From NCBI GenBank assembly GCA_945860955.1, contig CAMATH010000028.1:1-64000 (forward strand): a stretch of DNA of 64,000 nucleotides. Reading direction: 5' to 3'. The DNA is from Planctomicrobium piriforme (GTDB lineage Bacteria; Planctomycetota; Planctomycetia; Planctomycetales; Planctomycetaceae). Positions 1 to 64,000 of the stretch are shown piece by piece (within the stretch, counting starts at the first letter, position 1; the number at the start of each line of letters is the position of its first letter). The notes beneath the pieces are model-generated. The model saw only the letters and a program-made list of their open reading frames with translations, had not been told where the DNA came from and searched no databases. The position numbers were made by a program, and so were the translations under genes.

Positions 1-1077
1 ACCTATATCGACCATGTGCGGTTGCTGGCGATCGACCATCCTGCAGACGTGGAAGTCTTCTCGAATGAAAAGGTCGGCCCCTCCGAGATTTCAGAGTATC
101 AGATACACACCGTCCGGCAACGTCGCGCACCAGTCGCCGCCCGGGACAAGCACGGTCGCGACGTTTTGGATGAGATCTCGCTCGCCGACCGGCGGTTTTT
201 CCGGGGCTTTGACTCGACGCCGCGGACTGGTCGGGTCGATTCCCATTATCTCGAACTCGATCTCGGCGACTTGGGACCGCACGAAAAGGCGAAGAAGATC
301 CAGTTGGTCCTGTCCGGGTACATCTATCCGGTTCCGACTTCGGTGGGAGTGGGACTCGCTCAAGACTCGAGGAATCCCCCGGGAAGTCCGCCGGCCCTGT
401 GGGTGCCCGATGCCCAGGGGGAATGGCGTGAGGTTCGCCCATTCACCGGTTTTCCGGGAGGCAAGAACAAGACGGTTGTGCTGGATCTGTCCGACGCTTT
501 CTTGACCCGCGATTACCGGTTGCGAATCTCGACGAATTTTGAGATTTACTGGGACGAAGTGTTTTTCACGCTGGACGAATCGCCCGCTGAGGTGCGACAG
601 ACTCCCGTGGAACTGACCCGAGCCGATCTGCATTTTCGCGGCTTTTCGGAGCGGCGAACGTCGCCGCACAATGGGCCCGATACGTACATTTACGATGTGG
701 TGGAGAAGCGAACGGTGTGGTTGCCGATGGAGGGGAACTTCACCCGGTTTGGCGACGTGCGGCCGTTGCTGGCGACCGAGGACGATCAGCTTGTGGTGTT
801 TGGGTTTGGTGACGAGTTGACGCTCGAGTTCGCCGAACCTCCGCCGCCACCGGCAGGCTGGAAACGCGATTACATTCTGCACAACGTCGGCTGGGACAAG
901 GACTGCGACCCGAACGTGCTATTGAGTGGTTCGGTCGAGCCGCTGCCCTTCCGGGCGATGACCTGCTACCCGTATGGACCGGATGAGGAGTATCCGATGA
1001 CCGCCGCCCATCGCGCGTACTTGAAGAAGTACCAGACACGGCGGATGGACCGGATGGCCTTTTGGCGAGGGCGGTAA
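1..1077 (+). CDS. C-terminal part of a large secreted CRTAC1/FG-GAP-like protein, 5' end outside window
   Basis: The frame is open from the first base of the window, with codons reading TYIDHVRLLAIDHP, and ends at TAA 1075-1077. The true start is therefore upstream, and the GTG at 16 is only the first start-like codon inside the window. About 358 residues are visible. The tail carries GWDKDCDPN, EPLPFRAM and YPYG in that order, a pattern I associate with C-termini of large planctomycete and acidobacterial proteins of the CRTAC1/ASPIC-UnbV type; that assignment is from memory. A proline run (PPPPPAGW) precedes this block. No membrane segment is visible in this part. The role is unknown, probably extracytoplasmic. 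It converges with apt, 85 bp away. Confidence 0.8.
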   Translation, partial: TYIDHVRLLAIDHPADVEVFSNEKVGPSEISEYQIHTVRQRRAPVAARDKHGRDVLDEISLADRRFFRGFDSTPRTGRVDSHYLELDLGDLGPHEKAKKIQLVLSGYIYPVPTSVGVGLAQDSRNPPGSPPALWVPDAQGEWREVRPFTGFPGGKNKTVVLDLSDAFLTRDYRLRISTNFEIYWDEVFFTLDESPAEVRQTPVELTRADLHFRGFSERRTSPHNGPDTYIYDVVEKRTVWLPMEGNFTRFGDVRPLLATEDDQLVVFGFGDELTLEFAEPPPPPAGWKRDYILHNVGWDKDCDPNVLLSGSVEPLPFRAMTCYPYGPDEEYPMTAAHRAYLKKYQTRRMDRMAFWRGR

Positions 1078-1162
1078 CTTTCAGTTGTCGCACCGCGCAG
1101 CGCGCCGTTCTGGTGAAAGACGCGTGGGTCGTTCGACTGCGGATTGGTCGATCGCCGCGAGT

Positions 1163-1696
1163 TCACTCCCCTTCGAAATCAATCAGACTCACGAGATCGT
1201 ACTGGGACAGGCGTTTTCGGCCCCCGAGTTCCGGCAACTCGATGATGAACGCGCAGCCGACCAAAACTCCCCCCAGTCGCTCAGTGAGCTGACAGGTCGC
1301 CAGGCAAGTTCCGCCTGTCGCCAGAAGGTCGTCGACGACCAGACAGCGTTCCCCTGGCTTCAGCGCGTCGACGTGCATCTCGATGCAGTCGGTCCCGTAT
1401 TCGAGTGCGTATTCCTGGCGTTCCACCGCGAACGGGAGTTTCCCCTTTTTTCGTGCCATGACCAGACCGCAATTCAGGTGGTGGGCCAGCGCCCCTCCGA
1501 TCACGAATCCGCGCGACTCAATCGCCACCACCTTGTCGATCGGCGAATAGCGATACCGTTCAACGAACAGATCGATCGCCCGTTTGAATCCCCAAGGATC
1601 CTGGATCAGGGTGGTGATATCGCGGAACTGGATACCCGGTTTCGGAAAGTCGGGAATCGTTCGGACGAGAGACTTGAGATGGTCGTTGGAGTGCAT
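1163..1696 (-). CDS. apt: Adenine phosphoribosyltransferase
   Basis: A type I PRTase that would make AMP and pyrophosphate from adenine and PRPP (purine salvage, cytoplasm). With the ATG at 1694-1696 the protein has 177 residues, the usual Apt length, and begins MHSNDHLKSLVRTIPDFP followed by the family's KPGI(Q)FRDITTL block. The PRPP-binding signature CLVVDDLLATGGT is intact, and ESRGF and ARKKGKLP match the hood and flexible-loop positions of Apt. The frame stays open upstream to 1819, but those residues resemble no Apt N-terminus, so the internal Met was chosen. No clear Shine-Dalgarno was seen. The gene stands alone, convergent with the truncated gene to its left and divergent from the propeller gene at 1893. 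Confidence 0.93.
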   Translation of the reverse strand: MHSNDHLKSLVRTIPDFPKPGIQFRDITTLIQDPWGFKRAIDLFVERYRYSPIDKVVAIESRGFVIGGALAHHLNCGLVMARKKGKLPFAVERQEYALEYGTDCIEMHVDALKPGERCLVVDDLLATGGTCLATCQLTERLGGVLVGCAFIIELPELGGRKRLSQYDLVSLIDFEGE

Positions 1697-1892
1697 GGAG
1701 CCGTGTTTGGGGGTGATGGGTGAGACGTCGTAACAGGGGCAGTTCCGCAGCCAAGAGTGTGTCGGGGGGGGGCAGGACGCATCCCCCAGGGCGAGATCGT
1801 AGTCCTTCCCGCGCGACATTGGTACAAAACACCCTTCTCAAATTGTTCCCTCCTCCGCCCCACGCCTTGTCCATCCCAGGGAGTTGTCGACC

Positions 1893-3182
1893 ATGCCGCG
1901 TTTGTCTCGATTCTGTCTGGCGTTCGGTCTGTGGCTTGCCGTGGCGCTTTCGGGTTACGCCGCGGAACCGACGGACAACCCGGGGAAGGGGCGTCCAATT
2001 CACTTTGGTTCGAACGATTGGCCTTGGTGGCGCGGTCCGACCCGTGACGGAGTCGCGCCGACGGGGGATTCCCCTCCCGTCACCTGGAGCGAAACCGAGA
2101 GTATTCTCTGGAAGGCGGATGTCCCGGGACGTGGCCACGGGTCACCCACGGTGTTTGGCGACCAAGTGTTCTTGACGGCCGCCGAGCCGGATCGAGAGGT
2201 GCAGTCGGTTCTCTGTTTTGACCGGCGGACAGGAAAACGGATGTGGCAATCGGTTGTCCATGAAAAGGGGTTCACCACCAAGGGGAACGCGAAGAGTTCA
2301 CTCGCTTCCTCCAGCGTCGCCTGCGACGGCGAACGGCTATATGTCAGCTTTCTCAATCGCGAGGCGATCTATCTGACGTGCCTCGACCTTCAGGGGGCCT
2401 TGCTGTGGCAGACGAAAATCACCGACTTCGCGCTGCACCAGGGATACGCGGCGTCGCCCGCGCTGTATGACTCTGTGGTGATGATCTCGGCCGACAGTAA
2501 GAGCAACGGGCTGTTCGCCGGCGTCGACAGGGCGAGTGGTAAGATCGTCTGGAAGCACGAGCGGCCCAAGCTGCCAAACTATACTTCGCCGATCGTCCTG
2601 TCCGTCGCCGGGCGGGACCAGGTGTTCCTCACGGGATGCAATCTGGTGTCGAGTTTTGATCCCAAATCGGGCAAGAAACTCTGGGAAATCGCGGGGGCCA
2701 CGGAAGAATGCGTGACGTCGACCGTCACGGACGGAAAGGTCATTTTCAGCAGCGGGGGGTATCCTAAAGACCATCTGGCGGCGATTGCTGCCGACGGCTC
2801 CGGTAAAATCGTGTGGGAAAACAAATCGCGAGTTTACGTTCCCTCAATGATCGTCCGCGACGGATATTTGTATGGGACGCTGGATGCGGGAGTCGCAATG
2901 TGCTGGCGGTGTTCGGACGGAGCGGAAATGTGGAAACAGCGTATGGGTGGCACTTTCAGTGCCTCATTGGTCCTGGCCGGCGCCACGCTGTATGCCTGCA
3001 ACGAAGAGGGGCAAACGTTCGTTTTCAAAGCCACACCGAAAGGCTTTGAATCCCTGGGAGAGAATCGATTGGGAATCAGCGTGTTCGCCAGCCCGGTCAT
3101 TTGTGGTGGTCGCATTTACCACCGCGTGGCTCATGAAGTGGATGGTCAACGTCGCGAGGTTCTGTATTGCATCGGGAAGTAG
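1893..3182 (+). CDS. Secreted PQQ-like beta-propeller repeat protein
   Basis: The protein has 429 residues. It starts at ATG 1893 behind AGGGAG (1878-1883), rather than at the TTG at 1884. An N-terminal signal peptide (hydrophobic FCLAFGLWLAVAL, then GYAAEP) is followed by WPWWRGPTRDG, the usual opening of planctomycete PQQ-like propellers. Repeating blade motifs such as GKRMWQS, GKIVWKHE, GKKLWEI and GAEMWKQR run through the rest. This is the non-enzymatic-looking PQQ_2/PQQ_3 class. I see no CxxCH and no full quinoprotein dehydrogenase active site, so an exported substrate- or scaffold-binding propeller is as likely as an enzyme. A second, separately encoded member of the same family lies at 13725-15089. 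Confidence 0.85.
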   Translation: MPRLSRFCLAFGLWLAVALSGYAAEPTDNPGKGRPIHFGSNDWPWWRGPTRDGVAPTGDSPPVTWSETESILWKADVPGRGHGSPTVFGDQVFLTAAEPDREVQSVLCFDRRTGKRMWQSVVHEKGFTTKGNAKSSLASSSVACDGERLYVSFLNREAIYLTCLDLQGALLWQTKITDFALHQGYAASPALYDSVVMISADSKSNGLFAGVDRASGKIVWKHERPKLPNYTSPIVLSVAGRDQVFLTGCNLVSSFDPKSGKKLWEIAGATEECVTSTVTDGKVIFSSGGYPKDHLAAIAADGSGKIVWENKSRVYVPSMIVRDGYLYGTLDAGVAMCWRCSDGAEMWKQRMGGTFSASLVLAGATLYACNEEGQTFVFKATPKGFESLGENRLGISVFASPVICGGRIYHRVAHEVDGQRREVLYCIGK

Positions 3183-3252
3183 CGACAGGCGCGGTTGCTT
3201 TTCTCAGTCCGACGGCGCGGGGTCACACACTGGCGACGTGACGCGGTTGGGG

Positions 3253-4200
3253 TCATCCGCCGTACGTCTTGCCTGGCCAGTTGCTCCACCAATTCTGGAA
3301 CAGCTTCAACTGCGCCTCGGCGAAGTGCTGCTGGCTGGTTGAAAGCCGATCGGACTCATTGAAGTGGAGTTCGTAGTCCCGATCTCCTAGCAGCACGAGC
3401 AGGTATTTGTAGTACAGCACCAGATCGGGGCCTTCGTCGAACCGCGACAGCTCGGCGAGTCCCTCTTCCAGTTCTCGCGCCAATCGTCGCGCTTCAACAT
3501 CCCCTTGGGCCGCCAGTCGACACAACGCGATCAGATGCAGCACTTCGCGGGGCAAGCAGTTGCCGATCCCCGTGATCGCCCCCACCGCACCGCAGCGAAT
3601 GAACCCATGGCAGACTTGGGTGTCGACCCCTGCCATCAACACCACACCGCTTTCGGCGTGAGTGATGTGTTCGGCGGCATAGCTCAGGGAATTTGCTCCG
3701 CCGAATTCCTTGAATCCCACCAGATTCGGAAACTCACGTCGCAGATCGAAGAACAGGTCGGCCTTGGTTTCGAATCCGTAATAGGGACTGTTGTAAATGA
3801 CCGCGGGGAGTTTGGGAGCGGCAGCGAGAACGCCGGCGAAATGAGCCCGCTGGGCGGCGGGCGAGGTTCCCCGCGACATCAACCGTGGAATGACCATCAA
3901 TCCGCAGGCCCCCACCTGTTGCGCATGGGCGGCATGGGCGGCGGCCCGGGCCGGATTTTGTGCTCCGGTCCCGACGACCACGGGGACACCCGCCTCGGTC
4001 AGTCGGCGAACCCCTTCCTGACGCTGTTCATCCGTTAAGAGCGGCCAGTCCCCCATGGAACCGCAGTACACGACCCCCTGCATTCCCGCCGCCATCAACG
4101 CCTGCGCCTTCTTCACCAGAGCGGCATAGTTCGGTGTGCGATCGGGCTGGCACGGCGTCATCAGGGCCGGTATGCAACCCTGGAAAATGCTCGAATTCAC
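3253..4200 (-). CDS. Dihydrodipicolinate synthase / N-acetylneuraminate lyase family aldolase
   Basis: A class I aldolase TIM barrel of 315 residues (DapA/NanA superfamily). The Schiff-base lysine is visible in VGFKEF, and the catalytic tyrosine region in VIYNSPYYG. YCGSMGDWPLLT occupies the place of the usual GTTGE substrate loop, and GTGAQNP is the next strand motif. The altered loop (GSMGDW) argues against lysine-biosynthetic DapA and for a catabolic 2-keto-acid aldolase such as the NanA, 4-hydroxyproline or sugar-acid type; the substrate cannot be told. The start is ATG at 4198-4200. It is followed on the same strand by the small hypothetical at 4281, which is transcribed toward it. Confidence 0.85.
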   Translation of the reverse strand: MNSSIFQGCIPALMTPCQPDRTPNYAALVKKAQALMAAGMQGVVYCGSMGDWPLLTDEQRQEGVRRLTEAGVPVVVGTGAQNPARAAAHAAHAQQVGACGLMVIPRLMSRGTSPAAQRAHFAGVLAAAPKLPAVIYNSPYYGFETKADLFFDLRREFPNLVGFKEFGGANSLSYAAEHITHAESGVVLMAGVDTQVCHGFIRCGAVGAITGIGNCLPREVLHLIALCRLAAQGDVEARRLARELEEGLAELSRFDEGPDLVLYYKYLLVLLGDRDYELHFNESDRLSTSQQHFAEAQLKLFQNWWSNWPGKTYGG

Positions 4201-4280
4201 GCTGTTCTCTCTTCGAAGTGGGTTCGGTTTGTCACGCTGGATTCTTGTCCCGGCGGTCGTCGCGCGGAAACGGAAGTAGT

Positions 4281-4700
4281 CTAGCGATTTTGTCCATCGG
4301 ATGCCTGGTGACCGGCGGAGTCGGTCATCTCGATCCAGATTTCATCGGGGGACTCGAGTGGATTCACGAAAATGGATACGGGTGTCACCTGCTGGTTTAC
4401 CTGTGATTCGCACAACGTGACCATCTCGGATGTGACCACCGCGAGGCGCCGCCCCGGCGTTTCCAGGGGGTACTCCCGCAAGACCTCGATCCAGGTGCCG
4501 CCATCCGGTGGGGGGCCTTCGGAAAAACGCACCACAACCTCACCATCCACCTCAGCACGTGCCGCGATGGAAATGCAGGTCGGATTGCGCGAACACACCG
4601 CGTTGTCGTCGTACTGCGGAACAAGAATCTTCCGATGAGTGGGATCCAGGACGAACAATATTCCGTGGGGCAGTGCAGTGGTCACGCGACTTGGTGGCAT
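4281..4700 (-). CDS. Small hypothetical protein
   Basis: A 139-residue ORF with no signal peptide or membrane segment. It is rich in beta-prone stretches (TWIEVLREYPLE, RLAVVTSEMVTLCESQ) and has two cysteines close together in the N-terminal third (VCSRNPTC). The composition looks like a real soluble protein rather than a shadow, because the opposite strand is broken into short overlapping frames. I do not recognise the family. It lies between the aldolase gene and the YhiN-type flavoprotein on the same strand, about 80-90 bp from each, so co-transcription is possible. The start at 4698-4700 is the first ATG; later Met codons are possible. Confidence 0.55.
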   Translation of the reverse strand: MPPSRVTTALPHGILFVLDPTHRKILVPQYDDNAVCSRNPTCISIAARAEVDGEVVVRFSEGPPPDGGTWIEVLREYPLETPGRRLAVVTSEMVTLCESQVNQQVTPVSIFVNPLESPDEIWIEMTDSAGHQASDGQNR

Positions 4701-4788
4701 TGGACATTCGCATCTGTGAATTGTGTTTGTCGGTGACTGGTTCGTGAATGCCTACCTTCACACGGGGAAGAGCAACCAGAGCCGTGAG

Positions 4789-6075
4789 TTAGGCACGCAG
4801 ATTCTCGGCATCGATCGCCAACGGAATGGCGTTGGCCGCCAGCCACGCCGTGCTGAACGCCGCCTGAAAATTATAACCCCCAATCGGCCCGTCGAGATCC
4901 AGCACCTCCCCCGCCAGATACAGACCGGCATGCAGTCGACTGCACATCGTACGGGAGTCGACGGAGTCCAGCGAAATTCCCCCCGCAGTCACCTCCGCTT
5001 TTTCGAATCCCAGGGATCCGGTGACCGGGATGTGGCACCGTTTGACTGCGGAGACGAACGCCACGCGCTGCGCTTTAGTGAGGTCGGCCCCCCGCTGTTC
5101 CATCGGCACTCCCGACTGTTGCCACAGCGATTCCACCAAGCGGCGCGGCAGGAGATCGTCAAACAGTCCGTGGATCGATTTTCGTCCAGCCTGGGACGTA
5201 CGGTCCCGCGTCAGTCGATCGAGTTCCTCCGCGTGGATTGTGGGGAGGAAGTCGCAACAGAGGGTTGCCGAGGAATTGGCCAGAGCGGTCGCCCCCCGGC
5301 TGACATTCAACACCACCGGTCCCGAGACGCCGCGGTGGGTGAACAGAAACGACCCGCGATCGACGGGTGGCCGCGCATCGACAGCGACCGGCGTCCCCCC
5401 CGGTTGATTTCGCGCGACCACCGACACCCCCACATCGGGCAATGTCACTCCCGACAACTCGCGGATCCAGCCAGCGTCCGAGGTGAGTGGCACCAACGAC
5501 GGGCGGGGCGCGACAATCGTGTGTCCCAAATCCGCCAGCCAGCAGTAGGCGTCTCCCGTCGTGCCACAACCGGGATACGATTTGCCTCCAACGGCGATGA
5601 TCACATTCCCCGCGGTCAACTGTCCGCCAGCCGACTCGACCCGCCAGCCTGACGCGATCGGGGCCAGCCCGGTCACTGGCCGCGAATAGTGCGTGACGCA
5701 TCCCGATCGGGCGAGTCGGTCGGTGAAGGCGCGCAACACGTCGGCCGCTTTGTCGCTCTCGGGAAAGATCTTGCCGGTCGGCTCGATCTTGGTGCGAACC
5801 CCTTCAGCGGCGACCAACACCACCAGATCGGCGGGGCCTAGAGCCGCCAACGCCGAATGCAGGAACCGTCCCTGTGTACCAAACGCCTGCACTATTCCCC
5901 GGCGGTCGGTATTCTGTGTCAGATTGCAGCGACTTCCTCCCGACATCAGGATTTTGACCCCGGGCTTGCGGTTCTTTTCGATCAGCAGTGTCCGCAGTCC
6001 CCGTTCCGCCGAGCGGGCCGCCGCCAGAAGTCCCGCCGCCCCCGCCCCCACGACGATTACGTCAAAATCGTTCAT
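4789..6075 (-). CDS. NAD(P)/FAD-dependent oxidoreductase, HI0933/YhiN family
   Basis: The protein has 428 residues. The N-terminus IVVGAGAAGLLAA is a Rossmann FAD-binding GxGxxG fold, and MSGGSRCNLTQ and GGKSYPGCGTTGD are signature blocks of the HI0933-like (YhiN/BaiN) flavoproteins. The C-terminal flavin contact block AGEVLDLDGPIGGYNFQ is complete. The length fits the family norm of about 390-430. Members are soluble flavoproteins of mostly uncharacterised function; some act as reductases of unsaturated carbonyl substrates, but the sequence gives no substrate. It lies just downstream of the ABC exporter gene, with a 7-bp gap between that gene's stop and this start, which suggests co-transcription. 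Confidence 0.9.
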   Translation of the reverse strand: MNDFDVIVVGAGAAGLLAAARSAERGLRTLLIEKNRKPGVKILMSGGSRCNLTQNTDRRGIVQAFGTQGRFLHSALAALGPADLVVLVAAEGVRTKIEPTGKIFPESDKAADVLRAFTDRLARSGCVTHYSRPVTGLAPIASGWRVESAGGQLTAGNVIIAVGGKSYPGCGTTGDAYCWLADLGHTIVAPRPSLVPLTSDAGWIRELSGVTLPDVGVSVVARNQPGGTPVAVDARPPVDRGSFLFTHRGVSGPVVLNVSRGATALANSSATLCCDFLPTIHAEELDRLTRDRTSQAGRKSIHGLFDDLLPRRLVESLWQQSGVPMEQRGADLTKAQRVAFVSAVKRCHIPVTGSLGFEKAEVTAGGISLDSVDSRTMCSRLHAGLYLAGEVLDLDGPIGGYNFQAAFSTAWLAANAIPLAIDAENLRA

Positions 6076-6082
6076 CGGGCAC

Positions 6083-7945
6083 TCACCGTTCCATCCCCAT
6101 TGCCTGAAGTTCAGCGGCCATTTTGTAGTGCCCCGGAACCCGCAGCAGTTCCGCGTGAGTTCCCGACTGCACCAACCGCCCCTTGTCGAAGACCAGCACC
6201 AGGTCGGCTCGCCGCAGCGTACTCATGCGATGCGCCACGACAAACGTCGTCCGCCCCTCCATCGCCTGGTCCATCGCCGCCAGAATCTCCTGTTCGGTTT
6301 CCGGATCGATCGCCGCCGCCGGGTCGTCCATCAGCAGAATCCTCGGATCAAGCAGCACCGCCCGCGCGATCGCCAGTCGTTGTCGTTGCCCCCCCGAAAG
6401 ATCCATTCCCCATTCACCCAGCAGTGTGTCGTACCCTTCTGGCAGACGGTTGATGAACTCATGGGCGCAGGCGACGCGGGCCGCCCGTTCAATCTGGTCA
6501 CGCGTCGCGTACGGCCGGCCAAACGCGATGTTGGCGGAGATGCTGTTGCTGAAGAGAAAACTCTCCTGAAACACAATCCCCACCTGACGACGCAATTCAT
6601 CGACATTCAGCTCGCGAACGTCGATTCCATCGATCTTCACGCACCCGGAGGTCGGGTCATAAAACCGGGGAATCAGCGACAGGAGCGTACTCTTCCCCGC
6701 GCCGGTTTCTCCCAGAATCGCCACCCTCTGCCCCGTCTCCACTCGAAATGACACGCCACTCAACACCGGGGAATCGGCATCGTAGGCGAAACTCACGTTG
6801 TCAAATTCCACCAGGCCGTCAAGCCGCGGACGATGGATCGCGGTCGGCTTCGACTCGATTTCGATCGGCGAATCCAGAACCTCAAACACCCTGCGGGCAC
6901 CACTCAGACTTTGCTGTACGCTGTTGGTGATGTTCGTGAGATTCGCGACCTGGTTCGCGAACTGCGTCAGCAGGCCGGCAAACACCACCAGTCCCGTTCC
7001 CAGCGAAAGGCGATCCTGCGTCACCATATAGCCGCCGTAGATCAGCAGAATCACCACATTCAGTTGAGTCAGGAACCCGATGGTGGGAGTGAACAGACTC
7101 ACCCGCCAGAAGATGTTCCGCTGATGCGACTCGACCGCGCGAACCGCGTGGTCGAATTTCGCAATCTCCTCGTTTTCCCGGCCGAAACCTTTGACGACAT
7201 GCACCCCCTGAATATTCTCGGCGAGCGTCAGCACCACCTGGTCGGCGAGATCGCGGGTCTTGTCGTAAAGCGGGCGAACGCTGCGCGAAAACAGTACCGT
7301 CACCCCCCACAGGATTGGTGTTGTTCCCAGACAGGCGGCCGTCACCCCCGCGTCGATGCGGACCATGTACACGACATAGCAGACCAGCGATAGGACCAAC
7401 AACGCGAGCTGAATGATCACGCCATCGATGAACGTGCGGACCGACTGCACGTCGCCGGTCACCCGGTTCATGATACTCCCGGTCGCGTTGCCGTCAAAAA
7501 AACGGAAACTGAGCCGTTGCAGTTTGTCGTACACCTCAGCCCGCAAGTCGACGACAATCTGTTCGTGGACCAGCTTGCCCGACGCGACCGCATAGATGTA
7601 ATTGAGTACGCCACGGCAGATAGACAGACCCAAAATCGCGCCGGCGATGGCGGCAACTTCCGCCATGGGTGGCCAGTCACCGGGAGGACGCCAGCCGAAC
7701 GGGTATTGCGCGGGGGACTTGGCCTCACCGGCGTGAAACAGCACCGCGTCGATTCCGACGCCAGTCAGCCCGAGTCCCCCCAGTCCCGTGGCGAGCAGCA
7801 GCCCCTGCAGCGCCAGCAGTTGCAGGCAACCGAGCCGATATTTCCAACCCAGCCCCAGCATCCGCCACAGCAGTTCGCCGTTGGTCAATTCGCGCGCGGC
7901 CCAGCGCGAACCGGGAGGGAGATCAGTCGAGTGGGGAGGGGTCAT
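6083..7945 (-). CDS. ABC exporter, fused permease and ATPase (MsbA/LmrA type)
   Basis: One polypeptide of about 620 residues from the ATG at 7943-7945 (MTPPHSTD...). The frame runs open to 8023, but that extension overlaps larB. The N-terminal half has about six membrane helices, including a long extracytoplasmic or linker segment after the first. The C-terminal half is an ATPase with Walker A GETGAGKST, Q-loop VGIVFQE, signature LSGGQRQRLAIARAV, Walker B ILLMDDP, D-loop AAAID and H-loop VAHRMS. The residue after the Walker B aspartate is Asp rather than the catalytic Glu. The transported substrate is unknown; lipid or drug export is the family norm. It is followed within 8 bp by the YhiN-type gene. 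Confidence 0.92.
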   Translation of the reverse strand: MTPPHSTDLPPGSRWAARELTNGELLWRMLGLGWKYRLGCLQLLALQGLLLATGLGGLGLTGVGIDAVLFHAGEAKSPAQYPFGWRPPGDWPPMAEVAAIAGAILGLSICRGVLNYIYAVASGKLVHEQIVVDLRAEVYDKLQRLSFRFFDGNATGSIMNRVTGDVQSVRTFIDGVIIQLALLVLSLVCYVVYMVRIDAGVTAACLGTTPILWGVTVLFSRSVRPLYDKTRDLADQVVLTLAENIQGVHVVKGFGRENEEIAKFDHAVRAVESHQRNIFWRVSLFTPTIGFLTQLNVVILLIYGGYMVTQDRLSLGTGLVVFAGLLTQFANQVANLTNITNSVQQSLSGARRVFEVLDSPIEIESKPTAIHRPRLDGLVEFDNVSFAYDADSPVLSGVSFRVETGQRVAILGETGAGKSTLLSLIPRFYDPTSGCVKIDGIDVRELNVDELRRQVGIVFQESFLFSNSISANIAFGRPYATRDQIERAARVACAHEFINRLPEGYDTLLGEWGMDLSGGQRQRLAIARAVLLDPRILLMDDPAAAIDPETEQEILAAMDQAMEGRTTFVVAHRMSTLRRADLVLVFDKGRLVQSGTHAELLRVPGHYKMAAELQAMGMER

Positions 7946-8019
7946 CCGGCGGAGAACAAAGGGGCATCCTGGGCGCGAAACTGAGTGTATCGAAGTGGTC
8001 GGTGAGAAAACACCAACCG

Positions 8020-8811
8020 TCACGCGCGGCGGCGCGCGATCAGCCCGGCGACAAACCCTCCCTTGAAGCCCGCGTCAATGTTGACGACGGTCACATTCGC
8101 CGCACAACTGTTGATCATCCCCAGCAGTGCCGACAGTCCCTGAAAACTCGCGCCATATCCCACACTCGTGGGAACCCCAATCACCGGACAGGCGACAAAC
8201 CCGCCGACAATCGACGGCAGGGCCGCCTCCATGCCGGCGACCACGACAATCGCGTCGGCGTGTTCGAAGCGGTGCTTTTGCGCGGGCAGGCGGTGTGGCC
8301 CGGCGACCCCCACATCCACGATCAAGTCGACCCGACACCCCATCCACCGGGCTGTCTCAACCGCTTCTTCCGCGACCGGCCGATCGCTGGTGCCGGCCGT
8401 GATGACCACCACAAGCCCCCCGTCAGGTGACTGAGGCTCTGCGGTCGCGTCGGTTGCGGCGGGGAGGTCCAAACGCAACGTGCGAGCGAGCGGGTTGTGG
8501 ACCGCTTGTGGAAACACCTCCAGAACCATCGCCGACTGTTCGGGTGTGACGCGGGTCGCGAATCCGGACTGACCATGTTCCCGCAGCCGGGCGAGAATAT
8601 GAACGAGTGCCTGGGGGGTTTTTCCCGGTGCGTAGACAACTTCGGGATATCCGCAGCGGCGGGCGCGATCGAGGTCGAGTTGCGCTTCGACCCCCTGTTC
8701 TGAACTGACATAGCCCGATCGCAAGAGTTGCTCGGTCGCCTGCTCCACCGCGAGTTCCCCTTGTTGCAGGCGTTGCAGCAGGGAGGTGAGTTCGTCGAGT
8801 GAGACAGGCAT
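8020..8811 (-). CDS. larB: Nickel pincer cofactor biosynthesis protein LarB (AIR-carboxylase-like)
   Basis: The 263 residues align along their whole length with LarB as I know it. An N-terminal helical region ends in LDLDRARRCGYPEVVYAPGK, and a PurE-like C-terminal domain has VVITAGTSD, DVGVAGPHR, VVVAGMEAALPSIVGG and GVPTSVGYG. LarB carboxylates and hydrolyses nicotinic acid adenine dinucleotide as the first step to the nickel-pincer nucleotide of lactate racemase and related enzymes. Neither larC, larE nor larA is in this window. The gene is upstream of the ABC exporter on the same strand, with 74 bp between them. The start is ATG at 8809-8811. Confidence 0.92.
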   Translation of the reverse strand: MPVSLDELTSLLQRLQQGELAVEQATEQLLRSGYVSSEQGVEAQLDLDRARRCGYPEVVYAPGKTPQALVHILARLREHGQSGFATRVTPEQSAMVLEVFPQAVHNPLARTLRLDLPAATDATAEPQSPDGGLVVVITAGTSDRPVAEEAVETARWMGCRVDLIVDVGVAGPHRLPAQKHRFEHADAIVVVAGMEAALPSIVGGFVACPVIGVPTSVGYGASFQGLSALLGMINSCAANVTVVNIDAGFKGGFVAGLIARRRA

Positions 8812-9028
8812 GCGGCGAAGCGACGCGGGTGCGTCGACCGGGAATCAAAGAAAAGTGGAATGGGCGGGAGTTTCATCGCGTGGCACACGACTTCAGCGCC
8901 CCCGGCGGATATAACACCTCTGTGATGCGTGTGCCACTGTGCGCCCTGGGACTCGTTTTTCCTGCCGCGGAACTTGAGCATGTCTCCGTTCGATGCAACT
9001 TGTAGCGACGACGCTCCGCGGCGTCGCT

Positions 9029-9064
9029 CCGGATGTGGTTCCCGCGAAGCGGAACCACATCCGG
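9029..9064. repeat. Perfect 14-bp inverted repeat (hairpin)
   Basis: The arms CCGGATGTGGTTCC (9029-9042) and GGAACCACATCCGG (9051-9064) are perfectly complementary around the 8-nt loop CGCGAAGC. A smaller hairpin, CGACGC/GCGTCG (9009-9014 and 9021-9026), precedes it directly. There is no T-run, so it is not a standard terminator. I associate this kind of paired hairpin with dispersed palindromic elements in planctomycete genomes. Confidence 0.7.
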
Positions 9065-9295
9065 CTATGGTAAACACGCGACCGGACCGCTTAAAACGAC
9101 AGCCCACTTGTCCGGATGGTGAACGAGATCGGCGGCCATTAAGATCACTCGAATTCGCGCAAGACCCCATCCACTTCAGGTGGATGGTGAATCAGATCTT
9201 CGCTCTGTCGATCAAGTTGGGCCATTACCTAGCCACAGTTTTGGATCACCATTCGGATAGGCCGGATGGGGTCTGGACACTTGGGCAATTCGGGT

Positions 9296-9375
9296 CGATG
9301 GCCGCCCAGAGGACGTTGGTTTTCAGGCGAAAGTACAGTGGCGGCTCGGCAGGAGCCTCGCCCTCCCGTGGGGCG
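9296..9375 (+). repeat. 80-bp direct repeat, copy 1
   Basis: Starts CGATGGCCGCC and ends CCCTCCCGTGGGGCG. It matches copy 2 (9410-9489) base for base over most of its length without gaps. The last 36 bases, from GGCGGCTCGGCAGGAG to the end, are identical in both copies. A weaker relative of the GGCGGCTC...CGCCCTCCCG core occurs at about 45221-45250. The core is one I recall as a dispersed element in planctomycete genomes. Confidence 0.8.
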
Positions 9376-9409
9376 GTTTCTTGCTACGCCCCGTCGCGCT
9401 TCGCATCGA

Positions 9410-9489
9410 CGATGGCCGCCTGGAGAACGTTGGTTTTCGGGCGGAAGCACACTGGCGGCTCGGCAGGAGCCTCGCCCTCCCGTGGGGCG
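9410..9489 (+). repeat. 80-bp direct repeat, copy 2, ending at a start codon
   Basis: The second copy of the element at 9296-9375, separated from it by 34 bp. Its last base directly precedes the ATG (9490-9492) of the multihaem PA14 protein, so the copy supplies whatever 5' untranslated leader that gene has. The GGGGC at its end pairs with GCCCC in the first codons of the gene (9484-9496). Confidence 0.8.
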
Positions 9490-12400
9490 ATGCCCCGCCG
9501 ATTTGTCAGTTTCCTTCGGGTGGCGTTTCAACTCTGTTTGTTCGCGGTCTGGGTGGTCGGGCACGCTGCAGTGTCTCAGGCGGAAGACTCGGCGACCGGG
9601 TTGCGCGCTCGATTGACAAGTGGCGAACAGACCGTCAACCGAATCGATCCCCAGATTCAATTCTCCTGGAACGACGCATCCCCCGACGAGCGACTTTCCG
9701 CCGAGCGTTTTACCGCTGTTTGGACGGGAACCTTCCTCATCCCCGCCCCCGGCGAATACCGGTTTCACTTTTTCGTGCAGGGGGAGGTTCGACTGACCAT
9801 CGACGGAAAGCCGGTCACCGGTGGGGAATTGGCAGAGCCGGGTTGGATTGCGGGAGAAGCCGTTTCGCTCGACGGGAGGGATGTGCCGATCGAAGTGAAG
9901 TTCGTCAAAACCGCTCCCGGCGCGGTCGTCCGGATGTTCTGGACCGGCCCCGGGTTTTCGATCGAACCGGTTCCGCAACGCGTACTCGAATGCGACGGCG
10001 ATTCGGTACTTCAAACGCGCGAAACGCAATTCGCCAACGGAACAGAGTTGTACTCCGCTTTGCTGTGCGGCAATTGCCACACGATTCCGGGCCTGGAATC
10101 GACTCGGCGGGGACCATCGCTGGAACAGGCGGGGGTCACGATCTCCCGGGAATGGTTCAGCGACTGGCTTATTGGTTCCGGGACGGGACGGGAAGAAAGG
10201 CGAATGCCGCACTTCGCCCTCACCCCGCAGGATGCGGCCGACATTTCTCAGGCACTGGTGCAGTCGACGAAGTTCGAGTTGCCCATAGCCAAAGCACCTG
10301 AAAACGTGGCGGAATCCGAACAGCGCGGCCAGCAGCTTTTCCACTCGCTCGGATGCCTGGCATGCCATACGGTGGGAAAGGAGGGGACGCGTGGCCGATG
10401 GTCGGGGGGGGCACTCGACTCGATTGGCGATAAGCGCTCGGTGGACTGGCTTGCCCATTGGCTGGCGACTCCGGAATCGTTGAATCGCGATCACCGGATG
10501 CCGGTGTTTCCCCTTTCGGAGGAAGAGCGGCTGGATCTGGCGGGTTATCTCGCTGCCAGGAGAAGCCGTTCGGGAGACGCGGCGGCAAAAACGGTCGGCG
10601 ATACAAAGCGTGGACTCGAACTGATTCGAAAACAAAACTGCGTCGCCTGCCATCGCCTCCCCGACGCACTCGCGAAACAGATCCCGCAGCCACCTGCACG
10701 TCCCCTGGATGTCACGCGACTTCTGACCGACGCGAGCTGTATTGTTCCGGCCGATCGGCGACCGCCGAATCAGCCACGCTACCTGCTTGGTCCCGATGAC
10801 CGACGGGATCTCACAGACTATTTGAAAGGACGACAGTCCACCGCGCGGGAAGCAGGGGCGGCCACTCGACTGCTGACACGGAACGGGTGCATTGCCTGTC
10901 ATGAGCGGGACGGCGGCGTGGGATTCAAGCCGGTGATCGCGCATTGGATGGCGAGTCGTTCCGAGGGGAAGGTCGCGGGGGAGTCGTTGCTGCCCCCCAA
11001 CCTGACCGCGGTCGGTGACAAATTGCGTGACGAGTGGTTGGCCCGCGCGGTCGCGGGGGAACAGCCCAGGCGGTTGCCGTGGCTCAGTGTGCGCATGCCG
11101 AAGTTTCGCCACACCGAGGAAGAACGAGCCATGCTGGTGAAGCACTTCATCGCGTACGATCGCATTCCGCCGAACGCCCCGGACGCGGATGTCGGTGGCG
11201 TGTTGCGTCCGCCGGCCGACCTTCCGATTGCGCAAGTCCAGCAGGCAGGACTCGCACTCGGCGGAGCGCGCGGTTTCAGTTGCGTGGCGTGTCACAAGGT
11301 GGCGAAGTTTGAACCGCGTGGTGTGGCGCAGGCGACCCGCGGGTCCGATCTGTATCGCATCGATGAGCGGATGCGTCCGGAGTTTTTCTCTCGCTGGGTG
11401 AAATCCCCTTTGCGGATTTCGCCGGGCATGGAGATGCCCTCGTTTCAGCGTCCCGCCCCGAATCTGCTCGGCGAACGACTTGACGCGCAACTGGCCGCCG
11501 TGTGGCATGTGTTGTCGGATCCTGGCAAACCGCCGGCGTTTGACACTTCGAGCGTAGAGCAATCGATCGAGGCATTGGTGGGTGGCCCCCCCGCCGTCGT
11601 GCGGGATGTCTTCAATGTGGGAGATGCCGCCAAGTCGGATTTTGTCCCCCGGTCGCTGGCGATTGGTTTCGACAACCGGGCGAATGTCCTGATCGATCTC
11701 GACCGGTTCGCATTACGCGGCTGGTGGAGCGGATCGTTCGCGCGACAGCGGGCCTCGGGCAAGAGCTGGTACTGGGAACCGGCGGGGGTGAACTTTCAGC
11801 AGACTCCGAACGAACAACCCGATCTGTTGCTGGAGACTGACGCCGCTCCGCCCCTCAGTGCGGTCCAGGAGCATGGTCGGTATGGCCGCCTGGAAAATTA
11901 CCGCACGCGTGCGGGTGAAGTGGAACTCACCTATTCCCTCATGTACCTCGACGCCGGTGTGCCGATTCGTGTGCGCGTGGTGGAAGTGCTGCGCCCGCTG
12001 GTTGTGGACGATGACGATTTCTACCCCCGTTCGTGGAAGCGATCGGTGCGGGTGATGGGAGTACCGGCTGCGGGAAAGATGTTGCTGACAAAGACCTCGA
12101 TAGGCGAAACGGGGCATTTGTTGACTTGGCGGATTTTGCTGAAGAAGTCGGGAGGCGATTGGACAGGAGAGGCTGTTTATCGCCTGGAGAGAGAGACGGG
12201 CGGGAAAGTGAGTTCGACGGCGACGGTGGTGGGAAGACAGGCGGCTGACGCCCCCCGCTCGCCAGGGGGATTGCAAACTGTTGATGGGGTGCCGGGGTTT
12301 GAGGGGGTTCGATTGCCATTGCCCGCGTCGATCATGCCGACGTCGCTGACGTTTCTCGCTGACGGAACGCTGGCGTTTTGCACTCTGAAGGGGCAGGTGT

Positions 12401-13701
12401 ATCTGGCGCGCGACACCGATGGGGACGGTGTGCCTGATCGGTTGACACTGGTCGAAGAGGGACTGGCATCACCCTTTGGCTTGATCGCGGATGGCGACGA
12501 CCTGATTGTGGCCCACAAGCCGGAATTGTTGCGGTTACGCGACTTGAATGGAGATGGCCGCGCCGATGTCCGCACGGTGATCGCGGACGGCTGGGGTTAT
12601 ACCGATGACTACCACGACTGGACGACCGGCATCGTCCGCGACTCGGCGGGGAGGCTCTACATCGGGCTGGGAAGCGATTACGCCAAGGCGGGGCGGACCA
12701 GTGATCAGGGGCGGTTGCGAGGCAAGGTGGTGCGGGTTGAACAAGACGGTTCGCTGACAGTCCTGGGGCATGAATTCCGCTATCCCACCGGTCTGGCGAT
12801 CACCTCGGATGACCAGGTGTTTGTGTCCGACAACCAGGGAGTGCAGAATCCGTTCAACGAAATCAACCATCTGGTCGACGGAGCGAGATACGGCGTCCCC
12901 AGTCTGTTCGAGGAGCTTCACACCGAACCCCCCCGGCCGCCGGCGATTCAGATTCCCCATCCCTGGACCCGCAGTGTCAATGGCCTGTTTTTTCTGAACG
13001 CCGACCGGAAGTCGCCGTTCTACGGGCACGGTGTCGGGTGCGAATATGACACCCGCTTCCTGGTGCGGTTCACCGTCGAACCGGTCGGCGCCACCTACCA
13101 GGGGGCGGTCTATCCCCTGAGCCTGCCCCCCACCACGATGCTGCAGGGGACGAAGGCGGAGAACGCCAACGAGCCACTGAATCCGGCGGGTTCAGGATCC
13201 CAACCGAAACGGGGTTTCCTGGGAACGTTCTGCGGAGCCCAGGCTCCCAATGGCGATCTCTACATCGGTTCGATGCACGATAGCGGCTGGACAGGCGGGC
13301 CGAACATTGGCGAAATCGTGCGGCTGAAGCGATCTGGAGAGATTCCGCTGGGAATTGAGTCGATCTCCGCTCGCGAAGGGAAGTTCATTGTCCGGTTCAC
13401 GCGACCGATGGATACGACCGCAGCGGCTCGTCCCGAGCGGTATGCGATCTCGGGAGTGACCCGTCGCTGGACGAGTGGTTACGCCACACCCGATAGCGGT
13501 CAACATCGGCTGGAGGTCACTCGCGCCGACGTCAGCGACGACGGCCGAACCGTCACCCTGCAGACCGGCAAGCAGCAGCGCGGGTTCGTTTACGAGATTC
13601 GCGTCGGTGCCGTCGCATCCGACAAGGAAACGTCGCTGTGGCCCGCTGTCGGGTATTACACCCTGCATGACTATCCCGTCGATCCAGACGGCAAGCGATG
13701 A
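9490..13701 (+). CDS. Large secreted five-haem protein: PA14, five CxxCH motifs, sugar-dehydrogenase-like propeller
   Basis: A protein of 1403 residues from ATG 9490, chosen because a signal peptide (MPRRFVSFLRVAFQLCLF, cut near VSQAED) begins there. The upstream open frame is repeat DNA. A PA14-like domain spans about residues 40-175 (FLIPAPGEYRFHF, VRMFWTGPGF). Five CxxCH haem sites lie near residues 193 (CGNCH), 289 (CLACH), 384 (CVACH), 467 (CIACH) and 598 (CVACH). A beta-rich middle part follows. From about 930 to 1330 there is a glucose/sorbosone-dehydrogenase-like propeller typical of planctomycete membrane-bound dehydrogenases (FEGVRLPLP, DGDGVPDRLT, GLGSDYAKAG, FNEINHLVDG). The likely role is periplasmic oxidation of a carbohydrate with electron transfer through the haems. 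The stop overlaps the next gene's upstream ATG (ATGA). Confidence 0.9.
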   Translation: MPRRFVSFLRVAFQLCLFAVWVVGHAAVSQAEDSATGLRARLTSGEQTVNRIDPQIQFSWNDASPDERLSAERFTAVWTGTFLIPAPGEYRFHFFVQGEVRLTIDGKPVTGGELAEPGWIAGEAVSLDGRDVPIEVKFVKTAPGAVVRMFWTGPGFSIEPVPQRVLECDGDSVLQTRETQFANGTELYSALLCGNCHTIPGLESTRRGPSLEQAGVTISREWFSDWLIGSGTGREERRMPHFALTPQDAADISQALVQSTKFELPIAKAPENVAESEQRGQQLFHSLGCLACHTVGKEGTRGRWSGGALDSIGDKRSVDWLAHWLATPESLNRDHRMPVFPLSEEERLDLAGYLAARRSRSGDAAAKTVGDTKRGLELIRKQNCVACHRLPDALAKQIPQPPARPLDVTRLLTDASCIVPADRRPPNQPRYLLGPDDRRDLTDYLKGRQSTAREAGAATRLLTRNGCIACHERDGGVGFKPVIAHWMASRSEGKVAGESLLPPNLTAVGDKLRDEWLARAVAGEQPRRLPWLSVRMPKFRHTEEERAMLVKHFIAYDRIPPNAPDADVGGVLRPPADLPIAQVQQAGLALGGARGFSCVACHKVAKFEPRGVAQATRGSDLYRIDERMRPEFFSRWVKSPLRISPGMEMPSFQRPAPNLLGERLDAQLAAVWHVLSDPGKPPAFDTSSVEQSIEALVGGPPAVVRDVFNVGDAAKSDFVPRSLAIGFDNRANVLIDLDRFALRGWWSGSFARQRASGKSWYWEPAGVNFQQTPNEQPDLLLETDAAPPLSAVQEHGRYGRLENYRTRAGEVELTYSLMYLDAGVPIRVRVVEVLRPLVVDDDDFYPRSWKRSVRVMGVPAAGKMLLTKTSIGETGHLLTWRILLKKSGGDWTGEAVYRLERETGGKVSSTATVVGRQAADAPRSPGGLQTVDGVPGFEGVRLPLPASIMPTSLTFLADGTLAFCTLKGQVYLARDTDGDGVPDRLTLVEEGLASPFGLIADGDDLIVAHKPELLRLRDLNGDGRADVRTVIADGWGYTDDYHDWTTGIVRDSAGRLYIGLGSDYAKAGRTSDQGRLRGKVVRVEQDGSLTVLGHEFRYPTGLAITSDDQVFVSDNQGVQNPFNEINHLVDGARYGVPSLFEELHTEPPRPPAIQIPHPWTRSVNGLFFLNADRKSPFYGHGVGCEYDTRFLVRFTVEPVGATYQGAVYPLSLPPTTMLQGTKAENANEPLNPAGSGSQPKRGFLGTFCGAQAPNGDLYIGSMHDSGWTGGPNIGEIVRLKRSGEIPLGIESISAREGKFIVRFTRPMDTTAAARPERYAISGVTRRWTSGYATPDSGQHRLEVTRADVSDDGRTVTLQTGKQQRGFVYEIRVGAVASDKETSLWPAVGYYTLHDYPVDPDGKR

Positions 13702-13712
13702 CAATCACGACC

Positions 13713-13720
13713 AGGAGGGA
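13713..13720 (+). promoter_or_regulatory. Strong Shine-Dalgarno deciding the start of the propeller gene
   Basis: AGGAGGGA lies six to seven bases upstream of ATG 13725. It favours that codon over ATG 13698, which overlaps the previous stop, and over ATG 13773. Confidence 0.7.
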
Positions 13721-13724
13721 ACCG

Positions 13725-15089
13725 ATGCGCGACGTCACTGAGGGATCGAAACGAAAAAATATGGGTGGCCCCATGGAAAGTCACCGCGTTCGCCGCATCA
13801 CAACAGGGATCACCCTGTTGGCGGTTGTGTTGTCCTCGTTTCCGGCTGGAGGAACGGTCGCCAACGGGGATGAGGAGTCACCCCCGCCGTCCGCCGGTTG
13901 GCCGCAATTTCGCGGGCCGACGGGACAGGGAACGGTCGGTGCCGGTGAGTCGGTGCCGGTCTCCTGGTCCGAGACCGAGAACATCGCCTGGCGGGCGAAA
14001 GTTCCCGGTTCGGGCTGGTCTTCTCCGGTGATTGACGGCGATGAACTCTGGGTCACCACCTCTACCGAATCGGGACGGTCACTGCGGGCGATCTCGTTCG
14101 ATCTCGCGACCGGCAAACTGACCCGCAATATCAAGGTGTTCGATATCGATCGGGCGGGGACGATTCACTCCAAGAACGGCCACGCTTCCCCAACGCCGAT
14201 TCTCGACGGCGACCGGGTCTACGTTCATTTCGGCGCGAACGGAACCGCCTGTCTCACGCGGTCGGGGCGGATTCTCTGGAAACGGACGCTGGCGTATTAC
14301 CATCACCACGGGTCGGCTGGTTCGCCGGTTCTGGTCGATGGTGTCCTGGTGGTGGTCTGCGATGGATTCACCGGTCCGTTCTACGATAAGGCGACCCGCC
14401 CCGGAGTGGAGAATCTCCAGTTCGCGGTCGGGCTGGATGCCGCGACAGGCGACGTCCGCTGGAAGACGCCGCGCGCGGGACGCCACAGCTACTGCACCCC
14501 GCTGGTCGTGTCGGTCGACGGAAAACCGCAAGTGATCTGTCCCGGTGGAGACCACGTGTGGGCGTACGATCCGGCCGACGGTCGGGAGCTGTGGAACTGC
14601 CGTTATGAGGGGTATTCGGTGATTCCCCGCCCTGTGACCAAGAACGGAGTGGTCTTTGTGTGTACCGGCTACGACGCCGCTTCGCTGATGGCGATTCGTC
14701 TTGGAGGACAGGGGGACGTCACGAACTCGCACCTCGCGTGGCGATACGCGCAAGGGGTGCCATTCACTCCGTCCCCCGTGATCGTGGGAGACTACATCTA
14801 CCTCGTTTCCGACAATGGAATCTTGAGCTGCGTCACGCTGGGAGGGGGACAACTCGAGTGGAAACAACGGCTCGGAGGCAACTTTTCGGCGAGTCCGATC
14901 TGCGTTGAAGACCGGCTGTACTGCCAGAGCGAAGACGGGGTCACGCACGTGGTGCGGGTCGGACCGAAGTTTGAGAAACTGTCGACCAACAAAATCAAAG
15001 GGAAGACATTCGCGTCTCCCGCAGTCGTCGACGGACGGATCTACCTTCGAAGCGACAAGCAGATCTATTGCGTCGCCGAGGTGAAGTGA
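13725..15089 (+). CDS. Secreted PQQ-like beta-propeller repeat protein
   Basis: Using ATG 13725, which has the only strong ribosome site, the product has 454 residues. A basic start (GSKRKNMGG, MESHRVRR) leads into the hydrophobic signal segment TGITLLAVVLSSFPAGG. After it comes GWPQFRGPTGQG, the family's entry motif, and blades such as GRILWKRT, GDVRWKTP, GRELWNCR and GQLEWKQR. It resembles the protein at 1893-3182 in plan and length. A Met at 13773 could also begin a good signal peptide. It follows the multihaem gene by only 23 bp, so the two are probably co-transcribed and may act on the same extracytoplasmic substrate. No haem motif is present. Confidence 0.87.
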   Translation: MRDVTEGSKRKNMGGPMESHRVRRITTGITLLAVVLSSFPAGGTVANGDEESPPPSAGWPQFRGPTGQGTVGAGESVPVSWSETENIAWRAKVPGSGWSSPVIDGDELWVTTSTESGRSLRAISFDLATGKLTRNIKVFDIDRAGTIHSKNGHASPTPILDGDRVYVHFGANGTACLTRSGRILWKRTLAYYHHHGSAGSPVLVDGVLVVVCDGFTGPFYDKATRPGVENLQFAVGLDAATGDVRWKTPRAGRHSYCTPLVVSVDGKPQVICPGGDHVWAYDPADGRELWNCRYEGYSVIPRPVTKNGVVFVCTGYDAASLMAIRLGGQGDVTNSHLAWRYAQGVPFTPSPVIVGDYIYLVSDNGILSCVTLGGGQLEWKQRLGGNFSASPICVEDRLYCQSEDGVTHVVRVGPKFEKLSTNKIKGKTFASPAVVDGRIYLRSDKQIYCVAEVK

Positions 15090-15204
15090 AATCCCGTCTA
15101 CGCCTTCTGCGTCGACTTGCAAACTTCACACGGCCGAAACCGCGATATCGGCGTAGTAGGGCGGGCCTGGGGTGGTGACACCCAAAATCGGGCCACCCAA
15201 GTTC

Positions 15205-15984
15205 TCAAACACCGCGACGTGGCGTCCGCTTCTTCCAATTTCGGAACGCCAACCCCAGGCCACCGCAGGCCACCAACACGAAGGTCGATGGTTCCGGGGT
15301 CGGGGGAGGATCTCCGCCCGACAGATGGAACAGTCCAAAGCCATTCGACGACGAAGGATCGATGACCAGGTCAAACGTCACGACGCCCGAATCACTGCTG
15401 GAATTGGTGTAGTCCACAAGGTCGGCAACTTGCAGCAAAGTGTTCCCGAATCCGTCGATGGCGAAAATCAGCTCCTGCGCATAGGCGAACTCCGTCATGG
15501 GGTCGTCAACCGTGGACGAGATCTGGTAGGAGTACGACAGTTGAAACTGCAGTGTGTAGGTTTCCAAGGTGGAATTCGTACCGGTAAACCCTGTCAGGAA
15601 GAACCCGACACTGATCGCGAAATCCGCTGGTGCGACAGTGCCTCCATCCGCTGACAGCGACTGGAACAGCGAATCTCCGAGATTGAAACTGCCGGAATAC
15701 AACCCGGTGACGGGAGTGACCCCATTGAGCAACCCATCAGCGGATGCGGTCGCGAAACCTGTTCCCGACGACTCTGCGAAATCACCGACAATCGCGAACA
15801 ACTCAAGATCCAATCCGGCGGGCAGGCCAGCGACTGGGACCGAATTCCCATCAAGAATTGCGGCCAGCATGAGATTCACTTCGCTGTGGGCGCTGTAGAC
15901 CGTCCCTGCGGAAACCGATTGCGAGGCAAATCCTGCCAACACCGTGAAACACCACGCCCAAACCCAGCAACAGTGACGCATCAT
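15205..15984 (-). CDS. PEP-CTERM sorting-domain protein
   Basis: The protein has 259 residues. An N-terminal signal peptide (WVWAWCFTVLAGFASQSVSA) is followed by a beta-rich, Ser/Thr/Gly-rich, cysteine-free body. The C-terminus has the three-part sorting signal in the right order: PEPST, a hydrophobic segment FVLVACGGLGLAF, and a basic tail RNWKKRTPRR. That is the substrate signal for an exosortase, which would cut and re-anchor the protein during export, commonly in exopolysaccharide-producing bacteria. No exosortase gene lies in this window. The body is not recognised. It is convergent with the propeller gene, 115 bp away. Confidence 0.85.
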   Translation of the reverse strand: MMRHCCWVWAWCFTVLAGFASQSVSAGTVYSAHSEVNLMLAAILDGNSVPVAGLPAGLDLELFAIVGDFAESSGTGFATASADGLLNGVTPVTGLYSGSFNLGDSLFQSLSADGGTVAPADFAISVGFFLTGFTGTNSTLETYTLQFQLSYSYQISSTVDDPMTEFAYAQELIFAIDGFGNTLLQVADLVDYTNSSSDSGVVTFDLVIDPSSSNGFGLFHLSGGDPPPTPEPSTFVLVACGGLGLAFRNWKKRTPRRGV

Positions 15985-16287
15985 TCACATCCTGTGAAAC
16001 GAGATCGATCCTTCATCTGGTCGCGAGTCTTGCGACCGCCATGGAGTCGGGCGGATTTACCGCACGGACGCCTCCGCGTATCGGCCGAACGCTACGGGTT
16101 TCCGAGAAACAGAGCAAGGGCAACCAAGCCGACACACTACACAATAAGGACCAATCCAAATTCAAAACCGCGTTTATTGCTTGTTTCGCTGAATCGGCGA
16201 GAACTTGTGGAATTCGCCGGCGGTTTCCGTCATCATGAATCGACTGGAATTTCAGTTGCCCCTGCCATCTCAACAAGTGAGTCGCCG

Positions 16288-16959
16288 ATGTCGCTCCCCA
16301 GTCACCCATCCAACCGACGTCGTTTTCTTAAAACCACGTCGGCTGCCGCCGCCTTGAACCTGTTTTTCGTTCCCGGCCTGTTCGCCGAGGAATTGACGAA
16401 GACCCCCGCCCAGACCGAGGGACCATTCTACCCGGATCACCTCCCGCTCGACACGGACAATGATCTCTTGATCATTAACGACGAAATCAATCCTGGAGTG
16501 GGGGAGATCACCCACCTTTCAGGAAAGGTTCTTGACGCCAATGGTGACCCGGTTCGCGGCGCGGTGATTGAGATCTGGCAATGTGACGCCCATGGTGCCT
16601 ATTTGCACACCAGGAGTGGGAACGCCGAAAAGCGGGACTCGAATTTTCAGGGATTCGGCCGGTTCTTGACGAACCGGGCGGGTGAATACTACTTCCGCAC
16701 AATCAAGCCCGTTCCGTACCCCGGTCGCACGCCGCACATTCATGTCGCGGTCAAGATCAAGGGACGCGAGAAATTCACCACGCAGCTCTACATTCAAGGC
16801 CATCCCGGCAATGACGGCGACGGGGTTCTCAGGGGGGTTCGCGATTTGAAAGACCGTGCCGCGTTGATGACCGAATTTCAGAAGATCCCCGATTCGAAGA
16901 TCGGCGAACTGGCGGCGAAGTTCAACGTTGTTCTGGGGTCGACTCCCGCGATGGAATAG
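16288..16959 (+). CDS. Intradiol ring-cleavage dioxygenase-like protein with Tat signal
   Basis: The start is ATG 16288, giving 223 residues; the frame is open back to 15886 but that part overlaps the PEP-CTERM gene. The N-terminus NRRRFLKTTSAAAAL is a twin-arginine signal, so the enzyme would be exported folded. The dioxygenase fold is clear: TEGPFYP, GKVLDANGDPVRGAVIEIWQ, then the Fe(III) ligand region with EYYFRT and PYPGRTPHIHV, which supplies the tyrosines and the HxH histidines. The family opens catechol or protocatechuate rings between the two hydroxyls. Exported members of this size are common in bacteria, and their aromatic substrates are mostly unknown. No other aromatic-degradation gene is nearby. 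Confidence 0.88.
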   Translation: MSLPSHPSNRRRFLKTTSAAAALNLFFVPGLFAEELTKTPAQTEGPFYPDHLPLDTDNDLLIINDEINPGVGEITHLSGKVLDANGDPVRGAVIEIWQCDAHGAYLHTRSGNAEKRDSNFQGFGRFLTNRAGEYYFRTIKPVPYPGRTPHIHVAVKIKGREKFTTQLYIQGHPGNDGDGVLRGVRDLKDRAALMTEFQKIPDSKIGELAAKFNVVLGSTPAME

Positions 16960-17488
16960 TCGGAACTGTGAGGGACTTCCCAGTCCATTCCACAGGGAAA
17001 GTCCCGTCATCAAAAACGCCTGCGAGTCGACGAATCTGGCGGCGGTTTTCCTGTTCGCTTGACGACTCTCTTCCTGGCGGAATGCACGATTTCTATGCGT
17101 CGGGAGTCGGTGCGGTCAACATTGTATCACGATGCTGGCTTCCATAGGCGATCCGCCGCGTGGCACGAAGGCCCCCCCTCTCGACCACGCGGCGGATTCG
17201 TTTTTTCTCGCGAGTCTGGGGCAAGCGAATGCCACTCGCTGGCAAATTCACACGTGGATCGGTCAGAATAGAGCCGTCCTGGCACCTGACAGGGTTGAAG
17301 ATACGCCACGCGGCTGAGGATGAGATGTTGGCGCAGAGCCGCGCGAGTCCAGAAGCGGTCGCGGATAACCGCTTCCGGACTCGCGCGGCTCGGGGGCCAC
17401 GTCGCTTCTTCGCCCCCCCGTGTTGAGTCTGTCTGCGCGTGCCGTTCCCTGTGGAAACAACCGACGACCGCGATCCGCGAACGCGATC
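16960..17488. other. About 530 bp without a gene; two inverted repeats
   Basis: No supported gene. It contains the 13-bp inverted repeat ATCCGCCGCGTGG (17151-17163) / CCACGCGGCGGAT (17185-17197) and the larger palindrome at 17337-17390. The rest is unassigned and includes the leader of the YheT-like gene. Confidence 0.7.
17337..17390. repeat. Dispersed palindromic repeat, best copy (23-bp arms)
   Basis: The arms at 17337-17359 and 17368-17390 are complementary at 22 of 23 positions around an 8-nt loop; the left arm begins AGCCGCGCGAG and ends AAGCGGT. Degraded relatives with the same core (AGCCGCGCCCGTC...AAGCGGT or similar) are at 31478-31520 and 49481-49535, so this is a repeat family and not a single hairpin. 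No coding function is seen. Confidence 0.8.
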
Positions 17489-18490
17489 ATGATCCATCGC
17501 CCGATGATTCCGGATTTTGCCCCCCATTGGCTGCTGCGAGACGGCCATAGTCAGACTCTGGCGGCGGTCTACCTACCGCAGAAAAAGAGTGTCGAGACCG
17601 CGACACAGCGGATCGTCGCGCTGTCCGATGGTGATCGCATCGTGCTGCACGACAACGCGCCGTCCGACTGGCAGCCAGGCGGCCGGGTCGCGCTGCTCGT
17701 CCACGGACTGGCTGGTTCCCACGCCAGCCCGTACATGCGGCGGATCGCGGCCAAACTGGTCGATGTGGGCGTCCGGGCGTTTCGGATTGACCTCCGCACG
17801 TGTGGGGCCGGCCTGAGACTCGCCCGGCTTCCGTACCATAGCGGCCGCTCGAGTGATGTGCGTGAGGCGTTGTTCGAAATCACCCGGCTCTGCCCAAGCT
17901 CTCCCATTGCCCTGCTGGGTTTTTCCATGGGCGCGAATATCGCCCTCAAACTGGCGGGGGAAGCTCCCGATAGCAACCCCCAGGAACTCGAATCAATCTT
18001 CGCCGCCTGTCCACCTGTCGACCTGAAGCGATGCGTTCGGCATCTGCAACGGGGAGTGGGTCGGTTGTACGACCGCTATTTCGCGAAGCTCTTATTACGT
18101 CACATTGACCGCTGGCAGGCGGTTGTGCCCGATGCCCCCCGTCCGACGTTTTCAAGCATCCCGCGGAGCATTGAAGAATTCGACGAGCTGTTCACCGGTC
18201 CCGTGTGCGGGTTCGGGGGTTCGTCGGCCTATTACGCGGAATCAAGCGCGGCTCAGTATGTGCCAGCGATTCGGGTGCCGACGTTGATCGTTGGTTCGAA
18301 CGACGATCCGATGGTGTCGCCGGAACCGTTGCGTGATCTCGACCGCCCAAAAGAAGTGCAACTCCACCTGACCTCGGGCGGGGGGCATATGGGCTTTCTG
18401 GGGAGATCGAATGGCGACCCCGATCGCTCGTGGCTTGATTGGCGCGCGGTGGAATGGGTTGTGTCGCACGGTGAGACGAAGGAAGCATGA
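17489..18490 (+). CDS. Alpha/beta hydrolase, YheT/EMB8-like
   Basis: The product has 333 residues from ATG 17489; ATG 17504 is also possible. HWLLRDGHSQTL near the N-terminus is the family opening of YheT-like hydrolases. The oxyanion strand ALLVHGLAGSH, the nucleophile elbow GFSMGAN (Ser), an acid in VGSNDDPMVSPE and the final histidine in GGGHMGF complete a plausible Ser-Asp-His triad. The RTCGAG motif after the second strand is also typical. These are cytoplasmic esterase- or lipase-like enzymes of uncertain substrate. The gene is isolated, with a repeat-bearing spacer upstream and about 330 bp before the MMPL gene. Confidence 0.87.
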   Translation: MIHRPMIPDFAPHWLLRDGHSQTLAAVYLPQKKSVETATQRIVALSDGDRIVLHDNAPSDWQPGGRVALLVHGLAGSHASPYMRRIAAKLVDVGVRAFRIDLRTCGAGLRLARLPYHSGRSSDVREALFEITRLCPSSPIALLGFSMGANIALKLAGEAPDSNPQELESIFAACPPVDLKRCVRHLQRGVGRLYDRYFAKLLLRHIDRWQAVVPDAPRPTFSSIPRSIEEFDELFTGPVCGFGGSSAYYAESSAAQYVPAIRVPTLIVGSNDDPMVSPEPLRDLDRPKEVQLHLTSGGGHMGFLGRSNGDPDRSWLDWRAVEWVVSHGETKEA

Positions 18491-18818
18491 ATCTGGCGCC
18501 CCAAACATCAGCAGGGAATTGCAGAGGGTTTTTTGAAGGAAAGAACGCGTCGCAAACCCCCCTTGCCTCAAACATCGCAATCGTTCTAATATCCCCCACC
18601 TTCCGGGGACTGCGGCGAAATGATTTCGTCCGTGGTTTTCGGGGGAAGCGACTCGACAACAAAAACCCCTCGACTCACCAGACCGCGTACTTGCCGGTCT
18701 CCGCGCTGCGGAATGGATTCCCCGCGGTTCCGAAGACGGCCGTGCGGACCCCGGCGCGCGGAGCGGCTGTTCGCCAATCTGCTGATCGCCGCCATCCACA
18801 GCGACTTCGGACCACTGC
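18491..18818. other. 328 bp spacer, nothing recognised
   Basis: No coding frame, hairpin with a U-tract or repeat could be supported. It probably carries the promoter of the MMPL/adaptor genes, but no boxes could be assigned. Confidence 0.5.
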
Positions 18819-21641
18819 ATGGCAGAACAATCTCACTCCATCGCCAATCCCTCCGGATTTCAGCGATTTCTTCGATGGGTGACGGTTTCCAGCGCCCGCA
18901 ATCCGTGGTTCACGCTGACGGTGTGCCTTGGCTTTGCGCTCGCCGCGACTTGGCTGACCGAAACCCGGCTCCAGTTCAAAACCAACCGTTCCGACCTGAT
19001 CGACCCGCAGACCGACTACCACCAACGGTGGCTCAAATACCTCGGTGAGTTTGGCGATGTGTCGGAAGATATGGTGGTGGTGGTCGAGGCGGACGACCAG
19101 AAAACAATCGAAGCGGTTTTGGATCAACTCGGGGGGGCGGTGGACGCCGACCCAGAGCATTTCCGAAACGCGCTCTATAAAGTCGATTTGTCGCGACTCC
19201 GTGCCAAAGGGCTGCAATTCGCCGGCCCGGATGAATTGCAGTTCCTGATCGGTCAGCTCGACGAGTTCAGCCTGCTGTTGCGAGATTTCCGCAAACTGAA
19301 TCTGCATCGCATGATTCGCGAACTGCGGTTCCAGCTCAAGGGGGCGATGGAACAGCCTCCAGATATCGCCGAAGTCGCCGCCGCCCCGCTTGTCCGTCAG
19401 ATTCACCTGATGGCGGCGAGTCTCAGACAGTTTTCGGAAGAGCGACCGCGGTACCTCTCTCCCTGGCAGTCGGCAATGCCGGGCGATCTGTCGCAGCTCG
19501 AAACGGAGTTCGCCGACCGGTACTTGGTGAATCCCCGGGGAACGATGGGTTTCCTGAAAGTCCAGCCGGCGGCGATGTCGGCCGACTTCAATGGTGCCGC
19601 CCCGGCGATCGATCGCATTCGGACTTTGATGTCGGAGGTGGCGGCGAAAAATCCGGGCGTGCGTTTGGGGCTGACGGGCATTCCCGTACTGGAAAGCGAC
19701 GAGATGCGCGATTCGCAGACGTCGATGTTTCACGCCTCGGTCCTGTCGTTCGTCGGCGTGACGTTGCTGCTGATCTGGGGCCTGCGCGGCCTGCGTTATC
19801 CGCTGTTGTCGACAATCACCATGGCGATTGGCATGGCGTGGTCGTTTGGCCTCACGACGCTCGCCGTCGGGCATCTCAACATCCTGTCGGTCTCGTTCGC
19901 CGCCATGCTTCTGGGGATTGGGGTCGATTTCTCGATCGTGGTGCTGGAACGCTATATCGAACTGCGGCACGAGGGGTATGGCCTGCTCGACGCGCTGGGA
20001 GAGTCGGCGGTCAGCATTGGGCCAGGCACCGTCACCGCCGCCGTCACGAGTGCTGTCGGATTCTTCACCGCGATCTTCACCGACTTCACCGGCGTGGCCG
20101 AGCTGGGGATCATCGCGGGGGGAGGGATTCTGCTGTTTGTGGTCGCTGCCTTCGTCGTGCAGCCCGCGTTGATCGCGATCGCCGACCGGCGGATGAAACC
20201 TTCGATGATTCCCAATCCGCTGGAAGCGAATGGCTACCGTCGGCTGCTGTCGCGTCATCCGGTGCTGGTGGGGATGTTGACCTCGGCGGCGATCGCGTTT
20301 TTCGCAATTCGCGCTCCCGACGTGAAGTACGACTACAACCTGCTGAACCTGCAAGCCGAGGGATTGGACGCCGTCGAGGTGCAGCATCGCATCTTCGAAC
20401 AGTCAGACAGTTCGCTGCTGTTCGCGGTGTCACTCGCCGACAGTGCCGAGCAGGCGCGGGAACTCAAACAGAAGTTCCTCGCGCTCCCCACCGTCCACCA
20501 TGTCGAGGAGATCGCGTCGGTGCTGCCGGCGCATGCCCGCGAAGAGACACAGCTCTACGTACAGGCGATTCACTCAATGCTCGAACGGCTTCCGGAAGGA
20601 CCACAGGGGCCGAAGGGGGTCGATCCCAGCCAGATTGGCGAAGAACTCGAAAAACTCGAGACGCTGCTCGAAGGGATCGACGGATCGCTCGCGAAGACGG
20701 CGCTCGATGAAATTGGCGTCTTTCTCGATCGCCTCGATTCGGTTGACGATGCCCGTCAGGTGGCACTTCTGCGTGATTACCAGCAACGGCTGACTTCCGA
20801 ACTTTTGCAGAAATTCCAGGGACTGGCGGCGGTGTCGAATCCGGAACCGGTCGCGGTCGCGGATCTCGAAACACCACTCGTCCGGCGGTTTCTATCCACG
20901 AACAACAAATGGCTGCTGCAGGTCTATCCCAAGAAGCAGATCTGGGATCTCGATCCGTTGCGGGAATTCATCTCGGACGTGCGGTCGATTGATCCCGAAG
21001 CGACCGGAACGCCGCTGCAAACCTATGAGGCTTCGCGCTCGATCAAACGGAGCTACGAGAAAGCGGGAGTCTACGCGCTGTTCGCCGCATTTGGCGTTCT
21101 GCTGATCGACTTTCGCAGTGTGAAGCTGGCGATACTGGCGATGTTGCCTCCGGTCGCGGGGACCGCGCTGCTGTTCGGCGTGATGGGATATTTTCACATC
21201 GATCTCAACCCTGCGAATATGATCGTGTTGCCGTTGATCATGGGGATTGGCGTCGACGGTGGCGTGCATGTGGTGCACGATTCGCTGACGCAGCCCGGGC
21301 GGTATGTGATTGGTTCGACGACGTTCAGCGCGATTCTGGTCAATACGCTCACCACGATGGTCGGATTTGGCAGCATGATGATCGCCCGCCACCGCGGACT
21401 GTACAGCCTGGGGCTGGTGCTGACACTGGGGGTGGGAGCGTGTTTGATTGTGTCGTTGGTGCTGCTCCCCTCGATACTGGCGGTCCTCGCCCGGGGACGT
21501 GAGTCGGCGGCCGACGAGCCGGAGAGACTTTCGGTTGAGATCGAGGCCCGAGTACTCAGTCTGCATGCCGCCGAACCGGTCGGGATTCCGCATTTCGCGA
21601 CCCAGGAACTGCCTGCGGGACGGATGATCGGGTCGCGATGA
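18819..21641 (+). CDS. MMPL/RND-family transporter (HpnN-like)
   Basis: The protein has 940 residues. One membrane helix near residue 35 is followed by a large periplasmic domain, then a block of about five helices that includes the DFSIVVLERY motif. A second periplasmic domain, rich in acidic helices, and a second helix block with GIGVDGGVHVVHD follow. This duplicated layout is that of RND/MMPL exporters such as the hopanoid transporter HpnN. The paired acidic residues inside the helices (GVDFSIV and GVDGGVH) are consistent with proton coupling. The cargo is probably a lipid or other hydrophobic molecule, by analogy only. An HlyD-type adaptor gene begins 46 bp downstream, so the two likely work together in export. 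Confidence 0.88.
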   Translation: MAEQSHSIANPSGFQRFLRWVTVSSARNPWFTLTVCLGFALAATWLTETRLQFKTNRSDLIDPQTDYHQRWLKYLGEFGDVSEDMVVVVEADDQKTIEAVLDQLGGAVDADPEHFRNALYKVDLSRLRAKGLQFAGPDELQFLIGQLDEFSLLLRDFRKLNLHRMIRELRFQLKGAMEQPPDIAEVAAAPLVRQIHLMAASLRQFSEERPRYLSPWQSAMPGDLSQLETEFADRYLVNPRGTMGFLKVQPAAMSADFNGAAPAIDRIRTLMSEVAAKNPGVRLGLTGIPVLESDEMRDSQTSMFHASVLSFVGVTLLLIWGLRGLRYPLLSTITMAIGMAWSFGLTTLAVGHLNILSVSFAAMLLGIGVDFSIVVLERYIELRHEGYGLLDALGESAVSIGPGTVTAAVTSAVGFFTAIFTDFTGVAELGIIAGGGILLFVVAAFVVQPALIAIADRRMKPSMIPNPLEANGYRRLLSRHPVLVGMLTSAAIAFFAIRAPDVKYDYNLLNLQAEGLDAVEVQHRIFEQSDSSLLFAVSLADSAEQARELKQKFLALPTVHHVEEIASVLPAHAREETQLYVQAIHSMLERLPEGPQGPKGVDPSQIGEELEKLETLLEGIDGSLAKTALDEIGVFLDRLDSVDDARQVALLRDYQQRLTSELLQKFQGLAAVSNPEPVAVADLETPLVRRFLSTNNKWLLQVYPKKQIWDLDPLREFISDVRSIDPEATGTPLQTYEASRSIKRSYEKAGVYALFAAFGVLLIDFRSVKLAILAMLPPVAGTALLFGVMGYFHIDLNPANMIVLPLIMGIGVDGGVHVVHDSLTQPGRYVIGSTTFSAILVNTLTTMVGFGSMMIARHRGLYSLGLVLTLGVGACLIVSLVLLPSILAVLARGRESAADEPERLSVEIEARVLSLHAAEPVGIPHFATQELPAGRMIGSR

Positions 21642-21687
21642 CGATTGTCGTGAAACACGTCGAACTCGCTTCGCTGGAGGTCGTCCG

Positions 21688-22785
21688 ATGCGCCATTCCC
21701 GACTGGGGTTGCTGACCCTTCTGCTGGCGGGGGTGTCAGCGGCGAGCGGCCTTTCCGCCGACCGGGCCGGCAAAGGAGTGGCCATAGATTCCGTCTACCT
21801 CCGGCTGATCGACACGGTGGATGTCCCGGCGTTGTCTGCGGGGGTTGTCGACGAGATTGCCAGGCACGAGGGGGCTCGGGTCTCGCGGGGGAATCCACTC
21901 GTGCGCCTCGACGCGGCCGACGCCGAGCTGGCGCTGGAACGGGCAAAGCTCGATCTCGAAGCGGCCGATGAGTCGGCGGAGGGAGAGTCGAAACTGCAAC
22001 AGGCGCGGGCGGCGGTTGACGAGGCGCGATCCATGCAGGAGCGAGCCCGCTTCGAAAACGACATCGCGAAGAAGAAGGGGACGAACGACGTCTCCGTCCG
22101 AGCGGCGCTCAAGTCCGAGGCGGTGGCGACATCGGAACTGAAACGTGCGCAAGCCGCCCGACGGGAAGTCCGCGACAGCGTTTCCGACAATGAACTCGAT
22201 CACCTGCAATTGACCGCTGACAAGGCGACGCTGGAAGTGGAGCAAGCCCGGCACGACTTGGCGGTCGCCGACTTGACCGCGCGGATGAAAGGGGCCGAGG
22301 AAGCGGGACTGGCCGCCCTGGTGAAGCGTCGTCAGGCGGAGTTGCTGCAGGCGGAAGAAGATCGACGAGTGGCGAAGATCGCGCAGCGGGCGAAAGCGAA
22401 CGCCGTTCGAACGGCGGAGCGCGAGTTGACGCGCAGAACGGTTCGCGCGCCGGTGGCGGGTGAGGTGGTGAGCAATTACCGACAGGTGGGGGAATGGGTC
22501 GAGCCGGGCGAGCGTGTATTGCGGCTGGTGAGACTCGACCGACTGCGTGCGGAAGGGTTTCTGCCGGCGGCGGACGGGGGACGCGAGTTGATGGGGACCG
22601 CGGTGAAATTTGTCGTCACGATCGACGGTAAGTCGCGGGAGTTCGCTGGCAGAGTTTCTTTCGTCAGTCCGGAAATCGACCCGGTGAATGAGCAGGTGTT
22701 GGTCTGGGCGGAAATTGAGAATCCGGAGCCGGGGTTTCCCCTACGGCCCGGGTTGCGCGGGAAGCTGGTGATGAGTGCGAAATAG
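21688..22785 (+). CDS. HlyD/RND-type periplasmic adaptor protein
   Basis: The product has 365 residues behind GGAGG at 21676-21680, 7 bp from the ATG. A signal peptide (LGLLTLLLAGVSAASGLSA) is followed by the first half of a lipoyl/barrel-sandwich domain (VPALSAGVVDEIARHEGARVS). A long Ala/Glu/Arg-rich coiled coil spans about residues 85-250. The second lipoyl half (TVRAPVAGEVVSNYRQVGEWV) and a beta-barrel end (RPGLRGKLVMS) complete it. Such adaptors bridge an inner-membrane transporter and an outer-membrane channel. It follows the MMPL gene closely and should be its partner; no TolC-like gene is nearby. Confidence 0.87.
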   Translation: MRHSRLGLLTLLLAGVSAASGLSADRAGKGVAIDSVYLRLIDTVDVPALSAGVVDEIARHEGARVSRGNPLVRLDAADAELALERAKLDLEAADESAEGESKLQQARAAVDEARSMQERARFENDIAKKKGTNDVSVRAALKSEAVATSELKRAQAARREVRDSVSDNELDHLQLTADKATLEVEQARHDLAVADLTARMKGAEEAGLAALVKRRQAELLQAEEDRRVAKIAQRAKANAVRTAERELTRRTVRAPVAGEVVSNYRQVGEWVEPGERVLRLVRLDRLRAEGFLPAADGGRELMGTAVKFVVTIDGKSREFAGRVSFVSPEIDPVNEQVLVWAEIENPEPGFPLRPGLRGKLVMSAK

Positions 22786-22878
22786 GCGTGAAGAATACGA
22801 TTGTGCCAACTGTCTGGTATCATTCGCGTAGCTTGACTTCTGGTTCATCTCCTCCCGTTCCCTGTGGGGCCACTACGT

Positions 22879-24483
22879 ATGGCGACTGATCGGCAGGGCT
22901 CGCTCGGCCCGACTTCGACCGACGAGCATCTGGTCGCGTTCCTGGATTTGGGGACGAACTCGGTGCGGTTGCTGCTCGTGCGGATGTTTCCGAACCACTC
23001 CTTCAAGGTGGTCGCCCAACAGAAGGAAACAGTGCGGCTGGGTGAAGGGGAGTTCAAGTCGAATCGGCTGCAACCCGATGCGATGCGCCGGGCGAGTCTG
23101 GTCTGTGCCAAATTCGCCGAGATAGCCCGGTCGCGCGGAGCCGACCAAATTGTCGCTGTCGCCACCTCCGCCACGCGCGAGGCGGAAAACCGCGCGGTGT
23201 TTCTGCGGCACCTGCGGCGGGTCGCGGGGATCGACGTGCGGGTCATCTCGGGCAAAGAAGAAGCCCGGTTGATTTACCTGGGAGTCGCCAGCGGTTCGAA
23301 CCTGGGAACGAAACAGACGCTGTTCATCGACATTGGCGGCGGGAGTACCGAGACGATTGTTGGCGACCAGACGCAGTACAAGTTTCTCGATTCGCTGAAA
23401 CTCGGCGCGATTCGTCTGACCAGCATGTTCTTCCGCAAGGATGACTCTGGCCCGGTCACACCCGTCAAGTACAGCCGGATTCAGCGGTACGTGCGGACCC
23501 GATCCGTCCGCACGTTGCAGCGGCTGCGGCAGCTCCCCATCGAGCAGGCGATCGCCAGCTCGGGGACCGCGTGCAATCTTGCAGAGATCACTCTGCGGAT
23601 GACGTTGAAGCGCGGATTGCAGCGGGGGGATGTCGTCACGCGGGCTCAGTTGCGGGAGGCGGTGCAACTGCTCTGTTCCCTGCCGCTCGAAAAACGCCGG
23701 GAGGTTCCGGGTATCAATCCGGAACGGGCCGACATCATTGTGGCCGGGGCGGCGGTGCTGGAAACGTTGCTGGAGGAGTTGAACATTCCCGAGGTGATCA
23801 TCTCGGAGCGGGGTTTGCGGGAAGGACTCCCGATCGATTATCTGTCGCGGTTCGACGATGCGCATCTGTTTCAAACTACGTCGTTCCGTGAACGAAGCGT
23901 GTTTGAACTGGGTCGGCGGTGCAACTTCGACGAACCGCACGCGCGGCAGGTGGCGAAACTTGCGTGGCAGTTGTTCGATTCGGCGAAAGAGGCGGGGCTA
24001 CACAATTTGGGAGACTGGGAACGCGAACTCTTGGAGCACGCGTCGCTGCTGCACGACGTGGGAACGTTCGTTTCGTATGGAAATCACCGGGCGCATTCGC
24101 ATTATCTCATTCGCAACGCTGATCTTTTGGGATTCGATCAGACCGAGTTGGCGATCATCGCGGCGACGGCGCTCTTTCACCACAAGGCGTTCCCTCGCAC
24201 ACGGCACCCGGAGTTCGCCGAGCTGGACAAGCGGTCGCGCGACATTGTGAAAGTCCTGTGTACCTTTCTGCGAATCGCGGAAAGTCTGGACCGGAGCCAT
24301 TTGCAGTCGGTCGCCGAGGCGAATTTGCGGGTGATCGACCGCAAGACGGCACTTCTAGAGCTGACACCGGCGAGAGACTGCCATCTGGAGTTGTGGGAAG
24401 TGAAGAATCACGCGAAATCGTTCGAGAAAGCGTTTGACCACACGCTTCACATCCGGGCGAAAGAGATTGTTCCGGTTGCGTAA
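22879..24483 (+). CDS. Ppx/GppA phosphatase with C-terminal HD domain
   Basis: Using ATG 22879 rather than GTG 22864, the protein has 534 residues. The N-terminal two-thirds is the ASKHA-fold Ppx/GppA domain, with phosphate loop 1 in FLDLGTNSVRL, VATSATREAENR, the second loop IDIGGGSTE and SSGTACNL. The C-terminal third has an HD-type hydrolase signature (LLHDVGTFVSYGNHRAHSHYLI). The family hydrolyses exopolyphosphate and/or pppGpp, and this two-domain layout matches long Ppx proteins. It would act in the cytoplasm in the stringent or phosphate response. It is about 90 bp downstream of the adaptor gene; a functional link to export is not evident. Confidence 0.9.
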   Translation: MATDRQGSLGPTSTDEHLVAFLDLGTNSVRLLLVRMFPNHSFKVVAQQKETVRLGEGEFKSNRLQPDAMRRASLVCAKFAEIARSRGADQIVAVATSATREAENRAVFLRHLRRVAGIDVRVISGKEEARLIYLGVASGSNLGTKQTLFIDIGGGSTETIVGDQTQYKFLDSLKLGAIRLTSMFFRKDDSGPVTPVKYSRIQRYVRTRSVRTLQRLRQLPIEQAIASSGTACNLAEITLRMTLKRGLQRGDVVTRAQLREAVQLLCSLPLEKRREVPGINPERADIIVAGAAVLETLLEELNIPEVIISERGLREGLPIDYLSRFDDAHLFQTTSFRERSVFELGRRCNFDEPHARQVAKLAWQLFDSAKEAGLHNLGDWERELLEHASLLHDVGTFVSYGNHRAHSHYLIRNADLLGFDQTELAIIAATALFHHKAFPRTRHPEFAELDKRSRDIVKVLCTFLRIAESLDRSHLQSVAEANLRVIDRKTALLELTPARDCHLELWEVKNHAKSFEKAFDHTLHIRAKEIVPVA

Positions 24484-24501
24484 AAAGGGAATCGATCAAA
24501 A

Positions 24502-24600
24502 ATCCACGTCCAGTACCGCGACGGAAGCAAACCCAAAGGGGCCCGGGTCGTGCTGGGGGTTCACCGGTCTGTTGGGTGGATCAATATCGCCAGATTGCGA
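24502..24600 (+). pseudogene. Possible remnant of a small planctomycete hypothetical (frameshifted)
   Basis: One frame reads VQYRDGSKPKGARVVLG and then breaks. The next frame continues as FTGLLGGSISPDC. Read together these look like the start of a short carboxypeptidase-regulatory-like beta-sandwich protein I have seen in planctomycetes, interrupted by a frameshift. This is recognition from memory and tentative. The DUF2019-like ORF starts within it. Confidence 0.3.
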
Positions 24601-24911
24601 TCACTCACGGACAATCCACACAGAATGGTGACGCAGATGCGACAAACACTGCGTACGCTACCCTCCAGGATACGTTTGTCACGTTGGCGAGGAATGGCCA
24701 CTTGGCCCGTTTGTTTGAACTCTACGACGACAATGACGTCTGGGTTCAAACTTGGGCCGCAAGCCATACTCTTGAAATCGACGAGGAACGAGCTTTGGAA
24801 AAACTGAAACAGCTTGAAAACTCGCGAATTCCGCTCATCGCGACCATTGCGAAACACACAGCCGTGGAGTGGAAATCCGGTCGGCTACGTTTTCCACACC
24901 CACCGGGCTGA
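24576..24911 (+). CDS. DUF2019-like small helical protein
   Basis: The product has 111 residues from GTG 24576. Its alpha-helical pattern suits a HEAT-like repeat: ATLQDTFVTLARNG, LFELYDDNDVWVQTWAASHTLEI, ERALEKLKQLENS, and VEWKSGRLRF near the end. The succession of AASHTLE, then ALEKLKQL, then TAVEWKSGRL matches my picture of DUF2019, a family of short proteins often found next to toxin or immunity genes. No partner toxin is intact here. The start is uncertain because no ribosome site is obvious, and later GTG/ATG codons are possible. Gene scraps flank it on both sides (24502-24600 and 24981-25112). Confidence 0.55.
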   Translation: MDQYRQIAITHGQSTQNGDADATNTAYATLQDTFVTLARNGHLARLFELYDDNDVWVQTWAASHTLEIDEERALEKLKQLENSRIPLIATIAKHTAVEWKSGRLRFPHPPG

Positions 24912-24980
24912 CAATAAATCACGAACGGTTGACGCCGCTGAACCAGGTTCCACCACCGTCCTCCCGGATGCGTGTAGACG

Positions 24981-25112
24981 ATGCCCCCACGTACTATTGC
25001 CACGTTGCAACAACTCGAAAAGGCCGACTGGTTTTCGCGGGTCGGTGTCCAGGATACGGACGTAGCCATTTTGGGGTTGGAAGTACCGACTTCACCCGCC
25101 GGTTCGGTTTGA
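24981..25112 (+). pseudogene. Probable truncated gene fragment (43 residues)
   Basis: ATG 24981 to TGA 25112 encodes MPPRTIATLQQLEKADWFSR and then VGVQDTDVAIL before running out. The opening resembles the N-terminus of a longer hypothetical protein (a TLQQLE..DWFS.VG pattern) that should continue for another hundred or so residues. I therefore read it as a 3'-truncated remnant. It could alternatively be a genuine small ORF. Confidence 0.3.
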
Positions 25113-25231
25113 CGTTGCCGTATGAGGACTATGTCGCACAATCTCTCACAGTCATTTAGAATACCCTCCCCGCTCGAACCACCATCGGTTTCTCCAGTGG
25201 CACGTCCCCTCGTCCCCCGTTTCCCGGCGCG

Positions 25232-26701
25232 ATGCACCCTTCCACCACCCCAGCCGACTCAAAGATCACCCCCCAGGTACTCGCGCGGTTGGTCGAAATC
25301 GTCGGCGTCGGCGGAATTCTGAGCGCCCGTGAAGAACTGGTGGTTTACGAGTGCGATGGGTACACGATCGAAAAGAACACTCCCGACGTCGTGGTGTTCC
25401 CGATATCGACGGCTCAGGTCGTCGAGATCGTAAAACTCTGCAACCAGCACCAGATTCCGTTTGTTCCGCGGGGTGCCGGTACAAGTCTTGCGGGGGGATG
25501 TCTCCCGATTGGCGGCGGAGTGATGATCGCGCTCACCCGCATGAAAAAGATCCTCGAGGTCAACCTCCGCGACCGGTACGCCGTCGTCGAGCCGGGGCTG
25601 GTGAATGTCCACCTGACGAATCATCTGAAGGGGACTGGATACCACTACGCCCCTGACCCCAGCAGCCAGGGAGCCTGCACGATCGGCGGAAATTTCGCCA
25701 CAAATTCGGGAGGCCCCCACACGCTGAAGTACGGCGTCACCGTGAATCATGTGTTGGGAGCCGAGATGGTCCTCCCCGATGGGCGCGTCGTGGAGATCGG
25801 CGGACCGTGCGAAGACTCTCCCGGCTACGATCTGCCAGGTCTTTTCGTCGGCAATGAAGGAACGTTTGGTGTCTGCACACGCATCACCGTCCGCCTGACA
25901 CGCGACCCGGCCGCCTATCGCACCATGTTGGGAATCTTCAACTCGATCCAGGACGCCACGCAGACGATCAGCAATATCATCGGGGCGGGGATCGTACCGG
26001 CGGCCCTCGAACTGATGGATCAGGGAATTATCGAGGCGGTGGAAGCCGCGTTTCATTTTGGATTCCCACTCGACGCGGCAGCCGTTCTCCTCATTGAGGT
26101 CGACGGTCTTGAGGTCGCCGTCGACGATGAGGCCCGCCAGATTATTGACATCTGCAACCAGACCGGCGCGCGGGAGGTTCGGACCGCGAACTCCCCCAAA
26201 GAGCGGCTGTTGCTGTGGAAGTGCCGCAAGCAGGCGTTCGGGGCGATTGGCCGACTGAGTCCCAGCTACTGCACGCAAGACGGGGTCGTCCCGCGGACCA
26301 AACTCCCCGAGATTCTCGCATTCATCATCGCGATGAGCGAGAAACACGCGATCCGGATTGTGAACGTGTTTCACGCCGGCGATGGGAATATCCACCCGAT
26401 TCTGCTGTTCGATGAACGGGACGCCGACCAAGTGCGACGTGTTCTCGCCGCCAGTGACGCGATTCTCGAAAAGTGCATCGAGCTGGGAGGGAGCGTCACG
26501 GGGGAACACGGCATCGGCGTCGAGAAGATCAATCTGATGAACAAGCTGTTTTCCGAGATCGACCTGGCGGTGATGGCCCAGGTTCGGGATGGCTACAACC
26601 CCAGCGGGCTGTGCAGTCCGCGAAAAATGTTACCCACCGCCGGCGCTTGCGGTATGGAGCATATCGAACGTAGCACCCCCGGCCGCCGCGCGGCACTTTG
26701 A
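25232..26701 (+). CDS. glcD: Glycolate oxidase FAD-linked subunit GlcD
   Basis: The product has 489 residues. The PCMH-type FAD domain is shown by PRGAGTSLAGG and IGGNFATNSGGPHTLKYG. The C-terminal oxidase domain has VFHAGDGNIHP and GEHGIGVEK, the usual substrate and flavin contacts. The length equals typical GlcD (about 480-500). It oxidises glycolate or D-lactate at FAD and passes electrons to GlcF. It is the first of three consecutive genes, with GlcE 51 bp downstream and GlcF immediately after that, so an operon is likely. The start is ATG 25232. Confidence 0.93.
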   Translation: MHPSTTPADSKITPQVLARLVEIVGVGGILSAREELVVYECDGYTIEKNTPDVVVFPISTAQVVEIVKLCNQHQIPFVPRGAGTSLAGGCLPIGGGVMIALTRMKKILEVNLRDRYAVVEPGLVNVHLTNHLKGTGYHYAPDPSSQGACTIGGNFATNSGGPHTLKYGVTVNHVLGAEMVLPDGRVVEIGGPCEDSPGYDLPGLFVGNEGTFGVCTRITVRLTRDPAAYRTMLGIFNSIQDATQTISNIIGAGIVPAALELMDQGIIEAVEAAFHFGFPLDAAAVLLIEVDGLEVAVDDEARQIIDICNQTGAREVRTANSPKERLLLWKCRKQAFGAIGRLSPSYCTQDGVVPRTKLPEILAFIIAMSEKHAIRIVNVFHAGDGNIHPILLFDERDADQVRRVLAASDAILEKCIELGGSVTGEHGIGVEKINLMNKLFSEIDLAVMAQVRDGYNPSGLCSPRKMLPTAGACGMEHIERSTPGRRAAL

Positions 26702-26752
26702 CCCCGTCCCGACTTTCCGAACCGCACTCACCTCGCCGATCCGTCCCGTTCC

Positions 26753-27994
26753 ATGTCTCTGGCTCCCGCCGCCGAATCTGATTTTCAACCGTCGACTCAA
26801 GAAGAACTGAGTCGCTGGCTCGCCGACAATTCCACCGGCCCCGCCCGTCCGGTTTTTGCCGTCGGTGGCGGCACGTCGACGCAGTTTGGATATCCCAGCA
26901 CGGTCGCCGGTCAGACCGTCAGCACGACCCGGCTCGATCGCGTGATCGACTACCCGGCACGCGACATGACCGTCACAGTCGAAGCGGGAATCACGATCGA
27001 ACGGCTGCAACAACTGCTGGCGACCGAACGACAACGACTGCCGATCGACATTCCGGAAGCAGACTGGGCGACACTGGGGGGAGTGCTGGCGACCAACGCC
27101 AGCGGTTCCCGCCGACTGGGGCTGGGGACGATGCGCGACGCCGTGATCGGGCTCTCAGCGGTGGACGCGGAAGGACGGCTGTTCAAATCGGGTGGCCGGG
27201 TCGTGAAAAACGTCGCTGGCTACGATTTGTGCAAGATGCTGATCGGTTCGCTGGGGACCCTGGCGGTTGTTTCGCAGATCACGTTGAAACTGCGGCCGAT
27301 TCCCGAACGGTCGGCGATTTTATGGGTGCCCCTGTCTGCGATCGGCGAGGCTGAGCCGATTCTCGAGCGGCTCACCTCTTCCGCCACCCGCCCGGTGGCG
27401 ATCGATCTGCTCGATCGGCGCGGAGCGGAACTGGTGTCGGCGAAGTCGCGACTTTCACTTCCCGTGAATGCTGCCGTACTGGTTGTTGGCGTCGAAGGGG
27501 GCGTTCGCGATACCGACTGGCAGTTGCGAACCGTGCAGGATGAAATCCGCCGCGTTCAATCGGGCGAGTCACACGCGGTGGAAGCCGGTGAAGTCGACAA
27601 TTTGTGGTCGGCATTGACGGAGTTTCCAGTCGCGATCGAAGGCCCCGTCACATTCAAGGCGAGCCTGCTCCCTTCGCGGACGGTCGCGTTTGTCGAACAG
27701 TCGGCTCGATTCGGTTGTGCCATTCAGGCCCACGCCGGCTCGGGGATTGTCACGGGTCATTTGCCGGGTTCGGCGGAGACGGTCGAATCGGCCCAGGCGA
27801 TTATTCGCCCAGTGCGCCAGGCCGCCGAAGCGTGCGGAGGCAGCCTGGTTGTGATGCGTTGTGACGATGACTGGAAAGCCACGCTGAATGTGTTTGGCCG
27901 TTCGACCCCCGCCACAGACCTGATGCGAACGCTGAAAACGCAGCTAGATCCCCGCGGACTGCTGAATCCCCGCCGACTGTTTGGAGACATGTAA
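26753..27994 (+). CDS. glcE: Glycolate oxidase FAD-binding subunit GlcE
   Basis: A 413-residue second FAD_binding_4 protein, diverged from GlcD. FAVGGGTSTQFG stands where the PP-loop sits, and LGGVLATNASGSRRLGLGTMRD and KSGGRVVKNVAGYDLCKML are the typical GlcE blocks. The C-terminal part is shorter and lacks the GlcD HAGDGNIHP motif, as expected for GlcE. The gene ends with TAA at 27992-27994 and glcF begins at the very next base, which supports translational coupling. The product should sit in the membrane-associated GlcDEF complex. Confidence 0.9.
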   Translation: MSLAPAAESDFQPSTQEELSRWLADNSTGPARPVFAVGGGTSTQFGYPSTVAGQTVSTTRLDRVIDYPARDMTVTVEAGITIERLQQLLATERQRLPIDIPEADWATLGGVLATNASGSRRLGLGTMRDAVIGLSAVDAEGRLFKSGGRVVKNVAGYDLCKMLIGSLGTLAVVSQITLKLRPIPERSAILWVPLSAIGEAEPILERLTSSATRPVAIDLLDRRGAELVSAKSRLSLPVNAAVLVVGVEGGVRDTDWQLRTVQDEIRRVQSGESHAVEAGEVDNLWSALTEFPVAIEGPVTFKASLLPSRTVAFVEQSARFGCAIQAHAGSGIVTGHLPGSAETVESAQAIIRPVRQAAEACGGSLVVMRCDDDWKATLNVFGRSTPATDLMRTLKTQLDPRGLLNPRRLFGDM

Positions 27995-29365
27995 ATGACC
28001 AGTTCGGCTCCCCCAGCCCCGCTGCCGACCGACTTGCCTGTCTTAGCAAATTCGGGACGCGTGGGCAGCGACATCGACTACGAGAAATTCCTCGACTGCG
28101 TCCATTGCGGGCTGTGTACCGCCGCGTGCCCGACGTATCTCGAAACGGGCGACGAAAACAATTCGCCGCGCGGGCGGATCTATCTGATGCGATCGGTCGT
28201 CGACGGCCGACTCGAATTGACCCCCCGGGTTGAAAAACACCTCGATTTGTGCCTGGATTGCCGGGCGTGTGAGACGGCGTGTCCCTCGGGTGTGCAGTAT
28301 GGCCGGCTGATCGAACCGTTCCGGGCGGCCCAGCGTCGGGCCGAGGCCGCCGCCGGCAATCCCAAAAACCAGGACTGGTTTCACCGGTTCATTTTGTACG
28401 GAATGTTCCCGTACGCGAATCGGATGCGGTGGTCGCTGTTGCCCGCGAAGTGGATGCAGATGCTGAGGCTGGATCGACTGTTGGAAGCGACCGGGCTGAC
28501 TCGGCTGTTGCCCGAGCGATTGCGGCGGATGCAGCGGCTGCTCCCGACCCTGGTGAACGGCGGCCCCGCGCTCCCCGAGTTCCTCCCCGCGATCGGCCCC
28601 AAGCGGGCCCGGGTCGCGCTGTTTACCGGGTGCGTGGCCGACGCCGTCTTCCGTCACCAGCATTGGGCGACCGCCCGTGTACTTCAACAGAACGGTTGCG
28701 ACGTCGTCGTCCCACGGCAGCAGGCGTGTTGCGGGGCGATTCATTATCACTCGGGGGCCGACGCCCCCGCGCTTGCTCTCGCCCGGCAAAACGCCCAGGC
28801 GTTCGACGCCGCCCAGGTCGACGCGGTGATTGTGAATGTCGCCGGTTGTGGCTCGATGCTGAAGGATTACGGTCATATCGCGCACGAACTCGAACCGCAA
28901 AACAGCGCGTTGCAGGCGACACTGTCGAACTGCGCGTCGAAAGTCCGCGATGTTTCGGAGTTCCTGTATTCACTCGGGCTGATTCCTCCCAAGGGACGCA
29001 TTCCGTTGCGGGCGGTTTACCACGACGCCTGCCACTTGGTCCACGCCCAGAAGATCCGCGAACAGCCGCGCGAACTGTTGGCACAGATCCCGGGGTTGGA
29101 GATCGTCGCAATCAAGGAACCGGATGTGTGTTGCGGGGCGGCGGGAAGCTACAATTTGACGGAGCCGGAAATGTCGGACCGACTCGCGGCCCGCAAGATT
29201 CAGAACATTCTGGAACAAAGCCCGCAGGCGATCATTTCCGGCAACGTCGGTTGTTCGATGCAGTTGCAGGCCGAATTGCGGCGGGCGGGTCGGGAGGTGT
29301 GGGTCGCGCATCCCATGGAATTGCTGGACCTCAGTTACCGTGGTCTGGCACCGCCCCAGCGGTAA
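27995..29365 (+). CDS. glcF: Glycolate oxidase iron-sulfur subunit GlcF
   Basis: The product has 456 residues. Two 4Fe-4S ferredoxin motifs lie near the N-terminus (CVHCGLCTAACPTY and CLDCRACETACPSG). The C-terminal half contains two CCG domains, each with its cysteine pair (QACCGAIHYHSG and DVCCGAAGSYNL). The layout and length are those of GlcF, which takes electrons from GlcD/E and delivers them to the quinone pool. It is encoded directly after glcE with no spacer. A HAD phosphatase gene begins about 150 bp further on. Confidence 0.93.
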   Translation: MTSSAPPAPLPTDLPVLANSGRVGSDIDYEKFLDCVHCGLCTAACPTYLETGDENNSPRGRIYLMRSVVDGRLELTPRVEKHLDLCLDCRACETACPSGVQYGRLIEPFRAAQRRAEAAAGNPKNQDWFHRFILYGMFPYANRMRWSLLPAKWMQMLRLDRLLEATGLTRLLPERLRRMQRLLPTLVNGGPALPEFLPAIGPKRARVALFTGCVADAVFRHQHWATARVLQQNGCDVVVPRQQACCGAIHYHSGADAPALALARQNAQAFDAAQVDAVIVNVAGCGSMLKDYGHIAHELEPQNSALQATLSNCASKVRDVSEFLYSLGLIPPKGRIPLRAVYHDACHLVHAQKIREQPRELLAQIPGLEIVAIKEPDVCCGAAGSYNLTEPEMSDRLAARKIQNILEQSPQAIISGNVGCSMQLQAELRRAGREVWVAHPMELLDLSYRGLAPPQR

Positions 29366-29518
29366 AGCTGGCTGGCACCAATCACATCGGCAGTACCGTT
29401 AGGACTTTTTCGCGACTTTCACCGTGTCGGGACCGACTCGACGTGCGTCTTTTCACCAGAGTGTTCGGCGATCTGGTCGCGAAGCCGGCAAGCCCCAGTG
29501 TTCCCTCAGAATTCTCCC

Positions 29519-30193
29519 ATGTCCAACACCGTCCCCGCACCTGAGATCCGAGCCGTCGTCTTCGATCTCGACGGGCTCATGTTCAACACTGAAGACATCT
29601 TCAACGAGGTGGGGCACGAAGTGATGCGCCGCCGAGGAAAGGAGATGACGAACGAACTGTTATCCCTGATGATGGGGCGTCGGGCACCGGAGGCGATGCA
29701 GGCCTGTATCGACTACCACCAGCTCGATGACACGGTGCAAGGCCTGATTGACGAGACCCGCGTGTTATTCCGCGCGCTTGCCGAAGATCGGCTCGCCCCG
29801 ATGCCCGGACTGCACGACCTGTTGGCCCATATTGAAACCCGGCAACTTCCCAAAGCGGTTGCGACCTCATCAGGGCGCAAATACCTCGAAGAGATTCTGA
29901 CACGGTTCGAACTGTTCGACCGGTTCCATTTTACCCTGACGGCGGAGGATGTGACGCATGGCAAGCCGCATCCCGAAATCTATCTCTCGGCGGCCCGTCG
30001 ACTGGGCATTGAACCGTCGCAAATGATGGTATTGGAAGACAGCCACGCGGGGACAACGGCCGCAGTCGCGGCCGGTGCGGTCGCGGTCTCGGTCCCGACC
30101 CGGCACAGCCGGCACCAGGATTTCAGCCACGCCCACTACGTCGCCGAGCGGCTGGATGACCCGTGGGTCATGAGTCGCCTGGGAGGTGGGTGA
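29519..30193 (+). CDS. HAD-family phosphatase (beta-phosphoglucomutase/phosphoglycolate phosphatase-like)
   Basis: The product has 224 residues from ATG 29519; the GTG at 29498 is less likely. All four HAD motifs are present: FDLDGLMFNTED (nucleophile Asp and acid/base Asp), ATSSG (Ser/Thr), HGKPHPEIY (Lys) and LEDSHAG (acidic motif IV). The C1-type helical cap follows the first motif. This subfamily includes beta-phosphoglucomutases and 2-phosphoglycolate phosphatases. Its position just after glcDEF suggests that it dephosphorylates 2-phosphoglycolate to feed the glycolate oxidase, but sequence alone does not settle the substrate. Confidence 0.88.
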   Translation: MSNTVPAPEIRAVVFDLDGLMFNTEDIFNEVGHEVMRRRGKEMTNELLSLMMGRRAPEAMQACIDYHQLDDTVQGLIDETRVLFRALAEDRLAPMPGLHDLLAHIETRQLPKAVATSSGRKYLEEILTRFELFDRFHFTLTAEDVTHGKPHPEIYLSAARRLGIEPSQMMVLEDSHAGTTAAVAAGAVAVSVPTRHSRHQDFSHAHYVAERLDDPWVMSRLGGG

Positions 30194-30363
30194 GGTGACG
30201 CCATTTGGCACCACTCCATTCAAGCATCACTGAATTCGGAACTGTCCACTCGGTTTCGCCTGATCGTCCTTCAACCGTAGGCGCAGTTCTAGCCTATTTT
30301 TCCCAGTCGGCTGTGTCGCGTCTGGGGCCACTTCAAAGGACGGAAATTCGTCCTTCGCGAGTA

Positions 30364-31398
30364 CTATTTGTCTCGGTACTCACCGTGACACGTCTTGCAC
30401 GACTTGCTCACCCGGTCTAGAGCCTGGTTCGCCCGCGTCGCGGTCTCTTTCGAATCGGTGCTTTTCGCGAGTTGTTCGAGTTCTACCCGTAACGTGTCGG
30501 CCGCCTGCTCGGCGGTTTTGAGCTGTGCCTGGAAACCGGACCCCTTGCGTTCTGAATCCGAATTGCGTGACAGTTCTCGATAGGCTTCCAGCAACTGAAC
30601 GGCGACTTCTGGGGGTGCGGTGCGCGAATCGCCCGTACTCTTCCATTCCCTCTTCGCCAGCCCCTTCAGTTCGTCGTGGAGGCGGTCAATTCCCAGCATC
30701 GCATCCACCAGGGACGGGGTTGGTACGGATTCCGGAAAGTCGGCGGGCAGCTCTTTCGTCTCAGCGACAGTCGGGATCGCCAGCTCTCTCACGTCGCGAT
30801 ACAGACCGCGATACGCCGGATCCGTCCCCGCCATTTTCAACCACGCCTCTGCTTCAGAACGTGACCAGTTGTTTCGGGCGATCGCACAGGCGGCGGCGGC
30901 GGCCGGCCCCCGGTGCTTGCCATGGTGACAGTGGATGAACACCGGCCCGGGGAGTTCGCGAACTGCCTTAATCATGATCGGAAGTTTGTCCCGCCGCAGC
31001 CCGTCGTACCCGATCGGAAGATGGACGTACCGTATTCCCAGTTTGCGGGCGGCTTCCACAGGGGGCGGTGTGCCATCGACCGAGATAATTGTGCGGACAC
31101 CCATGGTTCGCAACGCCTCCAGGCCCGCTTCCCCATTCGGCTGTCCCCCGCTGTAAAGGCCTGGTGCGAGTCGAAACAGGTTTTCAATCGTCGGCGATTC
31201 GAGTTTCTCGACTCCCGCGACGCCGAGTTCCGTCACTGGATCACGATTTTCGGTGCCAACCGGTTTCTCGGTTCCGTCGAAATTTCGTCGGGGAGAGGAA
31301 CCTAAACCGACCGCCAACAGCAGCATCAGTCCGGCGCACAACATCCGGAGCGACGTGGTCGCGCGTCTCAGTGGAAGGGGGTCACGGGGAGACATCAT
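30364..31398 (-). CDS. Protein-tyrosine-phosphatase-like domain fused to a cytochrome c'-like domain
   Basis: A 344-residue protein with two parts. After an N-terminal hydrophobic segment (MLCAGLMLLLAVGLG, an export signal or anchor), residues about 75-205 form a dual-specificity-phosphatase-like fold. It has LAPGLYSGGQP, GVRTIISVDG and the active-site loop FIHCHHGKHRG, which keeps the C-x5-R signature (Cys157, Arg163). Residues about 225-344 are helical and end in CKTCHGEYRDK, a C-terminal CxxCH at 334-338 as in cytochrome c' proteins. A phosphatase joined to a single haem site is unusual. The start is the first ATG of the frame (31396-31398); the Met at residue 19 is an alternative. It stands alone between divergent neighbours. 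Confidence 0.82.
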   Translation of the reverse strand: MMSPRDPLPLRRATTSLRMLCAGLMLLLAVGLGSSPRRNFDGTEKPVGTENRDPVTELGVAGVEKLESPTIENLFRLAPGLYSGGQPNGEAGLEALRTMGVRTIISVDGTPPPVEAARKLGIRYVHLPIGYDGLRRDKLPIMIKAVRELPGPVFIHCHHGKHRGPAAAAACAIARNNWSRSEAEAWLKMAGTDPAYRGLYRDVRELAIPTVAETKELPADFPESVPTPSLVDAMLGIDRLHDELKGLAKREWKSTGDSRTAPPEVAVQLLEAYRELSRNSDSERKGSGFQAQLKTAEQAADTLRVELEQLAKSTDSKETATRANQALDRVSKSCKTCHGEYRDK

Positions 31399-31733
31399 GG
31401 CAGGAAGGCGGAAGAAAACCCGGCAAGCGAACCTTCAGGGGCGATTTCACACGGCTGCAGAGGAAGTACTGACGCGGAGCCGCGCCCGTCGGAAAGCGGT
31501 GGCCGACCAACGATTCCTACGTGACAGAGATCCTACCGCCAACACAATTTGTTTGCCGTCGGACTGCGAACTTCCCTGGCGGCCGTTGGCGGCCATACCG
31601 GTCGCTGGAGAATTCCCGTGGGGAATCTCGTGACATCGTCCATGCGTTGCGGTACAACCGATCGGCATGATTAGCGGATTCCGTTCGCGGAATACGTCCA
31701 ATGCGAACAACCCTCCTCCGAGAATCCTGATTC
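31399..31733. other. 335-bp spacer with a degraded palindromic repeat
   Basis: The spacer separates two divergent genes. At 31478-31520 it holds a copy of the dispersed element best seen at 17337-17390. The left arm is clear (AGCCGCGCCCGTC...AAGCGGT) and the right arm decayed. Nothing else is recognised. Confidence 0.6.
31478..31520. repeat. Degraded copy of the dispersed palindromic repeat
   Basis: Left arm AGCCGCGCCCGTCGGAAAGC and the following GGT are kept, then GGCCGACCA as loop. The right arm retains only parts of the expected complement (ATTCCTACG). It shares its start and the AAGCGGT core with the copies at 17337 and 49481. Confidence 0.6.
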
Positions 31734-32201
31734 ATGGACATGAACTCCGTCATTGACGAGTACCTGGCGGGCACCGCGAAACTCCGGGAGGCGACCGCCG
31801 GCCTGTCGTACGAACAGCAGCGAACTCGCCCGGTGGCGGGTAAGTGGAGCGTTCTGGAAGTGGTCGCCCATCTGGCCGACTTTGAACCGGTTTATGCCGA
31901 CCGTATGAAGCGGGTGATCGCCGAGGAGACCCCGGCACTGATGTCGGGAGATCCCGACCTGTTCGCCGCCAGCTTGGCGTATCATGCCCGCGATCTGGAC
32001 GAAGAGCTGCGGTTGATCGAGGCGGTGCGCGGGCAGATGGCCCGGATTCTGCGTCAGGTTGACCCGGCCGCCTGGTCTCGCGCCGGCAAGCACAGTAGCG
32101 ATGGCCTGATTTCGCTGCAAACGCTGCTAACCCGCATCACCAATCACATTCCGCACCACCTGCCGTTCATTGTGGAAAAGCGAAACGCGATGGGAGTCTG
32201 A
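31734..32201 (+). CDS. DinB-family (DinB_2) protein
   Basis: A 155-residue four-helix-bundle protein. The DinB metal site is visible as the histidine in VVAHLADFE and the paired histidines in ITNHIPHHLPFIVEKR. GKWSVLEVVAHLADFE is the characteristic second-helix block. Family members are putative metal-dependent, often bacillithiol- or other thiol-linked transferases or hydrolases in the cytoplasm; the reaction here is unknown. The length is typical. The start is ATG 31734, or ATG 31740 two codons later. The small membrane protein gene starts 7 bp after its stop, so they probably form one transcript. Confidence 0.88.
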   Translation: MDMNSVIDEYLAGTAKLREATAGLSYEQQRTRPVAGKWSVLEVVAHLADFEPVYADRMKRVIAEETPALMSGDPDLFAASLAYHARDLDEELRLIEAVRGQMARILRQVDPAAWSRAGKHSSDGLISLQTLLTRITNHIPHHLPFIVEKRNAMGV

Positions 32202-32208
32202 TTCGATC

Positions 32209-32586
32209 ATGAAGTCAAGCTATCTGGTCTTATGCTGTGCGGTCCTCGGAGGATGTCTGGGATATCTGGCGTTTTTCTGGCTGGTGGGACAAGGTTTGTA
32301 CGGGCTTGTCCTGCCCGGCGGAGCGCTCGGCATGATGGCGGGGATTCCCCGGAATCGGTCGAAGGTGACGGCCATCGCGTGCGGTCTGTTGGCCCTGCTG
32401 CTGGGGCTGTTCACCGAATGGCGATTCGCACCCATGAGGGCTGACGATGGGTTTGCATATTTTCTGACTCAAATCCACCATTTGAAGCCGGTGACCCTGC
32501 TGATGATCGTCGTCGGTGGCGCGATGGGATTCTGGATTCCCTTTCGACGTATCGACGACACGGCGGACTCTCGCACCGCGTCGTAG
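32209..32586 (+). CDS. Small four-helix membrane protein
   Basis: The product has 125 residues from ATG 32209. Hydrophobic segments occur at LVLCCAVLGGCLGYLAFFW, LVLPGGALGMMAG, VTAIACGLLALLLGLF and VTLLMIVVGGAMGFWI, which gives four likely membrane helices. A short polar link carries TEWRFAPMRADDGFAYFLTQI. I do not recognise the family. Coupling to the DinB gene, whose stop is 7 bp upstream, is the only context. Confidence 0.65.
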   Translation: MKSSYLVLCCAVLGGCLGYLAFFWLVGQGLYGLVLPGGALGMMAGIPRNRSKVTAIACGLLALLLGLFTEWRFAPMRADDGFAYFLTQIHHLKPVTLLMIVVGGAMGFWIPFRRIDDTADSRTAS

Positions 32587-32634
32587 TCGTCATTGGCCAT
32601 GACAAGGCGGCCACAACCTACGCAGCCGTCCGTA

Positions 32635-34923
32635 TCACCCGAATCCAGACAACCGTCTTAGAATCCATTCGATCACCAGCAGACCGACTATGGCCCCCCA
32701 CAGCCACGGGCGGTCCCACAACGGTTGCCGGCTCACCAGCGACTCCCCCTCGATCTCTGGCAACTGCTTCAGCACCTCAGCCAGCTCCCGGCCGCTGTGC
32801 AGTTCTTTGCCGCCGGTTTGGGCGGCGAGTTCACGCAGGATCTCGGGACGAGGCTGAGGTCGCAACAGTTCGTGCAGGTCTGGGAGAATCTGAATCTTGG
32901 TGGTCGTCCGGCCGATCTCTTTTCCTTTGTACGTCGCGATCACTTCGATCAACCGCGTCGGCAGTGCCGCCGACTCACCGGCACCCAGGTCGACAATCGA
33001 CGCCAGCGCGTCGGAATCAAGTTCCGCCACGTATCCCTTTCCGCTCGCGTCGGGTGACAGGGTAATCGCGGTGGCGGCGAGGGTGCCGGCGGCGGCCGCC
33101 GGCAGTTTCACTTCCGCCCGCAGTTCATAATCGACCGTCTCGTCGTACATTTCGGTGTAGGCTTTCGCCGTCAGGTGAATTGGCTCACCGGCCCGATACA
33201 GCAGCTTGTCGGTCTCGATCAGCACCCGCCGGGTTCCCGCGACCGAATTCTCGGCCAGCCACCGCACCAGATTCCGCCAGAACCTGCGGAAATAGCGGTT
33301 GTCGTTCTCGCCCCAGCGCGATTCGAAGTCGCGGCCCCAGTCGGCGGTGGTGTCGGGTGAGAAGGCGAATGTCCGTCCTTTGCCGTACGGTTGCGACGCG
33401 AACACCGGCATCACTTCGTTCAGATTGGGAATCGGTCCGACCGAATACGCCAGGGCGGTCGCCGCCGGCTTGAGGCGCTTGATGTAATTGGTGCCGTAGA
33501 AATAGGGCATCGCCGCGATCGCCCGCTGGTTCTGGTCGGGATCGTCAACAATCCGCCAGATCGGATGATTCAGTTCTTTCGCGGGGACACTGACGCGGAA
33601 ATTGTGATACAGCCAGCCCCGCCCCAGATTCCCTCCCGACATGTCGACGGGAATCAACTGGTCCCACACGGTCTGGTCCCAACCCCCGGCACCGAAGCTG
33701 GTGATTCCCCCCACCATCACAAACCCGCCCCCCCGCTCGCTCACGAGTTCCACGACCCAGTCCAACTGTTCTTTCGTGTACGCTCCCAGCACAATGTCGC
33801 TGCAGATGACCACGTCGTATTGAAACAATTCCTCTTTCGTGGTCGGGAAACCCCGGTTGACGTCGTCGATCCGCATCAACCTGGGACGCTGCACATATTG
33901 CTGGTCGGCGATCATCGCCACGCATTCGATTTCCTTGTCTTCCTGCAACGCGTCACGGACCCAGCGATACTCGGTCCCGCCCGTCCCTTCCATGTAGAGC
34001 ACACGGAGTTTGCGTTTTTGAGTCCCGAGCTGGAAGGGCACCTGGTTGTTGCGCAGGGTGACCTCCCCGGGAAGTGGCGGAACCTCAAGCAGCAGTTCGC
34101 CAAATTCTGGATTCGCTTCGACCACCATTTCAAACGGGGTTTCCCCGTCGCTGAGAGTCAGCGGGAGCGTCGCCATCGGTTCGGCGAACGGCCGATCGAC
34201 CGGTCGGACGGACAGGACAACGCGTTCGCCCGGATATCCCGCCGCGCGCACGACTCCGCGGATTGGTGCCTTGACGCCCGCGTCCACTCTCCGGGGCACC
34301 ACCAGATCGTCAATTCCCACGTCGCCTCGAACCTGCGGGTTGCCGATCGGATAGACATGGACGGGGATATTCAGCCGTTTCAGCACGTCGGCGGTTGTCG
34401 CGAGTCGATCCCCATCGTCGATCGCGCCGTCAGAAAAAACCACCACGGCCCGAGGCGGCTCGCGCGAGAAGCGGGCTGGCAATTGTTCCAGTGCCATACT
34501 CAGTCGGCTCGCATCGTCGGTCGGGCCGAGCTGCCCCAGATCGGGGAGAGCCGCGAGCGAGTTGCCGAACTTGAACATTTGCAACCGGGGACGCTTGTCC
34601 GCAGGGAGTCTGCGGTCGGCGTCACCAATCGCCTGCTGCACCGCGGTCGCCCGCGTGATTGGTTCCTCAAGACTCATGCTGCGGGATGAGTCGATGAGGT
34701 AATGCACCTGCGAAGGCTGAGAAGGAAGATGATGTTCTTGCCGATGCGCCGGGTTCAGCAGAACCAGTAGCAGCAGCCCCAACACGAGGATTCGCGGAAT
34801 GAAGATCGACCACCGACGGAGTCGATCGGAAATCGCCAGCCGACGCGCCCCCACCACAAGCGCCACGCAGCCCGCGGCGAGCAGGCCGTAGAGCCAGAGG
34901 GGGTAGGGGGAGGAGTCGAGCAT
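32635..34923 (-). CDS. VWA and glutamine-amidotransferase-like membrane protein (last gene of MoxR/VWA cluster)
   Basis: The product has 762 residues. Two N-terminal helices (LWLYGLLAAGCVALVV and ILVLGLLLLVLL) are followed by a VWA domain with a MIDAS-like site (YLIDSSRSMSLEE). Beta domains follow, then a class I glutamine-amidotransferase-like region around residues 375-430 (YDVVICSDIVLGAY, GGGFVMVGGITSFGAGGWD). A final membrane helix (LWGAIVGLLVIEWILRRL) ends the chain. The layout matches planctomycete membrane proteins at the end of MoxR/Bat clusters. The protein would sit in the inner membrane with large extracytoplasmic domains. It follows the DUF4175 gene by 46 bp, a spacer made of short GAAGGAT-type tandem repeats. 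Confidence 0.86.
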   Translation of the reverse strand: MLDSSPYPLWLYGLLAAGCVALVVGARRLAISDRLRRWSIFIPRILVLGLLLLVLLNPAHRQEHHLPSQPSQVHYLIDSSRSMSLEEPITRATAVQQAIGDADRRLPADKRPRLQMFKFGNSLAALPDLGQLGPTDDASRLSMALEQLPARFSREPPRAVVVFSDGAIDDGDRLATTADVLKRLNIPVHVYPIGNPQVRGDVGIDDLVVPRRVDAGVKAPIRGVVRAAGYPGERVVLSVRPVDRPFAEPMATLPLTLSDGETPFEMVVEANPEFGELLLEVPPLPGEVTLRNNQVPFQLGTQKRKLRVLYMEGTGGTEYRWVRDALQEDKEIECVAMIADQQYVQRPRLMRIDDVNRGFPTTKEELFQYDVVICSDIVLGAYTKEQLDWVVELVSERGGGFVMVGGITSFGAGGWDQTVWDQLIPVDMSGGNLGRGWLYHNFRVSVPAKELNHPIWRIVDDPDQNQRAIAAMPYFYGTNYIKRLKPAATALAYSVGPIPNLNEVMPVFASQPYGKGRTFAFSPDTTADWGRDFESRWGENDNRYFRRFWRNLVRWLAENSVAGTRRVLIETDKLLYRAGEPIHLTAKAYTEMYDETVDYELRAEVKLPAAAAGTLAATAITLSPDASGKGYVAELDSDALASIVDLGAGESAALPTRLIEVIATYKGKEIGRTTTKIQILPDLHELLRPQPRPEILRELAAQTGGKELHSGRELAEVLKQLPEIEGESLVSRQPLWDRPWLWGAIVGLLVIEWILRRLSGFG

Positions 34924-34929
34924 TGGGTT

Positions 34930-34961
34930 GAAAGGATGAAGAATGAAGGATGAAGGATGAA
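34930..34961. repeat. Short tandem repeat in an operon spacer
   Basis: The spacer between the DUF4175 and VWA/GATase genes reads as repeated GGATGAA/GAAGGAT units followed by an A-run. It is the only non-coding sequence between the two genes. Confidence 0.6.
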
Positions 34962-34969
34962 AAAAGGGG

Positions 34970-37900
34970 TTAGCGGAGGTCGTCGGAGAGGGTCTTGTAG
35001 TACTTTTCGACGAGGGGTTTGTACTCGGCGGGGACGGGTTGGTCGGAATCGAGGAGTGCGCCGGCGAGAATTGCTTCCTGGATTTTGGACTGGAGAACCT
35101 TGGCGACTTTAAGTGGTCCGTGGAAATCGCCCAGCTCGAGCCAGGAGTAATGTCCCTGGGGAACCTCCTTTTCTCCGCTCTGCTGGAATTGTGTGGGACG
35201 GAGTTGGGAGTTGGGCTTCAACTCCGATTTGCCCCCGAGCTGGGTGCTGTCGGAGGGCTCTTTGGACTCGGCGTTCGGGTCGCCGCCACCGGGGCCCTGT
35301 TGCAATTTCTCTAAGGCGTTTGCGAGTCTCGGGTCTCCCTTCGCGAGTTTGTCGAGCTTCTCTTCGAGCGCGTTCCACTTCTCTTTGAGTTCTCCCTTTT
35401 GCCCCTCTTGGGCGCGCTGGGCCTGCTGCATCAGTTGGGCGAGCTGCTCTTCCAATGCGAGCAGTTCCTGCAACTGCGGTTGAGCAAACGCGCCCCGTGC
35501 CGCCCCCAGTGCTTTCGCCAAGTCTGCCGCCTGATCTCTGGCCTGACCGGCCGCCTGCCCGGCTTTCGCGGACTGACCCGATTGGGTCGCCTCGGCGGCT
35601 TGTTTCATCTGGCCGGCGATCTCACCGGGGGGATTCTCTTTGGCGACGGCGTCCAGATTTCGGCGGACGTCGGCCGACTCGCGTGAGGCGTCGCCTCGCA
35701 GTCGATCGAGCAACTCACCCAACATCTCGGTACGTGCCGCCAGGTTCTGTTGATCTCGCGCCATTTGCTCGCGTGATCGCGATCCCCGACCCGGATTCTT
35801 GCCACTCTTGCCGGGGCGGCTCCCTGTCCCTTCATCCTGGTCCGACTCGGCTTGACCCGACCCGCTATCGGCTGGCTGTTGTTGCCCGTCGCTCGAACCC
35901 GGTTTTTCGCTCTCCTGCGACTTTCCGCCGGCCGTTTTGCCGGGTGTCTTGCCAGTCGATTCCTCGGGCTTCTGATTGCCGGAATCACCCGGCTTGTTAC
36001 CTGACTTGTCACCCGATTGCTGCCCGGACTGCTGGCCCGATTTGCCATCGTTCTGTCCGGCTTGCGGCTTCTGCGGAGGAGCTCCCAATTCGTCGGCGAG
36101 ACGTTCCTGCTCGCGGGCGATCTGTTGCGCCTGCCGGTCGGCCTCGTCCAGGCGTCCGCCAAAGTCGCGGGCCGCCAACGCCGCCAGATGGTCGGCGAGC
36201 TCTTCGAGTTGCCGCGCCGATTCTTCCGCCGCCCGGGAGACGGCCTCGCCATCCTTCGCGTTCAGTTTCTCCAGTCCCTCTTGCAGCGACTGGTCGGCGT
36301 TGTCGGCCTGCTGCTGGGCGGCGGCTCCCGATTCCTTAATGCCGGCCAACTGTTGCTTCAGGTCGGCGAGTTCCTTCCGAATCTGCTCTTGCGCCTGGGC
36401 CAATTCCTCAGCCGTCGGCTTGGCACCGTCCGATCCCGGTTTTTCTCCCGAAGTCGATTCCGACTTCTCCGCGTCACTCCCCTTGTCCGAGGGTTTGCCC
36501 GGATTCTGTTCTTGATCGGCGGGGGATTGTCCCTTGTCTTCACCCGGTTTGTTCGCTTCCGCAGGCTTGTTCGCCTGAGATTCACTCGGTGACTGAGAGG
36601 GAGACTGGCTGGGACTCTTCGACTGGCTCGATGACGAACTGGACGAACTCGGCGAGTTGCAGCAGCTTTGCGATTGCTCACCCCATTTCCGCTCGCGCTC
36701 GGCGAGTTTCTCGAGTTGAGTTTTCGCCTCGTTCAGCTTTTTCTCGGCGGTCTCCTTCTCTTTGGGAGGAAGTCGCAATTTCTGTTTGAACTGCCGATCG
36801 AACTTCTTCGCTTCGCTCTTCGCGGAACTCGACGAGTTCTTTATCAACTGTCGCAGATTCTCGCGGGCTTTCAGAAGGGATCCCAGAGCCTCCTGTTCCG
36901 CTTCCACCGCGTTCAGAAGATCTTGGTTCGACAGGAAGTCAACCGCTTCACCCATCGCAACAATCGCCTCGTCCAGCGTAGGCACCGGCCCGACTTTGGC
37001 GCGAATTCCCTGATTGAACTCTTCGGTTTGATTCTTGAGAGCGAGTTCCCCCCGACGCAACGTCTCGGCGACGGTCTCCGACAGCGTCTGCTCCTCCCGG
37101 ACGGCGAAACCGGCGATGAGGTTGTCTCGCTGACGTTTGATCAGTTCCTCGAGTGAAGCGGATGGCTTGTCGTTCGACTCTCCCTCATGGTCGTCACCGC
37201 TTGCCAGACCGTAATCGATCTTGAACGGACGGATGTCGATGAACCGCAGTTCGGTTGTGGTACGCCGGGGGGCACCAAAATAGTTGTCCTCGGCGAACGC
37301 GTAATACGTGACCCCATCCTGAAACGTCACCTCGTGATCTTCGAGCATCAGTTGAGCCACCGCGCGCAATGTCTCGTCGGTTCCCTCTCCAGACCCATCC
37401 CACAGCGTGTGCAGAGTTCCCCCACTGACCTGATAGAGAATCCCGACCCGGTGCAATCCCAGATCGTCCCGTGCTTCGGCGATCACCGGAACTTCTGTGG
37501 TTGGCGTCACCATCAGTTGTTCCTGCGGTGCCAGAAACTTGATCTCAGGCTTTTTGTCGAGCTGTACGCGCACACGAACCGTCAGCGGATCGAGCGCCAT
37601 GCCGTCTGCGGTTTTTGCGGAAACGGTGAAACTGACACTCTCGCGCAGGTCATTGAGATTCGCGACCAGAGCGCTTTCGACAATCGCCAGGGGGACAGCT
37701 CGGACGTTGGCGGTCGCCTCCCCTTCTTTGGACTTTTCCGCAATGGGAACGAGCAGGCCTTCCGATGCGGGGCGACTGAGGTCCAGCCGGAGCGAGACGT
37801 TCGACCCTTCCAGCACTTTCAGGTCTAGCGTCTCCACATCCTGCGCGGGGCGGTGGGTGTATTCGGGGGGGGTGATGTGTGCCGACGCGCGCTCCAGTTT

Positions 37901-38833
37901 GAGCGGCTGCAACACGGTGATCCGTCCGAACGGGAGCGGCTTGGGACCGGCGATCACCTCAAACTCGACATCCTGTTCCAGCTTCGCGAGAGTCGTGGTG
38001 AAACCACCGAGCAATACCTTCGGTTCCTCAGGTGTCGAATCGTCGTCTCGCTCCGCTTGAATTGGCTCGCCGTCGTCGGGCAGATCGATCACCGTCCAAC
38101 TGCCGTTCGAACCGGCGGTTCGATAGCGAACGATCGCCGACGTCACCGGCCGCCCCTCGATCTCAACGCTGACCTCGACCGACTCGCCAAACTTGACGAT
38201 CTGTTCTTGCGGAGCGAATGAGACGCGCGTGTACTCTGCGGGAAGCAGGAATGTGCGTGCGGTCGCCGTCCGGTATTCGGGTGACAACACCAGCGCCATT
38301 CCCCAGCCAAACAAGCCCAGAGCACCCGCGACAAACGCGAAAAACGCGGGAGACCCGTCAACCAGGGTCGGCCAATCCACGTTCTGTGCCAATTTCACGG
38401 TCTGGCGATGCATGGCGGCCAGCAACTGCGGCGAAGCCTGTGCCGGGGCGGGTTCTCCACGACTGTAGTCGAGCGTTGTCCGCAGCCGTTGTCCGAATTC
38501 CGCCACCTGTCGTTCCGTTTCGGCCGCGGTACGGTTCAGCGTCACCTGGGCGATGAATTGCCGATAAACCCAGTAGACGCCGCCGGCAATCGCCACGATC
38601 AGCGAGATGAGCGCCACCGCGCGGATTCCGAATTGCAATTCGGCGAAGTAGTCAACCAGCGCGACCGTCGCGAATGTCGCGAGGGCGACGGTGCCAATAC
38701 AAAAGGCACCCGTCAACCAGCGGACGCGGACGATGCGCTCACGTGTCCGGCGCAAATTCTCGGTCAATCCGCGGACCAACGATTCCGCCGCGAATTGTTC
38801 GGTTTCGGACAGAGTGGGAGATGAAGTCGACAT
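34970..38833 (-). CDS. DUF4175-family giant membrane protein with low-complexity linker
   Basis: The product has 1287 residues. Near the N-terminus are about three helices (LTGAFCIGTVALATFATVAL, AVALISLIVAIAGGVYWVY and FFAFVAGALGLFGWGMALVL). Beta-rich Ig-like parts follow to about residue 550. A helical region then leads into a Ser/Gln/Lys/Pro-rich linker (NSPSSSSSSSS, SQSPSQSPSESQ). A long Gln/Ala/Glu-rich coiled-coil section with further Gly/Gln/Ser runs fills most of the C-terminal half. This pattern is that of DUF4175-type proteins in MoxR clusters. It is probably inner-membrane anchored with a long extracytoplasmic part. It lies third from last in transcription order after MoxR and DUF58, between the two VWA genes. 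Confidence 0.85.
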   Translation of the reverse strand: MSTSSPTLSETEQFAAESLVRGLTENLRRTRERIVRVRWLTGAFCIGTVALATFATVALVDYFAELQFGIRAVALISLIVAIAGGVYWVYRQFIAQVTLNRTAAETERQVAEFGQRLRTTLDYSRGEPAPAQASPQLLAAMHRQTVKLAQNVDWPTLVDGSPAFFAFVAGALGLFGWGMALVLSPEYRTATARTFLLPAEYTRVSFAPQEQIVKFGESVEVSVEIEGRPVTSAIVRYRTAGSNGSWTVIDLPDDGEPIQAERDDDSTPEEPKVLLGGFTTTLAKLEQDVEFEVIAGPKPLPFGRITVLQPLKLERASAHITPPEYTHRPAQDVETLDLKVLEGSNVSLRLDLSRPASEGLLVPIAEKSKEGEATANVRAVPLAIVESALVANLNDLRESVSFTVSAKTADGMALDPLTVRVRVQLDKKPEIKFLAPQEQLMVTPTTEVPVIAEARDDLGLHRVGILYQVSGGTLHTLWDGSGEGTDETLRAVAQLMLEDHEVTFQDGVTYYAFAEDNYFGAPRRTTTELRFIDIRPFKIDYGLASGDDHEGESNDKPSASLEELIKRQRDNLIAGFAVREEQTLSETVAETLRRGELALKNQTEEFNQGIRAKVGPVPTLDEAIVAMGEAVDFLSNQDLLNAVEAEQEALGSLLKARENLRQLIKNSSSSAKSEAKKFDRQFKQKLRLPPKEKETAEKKLNEAKTQLEKLAERERKWGEQSQSCCNSPSSSSSSSSQSKSPSQSPSQSPSESQANKPAEANKPGEDKGQSPADQEQNPGKPSDKGSDAEKSESTSGEKPGSDGAKPTAEELAQAQEQIRKELADLKQQLAGIKESGAAAQQQADNADQSLQEGLEKLNAKDGEAVSRAAEESARQLEELADHLAALAARDFGGRLDEADRQAQQIAREQERLADELGAPPQKPQAGQNDGKSGQQSGQQSGDKSGNKPGDSGNQKPEESTGKTPGKTAGGKSQESEKPGSSDGQQQPADSGSGQAESDQDEGTGSRPGKSGKNPGRGSRSREQMARDQQNLAARTEMLGELLDRLRGDASRESADVRRNLDAVAKENPPGEIAGQMKQAAEATQSGQSAKAGQAAGQARDQAADLAKALGAARGAFAQPQLQELLALEEQLAQLMQQAQRAQEGQKGELKEKWNALEEKLDKLAKGDPRLANALEKLQQGPGGGDPNAESKEPSDSTQLGGKSELKPNSQLRPTQFQQSGEKEVPQGHYSWLELGDFHGPLKVAKVLQSKIQEAILAGALLDSDQPVPAEYKPLVEKYYKTLSDDLR

Positions 38834-38917
38834 GTTCGTTCAGCCGTCGTGGGGACTCAAATGAACGCCGTTGAGAGAACTACGCTAACGCGCTATGAAG
38901 TTCGGAGACAAGACCGG

Positions 38918-40876
38918 TCATGCGTGAACCCTCGCCGCCAGCAACAACTCGGCCGCCAGGATCGCGAACAGCAACCACACGAGCATCGTCCAAATCTCTT
39001 CCGGACGTTGTCGGTTCGCAGGGAGAATCTTCGCCCATTGTGCCTCGACCTCGCGGTCCTCGGTCACCTGGTCTTCCACACCAAACGTCCGGCGAAGTTG
39101 TTCTTCGTCCAGCCGGTCGAGCGCCGATTCGCGCGGGTCGAGATTTGTCACAATCCATTTCCCCCCAGACTGCTCCAGCCCCGCGCGATCGGTGGGCTTC
39201 GCGATCTGGCGGGGCACAACCAACCCCCGATCGCCGAGTTGTTCCGTCAGGTAGGCTACCATCTGCCGAATCAAGGGAACGTACAGCCGGGTGCGGGGGA
39301 GATCGGTCCAGTCGCGGTCGGCGGTCGAACCGAAATACACGCACACACCCGATCCAATCGACCGTTCAGCCGCCAACACGGTTCCCTTTGTCGACAGGAG
39401 CGGCTTGACCCCCTCCGCGAGTTCTTCGAGAGGCAACAAACGATCGACGGTCAGCCGCCGCAAGTCGCCCTGTTGTGGATCCCGAAAACAAGCGAGAGCA
39501 GGATGATCGCTATTCCACGCGTCGACGCGATACAGCCCATCACGTGTGGACTCGGCCACCACACCAGGCAGCAGCCCCTGCTTCGCCAGCGGGGCGAGGG
39601 TCTCACGGGTCGTCTGATCGCCGACAAAGATCAGCAGCTTGCCCCCCTCGGTCACATACTGCCGCAGCCGTTCGCCGTCGGTCTCACTGAGTCGCCGCAC
39701 GTTTGCCAGGACCACCACGCGATAACCATCGAGACGCGGAAAGCCTTCCCCCGCCTCCCACACCAGTCGGTCCGGCTCAAACGACCGCAGTCTCCCTTCG
39801 GTCTCCTCCGTCGTCAGTCGGAGCGCGGTGTCGAGGAAATACGTTTCATTCGCGAAGACCGATCGCCCTTCCTGGCCGTCGACCAGCAACACCCGGTCCG
39901 GGTGACGCGCTTCGAACGCGATAAACCGGCGGTTGTCGAGCGGGAGCGCGTCGTCGTCTTCCACAGAAACACTTCCGCCGTAGACCCCGTCTTCTGTAAT
40001 CGCGAAGGGCAATTCGACAACTCCCCGGCCTTGAGCGGGGATGTCGATGGTCTCAGTGGAAGTCAATTTTCCCTGCGGGCCGCTCAGCTCGCAGGAGACT
40101 TTCAACTTGCTCAGTGCTACCGGCGAGTGATTACGCACGACGGCCCGCACCAGGACTTTGCCGTCGGGACGCAATTCCGTACGAACCGCTTCGGCCGTTT
40201 CAACGGTCTGGTTGCGCAGGAGTTGGTCTCCCACATCTTTGATCAGCAATTCGACCCCGGTTGGCAAAGGGTTCGGTGTTCCGCGGGGGAGTCCCGACCT
40301 TTGCAAGTCGGTGTACAGGACAATCTGCCGATTCGCCCGGTCGGACGATGCCAGCAGATCGCCCGCCCAACCGAGGGCCAGACCGTAGTCGGTCCCCCCG
40401 TGTGAGGTGGTTGCTTTGGCGAGCCGGTCGAGCGGAATCTCTTCAACCGCCGTCGAATCGAACAGCGTGATGTGAACGATCGCGTTTTCGTCGATCCGCT
40501 TCAATTCCTCGTTCACCCGAGCGAGCGCTTGTTGAAACGCGATCTGCCCAGTCCCTCCCTTCGCCTCCATGCTCGCCGACCGATCGATCAGCAGCACAAT
40601 CTCCTGCTGCAACCCCTTTTTCGCCGCGTCGTTCCAGTACGGCCGCGCGAACAGCAGCGCCAACAGCGCCAACGCCAGCATCCGCAACGCCAACAGCAGC
40701 CACTGCCGCACGCGACGCCGCCGACGATGTTCTTTCACCACCTGTTGCAGAAATCGGATCGACCCGATCGGCACGGTTCGCGAACGCTGTCGAAAGAGCA
40801 GGTGGATGACGATGGGAATCGTCACCGCTAGCCCGGCAGCGAGAAAACCGGTGTGGATGAGGGAGAGGCCGAACAT
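38918..40876 (-). CDS. BatA-like VWA domain membrane protein
   Basis: A 652-residue protein. The N-terminus has the BatA double-helix module (FLAAGLAVTIPIVIHLLF, and LLLALRMLALALLALLFARPYW after a basic stretch). A VWA domain follows with the MIDAS motif LLIDRSASMEAKGG. Beta-rich domains and a DUF-type region with VVLANVRRLSE and GGKLLIFVGDQT come next, and a C-terminal helix (WTMLVWLLFAILAAELLLA) closes the chain. BatA/BatB-like proteins are inner-membrane partners of MoxR ATPases. The gene follows the DUF58 gene by 66 bp and precedes DUF4175 by 84 bp. Confidence 0.88.
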   Translation of the reverse strand: MFGLSLIHTGFLAAGLAVTIPIVIHLLFRQRSRTVPIGSIRFLQQVVKEHRRRRRVRQWLLLALRMLALALLALLFARPYWNDAAKKGLQQEIVLLIDRSASMEAKGGTGQIAFQQALARVNEELKRIDENAIVHITLFDSTAVEEIPLDRLAKATTSHGGTDYGLALGWAGDLLASSDRANRQIVLYTDLQRSGLPRGTPNPLPTGVELLIKDVGDQLLRNQTVETAEAVRTELRPDGKVLVRAVVRNHSPVALSKLKVSCELSGPQGKLTSTETIDIPAQGRGVVELPFAITEDGVYGGSVSVEDDDALPLDNRRFIAFEARHPDRVLLVDGQEGRSVFANETYFLDTALRLTTEETEGRLRSFEPDRLVWEAGEGFPRLDGYRVVVLANVRRLSETDGERLRQYVTEGGKLLIFVGDQTTRETLAPLAKQGLLPGVVAESTRDGLYRVDAWNSDHPALACFRDPQQGDLRRLTVDRLLPLEELAEGVKPLLSTKGTVLAAERSIGSGVCVYFGSTADRDWTDLPRTRLYVPLIRQMVAYLTEQLGDRGLVVPRQIAKPTDRAGLEQSGGKWIVTNLDPRESALDRLDEEQLRRTFGVEDQVTEDREVEAQWAKILPANRQRPEEIWTMLVWLLFAILAAELLLAARVHA

Positions 40877-40942
40877 GCGTGGGTGACGGAAGCTGCGGAC
40901 GTGTAGTGGAGAGTGGGAAACCGGCGGTTGGAGACGGGTGGG

Positions 40943-41851
40943 TCAATACAGTTGCGACCGCCTCAGACAATAGTCGGCAAGCCCGGCATCGAGTGGCTCG
41001 TCGGTTGTGAACTGGCGGTAGTCGATACCCCGTGCCGTGCATCCTCTGGTGAGCTCCGCCAGCCACTGTTCAACAGCGGCAGCGTAACTGTCGCGAATCT
41101 CATGCGCGATCGTTTCGACGATTTCGCCCGTCTCGGCATCAATCAGTTTCACCGGCCCGTCGACTGGCATCCGTCGCTCCAGGGGGGACAGCACCTGAAA
41201 CACCAGCAGGTCGTGACCGTAGTGACGGAAATGGTCGAGTGCCGACAACAGTTCGGCCGGTTCGTAGTACAGATCCGAGATCAAAACCACCAGACCGCGC
41301 CGGGGCATGAGGTCGGCGACTTCGTGGAGAACGCGGGCCGAGTCGGATCGCGGATGGGCGCGGGCCTGCGCCAGCGCCGACAGCACCGCGAGCCGATGAT
41401 CGGAATTCCCCCGCGCGTTGTAATGTTCGACCACTCGATCACCGAACAGCGTCAGGCCGACCGCGTCCCGCTGCTGCGCCGACAGGTGAGCCAAACTGGC
41501 CGCCAGAATCGCCGCGTAGCGCAACTTCGACGCCGGACCGTCCCCCACCGTCATCGAACCCGACACATCGACCACCAGGTGCAGGTCGACATTCGTCTCT
41601 GCGTCGTACTGTTTGATATACAGCCGATCGTGGCGGGCGAAGAGTTTCCAGTTCAGGTGCCGCAGGTCGTCCCCCGGGATGTATTCACGGTGTGAGGCGA
41701 AATCGACCGAGAACCCCACATACGGGCTGCGATGTTGCCCGTGCATGAATCCCCCCACGACCCACCGCGCCACCAGATCGAGATCTTCGACCGAGGCGAG
41801 CAGTTCGGGAGCCGCGAGTTCGCGGAGTTTGACAGGGGCGACGGTGGTCAT
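40943..41851 (-). CDS. DUF58 domain protein (MoxR partner)
   Basis: The product has 302 residues. The DUF58 signature block FASHREYIPGDDLRHLNWKL and a VWA-type metal site DVSGSMT are both clear; there are no membrane helices, so it is cytoplasmic. The ATG (41849-41851) overlaps the stop of the MoxR gene in an ATGA arrangement, strong evidence for coupled translation. DUF58 proteins act with MoxR ATPases in metal-centre insertion or protein maturation; the client here is unknown. Confidence 0.93.
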   Translation of the reverse strand: MTTVAPVKLRELAAPELLASVEDLDLVARWVVGGFMHGQHRSPYVGFSVDFASHREYIPGDDLRHLNWKLFARHDRLYIKQYDAETNVDLHLVVDVSGSMTVGDGPASKLRYAAILAASLAHLSAQQRDAVGLTLFGDRVVEHYNARGNSDHRLAVLSALAQARAHPRSDSARVLHEVADLMPRRGLVVLISDLYYEPAELLSALDHFRHYGHDLLVFQVLSPLERRMPVDGPVKLIDAETGEIVETIAHEIRDSYAAAVEQWLAELTRGCTARGIDYRQFTTDEPLDAGLADYCLRRSQLY

Positions 41852-42861
41852 TTCACCTTCACGTGCTTGACGATTCGGCGGATCACCTCGTCGGCGTTGA
41901 TGCCATCGGCCCGGGCGTGGAAGTTGAGCACGAGTCGGTGCCGCATCACGGGAACCGCCATTGCCTTCACGTCTTCAAAGTCGACATGAAACCGCCCGTT
42001 CAGCAAGGCCCGCGCCTTCGCGCCGAGAATCAGGTATTGCGAAGCGCGGGGACTCGCGCCGTAGCGGATGAACCGGTGAATTTCCTCGTGCGGCTGGGCG
42101 AATGTCTCTGGTCGCGAATAACCGACCAGCGTGACGGCGTAATCCACCACGTCATTGGCGACCGGAACGCCCCGCACCAGCCCTTGCAGCTTCAGCACCT
42201 CGTCGGCGGTGAGGATCGGCTCCAGCGAGACCTGGGCATTGGTCGTCGTACTCTTGACGATCTCGGCTTCTTCGGCAGGCGTGGGATATTCGACCGGAAT
42301 GTTGAGCATGAACCGGTCAAGCTGAGCTTCGGGCAGGGGATACGTCCCCTCCTGTTCCACCGGGTTTTGCGTGGCGACGACGAAGAACGGCGGCGGCAAC
42401 GGATAGGTCTGTCGACCGACGGTGACTTCCAGTTCCTGCATCGCCTGCAAGAGCGCCGCCTGGGTTTTTGGAGGAGCGCGATTGATTTCGTCGGCGAGCA
42501 GAAAATTCGCGAACAGCGGCCCCTTCAAGAACTCCAGCCGACGTCGTCCGGTGTCGGAATCCTCCATGATCACATCGGTCCCCGTGATGTCTGACGGCAT
42601 CAGGTCGGGTGTGAACTGGATTCGCTTGTATTCCATGTTCAAGGACCGCGCCAGCGTGCGGGCCATCAACGTCTTTCCCAGCCCGGGGACACCCACCATT
42701 AGCGCGTGCCCTTTACAGAGCAGGGTGACCAACAGCGCCTCGATCACCGCGTCCTGCCCGACGACGACTTTCGCCATCTCGGCTTTCAACTGCTTTTGCG
42801 CGAGTTGCAGGCGTGCGACGGCTTGATCGTCTGCGGGCATCGAATTCGAAGGTTGGCTCAT
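41848..42861 (-). CDS. MoxR-family AAA+ ATPase
   Basis: The product has 337 residues from ATG 42859-42861 (MSQPSNSMPADD). The open frame upstream to 43017 reads low-complexity Pro/Arg repeats that are shadow of the neighbour gene. Walker A GVPGLGKT, Walker B LLADEINR and the MoxR-specific ATQNPVEQEGTYPLPEAQLDRF are all present, with the sensor-2 and lid region near YGASPRASQYL. MoxR ATPases act as chaperones with VWA proteins, and this gene sits at the head of the DUF58/VWA series. Confidence 0.94.
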   Translation of the reverse strand: MSQPSNSMPADDQAVARLQLAQKQLKAEMAKVVVGQDAVIEALLVTLLCKGHALMVGVPGLGKTLMARTLARSLNMEYKRIQFTPDLMPSDITGTDVIMEDSDTGRRRLEFLKGPLFANFLLADEINRAPPKTQAALLQAMQELEVTVGRQTYPLPPPFFVVATQNPVEQEGTYPLPEAQLDRFMLNIPVEYPTPAEEAEIVKSTTTNAQVSLEPILTADEVLKLQGLVRGVPVANDVVDYAVTLVGYSRPETFAQPHEEIHRFIRYGASPRASQYLILGAKARALLNGRFHVDFEDVKAMAVPVMRHRLVLNFHARADGINADEVIRRIVKHVKVK

Positions 42862-42910
42862 GGCATCCTGGAATAATTGTGAAGTCTCTCGACAGATCTC
42901 GCGCCCCGTC

Positions 42911-44104
42911 TCATCGCTCGCTCCCGGTCGGTTCGGGATTGGCCGGATCCGGTTCGGTCGGAACTGAATCGGCCGCATCGGAATCGGTTGGTTTGGGATC
43001 CGCTGTTTGAGGATCAACCGGCTGTTCAGCGGCTGGTTCTGATTCGATCGCGGGTGTTTCCGCAGGGACGGGAACCGTCGGCATCGTTGCCAGTCGCCGA
43101 TCAGGCACCACCGTTTTCGCCGCGAGCAGGCCGTCCACCTTAGGAATCGCCTCGATCACGAGCGAATCTCCCGGCCGAAATTCCTTCGCCACTCCAGGGG
43201 CGGGTTTTTCGGTCAACTTCTCTGTCCCTTTGGCATCCCCATTGTCATCGAGTTGAGCGTGTTCCGTTTCCAGACGCTTGTCCTGTTTGAACCGGCGGAC
43301 GACCTCGGCGATCACTGCGTCGTACAACTCGGCGACTGTGAGTTGTCCGTCGCCGTCAATATCGAGAACTTTGGGGGGAGTGCGTCCGATGGTCGCCAAA
43401 GCGTGGGGGAATTCGGTTTCGTTCGCCTCATCGTCGGCGGCTGTCGCGGCGATCACAATCCGACTGGGGCGCGAGAGCGGCTTCACCATCCAACCGGAGC
43501 AGGAGTGGGTCAGCCACAACACCTGTTCCTGGCAGCGAAACCCGGCGAACCAATTGGCGAAATCGACATCGGATGGATCTCGGCCCGCCAGATGAAGCCA
43601 GGCCCGCTTGCCATCGTGACTGCCGTGCCCGAGAGTGAAGACCCAGAGAGAATCGTCGGCTTGCAGTTTCTCACGCAGTTCGGCGAGACGTGACCGGATC
43701 TGGTCCGCAGTCACTGGCGGCAACTCCTCGGCTTCCTGGTCGGCCAGTTCCGGCAGTCGAATCACCTGGTCCCTGGGGAATTCCAGGGAATCGATCAGCC
43801 AGTTTTTCCAAGATTCCGATGTCTTGCGGAACAACTTGTCGTGTTCCGCGTCTCCAGGAAGCCCGACAATGATCACGGCCCAGCGATGGGAAACGCGGTC
43901 CGGTGAATCTTTCGTTCCTGCCGGTATTTCGGTCTGGGCAACGGGAGTGGCTTCCTCAACGTCCGCCGATTCTTGTGGGACACTGTTCCCTTCGGCCAAC
44001 GCCCGACTCGCAAACAGGACCATGACGGCTAGGAAACCAAAGAGTTGGCAGGCAGCCAAAATCCCAGGAGAACCGGGGGGCGGATGTCGTCGGGTGACAG
44101 GCAT
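42911..44104 (-). CDS. Caspase/legumain-like (clan CD) exported protein with an EF-hand
   Basis: The product has 397 residues from ATG 44102-44104; ATG at 44122 is possible. A signal-like segment (ILAACQLFGFLAVMVLFASRALA) precedes a caspase-haemoglobinase-like fold. FTLGHGSHDG holds the His-Gly pair (His160) and VLWLTHSCSGW the candidate nucleophile (Cys202). A calcium-loop-like motif DIDGDGQLTVAEL at 248-260 resembles an EF-hand. The C-terminal 80 residues are Pro/Glu/Asp/Thr-rich low complexity (TADPKPTDSDAADS). The gene lies directly upstream of moxR on the same strand, 49 bp apart, so it likely belongs to the cluster. Protease activity is inferred from the two motifs only. Confidence 0.75.
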   Translation of the reverse strand: MPVTRRHPPPGSPGILAACQLFGFLAVMVLFASRALAEGNSVPQESADVEEATPVAQTEIPAGTKDSPDRVSHRWAVIIVGLPGDAEHDKLFRKTSESWKNWLIDSLEFPRDQVIRLPELADQEAEELPPVTADQIRSRLAELREKLQADDSLWVFTLGHGSHDGKRAWLHLAGRDPSDVDFANWFAGFRCQEQVLWLTHSCSGWMVKPLSRPSRIVIAATAADDEANETEFPHALATIGRTPPKVLDIDGDGQLTVAELYDAVIAEVVRRFKQDKRLETEHAQLDDNGDAKGTEKLTEKPAPGVAKEFRPGDSLVIEAIPKVDGLLAAKTVVPDRRLATMPTVPVPAETPAIESEPAAEQPVDPQTADPKPTDSDAADSVPTEPDPANPEPTGSER

Positions 44105-44122
44105 TTCGTTTGCGGACTGCAC

Positions 44123-44424
44123 GTTTGGGGAGAGATCAAGTCTCTGGCGTCGTGAATTCGCCGGCGCAACGCGGTTCTTTGAAGGACGTTCCAGTTTTCC
44201 GCAACTCTGACGCCGCTGGGCGGAAAATGGTTCCCATTCCAGACGACCACTTGGATGGGAGTCGCGTCGCGATTATAGCCGCCAATCAGGGCGCGATACG
44301 ACTCTGTGTGTCAGTTTGCCGTAACACCAGCCGGGTATCGCGCTGTTTCCGGTAAAGAGGTACGGAACCTGCCGCGTCCGAGACCACTGACAACAACGCG
44401 GAAACCACATCGGAACCGCACTCG
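44123..44424. other. About 300-bp spacer, nothing recognised
   Basis: Lies upstream of the caspase-like gene and downstream of the Uma2 gene stop. No repeat, RNA gene or coding frame could be supported. The promoter of the 44104-32635 cluster should be here, but no boxes could be assigned. Confidence 0.5.
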
Positions 44425-45096
44425 CTACTCGTGAGTTTTCGGAAGCTCGCGGTCGAGTGGTGCGAACAGTTCGTCGACGGTCACCACGAAGCCAGGGAGG
44501 ACCACTCCGCCTGTCAGCATTTGGCCGGTCCGCAACTCGGTCGACGCCGTGGGGGAAGAAAAGACCTGCACGACGCGGTGGCGGGGTTCGAGAAACCAGA
44601 CCAATTCCACACCCGCGTCGAAATACTCAGTGAGCTTGCGACTCATCTCGCGACGTGTGTTGGAAACGCTCAGGATCTCAACCGCCAGATTCGGAGCGAC
44701 CGGGAGGATACTCTGCGACAAATCGCAACCCCGCAGACGCTCTTGACTGATAAAACTGGAATCCGGAATACGGATTTGACCCGCTTGGAGTCGAATCGGG
44801 CCATCGCTCGACAGGACTCTCCCCAAACCGCGCGGCACCACGAAATTGTTGAGCAAAGTGGTGATCCAGCCCGCCAACCACGATTCCAGGTGCCCCATCG
44901 CTTTCTCCACCATAACACCGTCAATCAACTCGCAGAGCGGCTTGACAGTGTCCGCCGTCGCGAGAAAATCCGCCTCCGTCGCCAGACCGGGAGGAGGCGT
45001 CGAACGGATGCGCGAGAACGGCAGCGGACCGAACCGCTCGACAAGGTCGGCGAGCGTGAACGGTTCAACCGCAGGCGGAAGTGTGGCGGTACTCAT
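44425..45096 (-). CDS. Uma2-family (DUF820) putative endonuclease
   Basis: The product has 223 residues from ATG 45094-45096; the frame opens at 45138. The family opening TLADLVERFG and ELIDGVMVEK are present. The PD-(D/E)xK-like core follows, with RIPDSSFIS (Asp), NLAVEILS (Glu in EILS) and a lysine in MSRKLTEYFDAGVELVWFLEPR. The length is slightly above the usual 190 because of an N-terminal extension. Uma2 proteins are abundant in cyanobacteria and planctomycetes and their biological role is unclear; they are not proven defence nucleases. No partner gene is next to it. Confidence 0.88.
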   Translation of the reverse strand: MSTATLPPAVEPFTLADLVERFGPLPFSRIRSTPPPGLATEADFLATADTVKPLCELIDGVMVEKAMGHLESWLAGWITTLLNNFVVPRGLGRVLSSDGPIRLQAGQIRIPDSSFISQERLRGCDLSQSILPVAPNLAVEILSVSNTRREMSRKLTEYFDAGVELVWFLEPRHRVVQVFSSPTASTELRTGQMLTGGVVLPGFVVTVDELFAPLDRELPKTHE

Positions 45097-45220
45097 GGGC
45101 GATCGTTGATTGAAACCGCAACGCGTTTGGTAATCCAACTGGAACTCGGGGGACTCAACACGGTTCGGTTGGATGCCGAGCGCTGCCCAGCGGGCGGTGC
45201 TTGGCGATTGATCCCACAGC

Positions 45221-45253
45221 GGCGGCTCACGAGGACGTTCGCCCTCCCGTCGC
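45221..45253 (+). repeat. Degenerate relative of the 80-bp repeat core
   Basis: GGCGGCTCACGAGGACGTTC followed by GCCCTCCCGTCGCG parallels the GGCGGCTCGGCAGGAGCCTC / GCCCTCCCGTGGGGCG core of the copies at 9296 and 9410. Only the core is shared, not the whole 80 bp. Confidence 0.5.
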
Positions 45254-45272
45254 GTTGGTTCCGTTCGATCCC

Positions 45273-45310
45273 GTGCGGGTCACGTGGATTAAAATCCACG
45301 CGACCCGCAC
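45273..45310. repeat. Long hairpin between sppA and the Uma2 gene (18-bp arms)
   Basis: The arms GTGCGGGTCACGTGGATT (45273-45290) and AATCCACGCGACCCGCAC (45293-45310) pair at 17 of 18 positions with a 2-nt centre. It lies 13 bp beyond the sppA stop and could end or process that transcript, but no U-tract follows on the minus strand. The sequence looks like a dispersed palindromic element. Confidence 0.75.
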
Positions 45311-45323
45311 CCGCCGGGCCGAC

Positions 45324-47123
45324 CTATCGAACCCGCAAATCAAACGGCATCATCGTCGCCGCGCGTTCCTTGGAGAACAGTCGCAGCACGCCCAGCGCTT
45401 TGAAATGGCCGGTCGCTTCCGGGAGGTATTCCGTGGTCAGGCGACGCAGCAACCGGGTTTCCGCGTCGACACGGGCTTCGGAATTCGGGTCGAGGCTTCC
45501 AAACAGCGATTCAAACGGGCTGGAAGCTTTGGGAAGATCGAGCCGTTCGAGTTTGTCTTCGGGATTCAGTCCCGCCAGTTTCTTGGCATGGGCGATCGCC
45601 GCGTCGATTCCACCGATTTCATCCACCAGTCCGATCTTCAAAGCGGCGTTGCCGGTGTAGACCCGGCCACGGGCGAGTTTCTCGAGCTGGTCGACCGGCA
45701 TCTTCCGTCCCTGGGCCGCCTTGGCGGTGAACTGCGAGTAGATCTCGTTGAGGATCTTCTGCATCGCGGCCCGCTCCCCCTCGGAGTAGCCCTGCGTGCT
45801 GCTGAGGATACCGCTGTTCTTGCCGCGCGAGATCACGTCGGTCGTCACGCCGACCTTCTCCATGACGCCCCCCAGCGCGAGCTTCATGCCCACGACGCCA
45901 ATCGAACCGGTAATGGTTCCCGGCTCCGCGAAGACACGGTCGGCCCCCATGGCGATGTAGTAACCGCCACTGGCGGCGACATCGCCCATGCTAACGACAA
46001 ACGGCTTCTCGACCCGTTCCAGTTCGTGCCACATCAAATCGCTGGCGAGGGCGCTTCCCCCCGGGCTGTCAATCCGCAGGACAATCGCCTTGACCGTCGC
46101 ATCTTCGCGGGCGTCGCGAATCGCTTTGATCATTGTGTCGGAACCCATTGTCGATTCTCCGGACAGAAAATCGACCGAGCTTTTGCCAGTCATGATCGTC
46201 CCCTGCGCATGGATGATCGCCAGCTTGGCATTGGTCGATTTCCGTTTGGGAGGCTCGATACCCATCAGCGTTTCCATGAACTTCATCATGCCAGCGAAGC
46301 TGTTGAGATCGGTCTCCACCTTCTTCTTGCCGTACTTACGCTGCACCCGGAATTTCTTCCCCTCATGCAGTTTGGCGATCGCCGACTCAAGTTCGTCCTG
46401 ATAGCCGACCCGGTCAATGAGCTTCTTTTCGAGCGCTTGTCGGGCGGTGATCGGCGCGTTGTCGATCACATCGCGAACGACGTCGGCGGGGAGCTTGCGC
46501 GACTCGGCGATGCCGGTGACCAACTGCTGGAAGAAGTCGTCCAGAATCTCTTCCATTTCCTTGCGGAACTCGGGACTCATCTCGGTCCGCGAATACGGTT
46601 CGCCCGCCGACTTGAATTCGCCCACCCGCAGCATCTCGGCCTTGACCCCCAGCAGGTCGAAGGCTTTTTTGTAGAACGTCACCTCGGCACGCACCCCCAG
46701 AGTGGTCAACACCCCCGCCTCGGGCATGCAGACTTCGTCGCAGGCGGTCGCCAGCAGAAAGTCCATATTGTCAGCTTCCTCCAAGTAGGCATGGACCTTT
46801 TTCCCCGCCCCCTGAACCTTGGCGATGGCACCGCGCAGGGCGCGCATCTTCGCCCAGCCGACCTGCGGATTCTCGATCTTCAGGATCAGGCCGGCGATCT
46901 TGCCATCTTTCGCCACCCGGTCGAATTTGTCGACCACATCGTCCAGCGTTTCACTCAGTTCATTGAACAGCCCCGGCGCCTGTGGCCCTTCCAGATACGA
47001 TCCCTTCAGATCAATCTGAGCGTAGACCACTTCCGCAGGCTTTTCCTGGGCGAATGCCCCCGCTGTCGACACCAGCGACAGACAGACTCCCAGCAGACCA
47101 AGACGCAACAACCGGCCAACCAT
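45324..47123 (-). CDS. sppA: Signal peptide peptidase SppA-like protease, 67K type (S49)
   Basis: The product has 599 residues from ATG 47121-47123 (MVGRLLRLGLLGVCLSLV, an N-terminal signal or anchor); the frame opens at 47192. Tandem S49 domains are present. The first contains the catalytic-lysine region (DEVCMPEAGVL onward) and the second the catalytic serine in FVVSMGDVAASGGYYIA, followed by the typical GTITGSIGVV. The length matches double-domain SppA. The enzyme would cleave leftover signal peptides or other peptides at the inner membrane. The gene is divergent from the dehydratase at 47334, sharing a 210-bp spacer. Confidence 0.92.
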   Translation of the reverse strand: MVGRLLRLGLLGVCLSLVSTAGAFAQEKPAEVVYAQIDLKGSYLEGPQAPGLFNELSETLDDVVDKFDRVAKDGKIAGLILKIENPQVGWAKMRALRGAIAKVQGAGKKVHAYLEEADNMDFLLATACDEVCMPEAGVLTTLGVRAEVTFYKKAFDLLGVKAEMLRVGEFKSAGEPYSRTEMSPEFRKEMEEILDDFFQQLVTGIAESRKLPADVVRDVIDNAPITARQALEKKLIDRVGYQDELESAIAKLHEGKKFRVQRKYGKKKVETDLNSFAGMMKFMETLMGIEPPKRKSTNAKLAIIHAQGTIMTGKSSVDFLSGESTMGSDTMIKAIRDAREDATVKAIVLRIDSPGGSALASDLMWHELERVEKPFVVSMGDVAASGGYYIAMGADRVFAEPGTITGSIGVVGMKLALGGVMEKVGVTTDVISRGKNSGILSSTQGYSEGERAAMQKILNEIYSQFTAKAAQGRKMPVDQLEKLARGRVYTGNAALKIGLVDEIGGIDAAIAHAKKLAGLNPEDKLERLDLPKASSPFESLFGSLDPNSEARVDAETRLLRRLTTEYLPEATGHFKALGVLRLFSKERAATMMPFDLRVR

Positions 47124-47333
47124 GTGGGCCTCTCCCAAGTTTTCGTTCTGTAGACTCAGACAGACTGACTGATGTTGTAGCAGAGACGTCAAGCGGTCGC
47201 CATTTCCCCGTGGACTTGCGACAGCGCCATTCGGTTCCGATGATGCCTCTCGACGTCTCTCCGCAGGGTTCTACCCTGTACGTCCCTCTAACGGATTCAA
47301 CCTGTTTTCGGATCAGAGCTCGCGCGACGAATC

Positions 47334-48557
47334 ATGCAGATCACCCACGGCACAACGGCGGTTGTTGAGGCGAACTACGACTACACCTACGTGAGGCTGT
47401 TCGCCGACAACGGTCAGTACGGTACGGGCGAGTGCTTTTTCGCCCCCGGCCTGGTCGCCGCCCTGGGAGACATTCTGCCACTGCTGAATGGAAAAGACCC
47501 GCGTGAAGTCGATCGGATCTGTCGGTATTTGTGGCGAAAAGGCTCGGGGGCGGGGGCGGTCGCCGGCTATCTCTACAACGCCATCAGCGGGATCGAGGCG
47601 GCGCTCTGGGATCTGGTCGGAAAGTCGGCGGGGGTTCCCTGCTGGCAGTTTTTCGGCGGGAAGATGCGCGATGAAGTCCGCATTTACGTCGACTGCCATG
47701 CCGGCGACAACACCGAAAGCTGGGACACGATGCTCGAGGCCCGGGAACCTCAGTGGCTGAAGGACGCGTTGCAGGGGCGTCCGCAGCATGAAGAGCGCTA
47801 CGAACCCGAAATGTACTTTCGCCGGGCGCAGCAAATGGTCGCCGCCGGCTACGACGCGATGAAGTTTGATATCGACTCCATCGTCGTTTCCACCGGTGAA
47901 GAGCTGAACCGGCCCCTGACTCGCAAGGAAATGGACGCGATGGTCGCCTGCGTGGCGGCGGCTCGGGAAGGGGCGGGGGATTCGGTCGACGTCGCGGTTG
48001 ACTGCCATTGGCGATTCGCCCCCACCGAAGCGATTCGCATCGCCCGGGCTTTGGAGCCGTACAACCTGCTGTGGTTTGAAGATCCGTGCCCTCCCGAGAA
48101 CTTCCGGGATGTCGCGGAGATTCGGGCGTTGGGCATCGTGCCGATTCTCACGGGAGAAAACCTGAACCGTCGCCACGGATTCTGGGATCTGATCACCAAT
48201 CGTGGCTGCGACCTGGTCGCCCCCGACATTCAAAAGTGCGGCGGAATGCTCGAAGGGAAACGGATTGGGGAACTCGCCGAGATGCAGGGGATTCGTTTCG
48301 CACCCCACAACATCTCGTCTCCTCTCGGAACCCTGGCGAGCGCTCACGTGTGCGCCACTCTGCCGAATTTCGTCGCGCTGGAATTCCACGGCTCGGACGT
48401 GCCGTTTTGGAGCGACTTGATCACACGTCCCGATGTCCCCGGCCCGGTGATCCAACAGGGCCGCATCCCGTTGACGACCGCCCCGGGACTGGGGTGTGAA
48501 CTCAACGAGGATGTGGCGCGGAAGTACGCCAAGCCGGGGGAGACCTGGTTTGCGTAG
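47334..48557 (+). CDS. Mandelate racemase/muconate lactonizing enzyme family (sugar-acid dehydratase)
   Basis: The product has 407 residues. The N-terminal capping domain is followed by a TIM barrel with the enolase-superfamily metal ligands: Asp in DVAVDCHWRF, Glu in LLWFEDPCPPEN and Glu in ILTGENL. The lysine/base region is AAGYDAMKFDID, and APHNISSPLG with EFHGSDVPF fits the D-galactonate- or mannonate-dehydratase branch with a C-terminal histidine base. It is likely to dehydrate an aldonic or uronic acid, but the substrate cannot be given from sequence. The gene is isolated. Confidence 0.9.
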   Translation: MQITHGTTAVVEANYDYTYVRLFADNGQYGTGECFFAPGLVAALGDILPLLNGKDPREVDRICRYLWRKGSGAGAVAGYLYNAISGIEAALWDLVGKSAGVPCWQFFGGKMRDEVRIYVDCHAGDNTESWDTMLEAREPQWLKDALQGRPQHEERYEPEMYFRRAQQMVAAGYDAMKFDIDSIVVSTGEELNRPLTRKEMDAMVACVAAAREGAGDSVDVAVDCHWRFAPTEAIRIARALEPYNLLWFEDPCPPENFRDVAEIRALGIVPILTGENLNRRHGFWDLITNRGCDLVAPDIQKCGGMLEGKRIGELAEMQGIRFAPHNISSPLGTLASAHVCATLPNFVALEFHGSDVPFWSDLITRPDVPGPVIQQGRIPLTTAPGLGCELNEDVARKYAKPGETWFA

Positions 48558-48640
48558 GGCAGTCTGACGAACGAGGCCAGCCTATAAATCGAACTATGGA
48601 TCGAACCTTAGAAACTCGACCGGGAATGTGATGGTGCGGC
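48558..48640. other. Start of the decayed region, nothing recognised
   Basis: Short AT-richer segment after the dehydratase gene. The broken-gene region (48640-58176) begins here. Confidence 0.4.
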
Positions 48641-49327
48641 CAATTCCCGTCCCGCATTATGACCAGAGATCCGATCCGTGGTCGCGGCCAGTCGAAATAT
48701 CGCCAGACATTTGGATAGTCTCTATGGCCCCACCCGATTTGCGCGAACGTCGGTCCAGCCCAGAACGTTGGCGAAACCGAGTTCTTCGGGACTGGGGCCC
48801 AAAGGTATTTTCCATCCTGCGGTTCAATCGCTCCAGGCCAGAACGCGTTGGCGAACCGGAAATAGTTCTCCTGCGAGATGGGATCGAATTTATGATTTCG
48901 ATTTCAGCGCGCGTGGGGAGGCCGATGAGATCGTAATCGATCCGGCGGATCAGCGTTGTGCGATCCGCCTGTGGCGCCGGGTCCATCTCTTCCCGCGACA
49001 GCGAATCGCGAATGAACGCGTCGATCGCCTCTGTCTCGGCGGCGCTGCCGGGAACGTCTGGACGGCGCGCCGGCTGAAGCGACCATTAGTCGCGCCCGCC
49101 ACGCACGTCAGTTGTGGATTCAAACAGATCGAGCGTCCGCTCGGCGGTCGTCAGCACCAGTTTCCCGTTGGCGTCGCGAGTTTTGTGGCATTCCAGTCAG
49201 CGCATCACCAGAATCGGCGCGACTTCGCGGTTGAAATCGGGAGCGGCCTGGACGTGCCATCAACTTTTGTCAGGCAACAGGCCAGGAACAGTGGGAGCAG
49301 TCGGCGGAGCAGCGCAGGACGCCGCAT
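48640..49327 (-). pseudogene. Decayed PSCyt1/PSCyt2 (DUF1549) planctomycete cytochrome gene
   Basis: The minus strand starts MRRPALLRRLLPLFLACC (49327 down), a signal peptide, then needs a frameshift to read QAAPDFNREVAPILVMR. TGA (49197-49199) follows where the first haem cysteine belongs, and the frame goes on as LECHKTRDANGKLVLTTAER. After another shift comes ETEAIDAFIRDSLSRE and DRTTLIRRIDYDLIGLP, the opening of the DUF1549 domain. The parts and their order match the N-terminal third of standard PSCyt1-PSCyt2-DUF1553 proteins. Everything beyond is missing or unrecognisable, so it is a truncated pseudogene with at least two frameshifts and one nonsense codon. At 48897 and below, a different frame reads an aromatic-rich stretch (FRFANAFWPGAIEPQDG) that I do not recognise. 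Confidence 0.75.
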
Positions 49328-49480
49328 GATGGTTTCTCGGTGGAAGAACAGAGACTCGCGGGGTGATCGGGACGCGACTCAACCCAGTCCGCGATATGCC
49401 GACTGGCGGTGTGGTGGCTTGAGGAATGAAACGCCACGGTCCCACTCATCAAAAGCATGGTTGGCAGGAAGGTCTAACGC

Positions 49481-49535
49481 AGAGCGGCGCCCGTCAGGAA
49501 GGGGCGATAAGCGACCGCTTCCTGGCGGGCGCGGT
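49481..49535. repeat. Dispersed palindromic repeat, third copy
   Basis: The left part AGCGGCGCCCGTCAGGAAGG and the right part ACCGCTTCCTGGCGGGCGCG pair imperfectly around CGATAAGCG. It shares the element's sequence with the copies at 17337 and 31478 and lies in the spacer between two pseudogenes. Confidence 0.7.
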
Positions 49536-49576
49536 TCGGGTTCGGCACCAAATTGTCCGCCGTCCTGTGAATGAAA

Positions 49577-50644
49577 TCATCCGTTTTTGTGAGGTCCCAG
49601 GAATCTGTCGCCGTTGAAGTGGATCATGTGGTCGGGAAAGTCGGCAATCCAGACTTCGGACTACCAGACGATGGCGGACGCGTACTTTTTGAAGTCGGCG
49701 AAGCCCAGAAACGCTGTGACGTACACACGATCCGCGGTGCAGTCGCGTAGCGTTGTTTCCAATTCGGCGTGCCGTTTCGGCGAGACCGGCCCGTGCGACG
49801 TCACCGCTTCAATGAGGAAGAGCCAGTTGCGGTTTGAATCGTAAAGAACGACATCGGGAAGCTTTTCGTGGTTCATTTCCGGAATCTGGAGACGCTCCAA
49901 GAGTTCCGTGTCAACAACGATCAACTTCTTCGCCGTATCCCCCAAGTAGATGACCGTTGCTCACGCGGCGAATCGTGGAGCGAATTGTTGAATGATCAGA
50001 CACTGGAGTACGTTGTGTGGGCCGGGTGAAAGCGTGACCGCCCTGCCGTCGGGAAGTTCAACGGGGATCTTGTGAAGCAGTCGTTCGCGATTGTACGCGG
50101 CAGTGAGGCTGCCGTGTTGTTGAGTTAATTGTGCACACTTCGAGGCGAAACCTCGTTTTCCGAAACTCGCGAGTACCTTGGCGGCCGCCTCCGTCAGTTG
50201 GTAGACCGTGTCTCCGCTGTTCGTCGGCCGGGTTGGATTGTCTGGATTGCGGTCAACCAATCTCGCTTGTTCGAGTTGGTGAATGCTCTGGCGTCGAATC
50301 GTCTCGCGACTATTGGCGGCGTAGTCCTTTTGATAATGCTCCCGCATCCACGCCATGAGATCCCAGATTCGCAAAAGCGGTCGCGTCACTGACGACCAGG
50401 AATCGGTCTCCGTCAGGCCAGCGAGCGCCCGCTTGCAAGCCGCCGCCGACAGAATTCCCACACCCGCGCCCGGATCGAGAATGCGAATCGGCGGTTTCGA
50501 GAAGTTCGCGAACTGGCCCGCCATGAACTCCGCGATCGGACCGGGCGTACCAAAGTGCCCCTGTTCTTTCCGGCGACTCGCTGTGGTCGCACTGTCGAAA
50601 CGCCGTTGCTGCTGCGTGCAAAACTCCATCAACTCTTGCGGCAT
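49577..50644 (-). pseudogene. Dead BsuBI/PstI-type restriction-modification locus (methyltransferase-nuclease fusion with two stops)
   Basis: One frame of 356 codons from ATG 50642-50644 to TGA 49577-49579 carries only two internal stops, TGA at 49961-49963 and TAG at 49661-49663. Residues 1 to about 72 are the start of a BsuBI/PstI-class adenine methyltransferase (HFGTPGPIAEFMA, SAM motif I ILDPGAGVG). From about residue 76 (GLTETDSWSS) it is the BsuBI/PstI endonuclease: ANSRETIRRQSIHQ, DNPTRPTNSG, VELPDGRAVTLSPG and, after the TGA, TVIYLGDTAKKLIVVD. The nuclease core PDVVLYD and LFLIEAVTSHGPVSPKR follows, and after the TAG the family C-terminus SEVWIADFPDHMIHFNGDRF. A deletion has therefore removed the methyltransferase body and the nuclease start. 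Confidence 0.8.
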
Positions 50645-50714
50645 GGAAGGGTTCCACTCGGATCATTCGGATCGCAATGTGGCCGGTTCATGTGGCCACG
50701 CGTGATCTATTGTA

Positions 50715-50909
50715 TCAGTATGCTTTGGAAATGGAAAGTATCCCAAAAAGCTCCCGCCGTGCCGGTTCATAGTTCTTCCACCGCGCGTCCGAACTGTTCT
50801 CGACCGATCGCCGCGCCTGGGTCACATTCGCCGTTCGGACCGGGTGGTATTGTCCGTGAAACGTGGCGAGTTTTCGCGTTGTGGCAATGAATTCAGTATC
50901 GGGTCCGAT
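50715..50909 (-). pseudogene. C-terminal scrap resembling a sulfotransferase
   Basis: The minus strand reads VRTANVTQARRSVENSSDAR and then WKNYEPARRELFGIL before TGA (50715-50717). The VRTAxVxQxRxx(I/V)xxSSxxRWKNYE pattern is what I know from the C-termini of bacterial (TPR-)sulfotransferases. The upstream part is absent: the frame would continue into the IS element that begins at 50910, so the gene is cut there. Confidence 0.35.
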
Positions 50910-52366
50910 CTAGCCCAACTTCCCCACTAAGAAAAATTGTTGTTTTGAAAATATCTCGAGGCCGGTTTTCGCCGTAAGTCGTTTCGGCTCGGTCGCCGGC
51001 CCCCCGATTTCGGGTTCGAAATTCCGAAAACGCGTTGTAGTGGAAAAACCTCGGCTTGGCGGTTGAAATCTGCCGGGTACCATCGTCGCCTGGCTGGGAC
51101 GACTCGACGAACAGGGCCGACTCGGGATTGAGCAGGCGGCCCAGATGGATCGCGGTAAGAATCCATCGGGAGACCGACAGCGATCTTTGTTTGGTGAGGA
51201 GTTCCCCATCCCTGAGCCACGGTGGGTGGAGGTCAATGCGGCCGGGGTGCGAGCCGAGAACCCGCGCCAGTTTGGAGGTCCCTGGTTGGCGCTCGAACTG
51301 GTTCGACGGCTGGGACTGGATGAGTTTCTCGAACGCGTCATGCCGCGCGGCAAGGAACGGATTCCGTGGTCTCTGACCAGTCTGATTCTGGTGATCGCGC
51401 GCCTGCTCGAACCCTCCAGCGAACTCTTCACAGCGGAGCAGTGGTATCCCAAGACGGCGCTGCCTGAATTGTTGGGTGTCCCCGCGGCGAATGTGGATGA
51501 CAATCGACTGTATCGTGCGCTCGACGAATTGCTGCCGCACAAGCGGGAACTGGAGCGGCATCTGAAGCAGCGGATGGGCGAGCTGTTCGCGCTCGACTAC
51601 GACCTGTTGCTGTACGACGTCACGAGCACGTTCTTCGAAGGGGCCGCCCATTTTTCTATGGCTCAGCGTGGCGACTCGCGCGATCAGCGCGGCGACTGCA
51701 AGCAGGTGTGCATCGGACTGGTTGTCTCGCGCTGTGGAATGCCCCTGGGTTACAAAGTGTTTCCCGGCAACACGGCCGATGTCTCGACCGTGCAGGGAAT
51801 CGTCACGGAAAAGGAGGCACGTTATGGAAAGACCGATCGCGTGTGGGTGATGGATCGCGGCATGGTCAGCGAAAAGAACCTCGCGTTTTTCCGTGAGGGA
51901 GGGCGAAAATATCTGGTCGGCACGCCGAAGGCGTTGCTCAAGAAATACGAGCGGGAACTGCACTTCATCATGTTTCGTAGTCGTGATCGTGTGAAGAAGG
52001 AAGACCGCGTGCTGGCGCACATCCTGGTCTGCTTTCTGAGTTACGTCCTGTGGAAGACGCTGGGGCAGATCTGTCAGAAGGCCGGCCGGGGAAATGAACT
52101 TCGGCGCGTGCTGGCGGAATTCTCCGAGGTCCAACTCATCGACGTGATCCTGCCGACCCGGGAGGGGCACGAGCTGACTGGACGGTGTGTCAGTGGAGCA
52201 TCCGCACACCTGACAATTCTGTTGGACCACCTGGGTCTGCGACTGCGGGCCAGGGTCTGGGAAGGGGGAGTGAAAAAATAATCCAATTTTGCATGTAGTG
52301 GAAAAAACGGGAGGGCTCCCGTTGGAAATTAAGGACTTACGTCGACAGTTGGGGAAGTCGGGCTAG
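50910..52366 (+). mobile_element. IS1634-like insertion sequence with terminal inverted repeats
   Basis: The left end CTAGCCCAACTTCCCCACT (from 50910) and the complement of the right end, CTAGCCCGACTTCCCCAACT (ending at 52366), match over about 18 bp with one substitution and one inserted base. They bracket a single transposase gene in a 1457-bp element. No convincing target duplication was found (CCGAT on the left, GCGGA on the right). A TGTAGTGGAAAAA motif recurs near both ends, at about 51036 and 52294, in the same orientation. Confidence 0.65.
51145..52281 (+). pseudogene. IS1634-family transposase with internal deletion and decayed N-terminus
   Basis: An open frame of 378 codons. LLLYDVTSTFFEG carries the first catalytic Asp and RVWVMDRGMVSEKNLAF the second, both as in IS1634-family DDE transposases. 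After LLKKYEREL the frame jumps from RSRDR to KKEDRVLAHILVCFLSYVLWKTLG, so roughly 130 residues that normally stand between these blocks are missing, including the region of the third catalytic acid (Glu). The N-terminus is also damaged: the expected TLGRLDE-like block is present as WLGRLDEQGRLG upstream of the ATG, behind a stop. I judge it inactive. Confidence 0.75.
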
Positions 52367-52784
52367 GCGGAGCTGGCGACCTCCCTGACTTTCGGTGCAT
52401 TGAACACTCAGCGGACACCCGGCGCACGTCGCGGCGCGACAACCGGATCGTTCCAGGGACTCTTCCTGATCGCCCGCGCGCTGTCCGTGTTCGGATCCCA
52501 GGCGCTCCAGGCTTTTCGTGTCACTGACATAGAGCGCATTGTAGAGCGGGCGAAACACCTTGAATTTGCGTGGGCCAAGGCGGTTTCTGGATCGCTGGGG
52601 CTGATGACCATGCCAATAAAGGAGTCAGATCCAGCCGCTCAATGGCCGCGACAATCCTTCGTGCCAGGTGCCCGGGCGGAACCTGCCAATCAAGGCACCT
52701 CCATTCCGCTGAATCCACCGTGAGGGGCGGTGTCTGAAACCGCGACCGCCGTGCGAGGCAATCACCCTCTGTGCAATTGATCAT
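52367..52784 (-). pseudogene. Remnant of an IS1182-family transposase
   Basis: The minus strand begins with an N-terminal piece (LDWQVPPGHLARRIVAAIER followed by LDLTPLL), typical of IS1182 transposases. It then jumps to a mid or late piece FRPLYNALYVSDTKSLERLG in another frame, and to the cysteine-rich piece TCAGCPLSVQCTES. Most of the gene, including the DDE core, is gone. It ends at the right terminal repeat of the IS1634-like element, which probably inserted beside or into it. Confidence 0.6.
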
Positions 52785-53519
52785 AGTGAACCGCCGTGTT
52801 CGATGCGATGAGCCCCGACAAAAACGCGGAGTTCACCACGCGAGGAAAGATTCGTCCTGGTCAATTTGCGTCAACTCAACTCCGCCTATCCAGGAAAACA
52901 CCAAAAAAAAACGCGTTCGAAAGCCGGACAGTCTCTGAAACTGGTGTCGCAAGCCACGGGGTCTCAGCGGCACAGGCGAGCGATCCGGCGTCAGCCGACC
53001 GGTTTTGGCGGGGTTGGCACACAGCCTGTTCGTGCGCCAAAAACACGGCCCGCCACGGCGGGACGCCGGCCGGCTCGCATGGCGGGTATTGTGGGTGCGG
53101 GAAAGGTGACTCGCCCTGCGTTCAACCGAAATCCGAATGCGGGTGTCACGTTGCGGAGAAGGGTATCGCTGACAGTCCGAGAGCGATGAATTTGGAAAAT
53201 TTCGCGGAATTATTGTGCGCTCGCCCCACCTGACGGCATTAATGCAGTGTGGCGTTTCCTCGTTTCCGAGGGAAACAACGCCCTCGACAACGAACTGCGG
53301 GTGATCGCCAGAACGCAGAACATGAACACTCGACAACTCCTTCCGTGGTGGGAACATGCATTCCGATCGGCATTTGTCCATGCCGTGAATTCGTGGCTGA
53401 CCTGTCGGCCTTGGTCCGAATTCAGAGTCCGGGGACCAGTGTCGACTCGAGTGTCGTCGCGTCCCGTCTTGCGATGTCGATCCGAGTCTCGGCGATGCGG
53501 CACTGAGATCGTCAGTCCA
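52785..53519. other. About 730 bp with no supported gene
   Basis: Long frames exist on both strands (for example minus-strand 52833-53699), but their composition is irregular, rich in Arg/Ser/Cys and without any motif, so I read them as chance frames. An A-run lies near 52907-52915. Nothing else was recognised. Confidence 0.5.
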
Positions 53520-53645
53520 ACTCATCCAACTGGTCAGACTGCGACTCAACTTCCAAGGTTCTCTGCCAGATCCGGTCCAGCAGTTCGACTCGTTCCGAAG
53601 CGGATAGTCTCCGGATTTCGGAAACGCTTCACACAGGTCGTCCAA
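53520..53645 (-). pseudogene. Possible scrap of an addiction-module component-like protein
   Basis: One minus-strand frame reads VSEIRRLSASERVELLDRIW, then QRTLEVESQSDQLDELD, then a stop. The LSxxERxELxxxIW pattern recalls the short TIGR02574-type addiction-module antitoxins. The match is weak and the piece too short for certainty. Confidence 0.22.
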
Positions 53646-53665
53646 ACCTCTCAGGAATCGCCAAC

Positions 53666-54904
53666 ATGATTCGCTCGACATTTCGGTGGATTCTATCACA
53701 CGAACGTCGGTGGCCGATTCCGCTGCGTGCGCTATTGATTTTCAGCCTGGTGTTTGGCCCCCTCGCCGGATGGTTGATTTGGCGCACGGTGGAAGACAAT
53801 CGAATGTATCGGCGATTTCTGACCGGGGTCGATCGCCAGCAGTTTGGCTGGGATCGTGTTTTTCTCAACCACGAGTGGCTGCCAGCTCCCGTTCAAGACT
53901 GGTTGGCCGAGCGCGACCTCTTTCTGTTTGGACGACTTGAGTTCCTCGACAGTGTCGAACTTAAAGATGAGGTCGATCGAGACCTTCTTCACTGGGTGAC
54001 GACTCGCGGTCAAGTGAAATCGGTGACGCTGAATGGACATTTTTGCGGCGAGTATTTGGATGTCGTCTGCAGTTCTCCACATGTGAGAGAAATCACACTA
54101 CAACTCGACTCGTCGGAAAATACTCTCGCCCATTTGGAAGAGAATGAATCGCTTGAATCCAGTTCGAACGAACACCACATCGTGGATCTACGGCCTCTCG
54201 CGCGCTGTGCGAAACTGCAGACACTATTCGTGTGGGACTTCGAGGTTGACAGATCTGGAGTCGAGGTCATTGAACAGCTTCAGTCGCTACAAGAACTCAC
54301 TTTGTTGCTGTCCACACCGGTCCCAATAGATCACATTGAGAAACTCAAGAAACTGCCGAATTTGACGAGTCTCGCGATCATCGATTCGGAGAAGCACCTT
54401 GAAGCGAGGGGCCTGGGCTTTTCGCAGCGACTCGATGTTGCGTTTTATGATATCGATAGGTTACAGCTCGATAAACTGCAGGTTTGGGCGGACCTTTCCC
54501 CTAAGTTCACGATCTACGACATGCCTGTATTCGACGACTCTGACCTCAAATCGCTCGCTACGCTCCCGGTCGGCGGCTTTAAGCTCATAGGAAGCGCTGT
54601 AACAGACGCGGGCCTCGCGTCAATTGCGGGACTCTCCCGACTGGAAGACGTATCACTGTTTCACGCCACGAGAATCACCGACGCCTCCTGCAGTGTATTG
54701 GCTTCGCTGCCCAAAATGAGATCTTTGAGAATGCAGCGTGTGCCAATCACGGATGCTGGACTGAAAGCCCTGGAACAAGCGCCGCGACTGGAGTGGTTGT
54801 TTCTGGAAGAAACGGCGGTCTCGCCAAATGCACTGAAAGAATTTGAGCGCCGATTACCCGGTGTCCTTCGGAGTCGATCCAAATGTGCTTTAAGCGACGA
54901 GTGA
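53666..54904 (+). CDS. Leucine-rich-repeat-like protein with N-terminal membrane anchor
   Basis: The product has 412 residues behind AGGA at 53653-53656. A single membrane helix near residues 22-40 (ALLIFSLVFGPLAGWLIW) leaves the rest on one side of the membrane. Irregular LRR-type units follow: LARCAKLQTLFVWD, LQSLQELTLLL, LPNLTSLAIID, IAGLSRLEDVSLFHATRITD, LASLPKMRSLRMQRVPITDAGL and LEQAPRLEWLFLEETAVS. The TDAGL-type repeats are the kind common in planctomycete LRR proteins. Codon use appears more AT-rich than in the flanking housekeeping genes. It probably serves in binding or recognition; the function is unknown. Confidence 0.8.
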   Translation: MIRSTFRWILSHERRWPIPLRALLIFSLVFGPLAGWLIWRTVEDNRMYRRFLTGVDRQQFGWDRVFLNHEWLPAPVQDWLAERDLFLFGRLEFLDSVELKDEVDRDLLHWVTTRGQVKSVTLNGHFCGEYLDVVCSSPHVREITLQLDSSENTLAHLEENESLESSSNEHHIVDLRPLARCAKLQTLFVWDFEVDRSGVEVIEQLQSLQELTLLLSTPVPIDHIEKLKKLPNLTSLAIIDSEKHLEARGLGFSQRLDVAFYDIDRLQLDKLQVWADLSPKFTIYDMPVFDDSDLKSLATLPVGGFKLIGSAVTDAGLASIAGLSRLEDVSLFHATRITDASCSVLASLPKMRSLRMQRVPITDAGLKALEQAPRLEWLFLEETAVSPNALKEFERRLPGVLRSRSKCALSDE

Positions 54905-55040
54905 ATGTCTGGCCGACTCCTGCCGATCGCGGGTACGAGAACCACCGGCTCTCGCAAGGCTTCAAATCACTGCCGGGTCCGCTTGGCAACCGCGCGGTCG
55001 CAATGGACAACGTGCGTTCGACAACTCAGGAACACAACCC

Positions 55041-55877
55041 ATGGCACATGATGGTCTTTCAAAACTGCTCGGAATCAGGATTCGTCCCGGGTGGTCGGCC
55101 GCCATTCGTACGATCGCGGTCGCGATATTCCTCTTCGTGGGCTTTAACATCTATGGGAATTGGGCTGGGTATTGGCACGGGGACTACTTATTATCACCAC
55201 TTCCCCGGAACAAAATGGAGGTCAATGTCAACGGGATGTTCTCCTCGTGGGATTCGGTCACCCAGCGGTGTCTCGCCCATGGTTTCGTGGTGTTGCCATT
55301 CCACTGGATGCTGCTAATAATCTTCGCATTTGTACATCGCCGATTCAACTTGGGTGCCCGGAGCCGACGTTCCAGGATCAGCGACGTCATCTTGCCATTC
55401 GAGATGCCGGGGGCGCACACTGGTCGTGATCTGAATCACATTCCCCCGTTCATGACGACCGTAGTCACCAGCACTTTCGCCGCCGTCGCCTGCACTCTAT
55501 TCTCGACGTTCACGTTTCTCGCGCAAATGAATTCGTACACCACGGGCGGCGAAGCGCAAGTGGTCCCGTATTTTGAATCGGGTGATATGGATTCGGTGCG
55601 CGAAACCGCGATTGTGTTGACCTCGATGATCGCAATGGGTTCCACCCTCTTCTCGGGCTTAGTGGCCTATCGGTCGGTTTCCGCAAACGGGGTTCGCAAG
55701 GAGTTGGCGGGCGTCGCCATCGTCGTCGTACTGCAAGTCTTCATTGGTGTCCTGTCTTACGACGTGCCGAATGTTGACCCGCTGTCACGTGGCGTGTTCG
55801 CTGTGTTTCATACGGTCGCGCAATGCGGTTCCCTGATCCTGATGATCGGCTTGTTTCACAGGATCGAAAGCGAGTAG
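55041..55877 (+). CDS. Multi-pass membrane protein of unknown function
   Basis: The product has 278 residues behind AGGA at 55028-55031. Membrane helices are visible near IRTIAVAIFLFVGFNIYG, FVVLPFHWMLLIIFAFV, TVVTSTFAAVACTLFSTFTFL, AIVLTSMIAMGSTLFSGLVA, LAGVAIVVVLQVFIGVLSY and VFHTVAQCGSLILMIGLF, so about six. A short basic loop (RRFNLGARSRRSRI) lies between helices two and three. I recognise no family. It stands about 140 bp after the LRR-like gene on the same strand and could be its partner. Confidence 0.7.
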   Translation: MAHDGLSKLLGIRIRPGWSAAIRTIAVAIFLFVGFNIYGNWAGYWHGDYLLSPLPRNKMEVNVNGMFSSWDSVTQRCLAHGFVVLPFHWMLLIIFAFVHRRFNLGARSRRSRISDVILPFEMPGAHTGRDLNHIPPFMTTVVTSTFAAVACTLFSTFTFLAQMNSYTTGGEAQVVPYFESGDMDSVRETAIVLTSMIAMGSTLFSGLVAYRSVSANGVRKELAGVAIVVVLQVFIGVLSYDVPNVDPLSRGVFAVFHTVAQCGSLILMIGLFHRIESE

Positions 55878-56580
55878 TCTGACGAAAGCGGTCTTGTCCA
55901 ACGACTTCCGCGTCGACCCGCCGCCGTATCCAGGCTGTGGGTTCCGCCACACGAACGGAGTGGTGTGTTTCCACTTGCGGAGTCGAATACATGCGCGATC
56001 GATGCGACGGATACTACGCGGACTCACCAACCCAAAAAACGTCGGTGCATGTGACATGGTGTCAAAAAAAAATTTGTCGCGTGAAATATGACAGCCGCCT
56101 GCGCCGTCGGGCGTGCCAAGTAGCGATCGGCGTTCCTACGACTCCGCGGTCTGGACGTCTGTCGGCAGAGTTGAGTGAAGACAGAATGAAACGACGTAAC
56201 GGAAACAAACCGGGGCGCAGCCGCCACCCCCCTCTCCCCGCGCGCGACATTGCACAGTAGGCTCAACTCCGCTGCGGGGAGAGGGGTCGGGGGTGAGGGG
56301 GACACCCATTGCCGGTAACGACTCCCACCCGGGTAACTCCTTGTTTGCCATGCACCCGCATTACCCCTGATCCGGCCTGTCGGCCACCTTCTCCCCGACA
56401 GCGGGGAGAAGGATCCGATTCAAGTCGAGCTGCGTAACTCACCTCTCCCCGCGCGCCAGCGGCGGTTAGCCACCGATCTCCTTCACCCGGAGGAGCGTCA
56501 TCGCGATATGGTGGCCCAAGAGGATTCGAATTCGAGAAATTTCTCGGTGACTCATTGGTCGAGCGATTCGTCTTGGACTG
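55878..56580. other. About 700 bp non-coding, with two GC-rich inverted repeats
   Basis: No supported gene. Contains CCCCTCTCCCCGC (56229-56241) / GCGGGGAGAGGGG (56274-56286), a perfect 13-bp inverted repeat, and CCTTCTCCCC (56387-56396) / GGGGAGAAGG (56403-56412). A third partial CCTCTCCCCGCG copy starts near 56442. Elements of this style are common intergenic repeats in GC-rich bacteria. Confidence 0.65.
56229..56286. repeat. GC-rich 13-bp inverted repeat
   Basis: The arms at 56229-56241 and 56274-56286 are exact complements. Thirty-two bases separate them, longer than a typical terminator loop, and no T-run follows. Confidence 0.7.
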
Positions 56581-57408
56581 TCAGATCCTCGCCAGCAGCT
56601 CCGCTTTCTTGGCGGCGAATTCTTCATCGGAAAGAATCCCCTTGGACTTCAGATCTCCCAGCCGTTCAATGGCCGAATAGACATCTGATGCGGAATTCGT
56701 CGTGGGCGACGGGGAATTCACCGAAATCGGAGCGACCGGGTTTTCGTTCCGCGTGACGACGGGCAGACTCGACAAATTGACGGTTCCGAACTGGCTGCTG
56801 AATGTGATCGAGTTGTTCGATCCCTGCTGTTGAGAGAAGCCACCGATCTGGTGACCCTGGGTGTCATAGACCCAGACCTCGCCCCCCGCATCGACGGCCA
56901 ATCGCCGGGCGTTCGCGAAATACGCATAACGCATCGCGTTCTGGCTGCCCGACGCGCTCGGTGCCCCAAGATCGGCGGGCCACCAGGTCGCATGCGGATC
57001 GGGCACAAACAGAGGGGATGGTAAAGGCGTAACTCCCGAAAACTGATTTTGGACCGTGGGCGGAGACAGCGCCGAGCCCGCGTTCAGTGGATCGGAGTTC
57101 CCCTGGCTCTGCGACTGAAAGCTCCCCGACTGCAGCAGCCCCGGCTGACTGCCGAGAATGTCGGCGATGTTCGAACAGAGCGTATCCACCCGCCCTTTCA
57201 GGTTGTTGTTGAACATGTCTCCCAGCATGATCATTCCGCCGCGCATCCATTGGCCTGAGCCCCCGAACTCCGGATGGCTGAACTGGGCCATCGAGCCGTT
57301 GCCGTTCAGGACGGCGATCAGCATGTGGGTCACCGCGTCGGTAGAGAAGCCATGCCGCTGACTGAGTTCGTTGACGATCCGCCGCCCTTCGGCCGTGAGT
57401 TGTTGCAT
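56581..57408 (-). CDS. SHOCT-domain protein
   Basis: The product has 275 residues. The C-terminal 33 residues are a SHOCT domain (ERLGDLKSKGILSDEEFAAK, then KAELLARI), an oligomerisation module. An N-terminal helical part (LTAEGRRIVNELSQRHGFS) precedes a Ser/Gln/Gly-rich linker (SQSQGNSDPLNAGS). A central block (WWPADLGAP, FANARRLAVDAGGEVWVYDT) looks like a short beta-domain. No signal peptide or membrane helix is seen, so the protein is probably cytoplasmic. Planctomycete proteins of this build are uncharacterised. The gene lies alone between repeat-bearing spacers. Confidence 0.82.
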   Translation of the reverse strand: MQQLTAEGRRIVNELSQRHGFSTDAVTHMLIAVLNGNGSMAQFSHPEFGGSGQWMRGGMIMLGDMFNNNLKGRVDTLCSNIADILGSQPGLLQSGSFQSQSQGNSDPLNAGSALSPPTVQNQFSGVTPLPSPLFVPDPHATWWPADLGAPSASGSQNAMRYAYFANARRLAVDAGGEVWVYDTQGHQIGGFSQQQGSNNSITFSSQFGTVNLSSLPVVTRNENPVAPISVNSPSPTTNSASDVYSAIERLGDLKSKGILSDEEFAAKKAELLARI

Positions 57409-58176
57409 CGTGTTTTCGCAGAGAGTTGAAGTGTGTGACCTACGACAGTTCGTGGTACGGGCGCGACTCCACTTTGTCGGCAGATTGTGAATTCTAGCAG
57501 TCGAAACTGCGAATTTCGAGAACCGTTGCAGTTCCAGGAGCCAGAAGTGGGGTGGATCCCCAGTTCATTTCGTCGCCGGGACAAATCAACGGGTCCACTT
57601 CTGGATAATGAATCCAATCAACGGCAAATCTTCATCGGGCTGCAAAACTGGGACAAACCGGCCCAAGCGAACCTGCCGCCCGACATCGCCAACTGGCGAC
57701 GGCGTCGAAGGCCCGTGTCGAGGCGTTTCGGGCAGGAGTGCCGGTCCTCGAGGACGCCGACCTGGAACTCGACGTCGCGCTGCGGGAGCCGGTGCGATTG
57801 GGCGAACATTGGGCATCGACTACCACGCGGCACTCACCGACCCGGCCGGGACCGCCGTCGGGATCAACGCGTTCCTGGGGGGCGGACTCGACGAAACGGC
57901 GATGGCGGCGGCGGTCGATCCGGCGCTGCGGCGGCAGCAGGCCACCCAGTCGCCGTCGCTCGGTCAATTTTCAGGGTACGGAGATCGGACGTCACTTGAT
58001 CGAGTGAAATGCTGGGCTGGTGAATGCGTGGGGCTGCGCGCCTCCTGTACCGCAGAGTTCATTGCCGCCAGTGCAAAGAACGGATTATCATCATGTTCTG
58101 AGGAAGTCGACCGGTTCCCGGGTGACTCAGTGCGTCAAAACGCTGGCCGAAGCTGGCTGAGAACGAAGAACCGTCC
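57409..58176. other. About 770 bp with a short palindrome and a frameshifted gene scrap
   Basis: Contains CCAGAAGTGG / CCACTTCTGG (about 57541-57604), a 10-bp inverted pair near the SHOCT gene's 5' side, and the scrap at 57685-57985. The last 170 bp before 58177 presumably carry the promoter of the DUF1592 gene. Confidence 0.5.
57685..57985 (+). pseudogene. Frameshifted fragment of an unrecognised protein
   Basis: One frame reads ASKARVEAFRAGVPVLEDAD followed by LELDVALREPVRLGEHW. The next frame then continues as GIDYHAALTDPAGTAVG and INAFLGGGLDETAMAAAVDP. The two join naturally as one chain if a single frameshift near 57805-57825 is repaired. I do not recognise the parent protein; the start and end are gone. 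Confidence 0.35.
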
Positions 58177-60792
58177 ATGAACATTCTCCGGATCTTGATT
58201 CTGCTGGTGCTTGGTAACGCGAGCATCCTTCTAGCCGCCGATGGTCACGAGGCTGTGGTTCCATTGGAGGCGGCCAAAGAACAGGGTCGCGCGAAATCGA
58301 GATTCTTGAAGGAGACGCAGGAGGCCGCGAAAGCCGCCGACGCCATTCCGAAGGCGAACCTCGCTGTCTTTCAGGAATTGGTGGAACCCATTCTGACGAA
58401 GAGTTGTCTGGCCTGTCATGGTCCCGAACGGACGGAAGGCAGGCTTCGTATCGACCGGTTGAATCCCGATCTCTTGACCGGACCCGATGTCGATCGCTGG
58501 CGCGAGGTTTATTCCGCTCTCAGCAAGTCCGAAATGCCACCCGAAGACGAACCGGATAACGCACTCGCGGAGGGGGATCGTGGCAGAATCGTTGACTGGC
58601 TCAGCGGGGAACTGAATACCGCGTCGCTCATCCGTCGAAACAGCAAGGAACATACATCTTTTCGCCGGCTGACGAACTACGAATACAACTACGCTTTGCA
58701 GGATCTGCTGGGACTGCCTTACCCACTCGCGAACAAGCTGCCGCCGGAAACTGCATCGGAAGACGGCTTCAAGAACAGCTCGGAATTGCTGCAGATGTCG
58801 GTCATGCACTTCGAGACGTATCGCGAGATCGCGTTGAAGGCACTCAATCGCGCAACCGTGAGTGGTGAGCGTCCGAGGCCCGTCACCTACTTCGTCTCGA
58901 TGCAGGAAGAGATGGATCGGGCGAGAGCTTCCGGAAAAGAGACCAAGGTTTTCCACAAAGGTGAAGAAAGCTACGGCCAGATCAAGAATCAGCAGCATCT
59001 GTTGAATCGAGAATCGGGGACGGGGATTCCATTCGCCATTGGAAAGTCACTGCCTCGGCCGGACGTTGTTTTCGGAGAAACGCCTCCGGTTTCGCCCGTG
59101 GTCCTGGTACTTCCCGAATCCCATGAACTGAAGCTGGATCTGGACCGCTTTCTTCCCGACGAAGGGATCATGCGCGTTCGCATTCGAGCGGCCCGCTCCA
59201 CGATGAAGCCGGATGAGTACGCCAGCCTGCGTCTGATTTTCAGCGCCCACACCAGCAACGACGCGAATTTCTCGGAGGTCATCAGTGCGCGCGACATCCC
59301 GGTGACGGCATCAGTCGACGACCCGCAGTTCATTCACTTCGACATCCCACTGGGCGATATCCAGCGGAACCCGTTCCGACATCTCGCCACCACGTTTCCC
59401 CGACGTGATGAGTTCCTGCACATTCGCAATGTCTCGAATGCCAACCGCGGCGACGACCGTCTCCAGGTTCTGATCGATACGATTGAAATCACCGCTCCGT
59501 TCTACGAGCAATGGCCGCCAAAGTCGCACTCCAACATCTTCTTTGAGAGCGCCCAAAGGAGTGACGAACAACTCTACGGTCGCGAGGTGCTGAATCGATT
59601 TCTGAAACGCGTTTGGCGCCGACCGGTCAGCTCGCAGGAGGTCGACCAGTTCCTGGCCTTGTTTGCGAAATACCGGCCGGAATTCGCGACGTTCGAAGAA
59701 GCGATGGTCGAAGTTCTGGCGACTGCCCTGTCGACCCCGGAGTTTCTCTATCTGACTCAACGAGGCTCGACCGACGAGGCTCATTCCCCGACACAGATCA
59801 GTGAGCTGGAGCTGGCCAGTCGCCTCTCGGTGTTTCTGTGGTCCAGCATTCCCGATGATGAACTGCTGGAACTTGCGGAGCGGGGACGACTCAGAGAGCC
59901 GGAAGTTCTGGCCGGTCAGGTGAAACGCCTGTTGGCGGATCCGCGTTCCCGACGATTCTCGCAGCATTTCGTTGAGCAATGGCTCGGTCTGGAGAGGATC
60001 ACTAGCGTCACGCATGTGGCGGCTGACGACCCGTTGCGGGGAGCGATGCTGGAAGAGCCGGTCGCCTACTTCGAGGAAGTCCTGAAGCACAACGACAGCG
60101 TCATGGATTTCCTCCATTCCGACTACGCCCTGGTCAACGAGCGACTTGCGACGCACTATCGGATTCCCGCGGTTTATGGTCCTCATTTCCGCAGAGTGCC
60201 AATCACCGCTCAAACACATCGTGGCGGCCTGTTGACGAGCGCCGCGATCATGACGATGAACTCCGACGGCACCGATTCGCATCCCCTCAAACGCGGCGTC
60301 TGGATGTTGAAACGCATCCTGGACGATCCTCCCCCTCCGCCTCCTCCGAATGTCCCGGAAGTCGATCTGACCGACCCAGAGATTCTCAAAATGTCGCTGA
60401 AGGAACGGATCATCAATCACCGAAACAAGCCGGCGTGCTACTCGTGTCATTCCCGGATCGACCCGTGGGGAATCGCGTTTGAAAACTACGATGCCTTGGG
60501 AGCCTTCCGGACTCATGTCAAGGACCAGCCAGTCGATGCGACTTCGGAACTCTTCAATCGACAGACGCTCGCCGGGATCGATGGACTCAAGGTCTATCTG
60601 CTGACGGACCGACAAGATCAGTTCTCCAGAGCGATGGTCCACAAGCTGACGGCGTACGCACTGGGCAGGCCGCTCTCTTTTGGCGACAGTGCCGACATTG
60701 ACAACTTGACCGCCCAGTTCAGACGACGGGATGACGGACTGAGCGACCTGATCACCCTGATCATCAACAGTGACCTTTTCAACTCCAAGTGA
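58177..60792 (+). CDS. DUF1587/DUF1592/DUF1588/DUF1585 cytochrome-like protein
   Basis: The product has 871 residues. A signal peptide (ILRILILLVLGNASILLAA) is followed by a PSCyt1-like haem site (SCLACHGPERTEGRLRID). The later domains come in the standard planctomycete order: DUF1587 (FRRLTNYEYNYALQDLLGL), DUF1592 (RFLKRVWRRPVSSQEVDQFL), DUF1588 (GLLTSAAIMTMNSDGTDSHP, then a run of prolines) and DUF1585 at the C-terminus (FSRAMVHKLTAYALGRPLSF). A second CxxCH (CYSCHSRIDPWG) occurs in the DUF1588 part. Such proteins are exported and usually paired with a DUF1552 protein, as here, where the next gene follows or overlaps. They are thought to work in extracytoplasmic redox or carbohydrate metabolism. 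Confidence 0.92.
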   Translation: MNILRILILLVLGNASILLAADGHEAVVPLEAAKEQGRAKSRFLKETQEAAKAADAIPKANLAVFQELVEPILTKSCLACHGPERTEGRLRIDRLNPDLLTGPDVDRWREVYSALSKSEMPPEDEPDNALAEGDRGRIVDWLSGELNTASLIRRNSKEHTSFRRLTNYEYNYALQDLLGLPYPLANKLPPETASEDGFKNSSELLQMSVMHFETYREIALKALNRATVSGERPRPVTYFVSMQEEMDRARASGKETKVFHKGEESYGQIKNQQHLLNRESGTGIPFAIGKSLPRPDVVFGETPPVSPVVLVLPESHELKLDLDRFLPDEGIMRVRIRAARSTMKPDEYASLRLIFSAHTSNDANFSEVISARDIPVTASVDDPQFIHFDIPLGDIQRNPFRHLATTFPRRDEFLHIRNVSNANRGDDRLQVLIDTIEITAPFYEQWPPKSHSNIFFESAQRSDEQLYGREVLNRFLKRVWRRPVSSQEVDQFLALFAKYRPEFATFEEAMVEVLATALSTPEFLYLTQRGSTDEAHSPTQISELELASRLSVFLWSSIPDDELLELAERGRLREPEVLAGQVKRLLADPRSRRFSQHFVEQWLGLERITSVTHVAADDPLRGAMLEEPVAYFEEVLKHNDSVMDFLHSDYALVNERLATHYRIPAVYGPHFRRVPITAQTHRGGLLTSAAIMTMNSDGTDSHPLKRGVWMLKRILDDPPPPPPPNVPEVDLTDPEILKMSLKERIINHRNKPACYSCHSRIDPWGIAFENYDALGAFRTHVKDQPVDATSELFNRQTLAGIDGLKVYLLTDRQDQFSRAMVHKLTAYALGRPLSFGDSADIDNLTAQFRRRDDGLSDLITLIINSDLFNSK

Positions 60793-60809
60793 GTGACCGG
60801 GAACAGACC

Positions 60810-62207
60810 ATGTATGACAAGTCCCTGTTGTTGAGTCGCCGAACGTTTCTTCGCGGCACCGGAATCGCCTTGGCTCTGCCCTGGTTCGAGTCGTTTGCCG
60901 TTGGGGGTCCAACCCAAGAAGAGACTCCAAAACGGTTCGTCAGCGTCTATCACCCGGATGGTGTGGGATTGCCACTCAAATCCGATCCAGCATGGAACGA
61001 CTGGTGCTGGTTTCCCCGGGGGGGCGAGACAGACTTTGAATTGACCAAAGTACTCGACGTGCTCGAACCGCTGCGGAGCGACATCACGATCTATTCCGGG
61101 TTGTCGCATCCTCACGCCAGAAACGTGCATGGCCATTCGAACGCGGACCAGTATTTGACCGGCGCGCCAATTGGTGGAAGCGGGCCGTACCGGAACACGA
61201 TTTCTCTGGACCAGCGGTACGCGGAGCACGCGGGCGACTTCACCCGTCACTCCTCGCTGGTCATGTCGACCAACGGCGGTGTGGGCGGCCCGCGGGGCGC
61301 TCAGACGCAGTCCTTCAATCGCGAAGGACGTCCGATTCCCGCGATGAACAAGCCCAAGGAGATCTTCGACCTGCTGTTCGTCACGAGCGGCAAAGACGCC
61401 GCGACACGACTCGCGCGAAGCAAGAGCGCCCTCGATCTGCTGATTGACAACACGCGTTCGCTCGGGAGGCAACTCTCCCGTCGCGATCAGGAGACGCTTA
61501 CGCAGTACCTTGACGCGGTGCGCGACACAGAGCTGAAGCTGTCGAAAGCTCAACGCTGGATCGACACCCCCATTCCTCAAGTCGATACTCGCAACCTGCA
61601 TCTGGATGCCGAGCCGAAGGAGGCCCGGCTCTATTTTCAAACGATGTATGAACTGATCTACCTGGCCTTCCTGAGCGATTCGACACGCGTGGCGACGTTT
61701 CAGTTGGGCCGAGAGAACGGCGAAGGCCCACACGACCTGCTGTCCCAAGCGGTGGGTCTGGGAGCCGCGCACGGCCTGACCCATGAAGTCAAAAAACCAG
61801 GCGGCTGGCAAAACCTGGGCACTTACAACCGCTATCAGGCGGAAGAATTCGGACGATTCGCGCAGAGACTCAAGGAAACCCCCGAGCCGACCGGCCACGG
61901 CAACATGCTCGATAACACGCTGGCCATGCACGGTTCCGCTTCCAGCAGCTTCCACCTCTCGCGCAACTACCCGATCCTCTCCGCCGGCGGCAAGAAACTC
62001 GGCTTCACCAACGGCCGCTATCTCAAGTTCGGCAAAGGCAACGAAGACAATCAGGCGGGTGCGGGGATCGACACGGATGCGGGATGGCAAAGCAAGCAGG
62101 AAGTGGAAGAGTTGCCGTTGGCGAAGCTCTTTGTCACGATCCTGCAGAGGCTCGGCGTCGAGACTGATTCGTTCGGCGGGTTCACCGGATCGTTGAGTCG
62201 GGTTTGA
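60810..62207 (+). CDS. DUF1552 protein with Tat signal
   Basis: The product has 465 residues from ATG 60810; a GTG at 60789 that overlaps the previous stop is the alternative start. The N-terminus LSRRTFLRGTGIALALPWFE is a twin-arginine signal. GLSHPHARNVHGHSNADQYL, NGGVGGPRG and MHGSASSSFHLSRNYPILSA are DUF1552 blocks. It is the standard partner of the DUF1592 protein directly upstream, so the two form a typical planctomycete pair, co-transcribed and both exported. The enzymatic role is not established. Confidence 0.92.
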   Translation: MYDKSLLLSRRTFLRGTGIALALPWFESFAVGGPTQEETPKRFVSVYHPDGVGLPLKSDPAWNDWCWFPRGGETDFELTKVLDVLEPLRSDITIYSGLSHPHARNVHGHSNADQYLTGAPIGGSGPYRNTISLDQRYAEHAGDFTRHSSLVMSTNGGVGGPRGAQTQSFNREGRPIPAMNKPKEIFDLLFVTSGKDAATRLARSKSALDLLIDNTRSLGRQLSRRDQETLTQYLDAVRDTELKLSKAQRWIDTPIPQVDTRNLHLDAEPKEARLYFQTMYELIYLAFLSDSTRVATFQLGRENGEGPHDLLSQAVGLGAAHGLTHEVKKPGGWQNLGTYNRYQAEEFGRFAQRLKETPEPTGHGNMLDNTLAMHGSASSSFHLSRNYPILSAGGKKLGFTNGRYLKFGKGNEDNQAGAGIDTDAGWQSKQEVEELPLAKLFVTILQRLGVETDSFGGFTGSLSRV

Positions 62208-62639
62208 ATCGGACTCAAACGTCGGGTTTTCATCCCGAACTCCGGCATATCAATGGACCGCTCGGCCTGTGGTGGCTGGAGTCAGCGGGCGGATGGATCC
62301 GCCGGACCTTGAATGCCTGTCCAAGATCAATATGGTGGTTTGTAAGATCTTTCCTTCATGGATTCGTTCCGGAAATCGACGAGCTGTTCCTTCGTGCGGG
62401 CGGGATGGAACCCTTTCAGGGTACGGTTCGGTGACAATCAAGAACCCAGGGTAGGTCTCGCTCCGCTCGACCAACCCTGGGCTGTGGGATCCAACCCCGT
62501 TGGGGTAAATTGAATGCGACTGCGAGAGGGCCTAACGCGACCAAAGCCGCGCTCCGGATCTACCGGCAGTCGATTGCCCGCAAAACAACCAACAGATTAC
62601 GGTCTTGATCTTGGACAGATCCTTATTGACGTCAATGCT
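62208..62639. other. 430-bp spacer with a cluster of palindromes
   Basis: No supported gene. At 62410-62506 there are three inverted repeats in a row: ACCCT/AGGGT (62410-62422), CCCAGGGTAGGTC / GACCAACCCTGGG (62445-62457 and 62469-62481) and ACCCC/GGGGT near 62494-62506. I recall this assembly from other planctomycete intergenic regions. Confidence 0.6.
62410..62506. repeat. Planctomycete-style intergenic palindrome cluster
   Basis: The middle hairpin has 13-bp arms with one mismatch and the loop TCTCGCTCCGC or similar; shorter palindromes flank it at a regular spacing. It lies between the convergent DUF1552 and parvulin genes. Confidence 0.65.
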
Positions 62640-63617
62640 CTATTTCTTCTTGGAGGGGAGCGGTTCTCGTTGAATCGTCGCCGACTTGCGGAGGTCGTCG
62701 GCGGTTGACCGCCAGTGCGACTCGCTGAAATCCGAGAGAACCTGTTCGCGAACATCCTCCAGATTGAGTTCGCCCGCTTTGCGCTCCACCACCTGAACGA
62801 GGTGTGCCCCAAAGGGACTGCGGAATGGCTCACTGATTTCTCCATCCGCCAGCGCGAACGCGACCTGTGAAATCTCGGGAGGCATCTTTCCGCGAAAGGG
62901 AAACCAACCGACGTCGCCCCCCTCATCCCGGCTGGGGGCATCGGAATGTTGTTTCGCGGCCGACTCGAATTCGAGTTCTCCCGCGACGATTTTCGACCGA
63001 ATCTGGCGCAATTGTGTTTCCGCCGTCACACGGGCAGACTCGTCGTCGCCCGCCACCTTCTTGACGATCTGTCGGGCGTGGACTTCGGTTCCGTCAAACC
63101 ACTCGTGATGTTCCTCGAAATACTCTCGAACTCCCTTTCCCTCCTGAAACTGTTCGACGTACTCCCGCCAGGCGAGGCGAAATTCCAATTCGTCGCGGAC
63201 GATCGCCGGGGGGTAGCCATGTTTGGCGAGGATCTCTTCCGACTGTTTCCCATTCCCTCCATCCCGCCGCACCAGGGCTCGCAATTGGGCGTCAACGACC
63301 CCTTTGGATGGGGCGATTTTCAATTTCGCCAGGTGACGGCGGATCAGGATGCGATCAATCAATTTCTCAACCATCGCCTCTCGCTCGCGAGTTCTGCGAT
63401 CGGCGGTCACCTGGTGTAGCCGGAACATCCGGTCAAGATCCCCCTGAGTGAGGTTCTCCCCGTCAACAGTGGCCAACACAGTCGATTCGCCAGCCGACTT
63501 TTTCGACAGCGGTTTCTTCGGAGCATCCGTCTGTCCATACGCGCCGTTCGAAAACAGCAACCAGGCTCCCAGCCCCAGCGGGAGTAGGAACGACGCGAGG
63601 CGGTTGGAGCGGGGCAT
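62640..63617 (-). CDS. Exported peptidyl-prolyl isomerase, parvulin/SurA-like
   Basis: The product has 325 residues from ATG 63615-63617 (MPRSNRLASFLLPLGLGAWL, a signal peptide); the frame opens at 63656. The N-terminal helical SurA_N-like part (LDRMFRLHQVTADRRTRERE, EKLIDRILIRRHLAK) is followed by a PpiC rotamase domain with VHARQIVKKV, FESAAKQHSDAPSRDEGGDV, GWFPFRGKM and PFGAHLVQVVER. It would act as a foldase or chaperone for exported proteins. The length fits a SurA/PrsA-like member with a single PPIase domain. It stands alone, convergent with DUF1552. Confidence 0.9.
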   Translation of the reverse strand: MPRSNRLASFLLPLGLGAWLLFSNGAYGQTDAPKKPLSKKSAGESTVLATVDGENLTQGDLDRMFRLHQVTADRRTREREAMVEKLIDRILIRRHLAKLKIAPSKGVVDAQLRALVRRDGGNGKQSEEILAKHGYPPAIVRDELEFRLAWREYVEQFQEGKGVREYFEEHHEWFDGTEVHARQIVKKVAGDDESARVTAETQLRQIRSKIVAGELEFESAAKQHSDAPSRDEGGDVGWFPFRGKMPPEISQVAFALADGEISEPFRSPFGAHLVQVVERKAGELNLEDVREQVLSDFSESHWRSTADDLRKSATIQREPLPSKKK

Positions 63618-63699
63618 GACGAGCGTCTCGAAGGGAATTGGGACATCAAGGGACATTGTCAGCGGCGCCGGTCATGGCGGCAAGGGGGGACGAGCCCAA

Positions 63700-63905
63700 C
63701 TTCCATAACGGTCGAGGCCACCCCAGAGAGATTTCGCGAGGTCTTCGGCGCTCCGGTCAAGACCGAGGGGCGCTCCACGAAGGTCCGGGGATTGAAGCGA
63801 ATCTTTCCAGATCAGATTTCCCGGTTCGTCGGGACGCCCCGAATCCCGGAATCTCTGAAGTCACTGGTGGAAGCCTGCGTGTTTCCTGCGGCGAGCGGCC
63901 TTCAT
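63700..63905 (+). other. Coding-like stretch without a start, unassigned
   Basis: One plus-strand frame reads VEATPERFREVFGAPVKTEG and then STKVRGLKRIFPDQISRFVG to a TGA near 63905, with strong third-position GC bias that suggests real or recently real coding sequence. No ATG, GTG or TTG opens the frame between the preceding stop and the first recognisable residues. It may be a gene scrap. The family is not recognised. Confidence 0.25.
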
Positions 63906-63943
63906 TGATCCCATTCCAACCGGGTTTGGTCGCGGGCAAGTCA

Positions 63944-64000
63944 TTAGACGATCAGCGCCGCTTCAATCGATAGTCCCGGTCCGAACGCCAGCGCGACACA
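63944..64000 (-). CDS. C-terminus of a probable type III polyketide synthase, cut by the window end
   Basis: The last 57 bases, read on the minus strand, give 18 codons and TAA (63944-63946): CVALAFGPGLSIEAALIV. The AFGPGLSIE loop corresponds to the GFGPG cyclisation loop that ends chalcone/stilbene-synthase-type enzymes (type III PKS). The rest of the gene lies beyond position 64000. The call rests on this one motif. Confidence 0.55.
   Translation of the reverse strand, partial: CVALAFGPGLSIEAALIV

Follow-up and report, generated by a model that had tools for sequence, protein, structure and literature searches.

A decayed BsuBI/PstI-type restriction-modification locus of Planctomicrobium piriforme in which the start of the methyltransferase is joined in frame to the endonuclease

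Restriction-modification systems of the BsuBI/PstI type have an endonuclease (R) with the domains BsuBI_PstI_RE_N (PF17728) and BsuBI_PstI_RE (PF06616) and an Eco57I-type methylase (M; PF07669). For the R protein of G002, a genome of the same genus as our host, the only solved relative found at E<=0.001 is SdaI (PDB 2IXS; residues 6-312, E=1e-59), a working enzyme which, we presume, has an 8-bp site and a winged-helix domain. The locus described here carries the same two R domains, but its R has lost the first 30 residues and has two stops in the rest, and its M is reduced to a stub. Nuclease genes that likewise stand without a whole methyltransferase were collected by Ershova et al. (2012; PMC3488263), and in the available text of that work 16 of 74 type II solitary nucleases are judged truncated and 11 type II nucleases are listed beside corrupted methyltransferase genes. 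That restriction-modification loci decay is well established, and little is learned from one pseudogene alone.

The window (the whole analysed stretch of 64,000 nucleotides, contig CAMATH010000028.1, from the draft genome called G000 below) contains a minus-strand frame, 50644-49577, of 355 codons and a final stop. The preliminary description had read one frame joining the start of M to R and interrupted by two internal stops, and both readings hold on this strand. The features discussed below are as follows.

50420..50644, minus strand: methyltransferase (M) stub, located by tblastn to the M of loci L028 and L026 and by alignments
49577..50428, minus strand: endonuclease (R) remnant, 92% identical to the R of G002, with Pfam domains PF17728 and PF06616
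50420..50429, minus strand: deletion junction, from codon comparison with the M of L028 and the R of L025 (the G002 locus)
49961..49963, minus strand: in-frame TGA at R residue 186, where G002 and four of another five relatives have glycine
49661..49663, minus strand: in-frame TAG at R residue 286, where all of 14 aligned R proteins have glutamate
47334-48557: enolase-superfamily gene, flanking the remnant on one side
51145..52281, plus strand: DDE transposase gene (Pfam DDE_Tnp_1, E=5e-6), a neighbour outside the restriction-modification remnant

In a BsuBI/PstI-type methyltransferase of ~514 residues, the stub corresponds to the N-terminal stretch from residue 1 to about residue 74, and its nature was correctly recognised at the outset, its extent then being put at ~72 residues. 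It matches residues 3-74 of the M of L028, which carries PF07669 and NPPY (59.7% identity, E=7e-24, tblastn), and residues 1-77 of the M of L026 (54.5%, tblastn). The stub contains DPGAGVG, which we take to be SAM motif I, and alignment to the M of intact pairs places NPPY and all later M sequence in the part that is absent. Codons 73-355 of the fusion align to R residues 31-313, and the endonuclease that had been called nearly complete is therefore retained except for its first 30 residues. The alignment to the G002 R is gap-free internally, indicating that there is no frameshift in R. Pfam found PF17728 on the remnant (E=7e-35) and PF06616 between the two stops (E=9e-35), with a weaker piece before the TGA; the relationship to BsuBI/PstI families, proposed earlier as a check, was thus found in these domains as well as in intact M-R pairs. 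The similarities of both parts are far beyond chance.

G002 (contig JAPLOC010001073.1, MAG LacPavin_0419_WC53_MAG_60_6) has a complete R of 313 residues, whose start overlaps the stop of M (ATGA); its M is cut by the contig end, and what is left matches the L028 M from about residue 145 to 512. Complete pairs in which R is 69-70% identical to that of G002 are present in two Schlesneria MAGs and one Pirellulaceae MAG. As the M start of G002, the closest relative, lies outside its contig, the junction was compared with the M of L028 instead. Codons 73-75 of the fusion are similar to M and to R alike, so that the junction could be placed only to about 10 bases, and a short sequence common to both parents may have been present at the break. 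On the coordinates of L028, a Pirellulaceae pair, the deletion amounts to ~1,405 bp, the last M codon kept being 74 and the first R codon kept being 31. The M and R of L028 are in different frames, so the in-frame join is a property of the window's deletion. Compared with intact pairs, a deletion of ~1.4 kb across the M/R boundary has fused the two genes in frame at M codon ~74 and R codon 31.

Both R domains are recognised in the remnant, but no full-length R frame is open and, instead of a complete cognate methyltransferase, only the stub stands beside R. The TGA lies upstream of a PD...EAV stretch, presumed to be catalytic, and precedes P221-D222 and E237, which are invariant in the 14 aligned R proteins and which, by analogy with PD-(D/E)XK enzymes, we take to be the catalytic residues; the TGA too would therefore disable R. 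The remnant has kept 43 of the 46 columns invariant in these 14 proteins, the lost ones being K3 (deleted), F131 (now leucine) and E286 (the TAG). Because it is so well preserved, a partly active fused nuclease may have existed at some stage. Neither activity is likely to be left now, since the stub would comprise only the SAM-binding start of M and the TGA ends R upstream of the residues presumed to be catalytic. The genome may hold an unrelated methyltransferase that shares this specificity. The deletion and the two stops, set against G002 and the further relatives, are disabling lesions of a pseudogene and support the proposal of a type II restriction-modification locus in decay; in all likelihood, a once-working overlapping BsuBI/PstI-type M-R pair was recently destroyed here.

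The genome might instead hold an intact pair, the junction and the stops being assembly errors or the product of a strain mixture. The draft assembly comprises 282 contigs, each stop is a difference of a single base and could in principle be a consensus error, and many annotated frameshifts are sequencing errors according to the available text of PMC3488263. However, the locus lies well inside a 68.6-kb contig, and both stops are substitutions, not frameshifts. Moreover, G000 has a single PF06616 place and a single place matched by the R protein, and the L028 M, used as query over its first ~169 residues (about a third of the protein), recovered the stub at E=4e-23, the next best match having E=0.5, with no second M start at E<=0.01. 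We regard such an artefact as very improbable.

Comparison of the R remnant with G002 gave dS 0.29, dN 0.038 and dN/dS 0.13 (281 codons). Three other genes compared between G000 and G002 have dS 0.21 (203 codons), 0.29 (549 codons) and 0.37 (451 codons); R falls within this range and so diverged like them, which makes its death look recent. When amino-acid changes were assigned with five more distant R sequences as the reference, one of them partial (L014), eight were private to the window (both stops included) and six to G002, and eight were assignable to neither; no clear acceleration is apparent in the window's R. Taking dN/dS of 0.08-0.12 for a working R, ~2-11% of the window branch would have passed without constraint, which is a crude figure. 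In the other genomes of the genus, no PF06616 place was found in G001 (83% complete) or G003, and the fetched stretches of G003 and G001 downstream of the enolase-like gene contained nothing matching the window; the G002 contig that bears this gene ends inside it. The restriction-modification genes of G002 adjoin a PDZ-protein gene, and the counterpart of this gene in G000 (contig 105) has no restriction-modification genes as neighbours, showing that the two copies occupy different places. The system would thus have moved, or its surroundings would have been rearranged, in one of the two lineages. A short repeat in the window (56117-56308) also occurs in the G002 DNA beside the PDZ gene (L007, 83-329) and in contig 105 of G000 (L069, 3567-3652).

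The transposase gene stands ~0.5 kb from the M start and is internally shortened relative to another copy in the host genome (G000:C73), which matches it over 1-276 and 284-378 with 543 bp between in an open frame of 609 codons. On the other side, a short minus-strand frame at 48657-48986 gave at its start a sub-threshold match to PSCyt2 (DUF1549) and may be a further planctomycete gene in decay; no Pfam domain was matched by short translations from 48907-49120.

The value of this locus lies in comparison, because counts over 56 related loci from a single phylum give a reading of the order of loss. A search with the R protein in 170 genomes of the family matched 14, and searches for PF06616 matched 25 of 392 genomes of the phylum and 28 of 397 genomes of the class, making 53 distinct genomes with 56 distinct loci, all of which were fetched. 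Scoring used an M profile and an R profile, both of 19 rows (one M was entered twice, and some rows are surveyed loci), together with open-frame length, and 'complete' accordingly refers to profile and frame, not to activity. Searches anchored on R are blind to loci that lost R wholly, and 'missing' describes an M that was not found within the 5.9 to 11 kb of the stretch. The loci were distributed as follows.

M and R both complete: 31/56
R complete, M cut by contig end: 5/56 (L007, L131, L154, L210, L212)
R broken, M complete: 7/56 (L129, L142, L144, L146, L211, L219, L223)
R broken, M uncertain: 1/56 (L148)
Both broken, or R broken with no M in the stretch: 11/56 (the window, L141, L143, L149, L150, L152, L160, L218, L220, L221, L222)
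R cut by contig end: 1/56 (L151)

Some of these calls need qualification. The M of L148 is uncertain, with an open frame of 459 codons compared with 641-650 in its relatives L139, L140, L142 and L144; the M start is poorly matched throughout the single divergent subfamily to which L142, L144 and L148 belong, together with the complete L139 and L140. In L145 and L147 the pair is convergent and R is divergent, and open frames of 333 and 338 codons were the basis for scoring them as complete. The broken R of L211 rests on one stop, and L150, L221 and L222 are short R pieces, the last within a longer open frame. Fourteen further loci (L026-L039, two of which are the complete pairs of G171 and G176 again) included 13 complete ones, the other being L038 from Bacteroidetes with a shortened M and a split R. 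As to individual loci, ~1.6 kb of intervening DNA splits R in L144 (G424) while M is still open. In L152 (G104:C328; partly read as L022), an M truncated after about profile position 228, a C-terminal scrap of R and a second, N-terminally shortened R stand in a row, and look like the remains of two related systems. Five of the 31 complete pairs, from five different families (L125 in G530, L126 in G231, L134 in G447, L137 in G217 and L209 in G631), have M and R in one uninterrupted frame, stop-free over 851-1130 codons with M first and the BsuBI/PstI nuclease last; these are possible natural single-chain M-R enzymes.

In none of the 56 loci of the 53 planctomycete genomes did a complete R stand beside an M that was broken or missing, and in seven a broken R stood beside a complete M, which fits the disabling of R before or together with M. 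If single hits fell according to gene length, the chance of all seven being in R would be (310/798)^7, or about 0.001. This bears on the order proposed in the preliminary description, which had argued that an intact nuclease without its methyltransferase should be lethal, and hence that R was inactivated before or with the loss of M. Lethality is usual but not absolute, since the available text of PMC3488263 gives PaeR7I and PacI as exceptions and cites that deletion of the PaeR7I methyltransferase did not kill cells. The proposed order is compatible with our data and favoured by the survey; it applies less surely to this particular locus, because the loss of M and that of the first 30 R residues were one deletion, and both stops may be older or younger than that event. 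Structure prediction for the G002 R from 14 aligned sequences (mean pLDDT 85.7, pTM 0.55) places helices at residues 3-13 and 23-33 of the N-terminal domain, and the lost residues correspond to helix 1 and most of helix 2, so that one event may have disabled both genes. Removal of these helices would have inactivated R; alternatively, the TGA or the TAG would have inactivated it before M was lost. We give the deletion itself about an even chance of having disabled R, and consider it slightly less probable that one of the stops did so beforehand.

The least likely of the three orders is that M was lost while R was still active, the cell tolerating this through protected host sites or a weak R. 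In addition to the published exceptions, CTGCAG occurs at 0.59 of expectation in 464 kb of the host genome (100 found, 169.2 expected), although it may not be this enzyme's site, 100 copies remain, and it is only the 14th most avoided of 64 palindromes. Neither does any surveyed locus show such a state, and the same deletion damages R; we therefore hold the loss of M before R to be unlikely. The avoidance of CTGCAG was rejected as a trace of the former system, this rank not being distinctive; in G003 57 copies were found against 49.8 expected (the G002 and G003 samples are small and partly N). In the same 464 kb (the window and L078-L097), CAGCTG is nearly absent (two found, 107.3 expected; in the window none, 15.7 expected) and GGCGCC is low (42 found, 176.3 expected), which suggests another past or present restriction system.

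Two other loci have comparable junctions. In a Schlesneria MAG (G171, contig 83), M residues 266 to ~342 run in frame into R residues ~269 to 312; the M start is absent, no stop interrupts the fusion, and a complete pair is present elsewhere in the same genome. In G672, M from its start to about profile position 165 (GQPN) is joined in frame to R from ~residue 22, and R is shifted and shortened beyond residue 92. The three deletion junctions are independent and all in frame, and only the first 30 (window) and the first 21 (G672) residues of R were removed by the deletion. G260 (L143) was rejected as a further example, as it has internal deletions and frame changes and has kept the M/R boundary.

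The chimeric open frame of 227 residues, comprising the M start and the R N-terminal domain up to the TGA, might have been kept as a DNA-binding protein and be repurposed rather than dead. The frame is open from ATG to TGA, all three junctions are in frame, and G672 too keeps the M start and the R N-terminal domain, with the catalytic part in another frame. However, three junctions would all be in frame with a chance of 1/27, and the same junction was found in none of 55 other loci. The dN/dS before the TGA (0.15) is no lower than that after it (0.11; Fisher p=1), and selection on the chimeric frame only was rejected on this ground. Among plasmid records, 61 match the R part and none of them covers 80% of the chimeric frame. 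Retention of the window's chimera in such a role thus seems highly unlikely, and we continue to regard the locus as a dead pair.

The three boundary-crossing deletions do illustrate how a single step might free a cell from an addictive gene pair. We offer as speculation, with little confidence, that such deletions are a recurrent exit from restriction-modification addiction, in which the loss of M survives only if R is damaged too and an in-frame M-R chimera is the scar. If so, deletion endpoints across decayed loci would record which nuclease damage makes methyltransferase loss safe, and some chimeras may even be kept as DNA-binding proteins.

The window locus itself is a real, ordinary decaying locus, most useful within the comparative set, which makes the old inference on the order of loss testable at the level of deletion endpoints. 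In the open-licence literature, as far as its available texts extend, neither this locus nor any M-R deletion fusion of the BsuBI/PstI type was found to be described; the available text of PMC3488263 shows no M-R deletion fusion, and its main text has no word beginning with 'fusion'. The nearest known arrangements are the engineered RM.Eco29kI fusion (PMC3039593) and the type IIC enzymes (PMC4081073), which, according to the available texts, have R and M in one chain as in the window, but keep both activities. A type IIC enzyme requires complete methyltransferase and nuclease domains in one frame, whereas here M is truncated and the frame is stopped; unlike these enzymes, the join in the window is the product of a destructive deletion.
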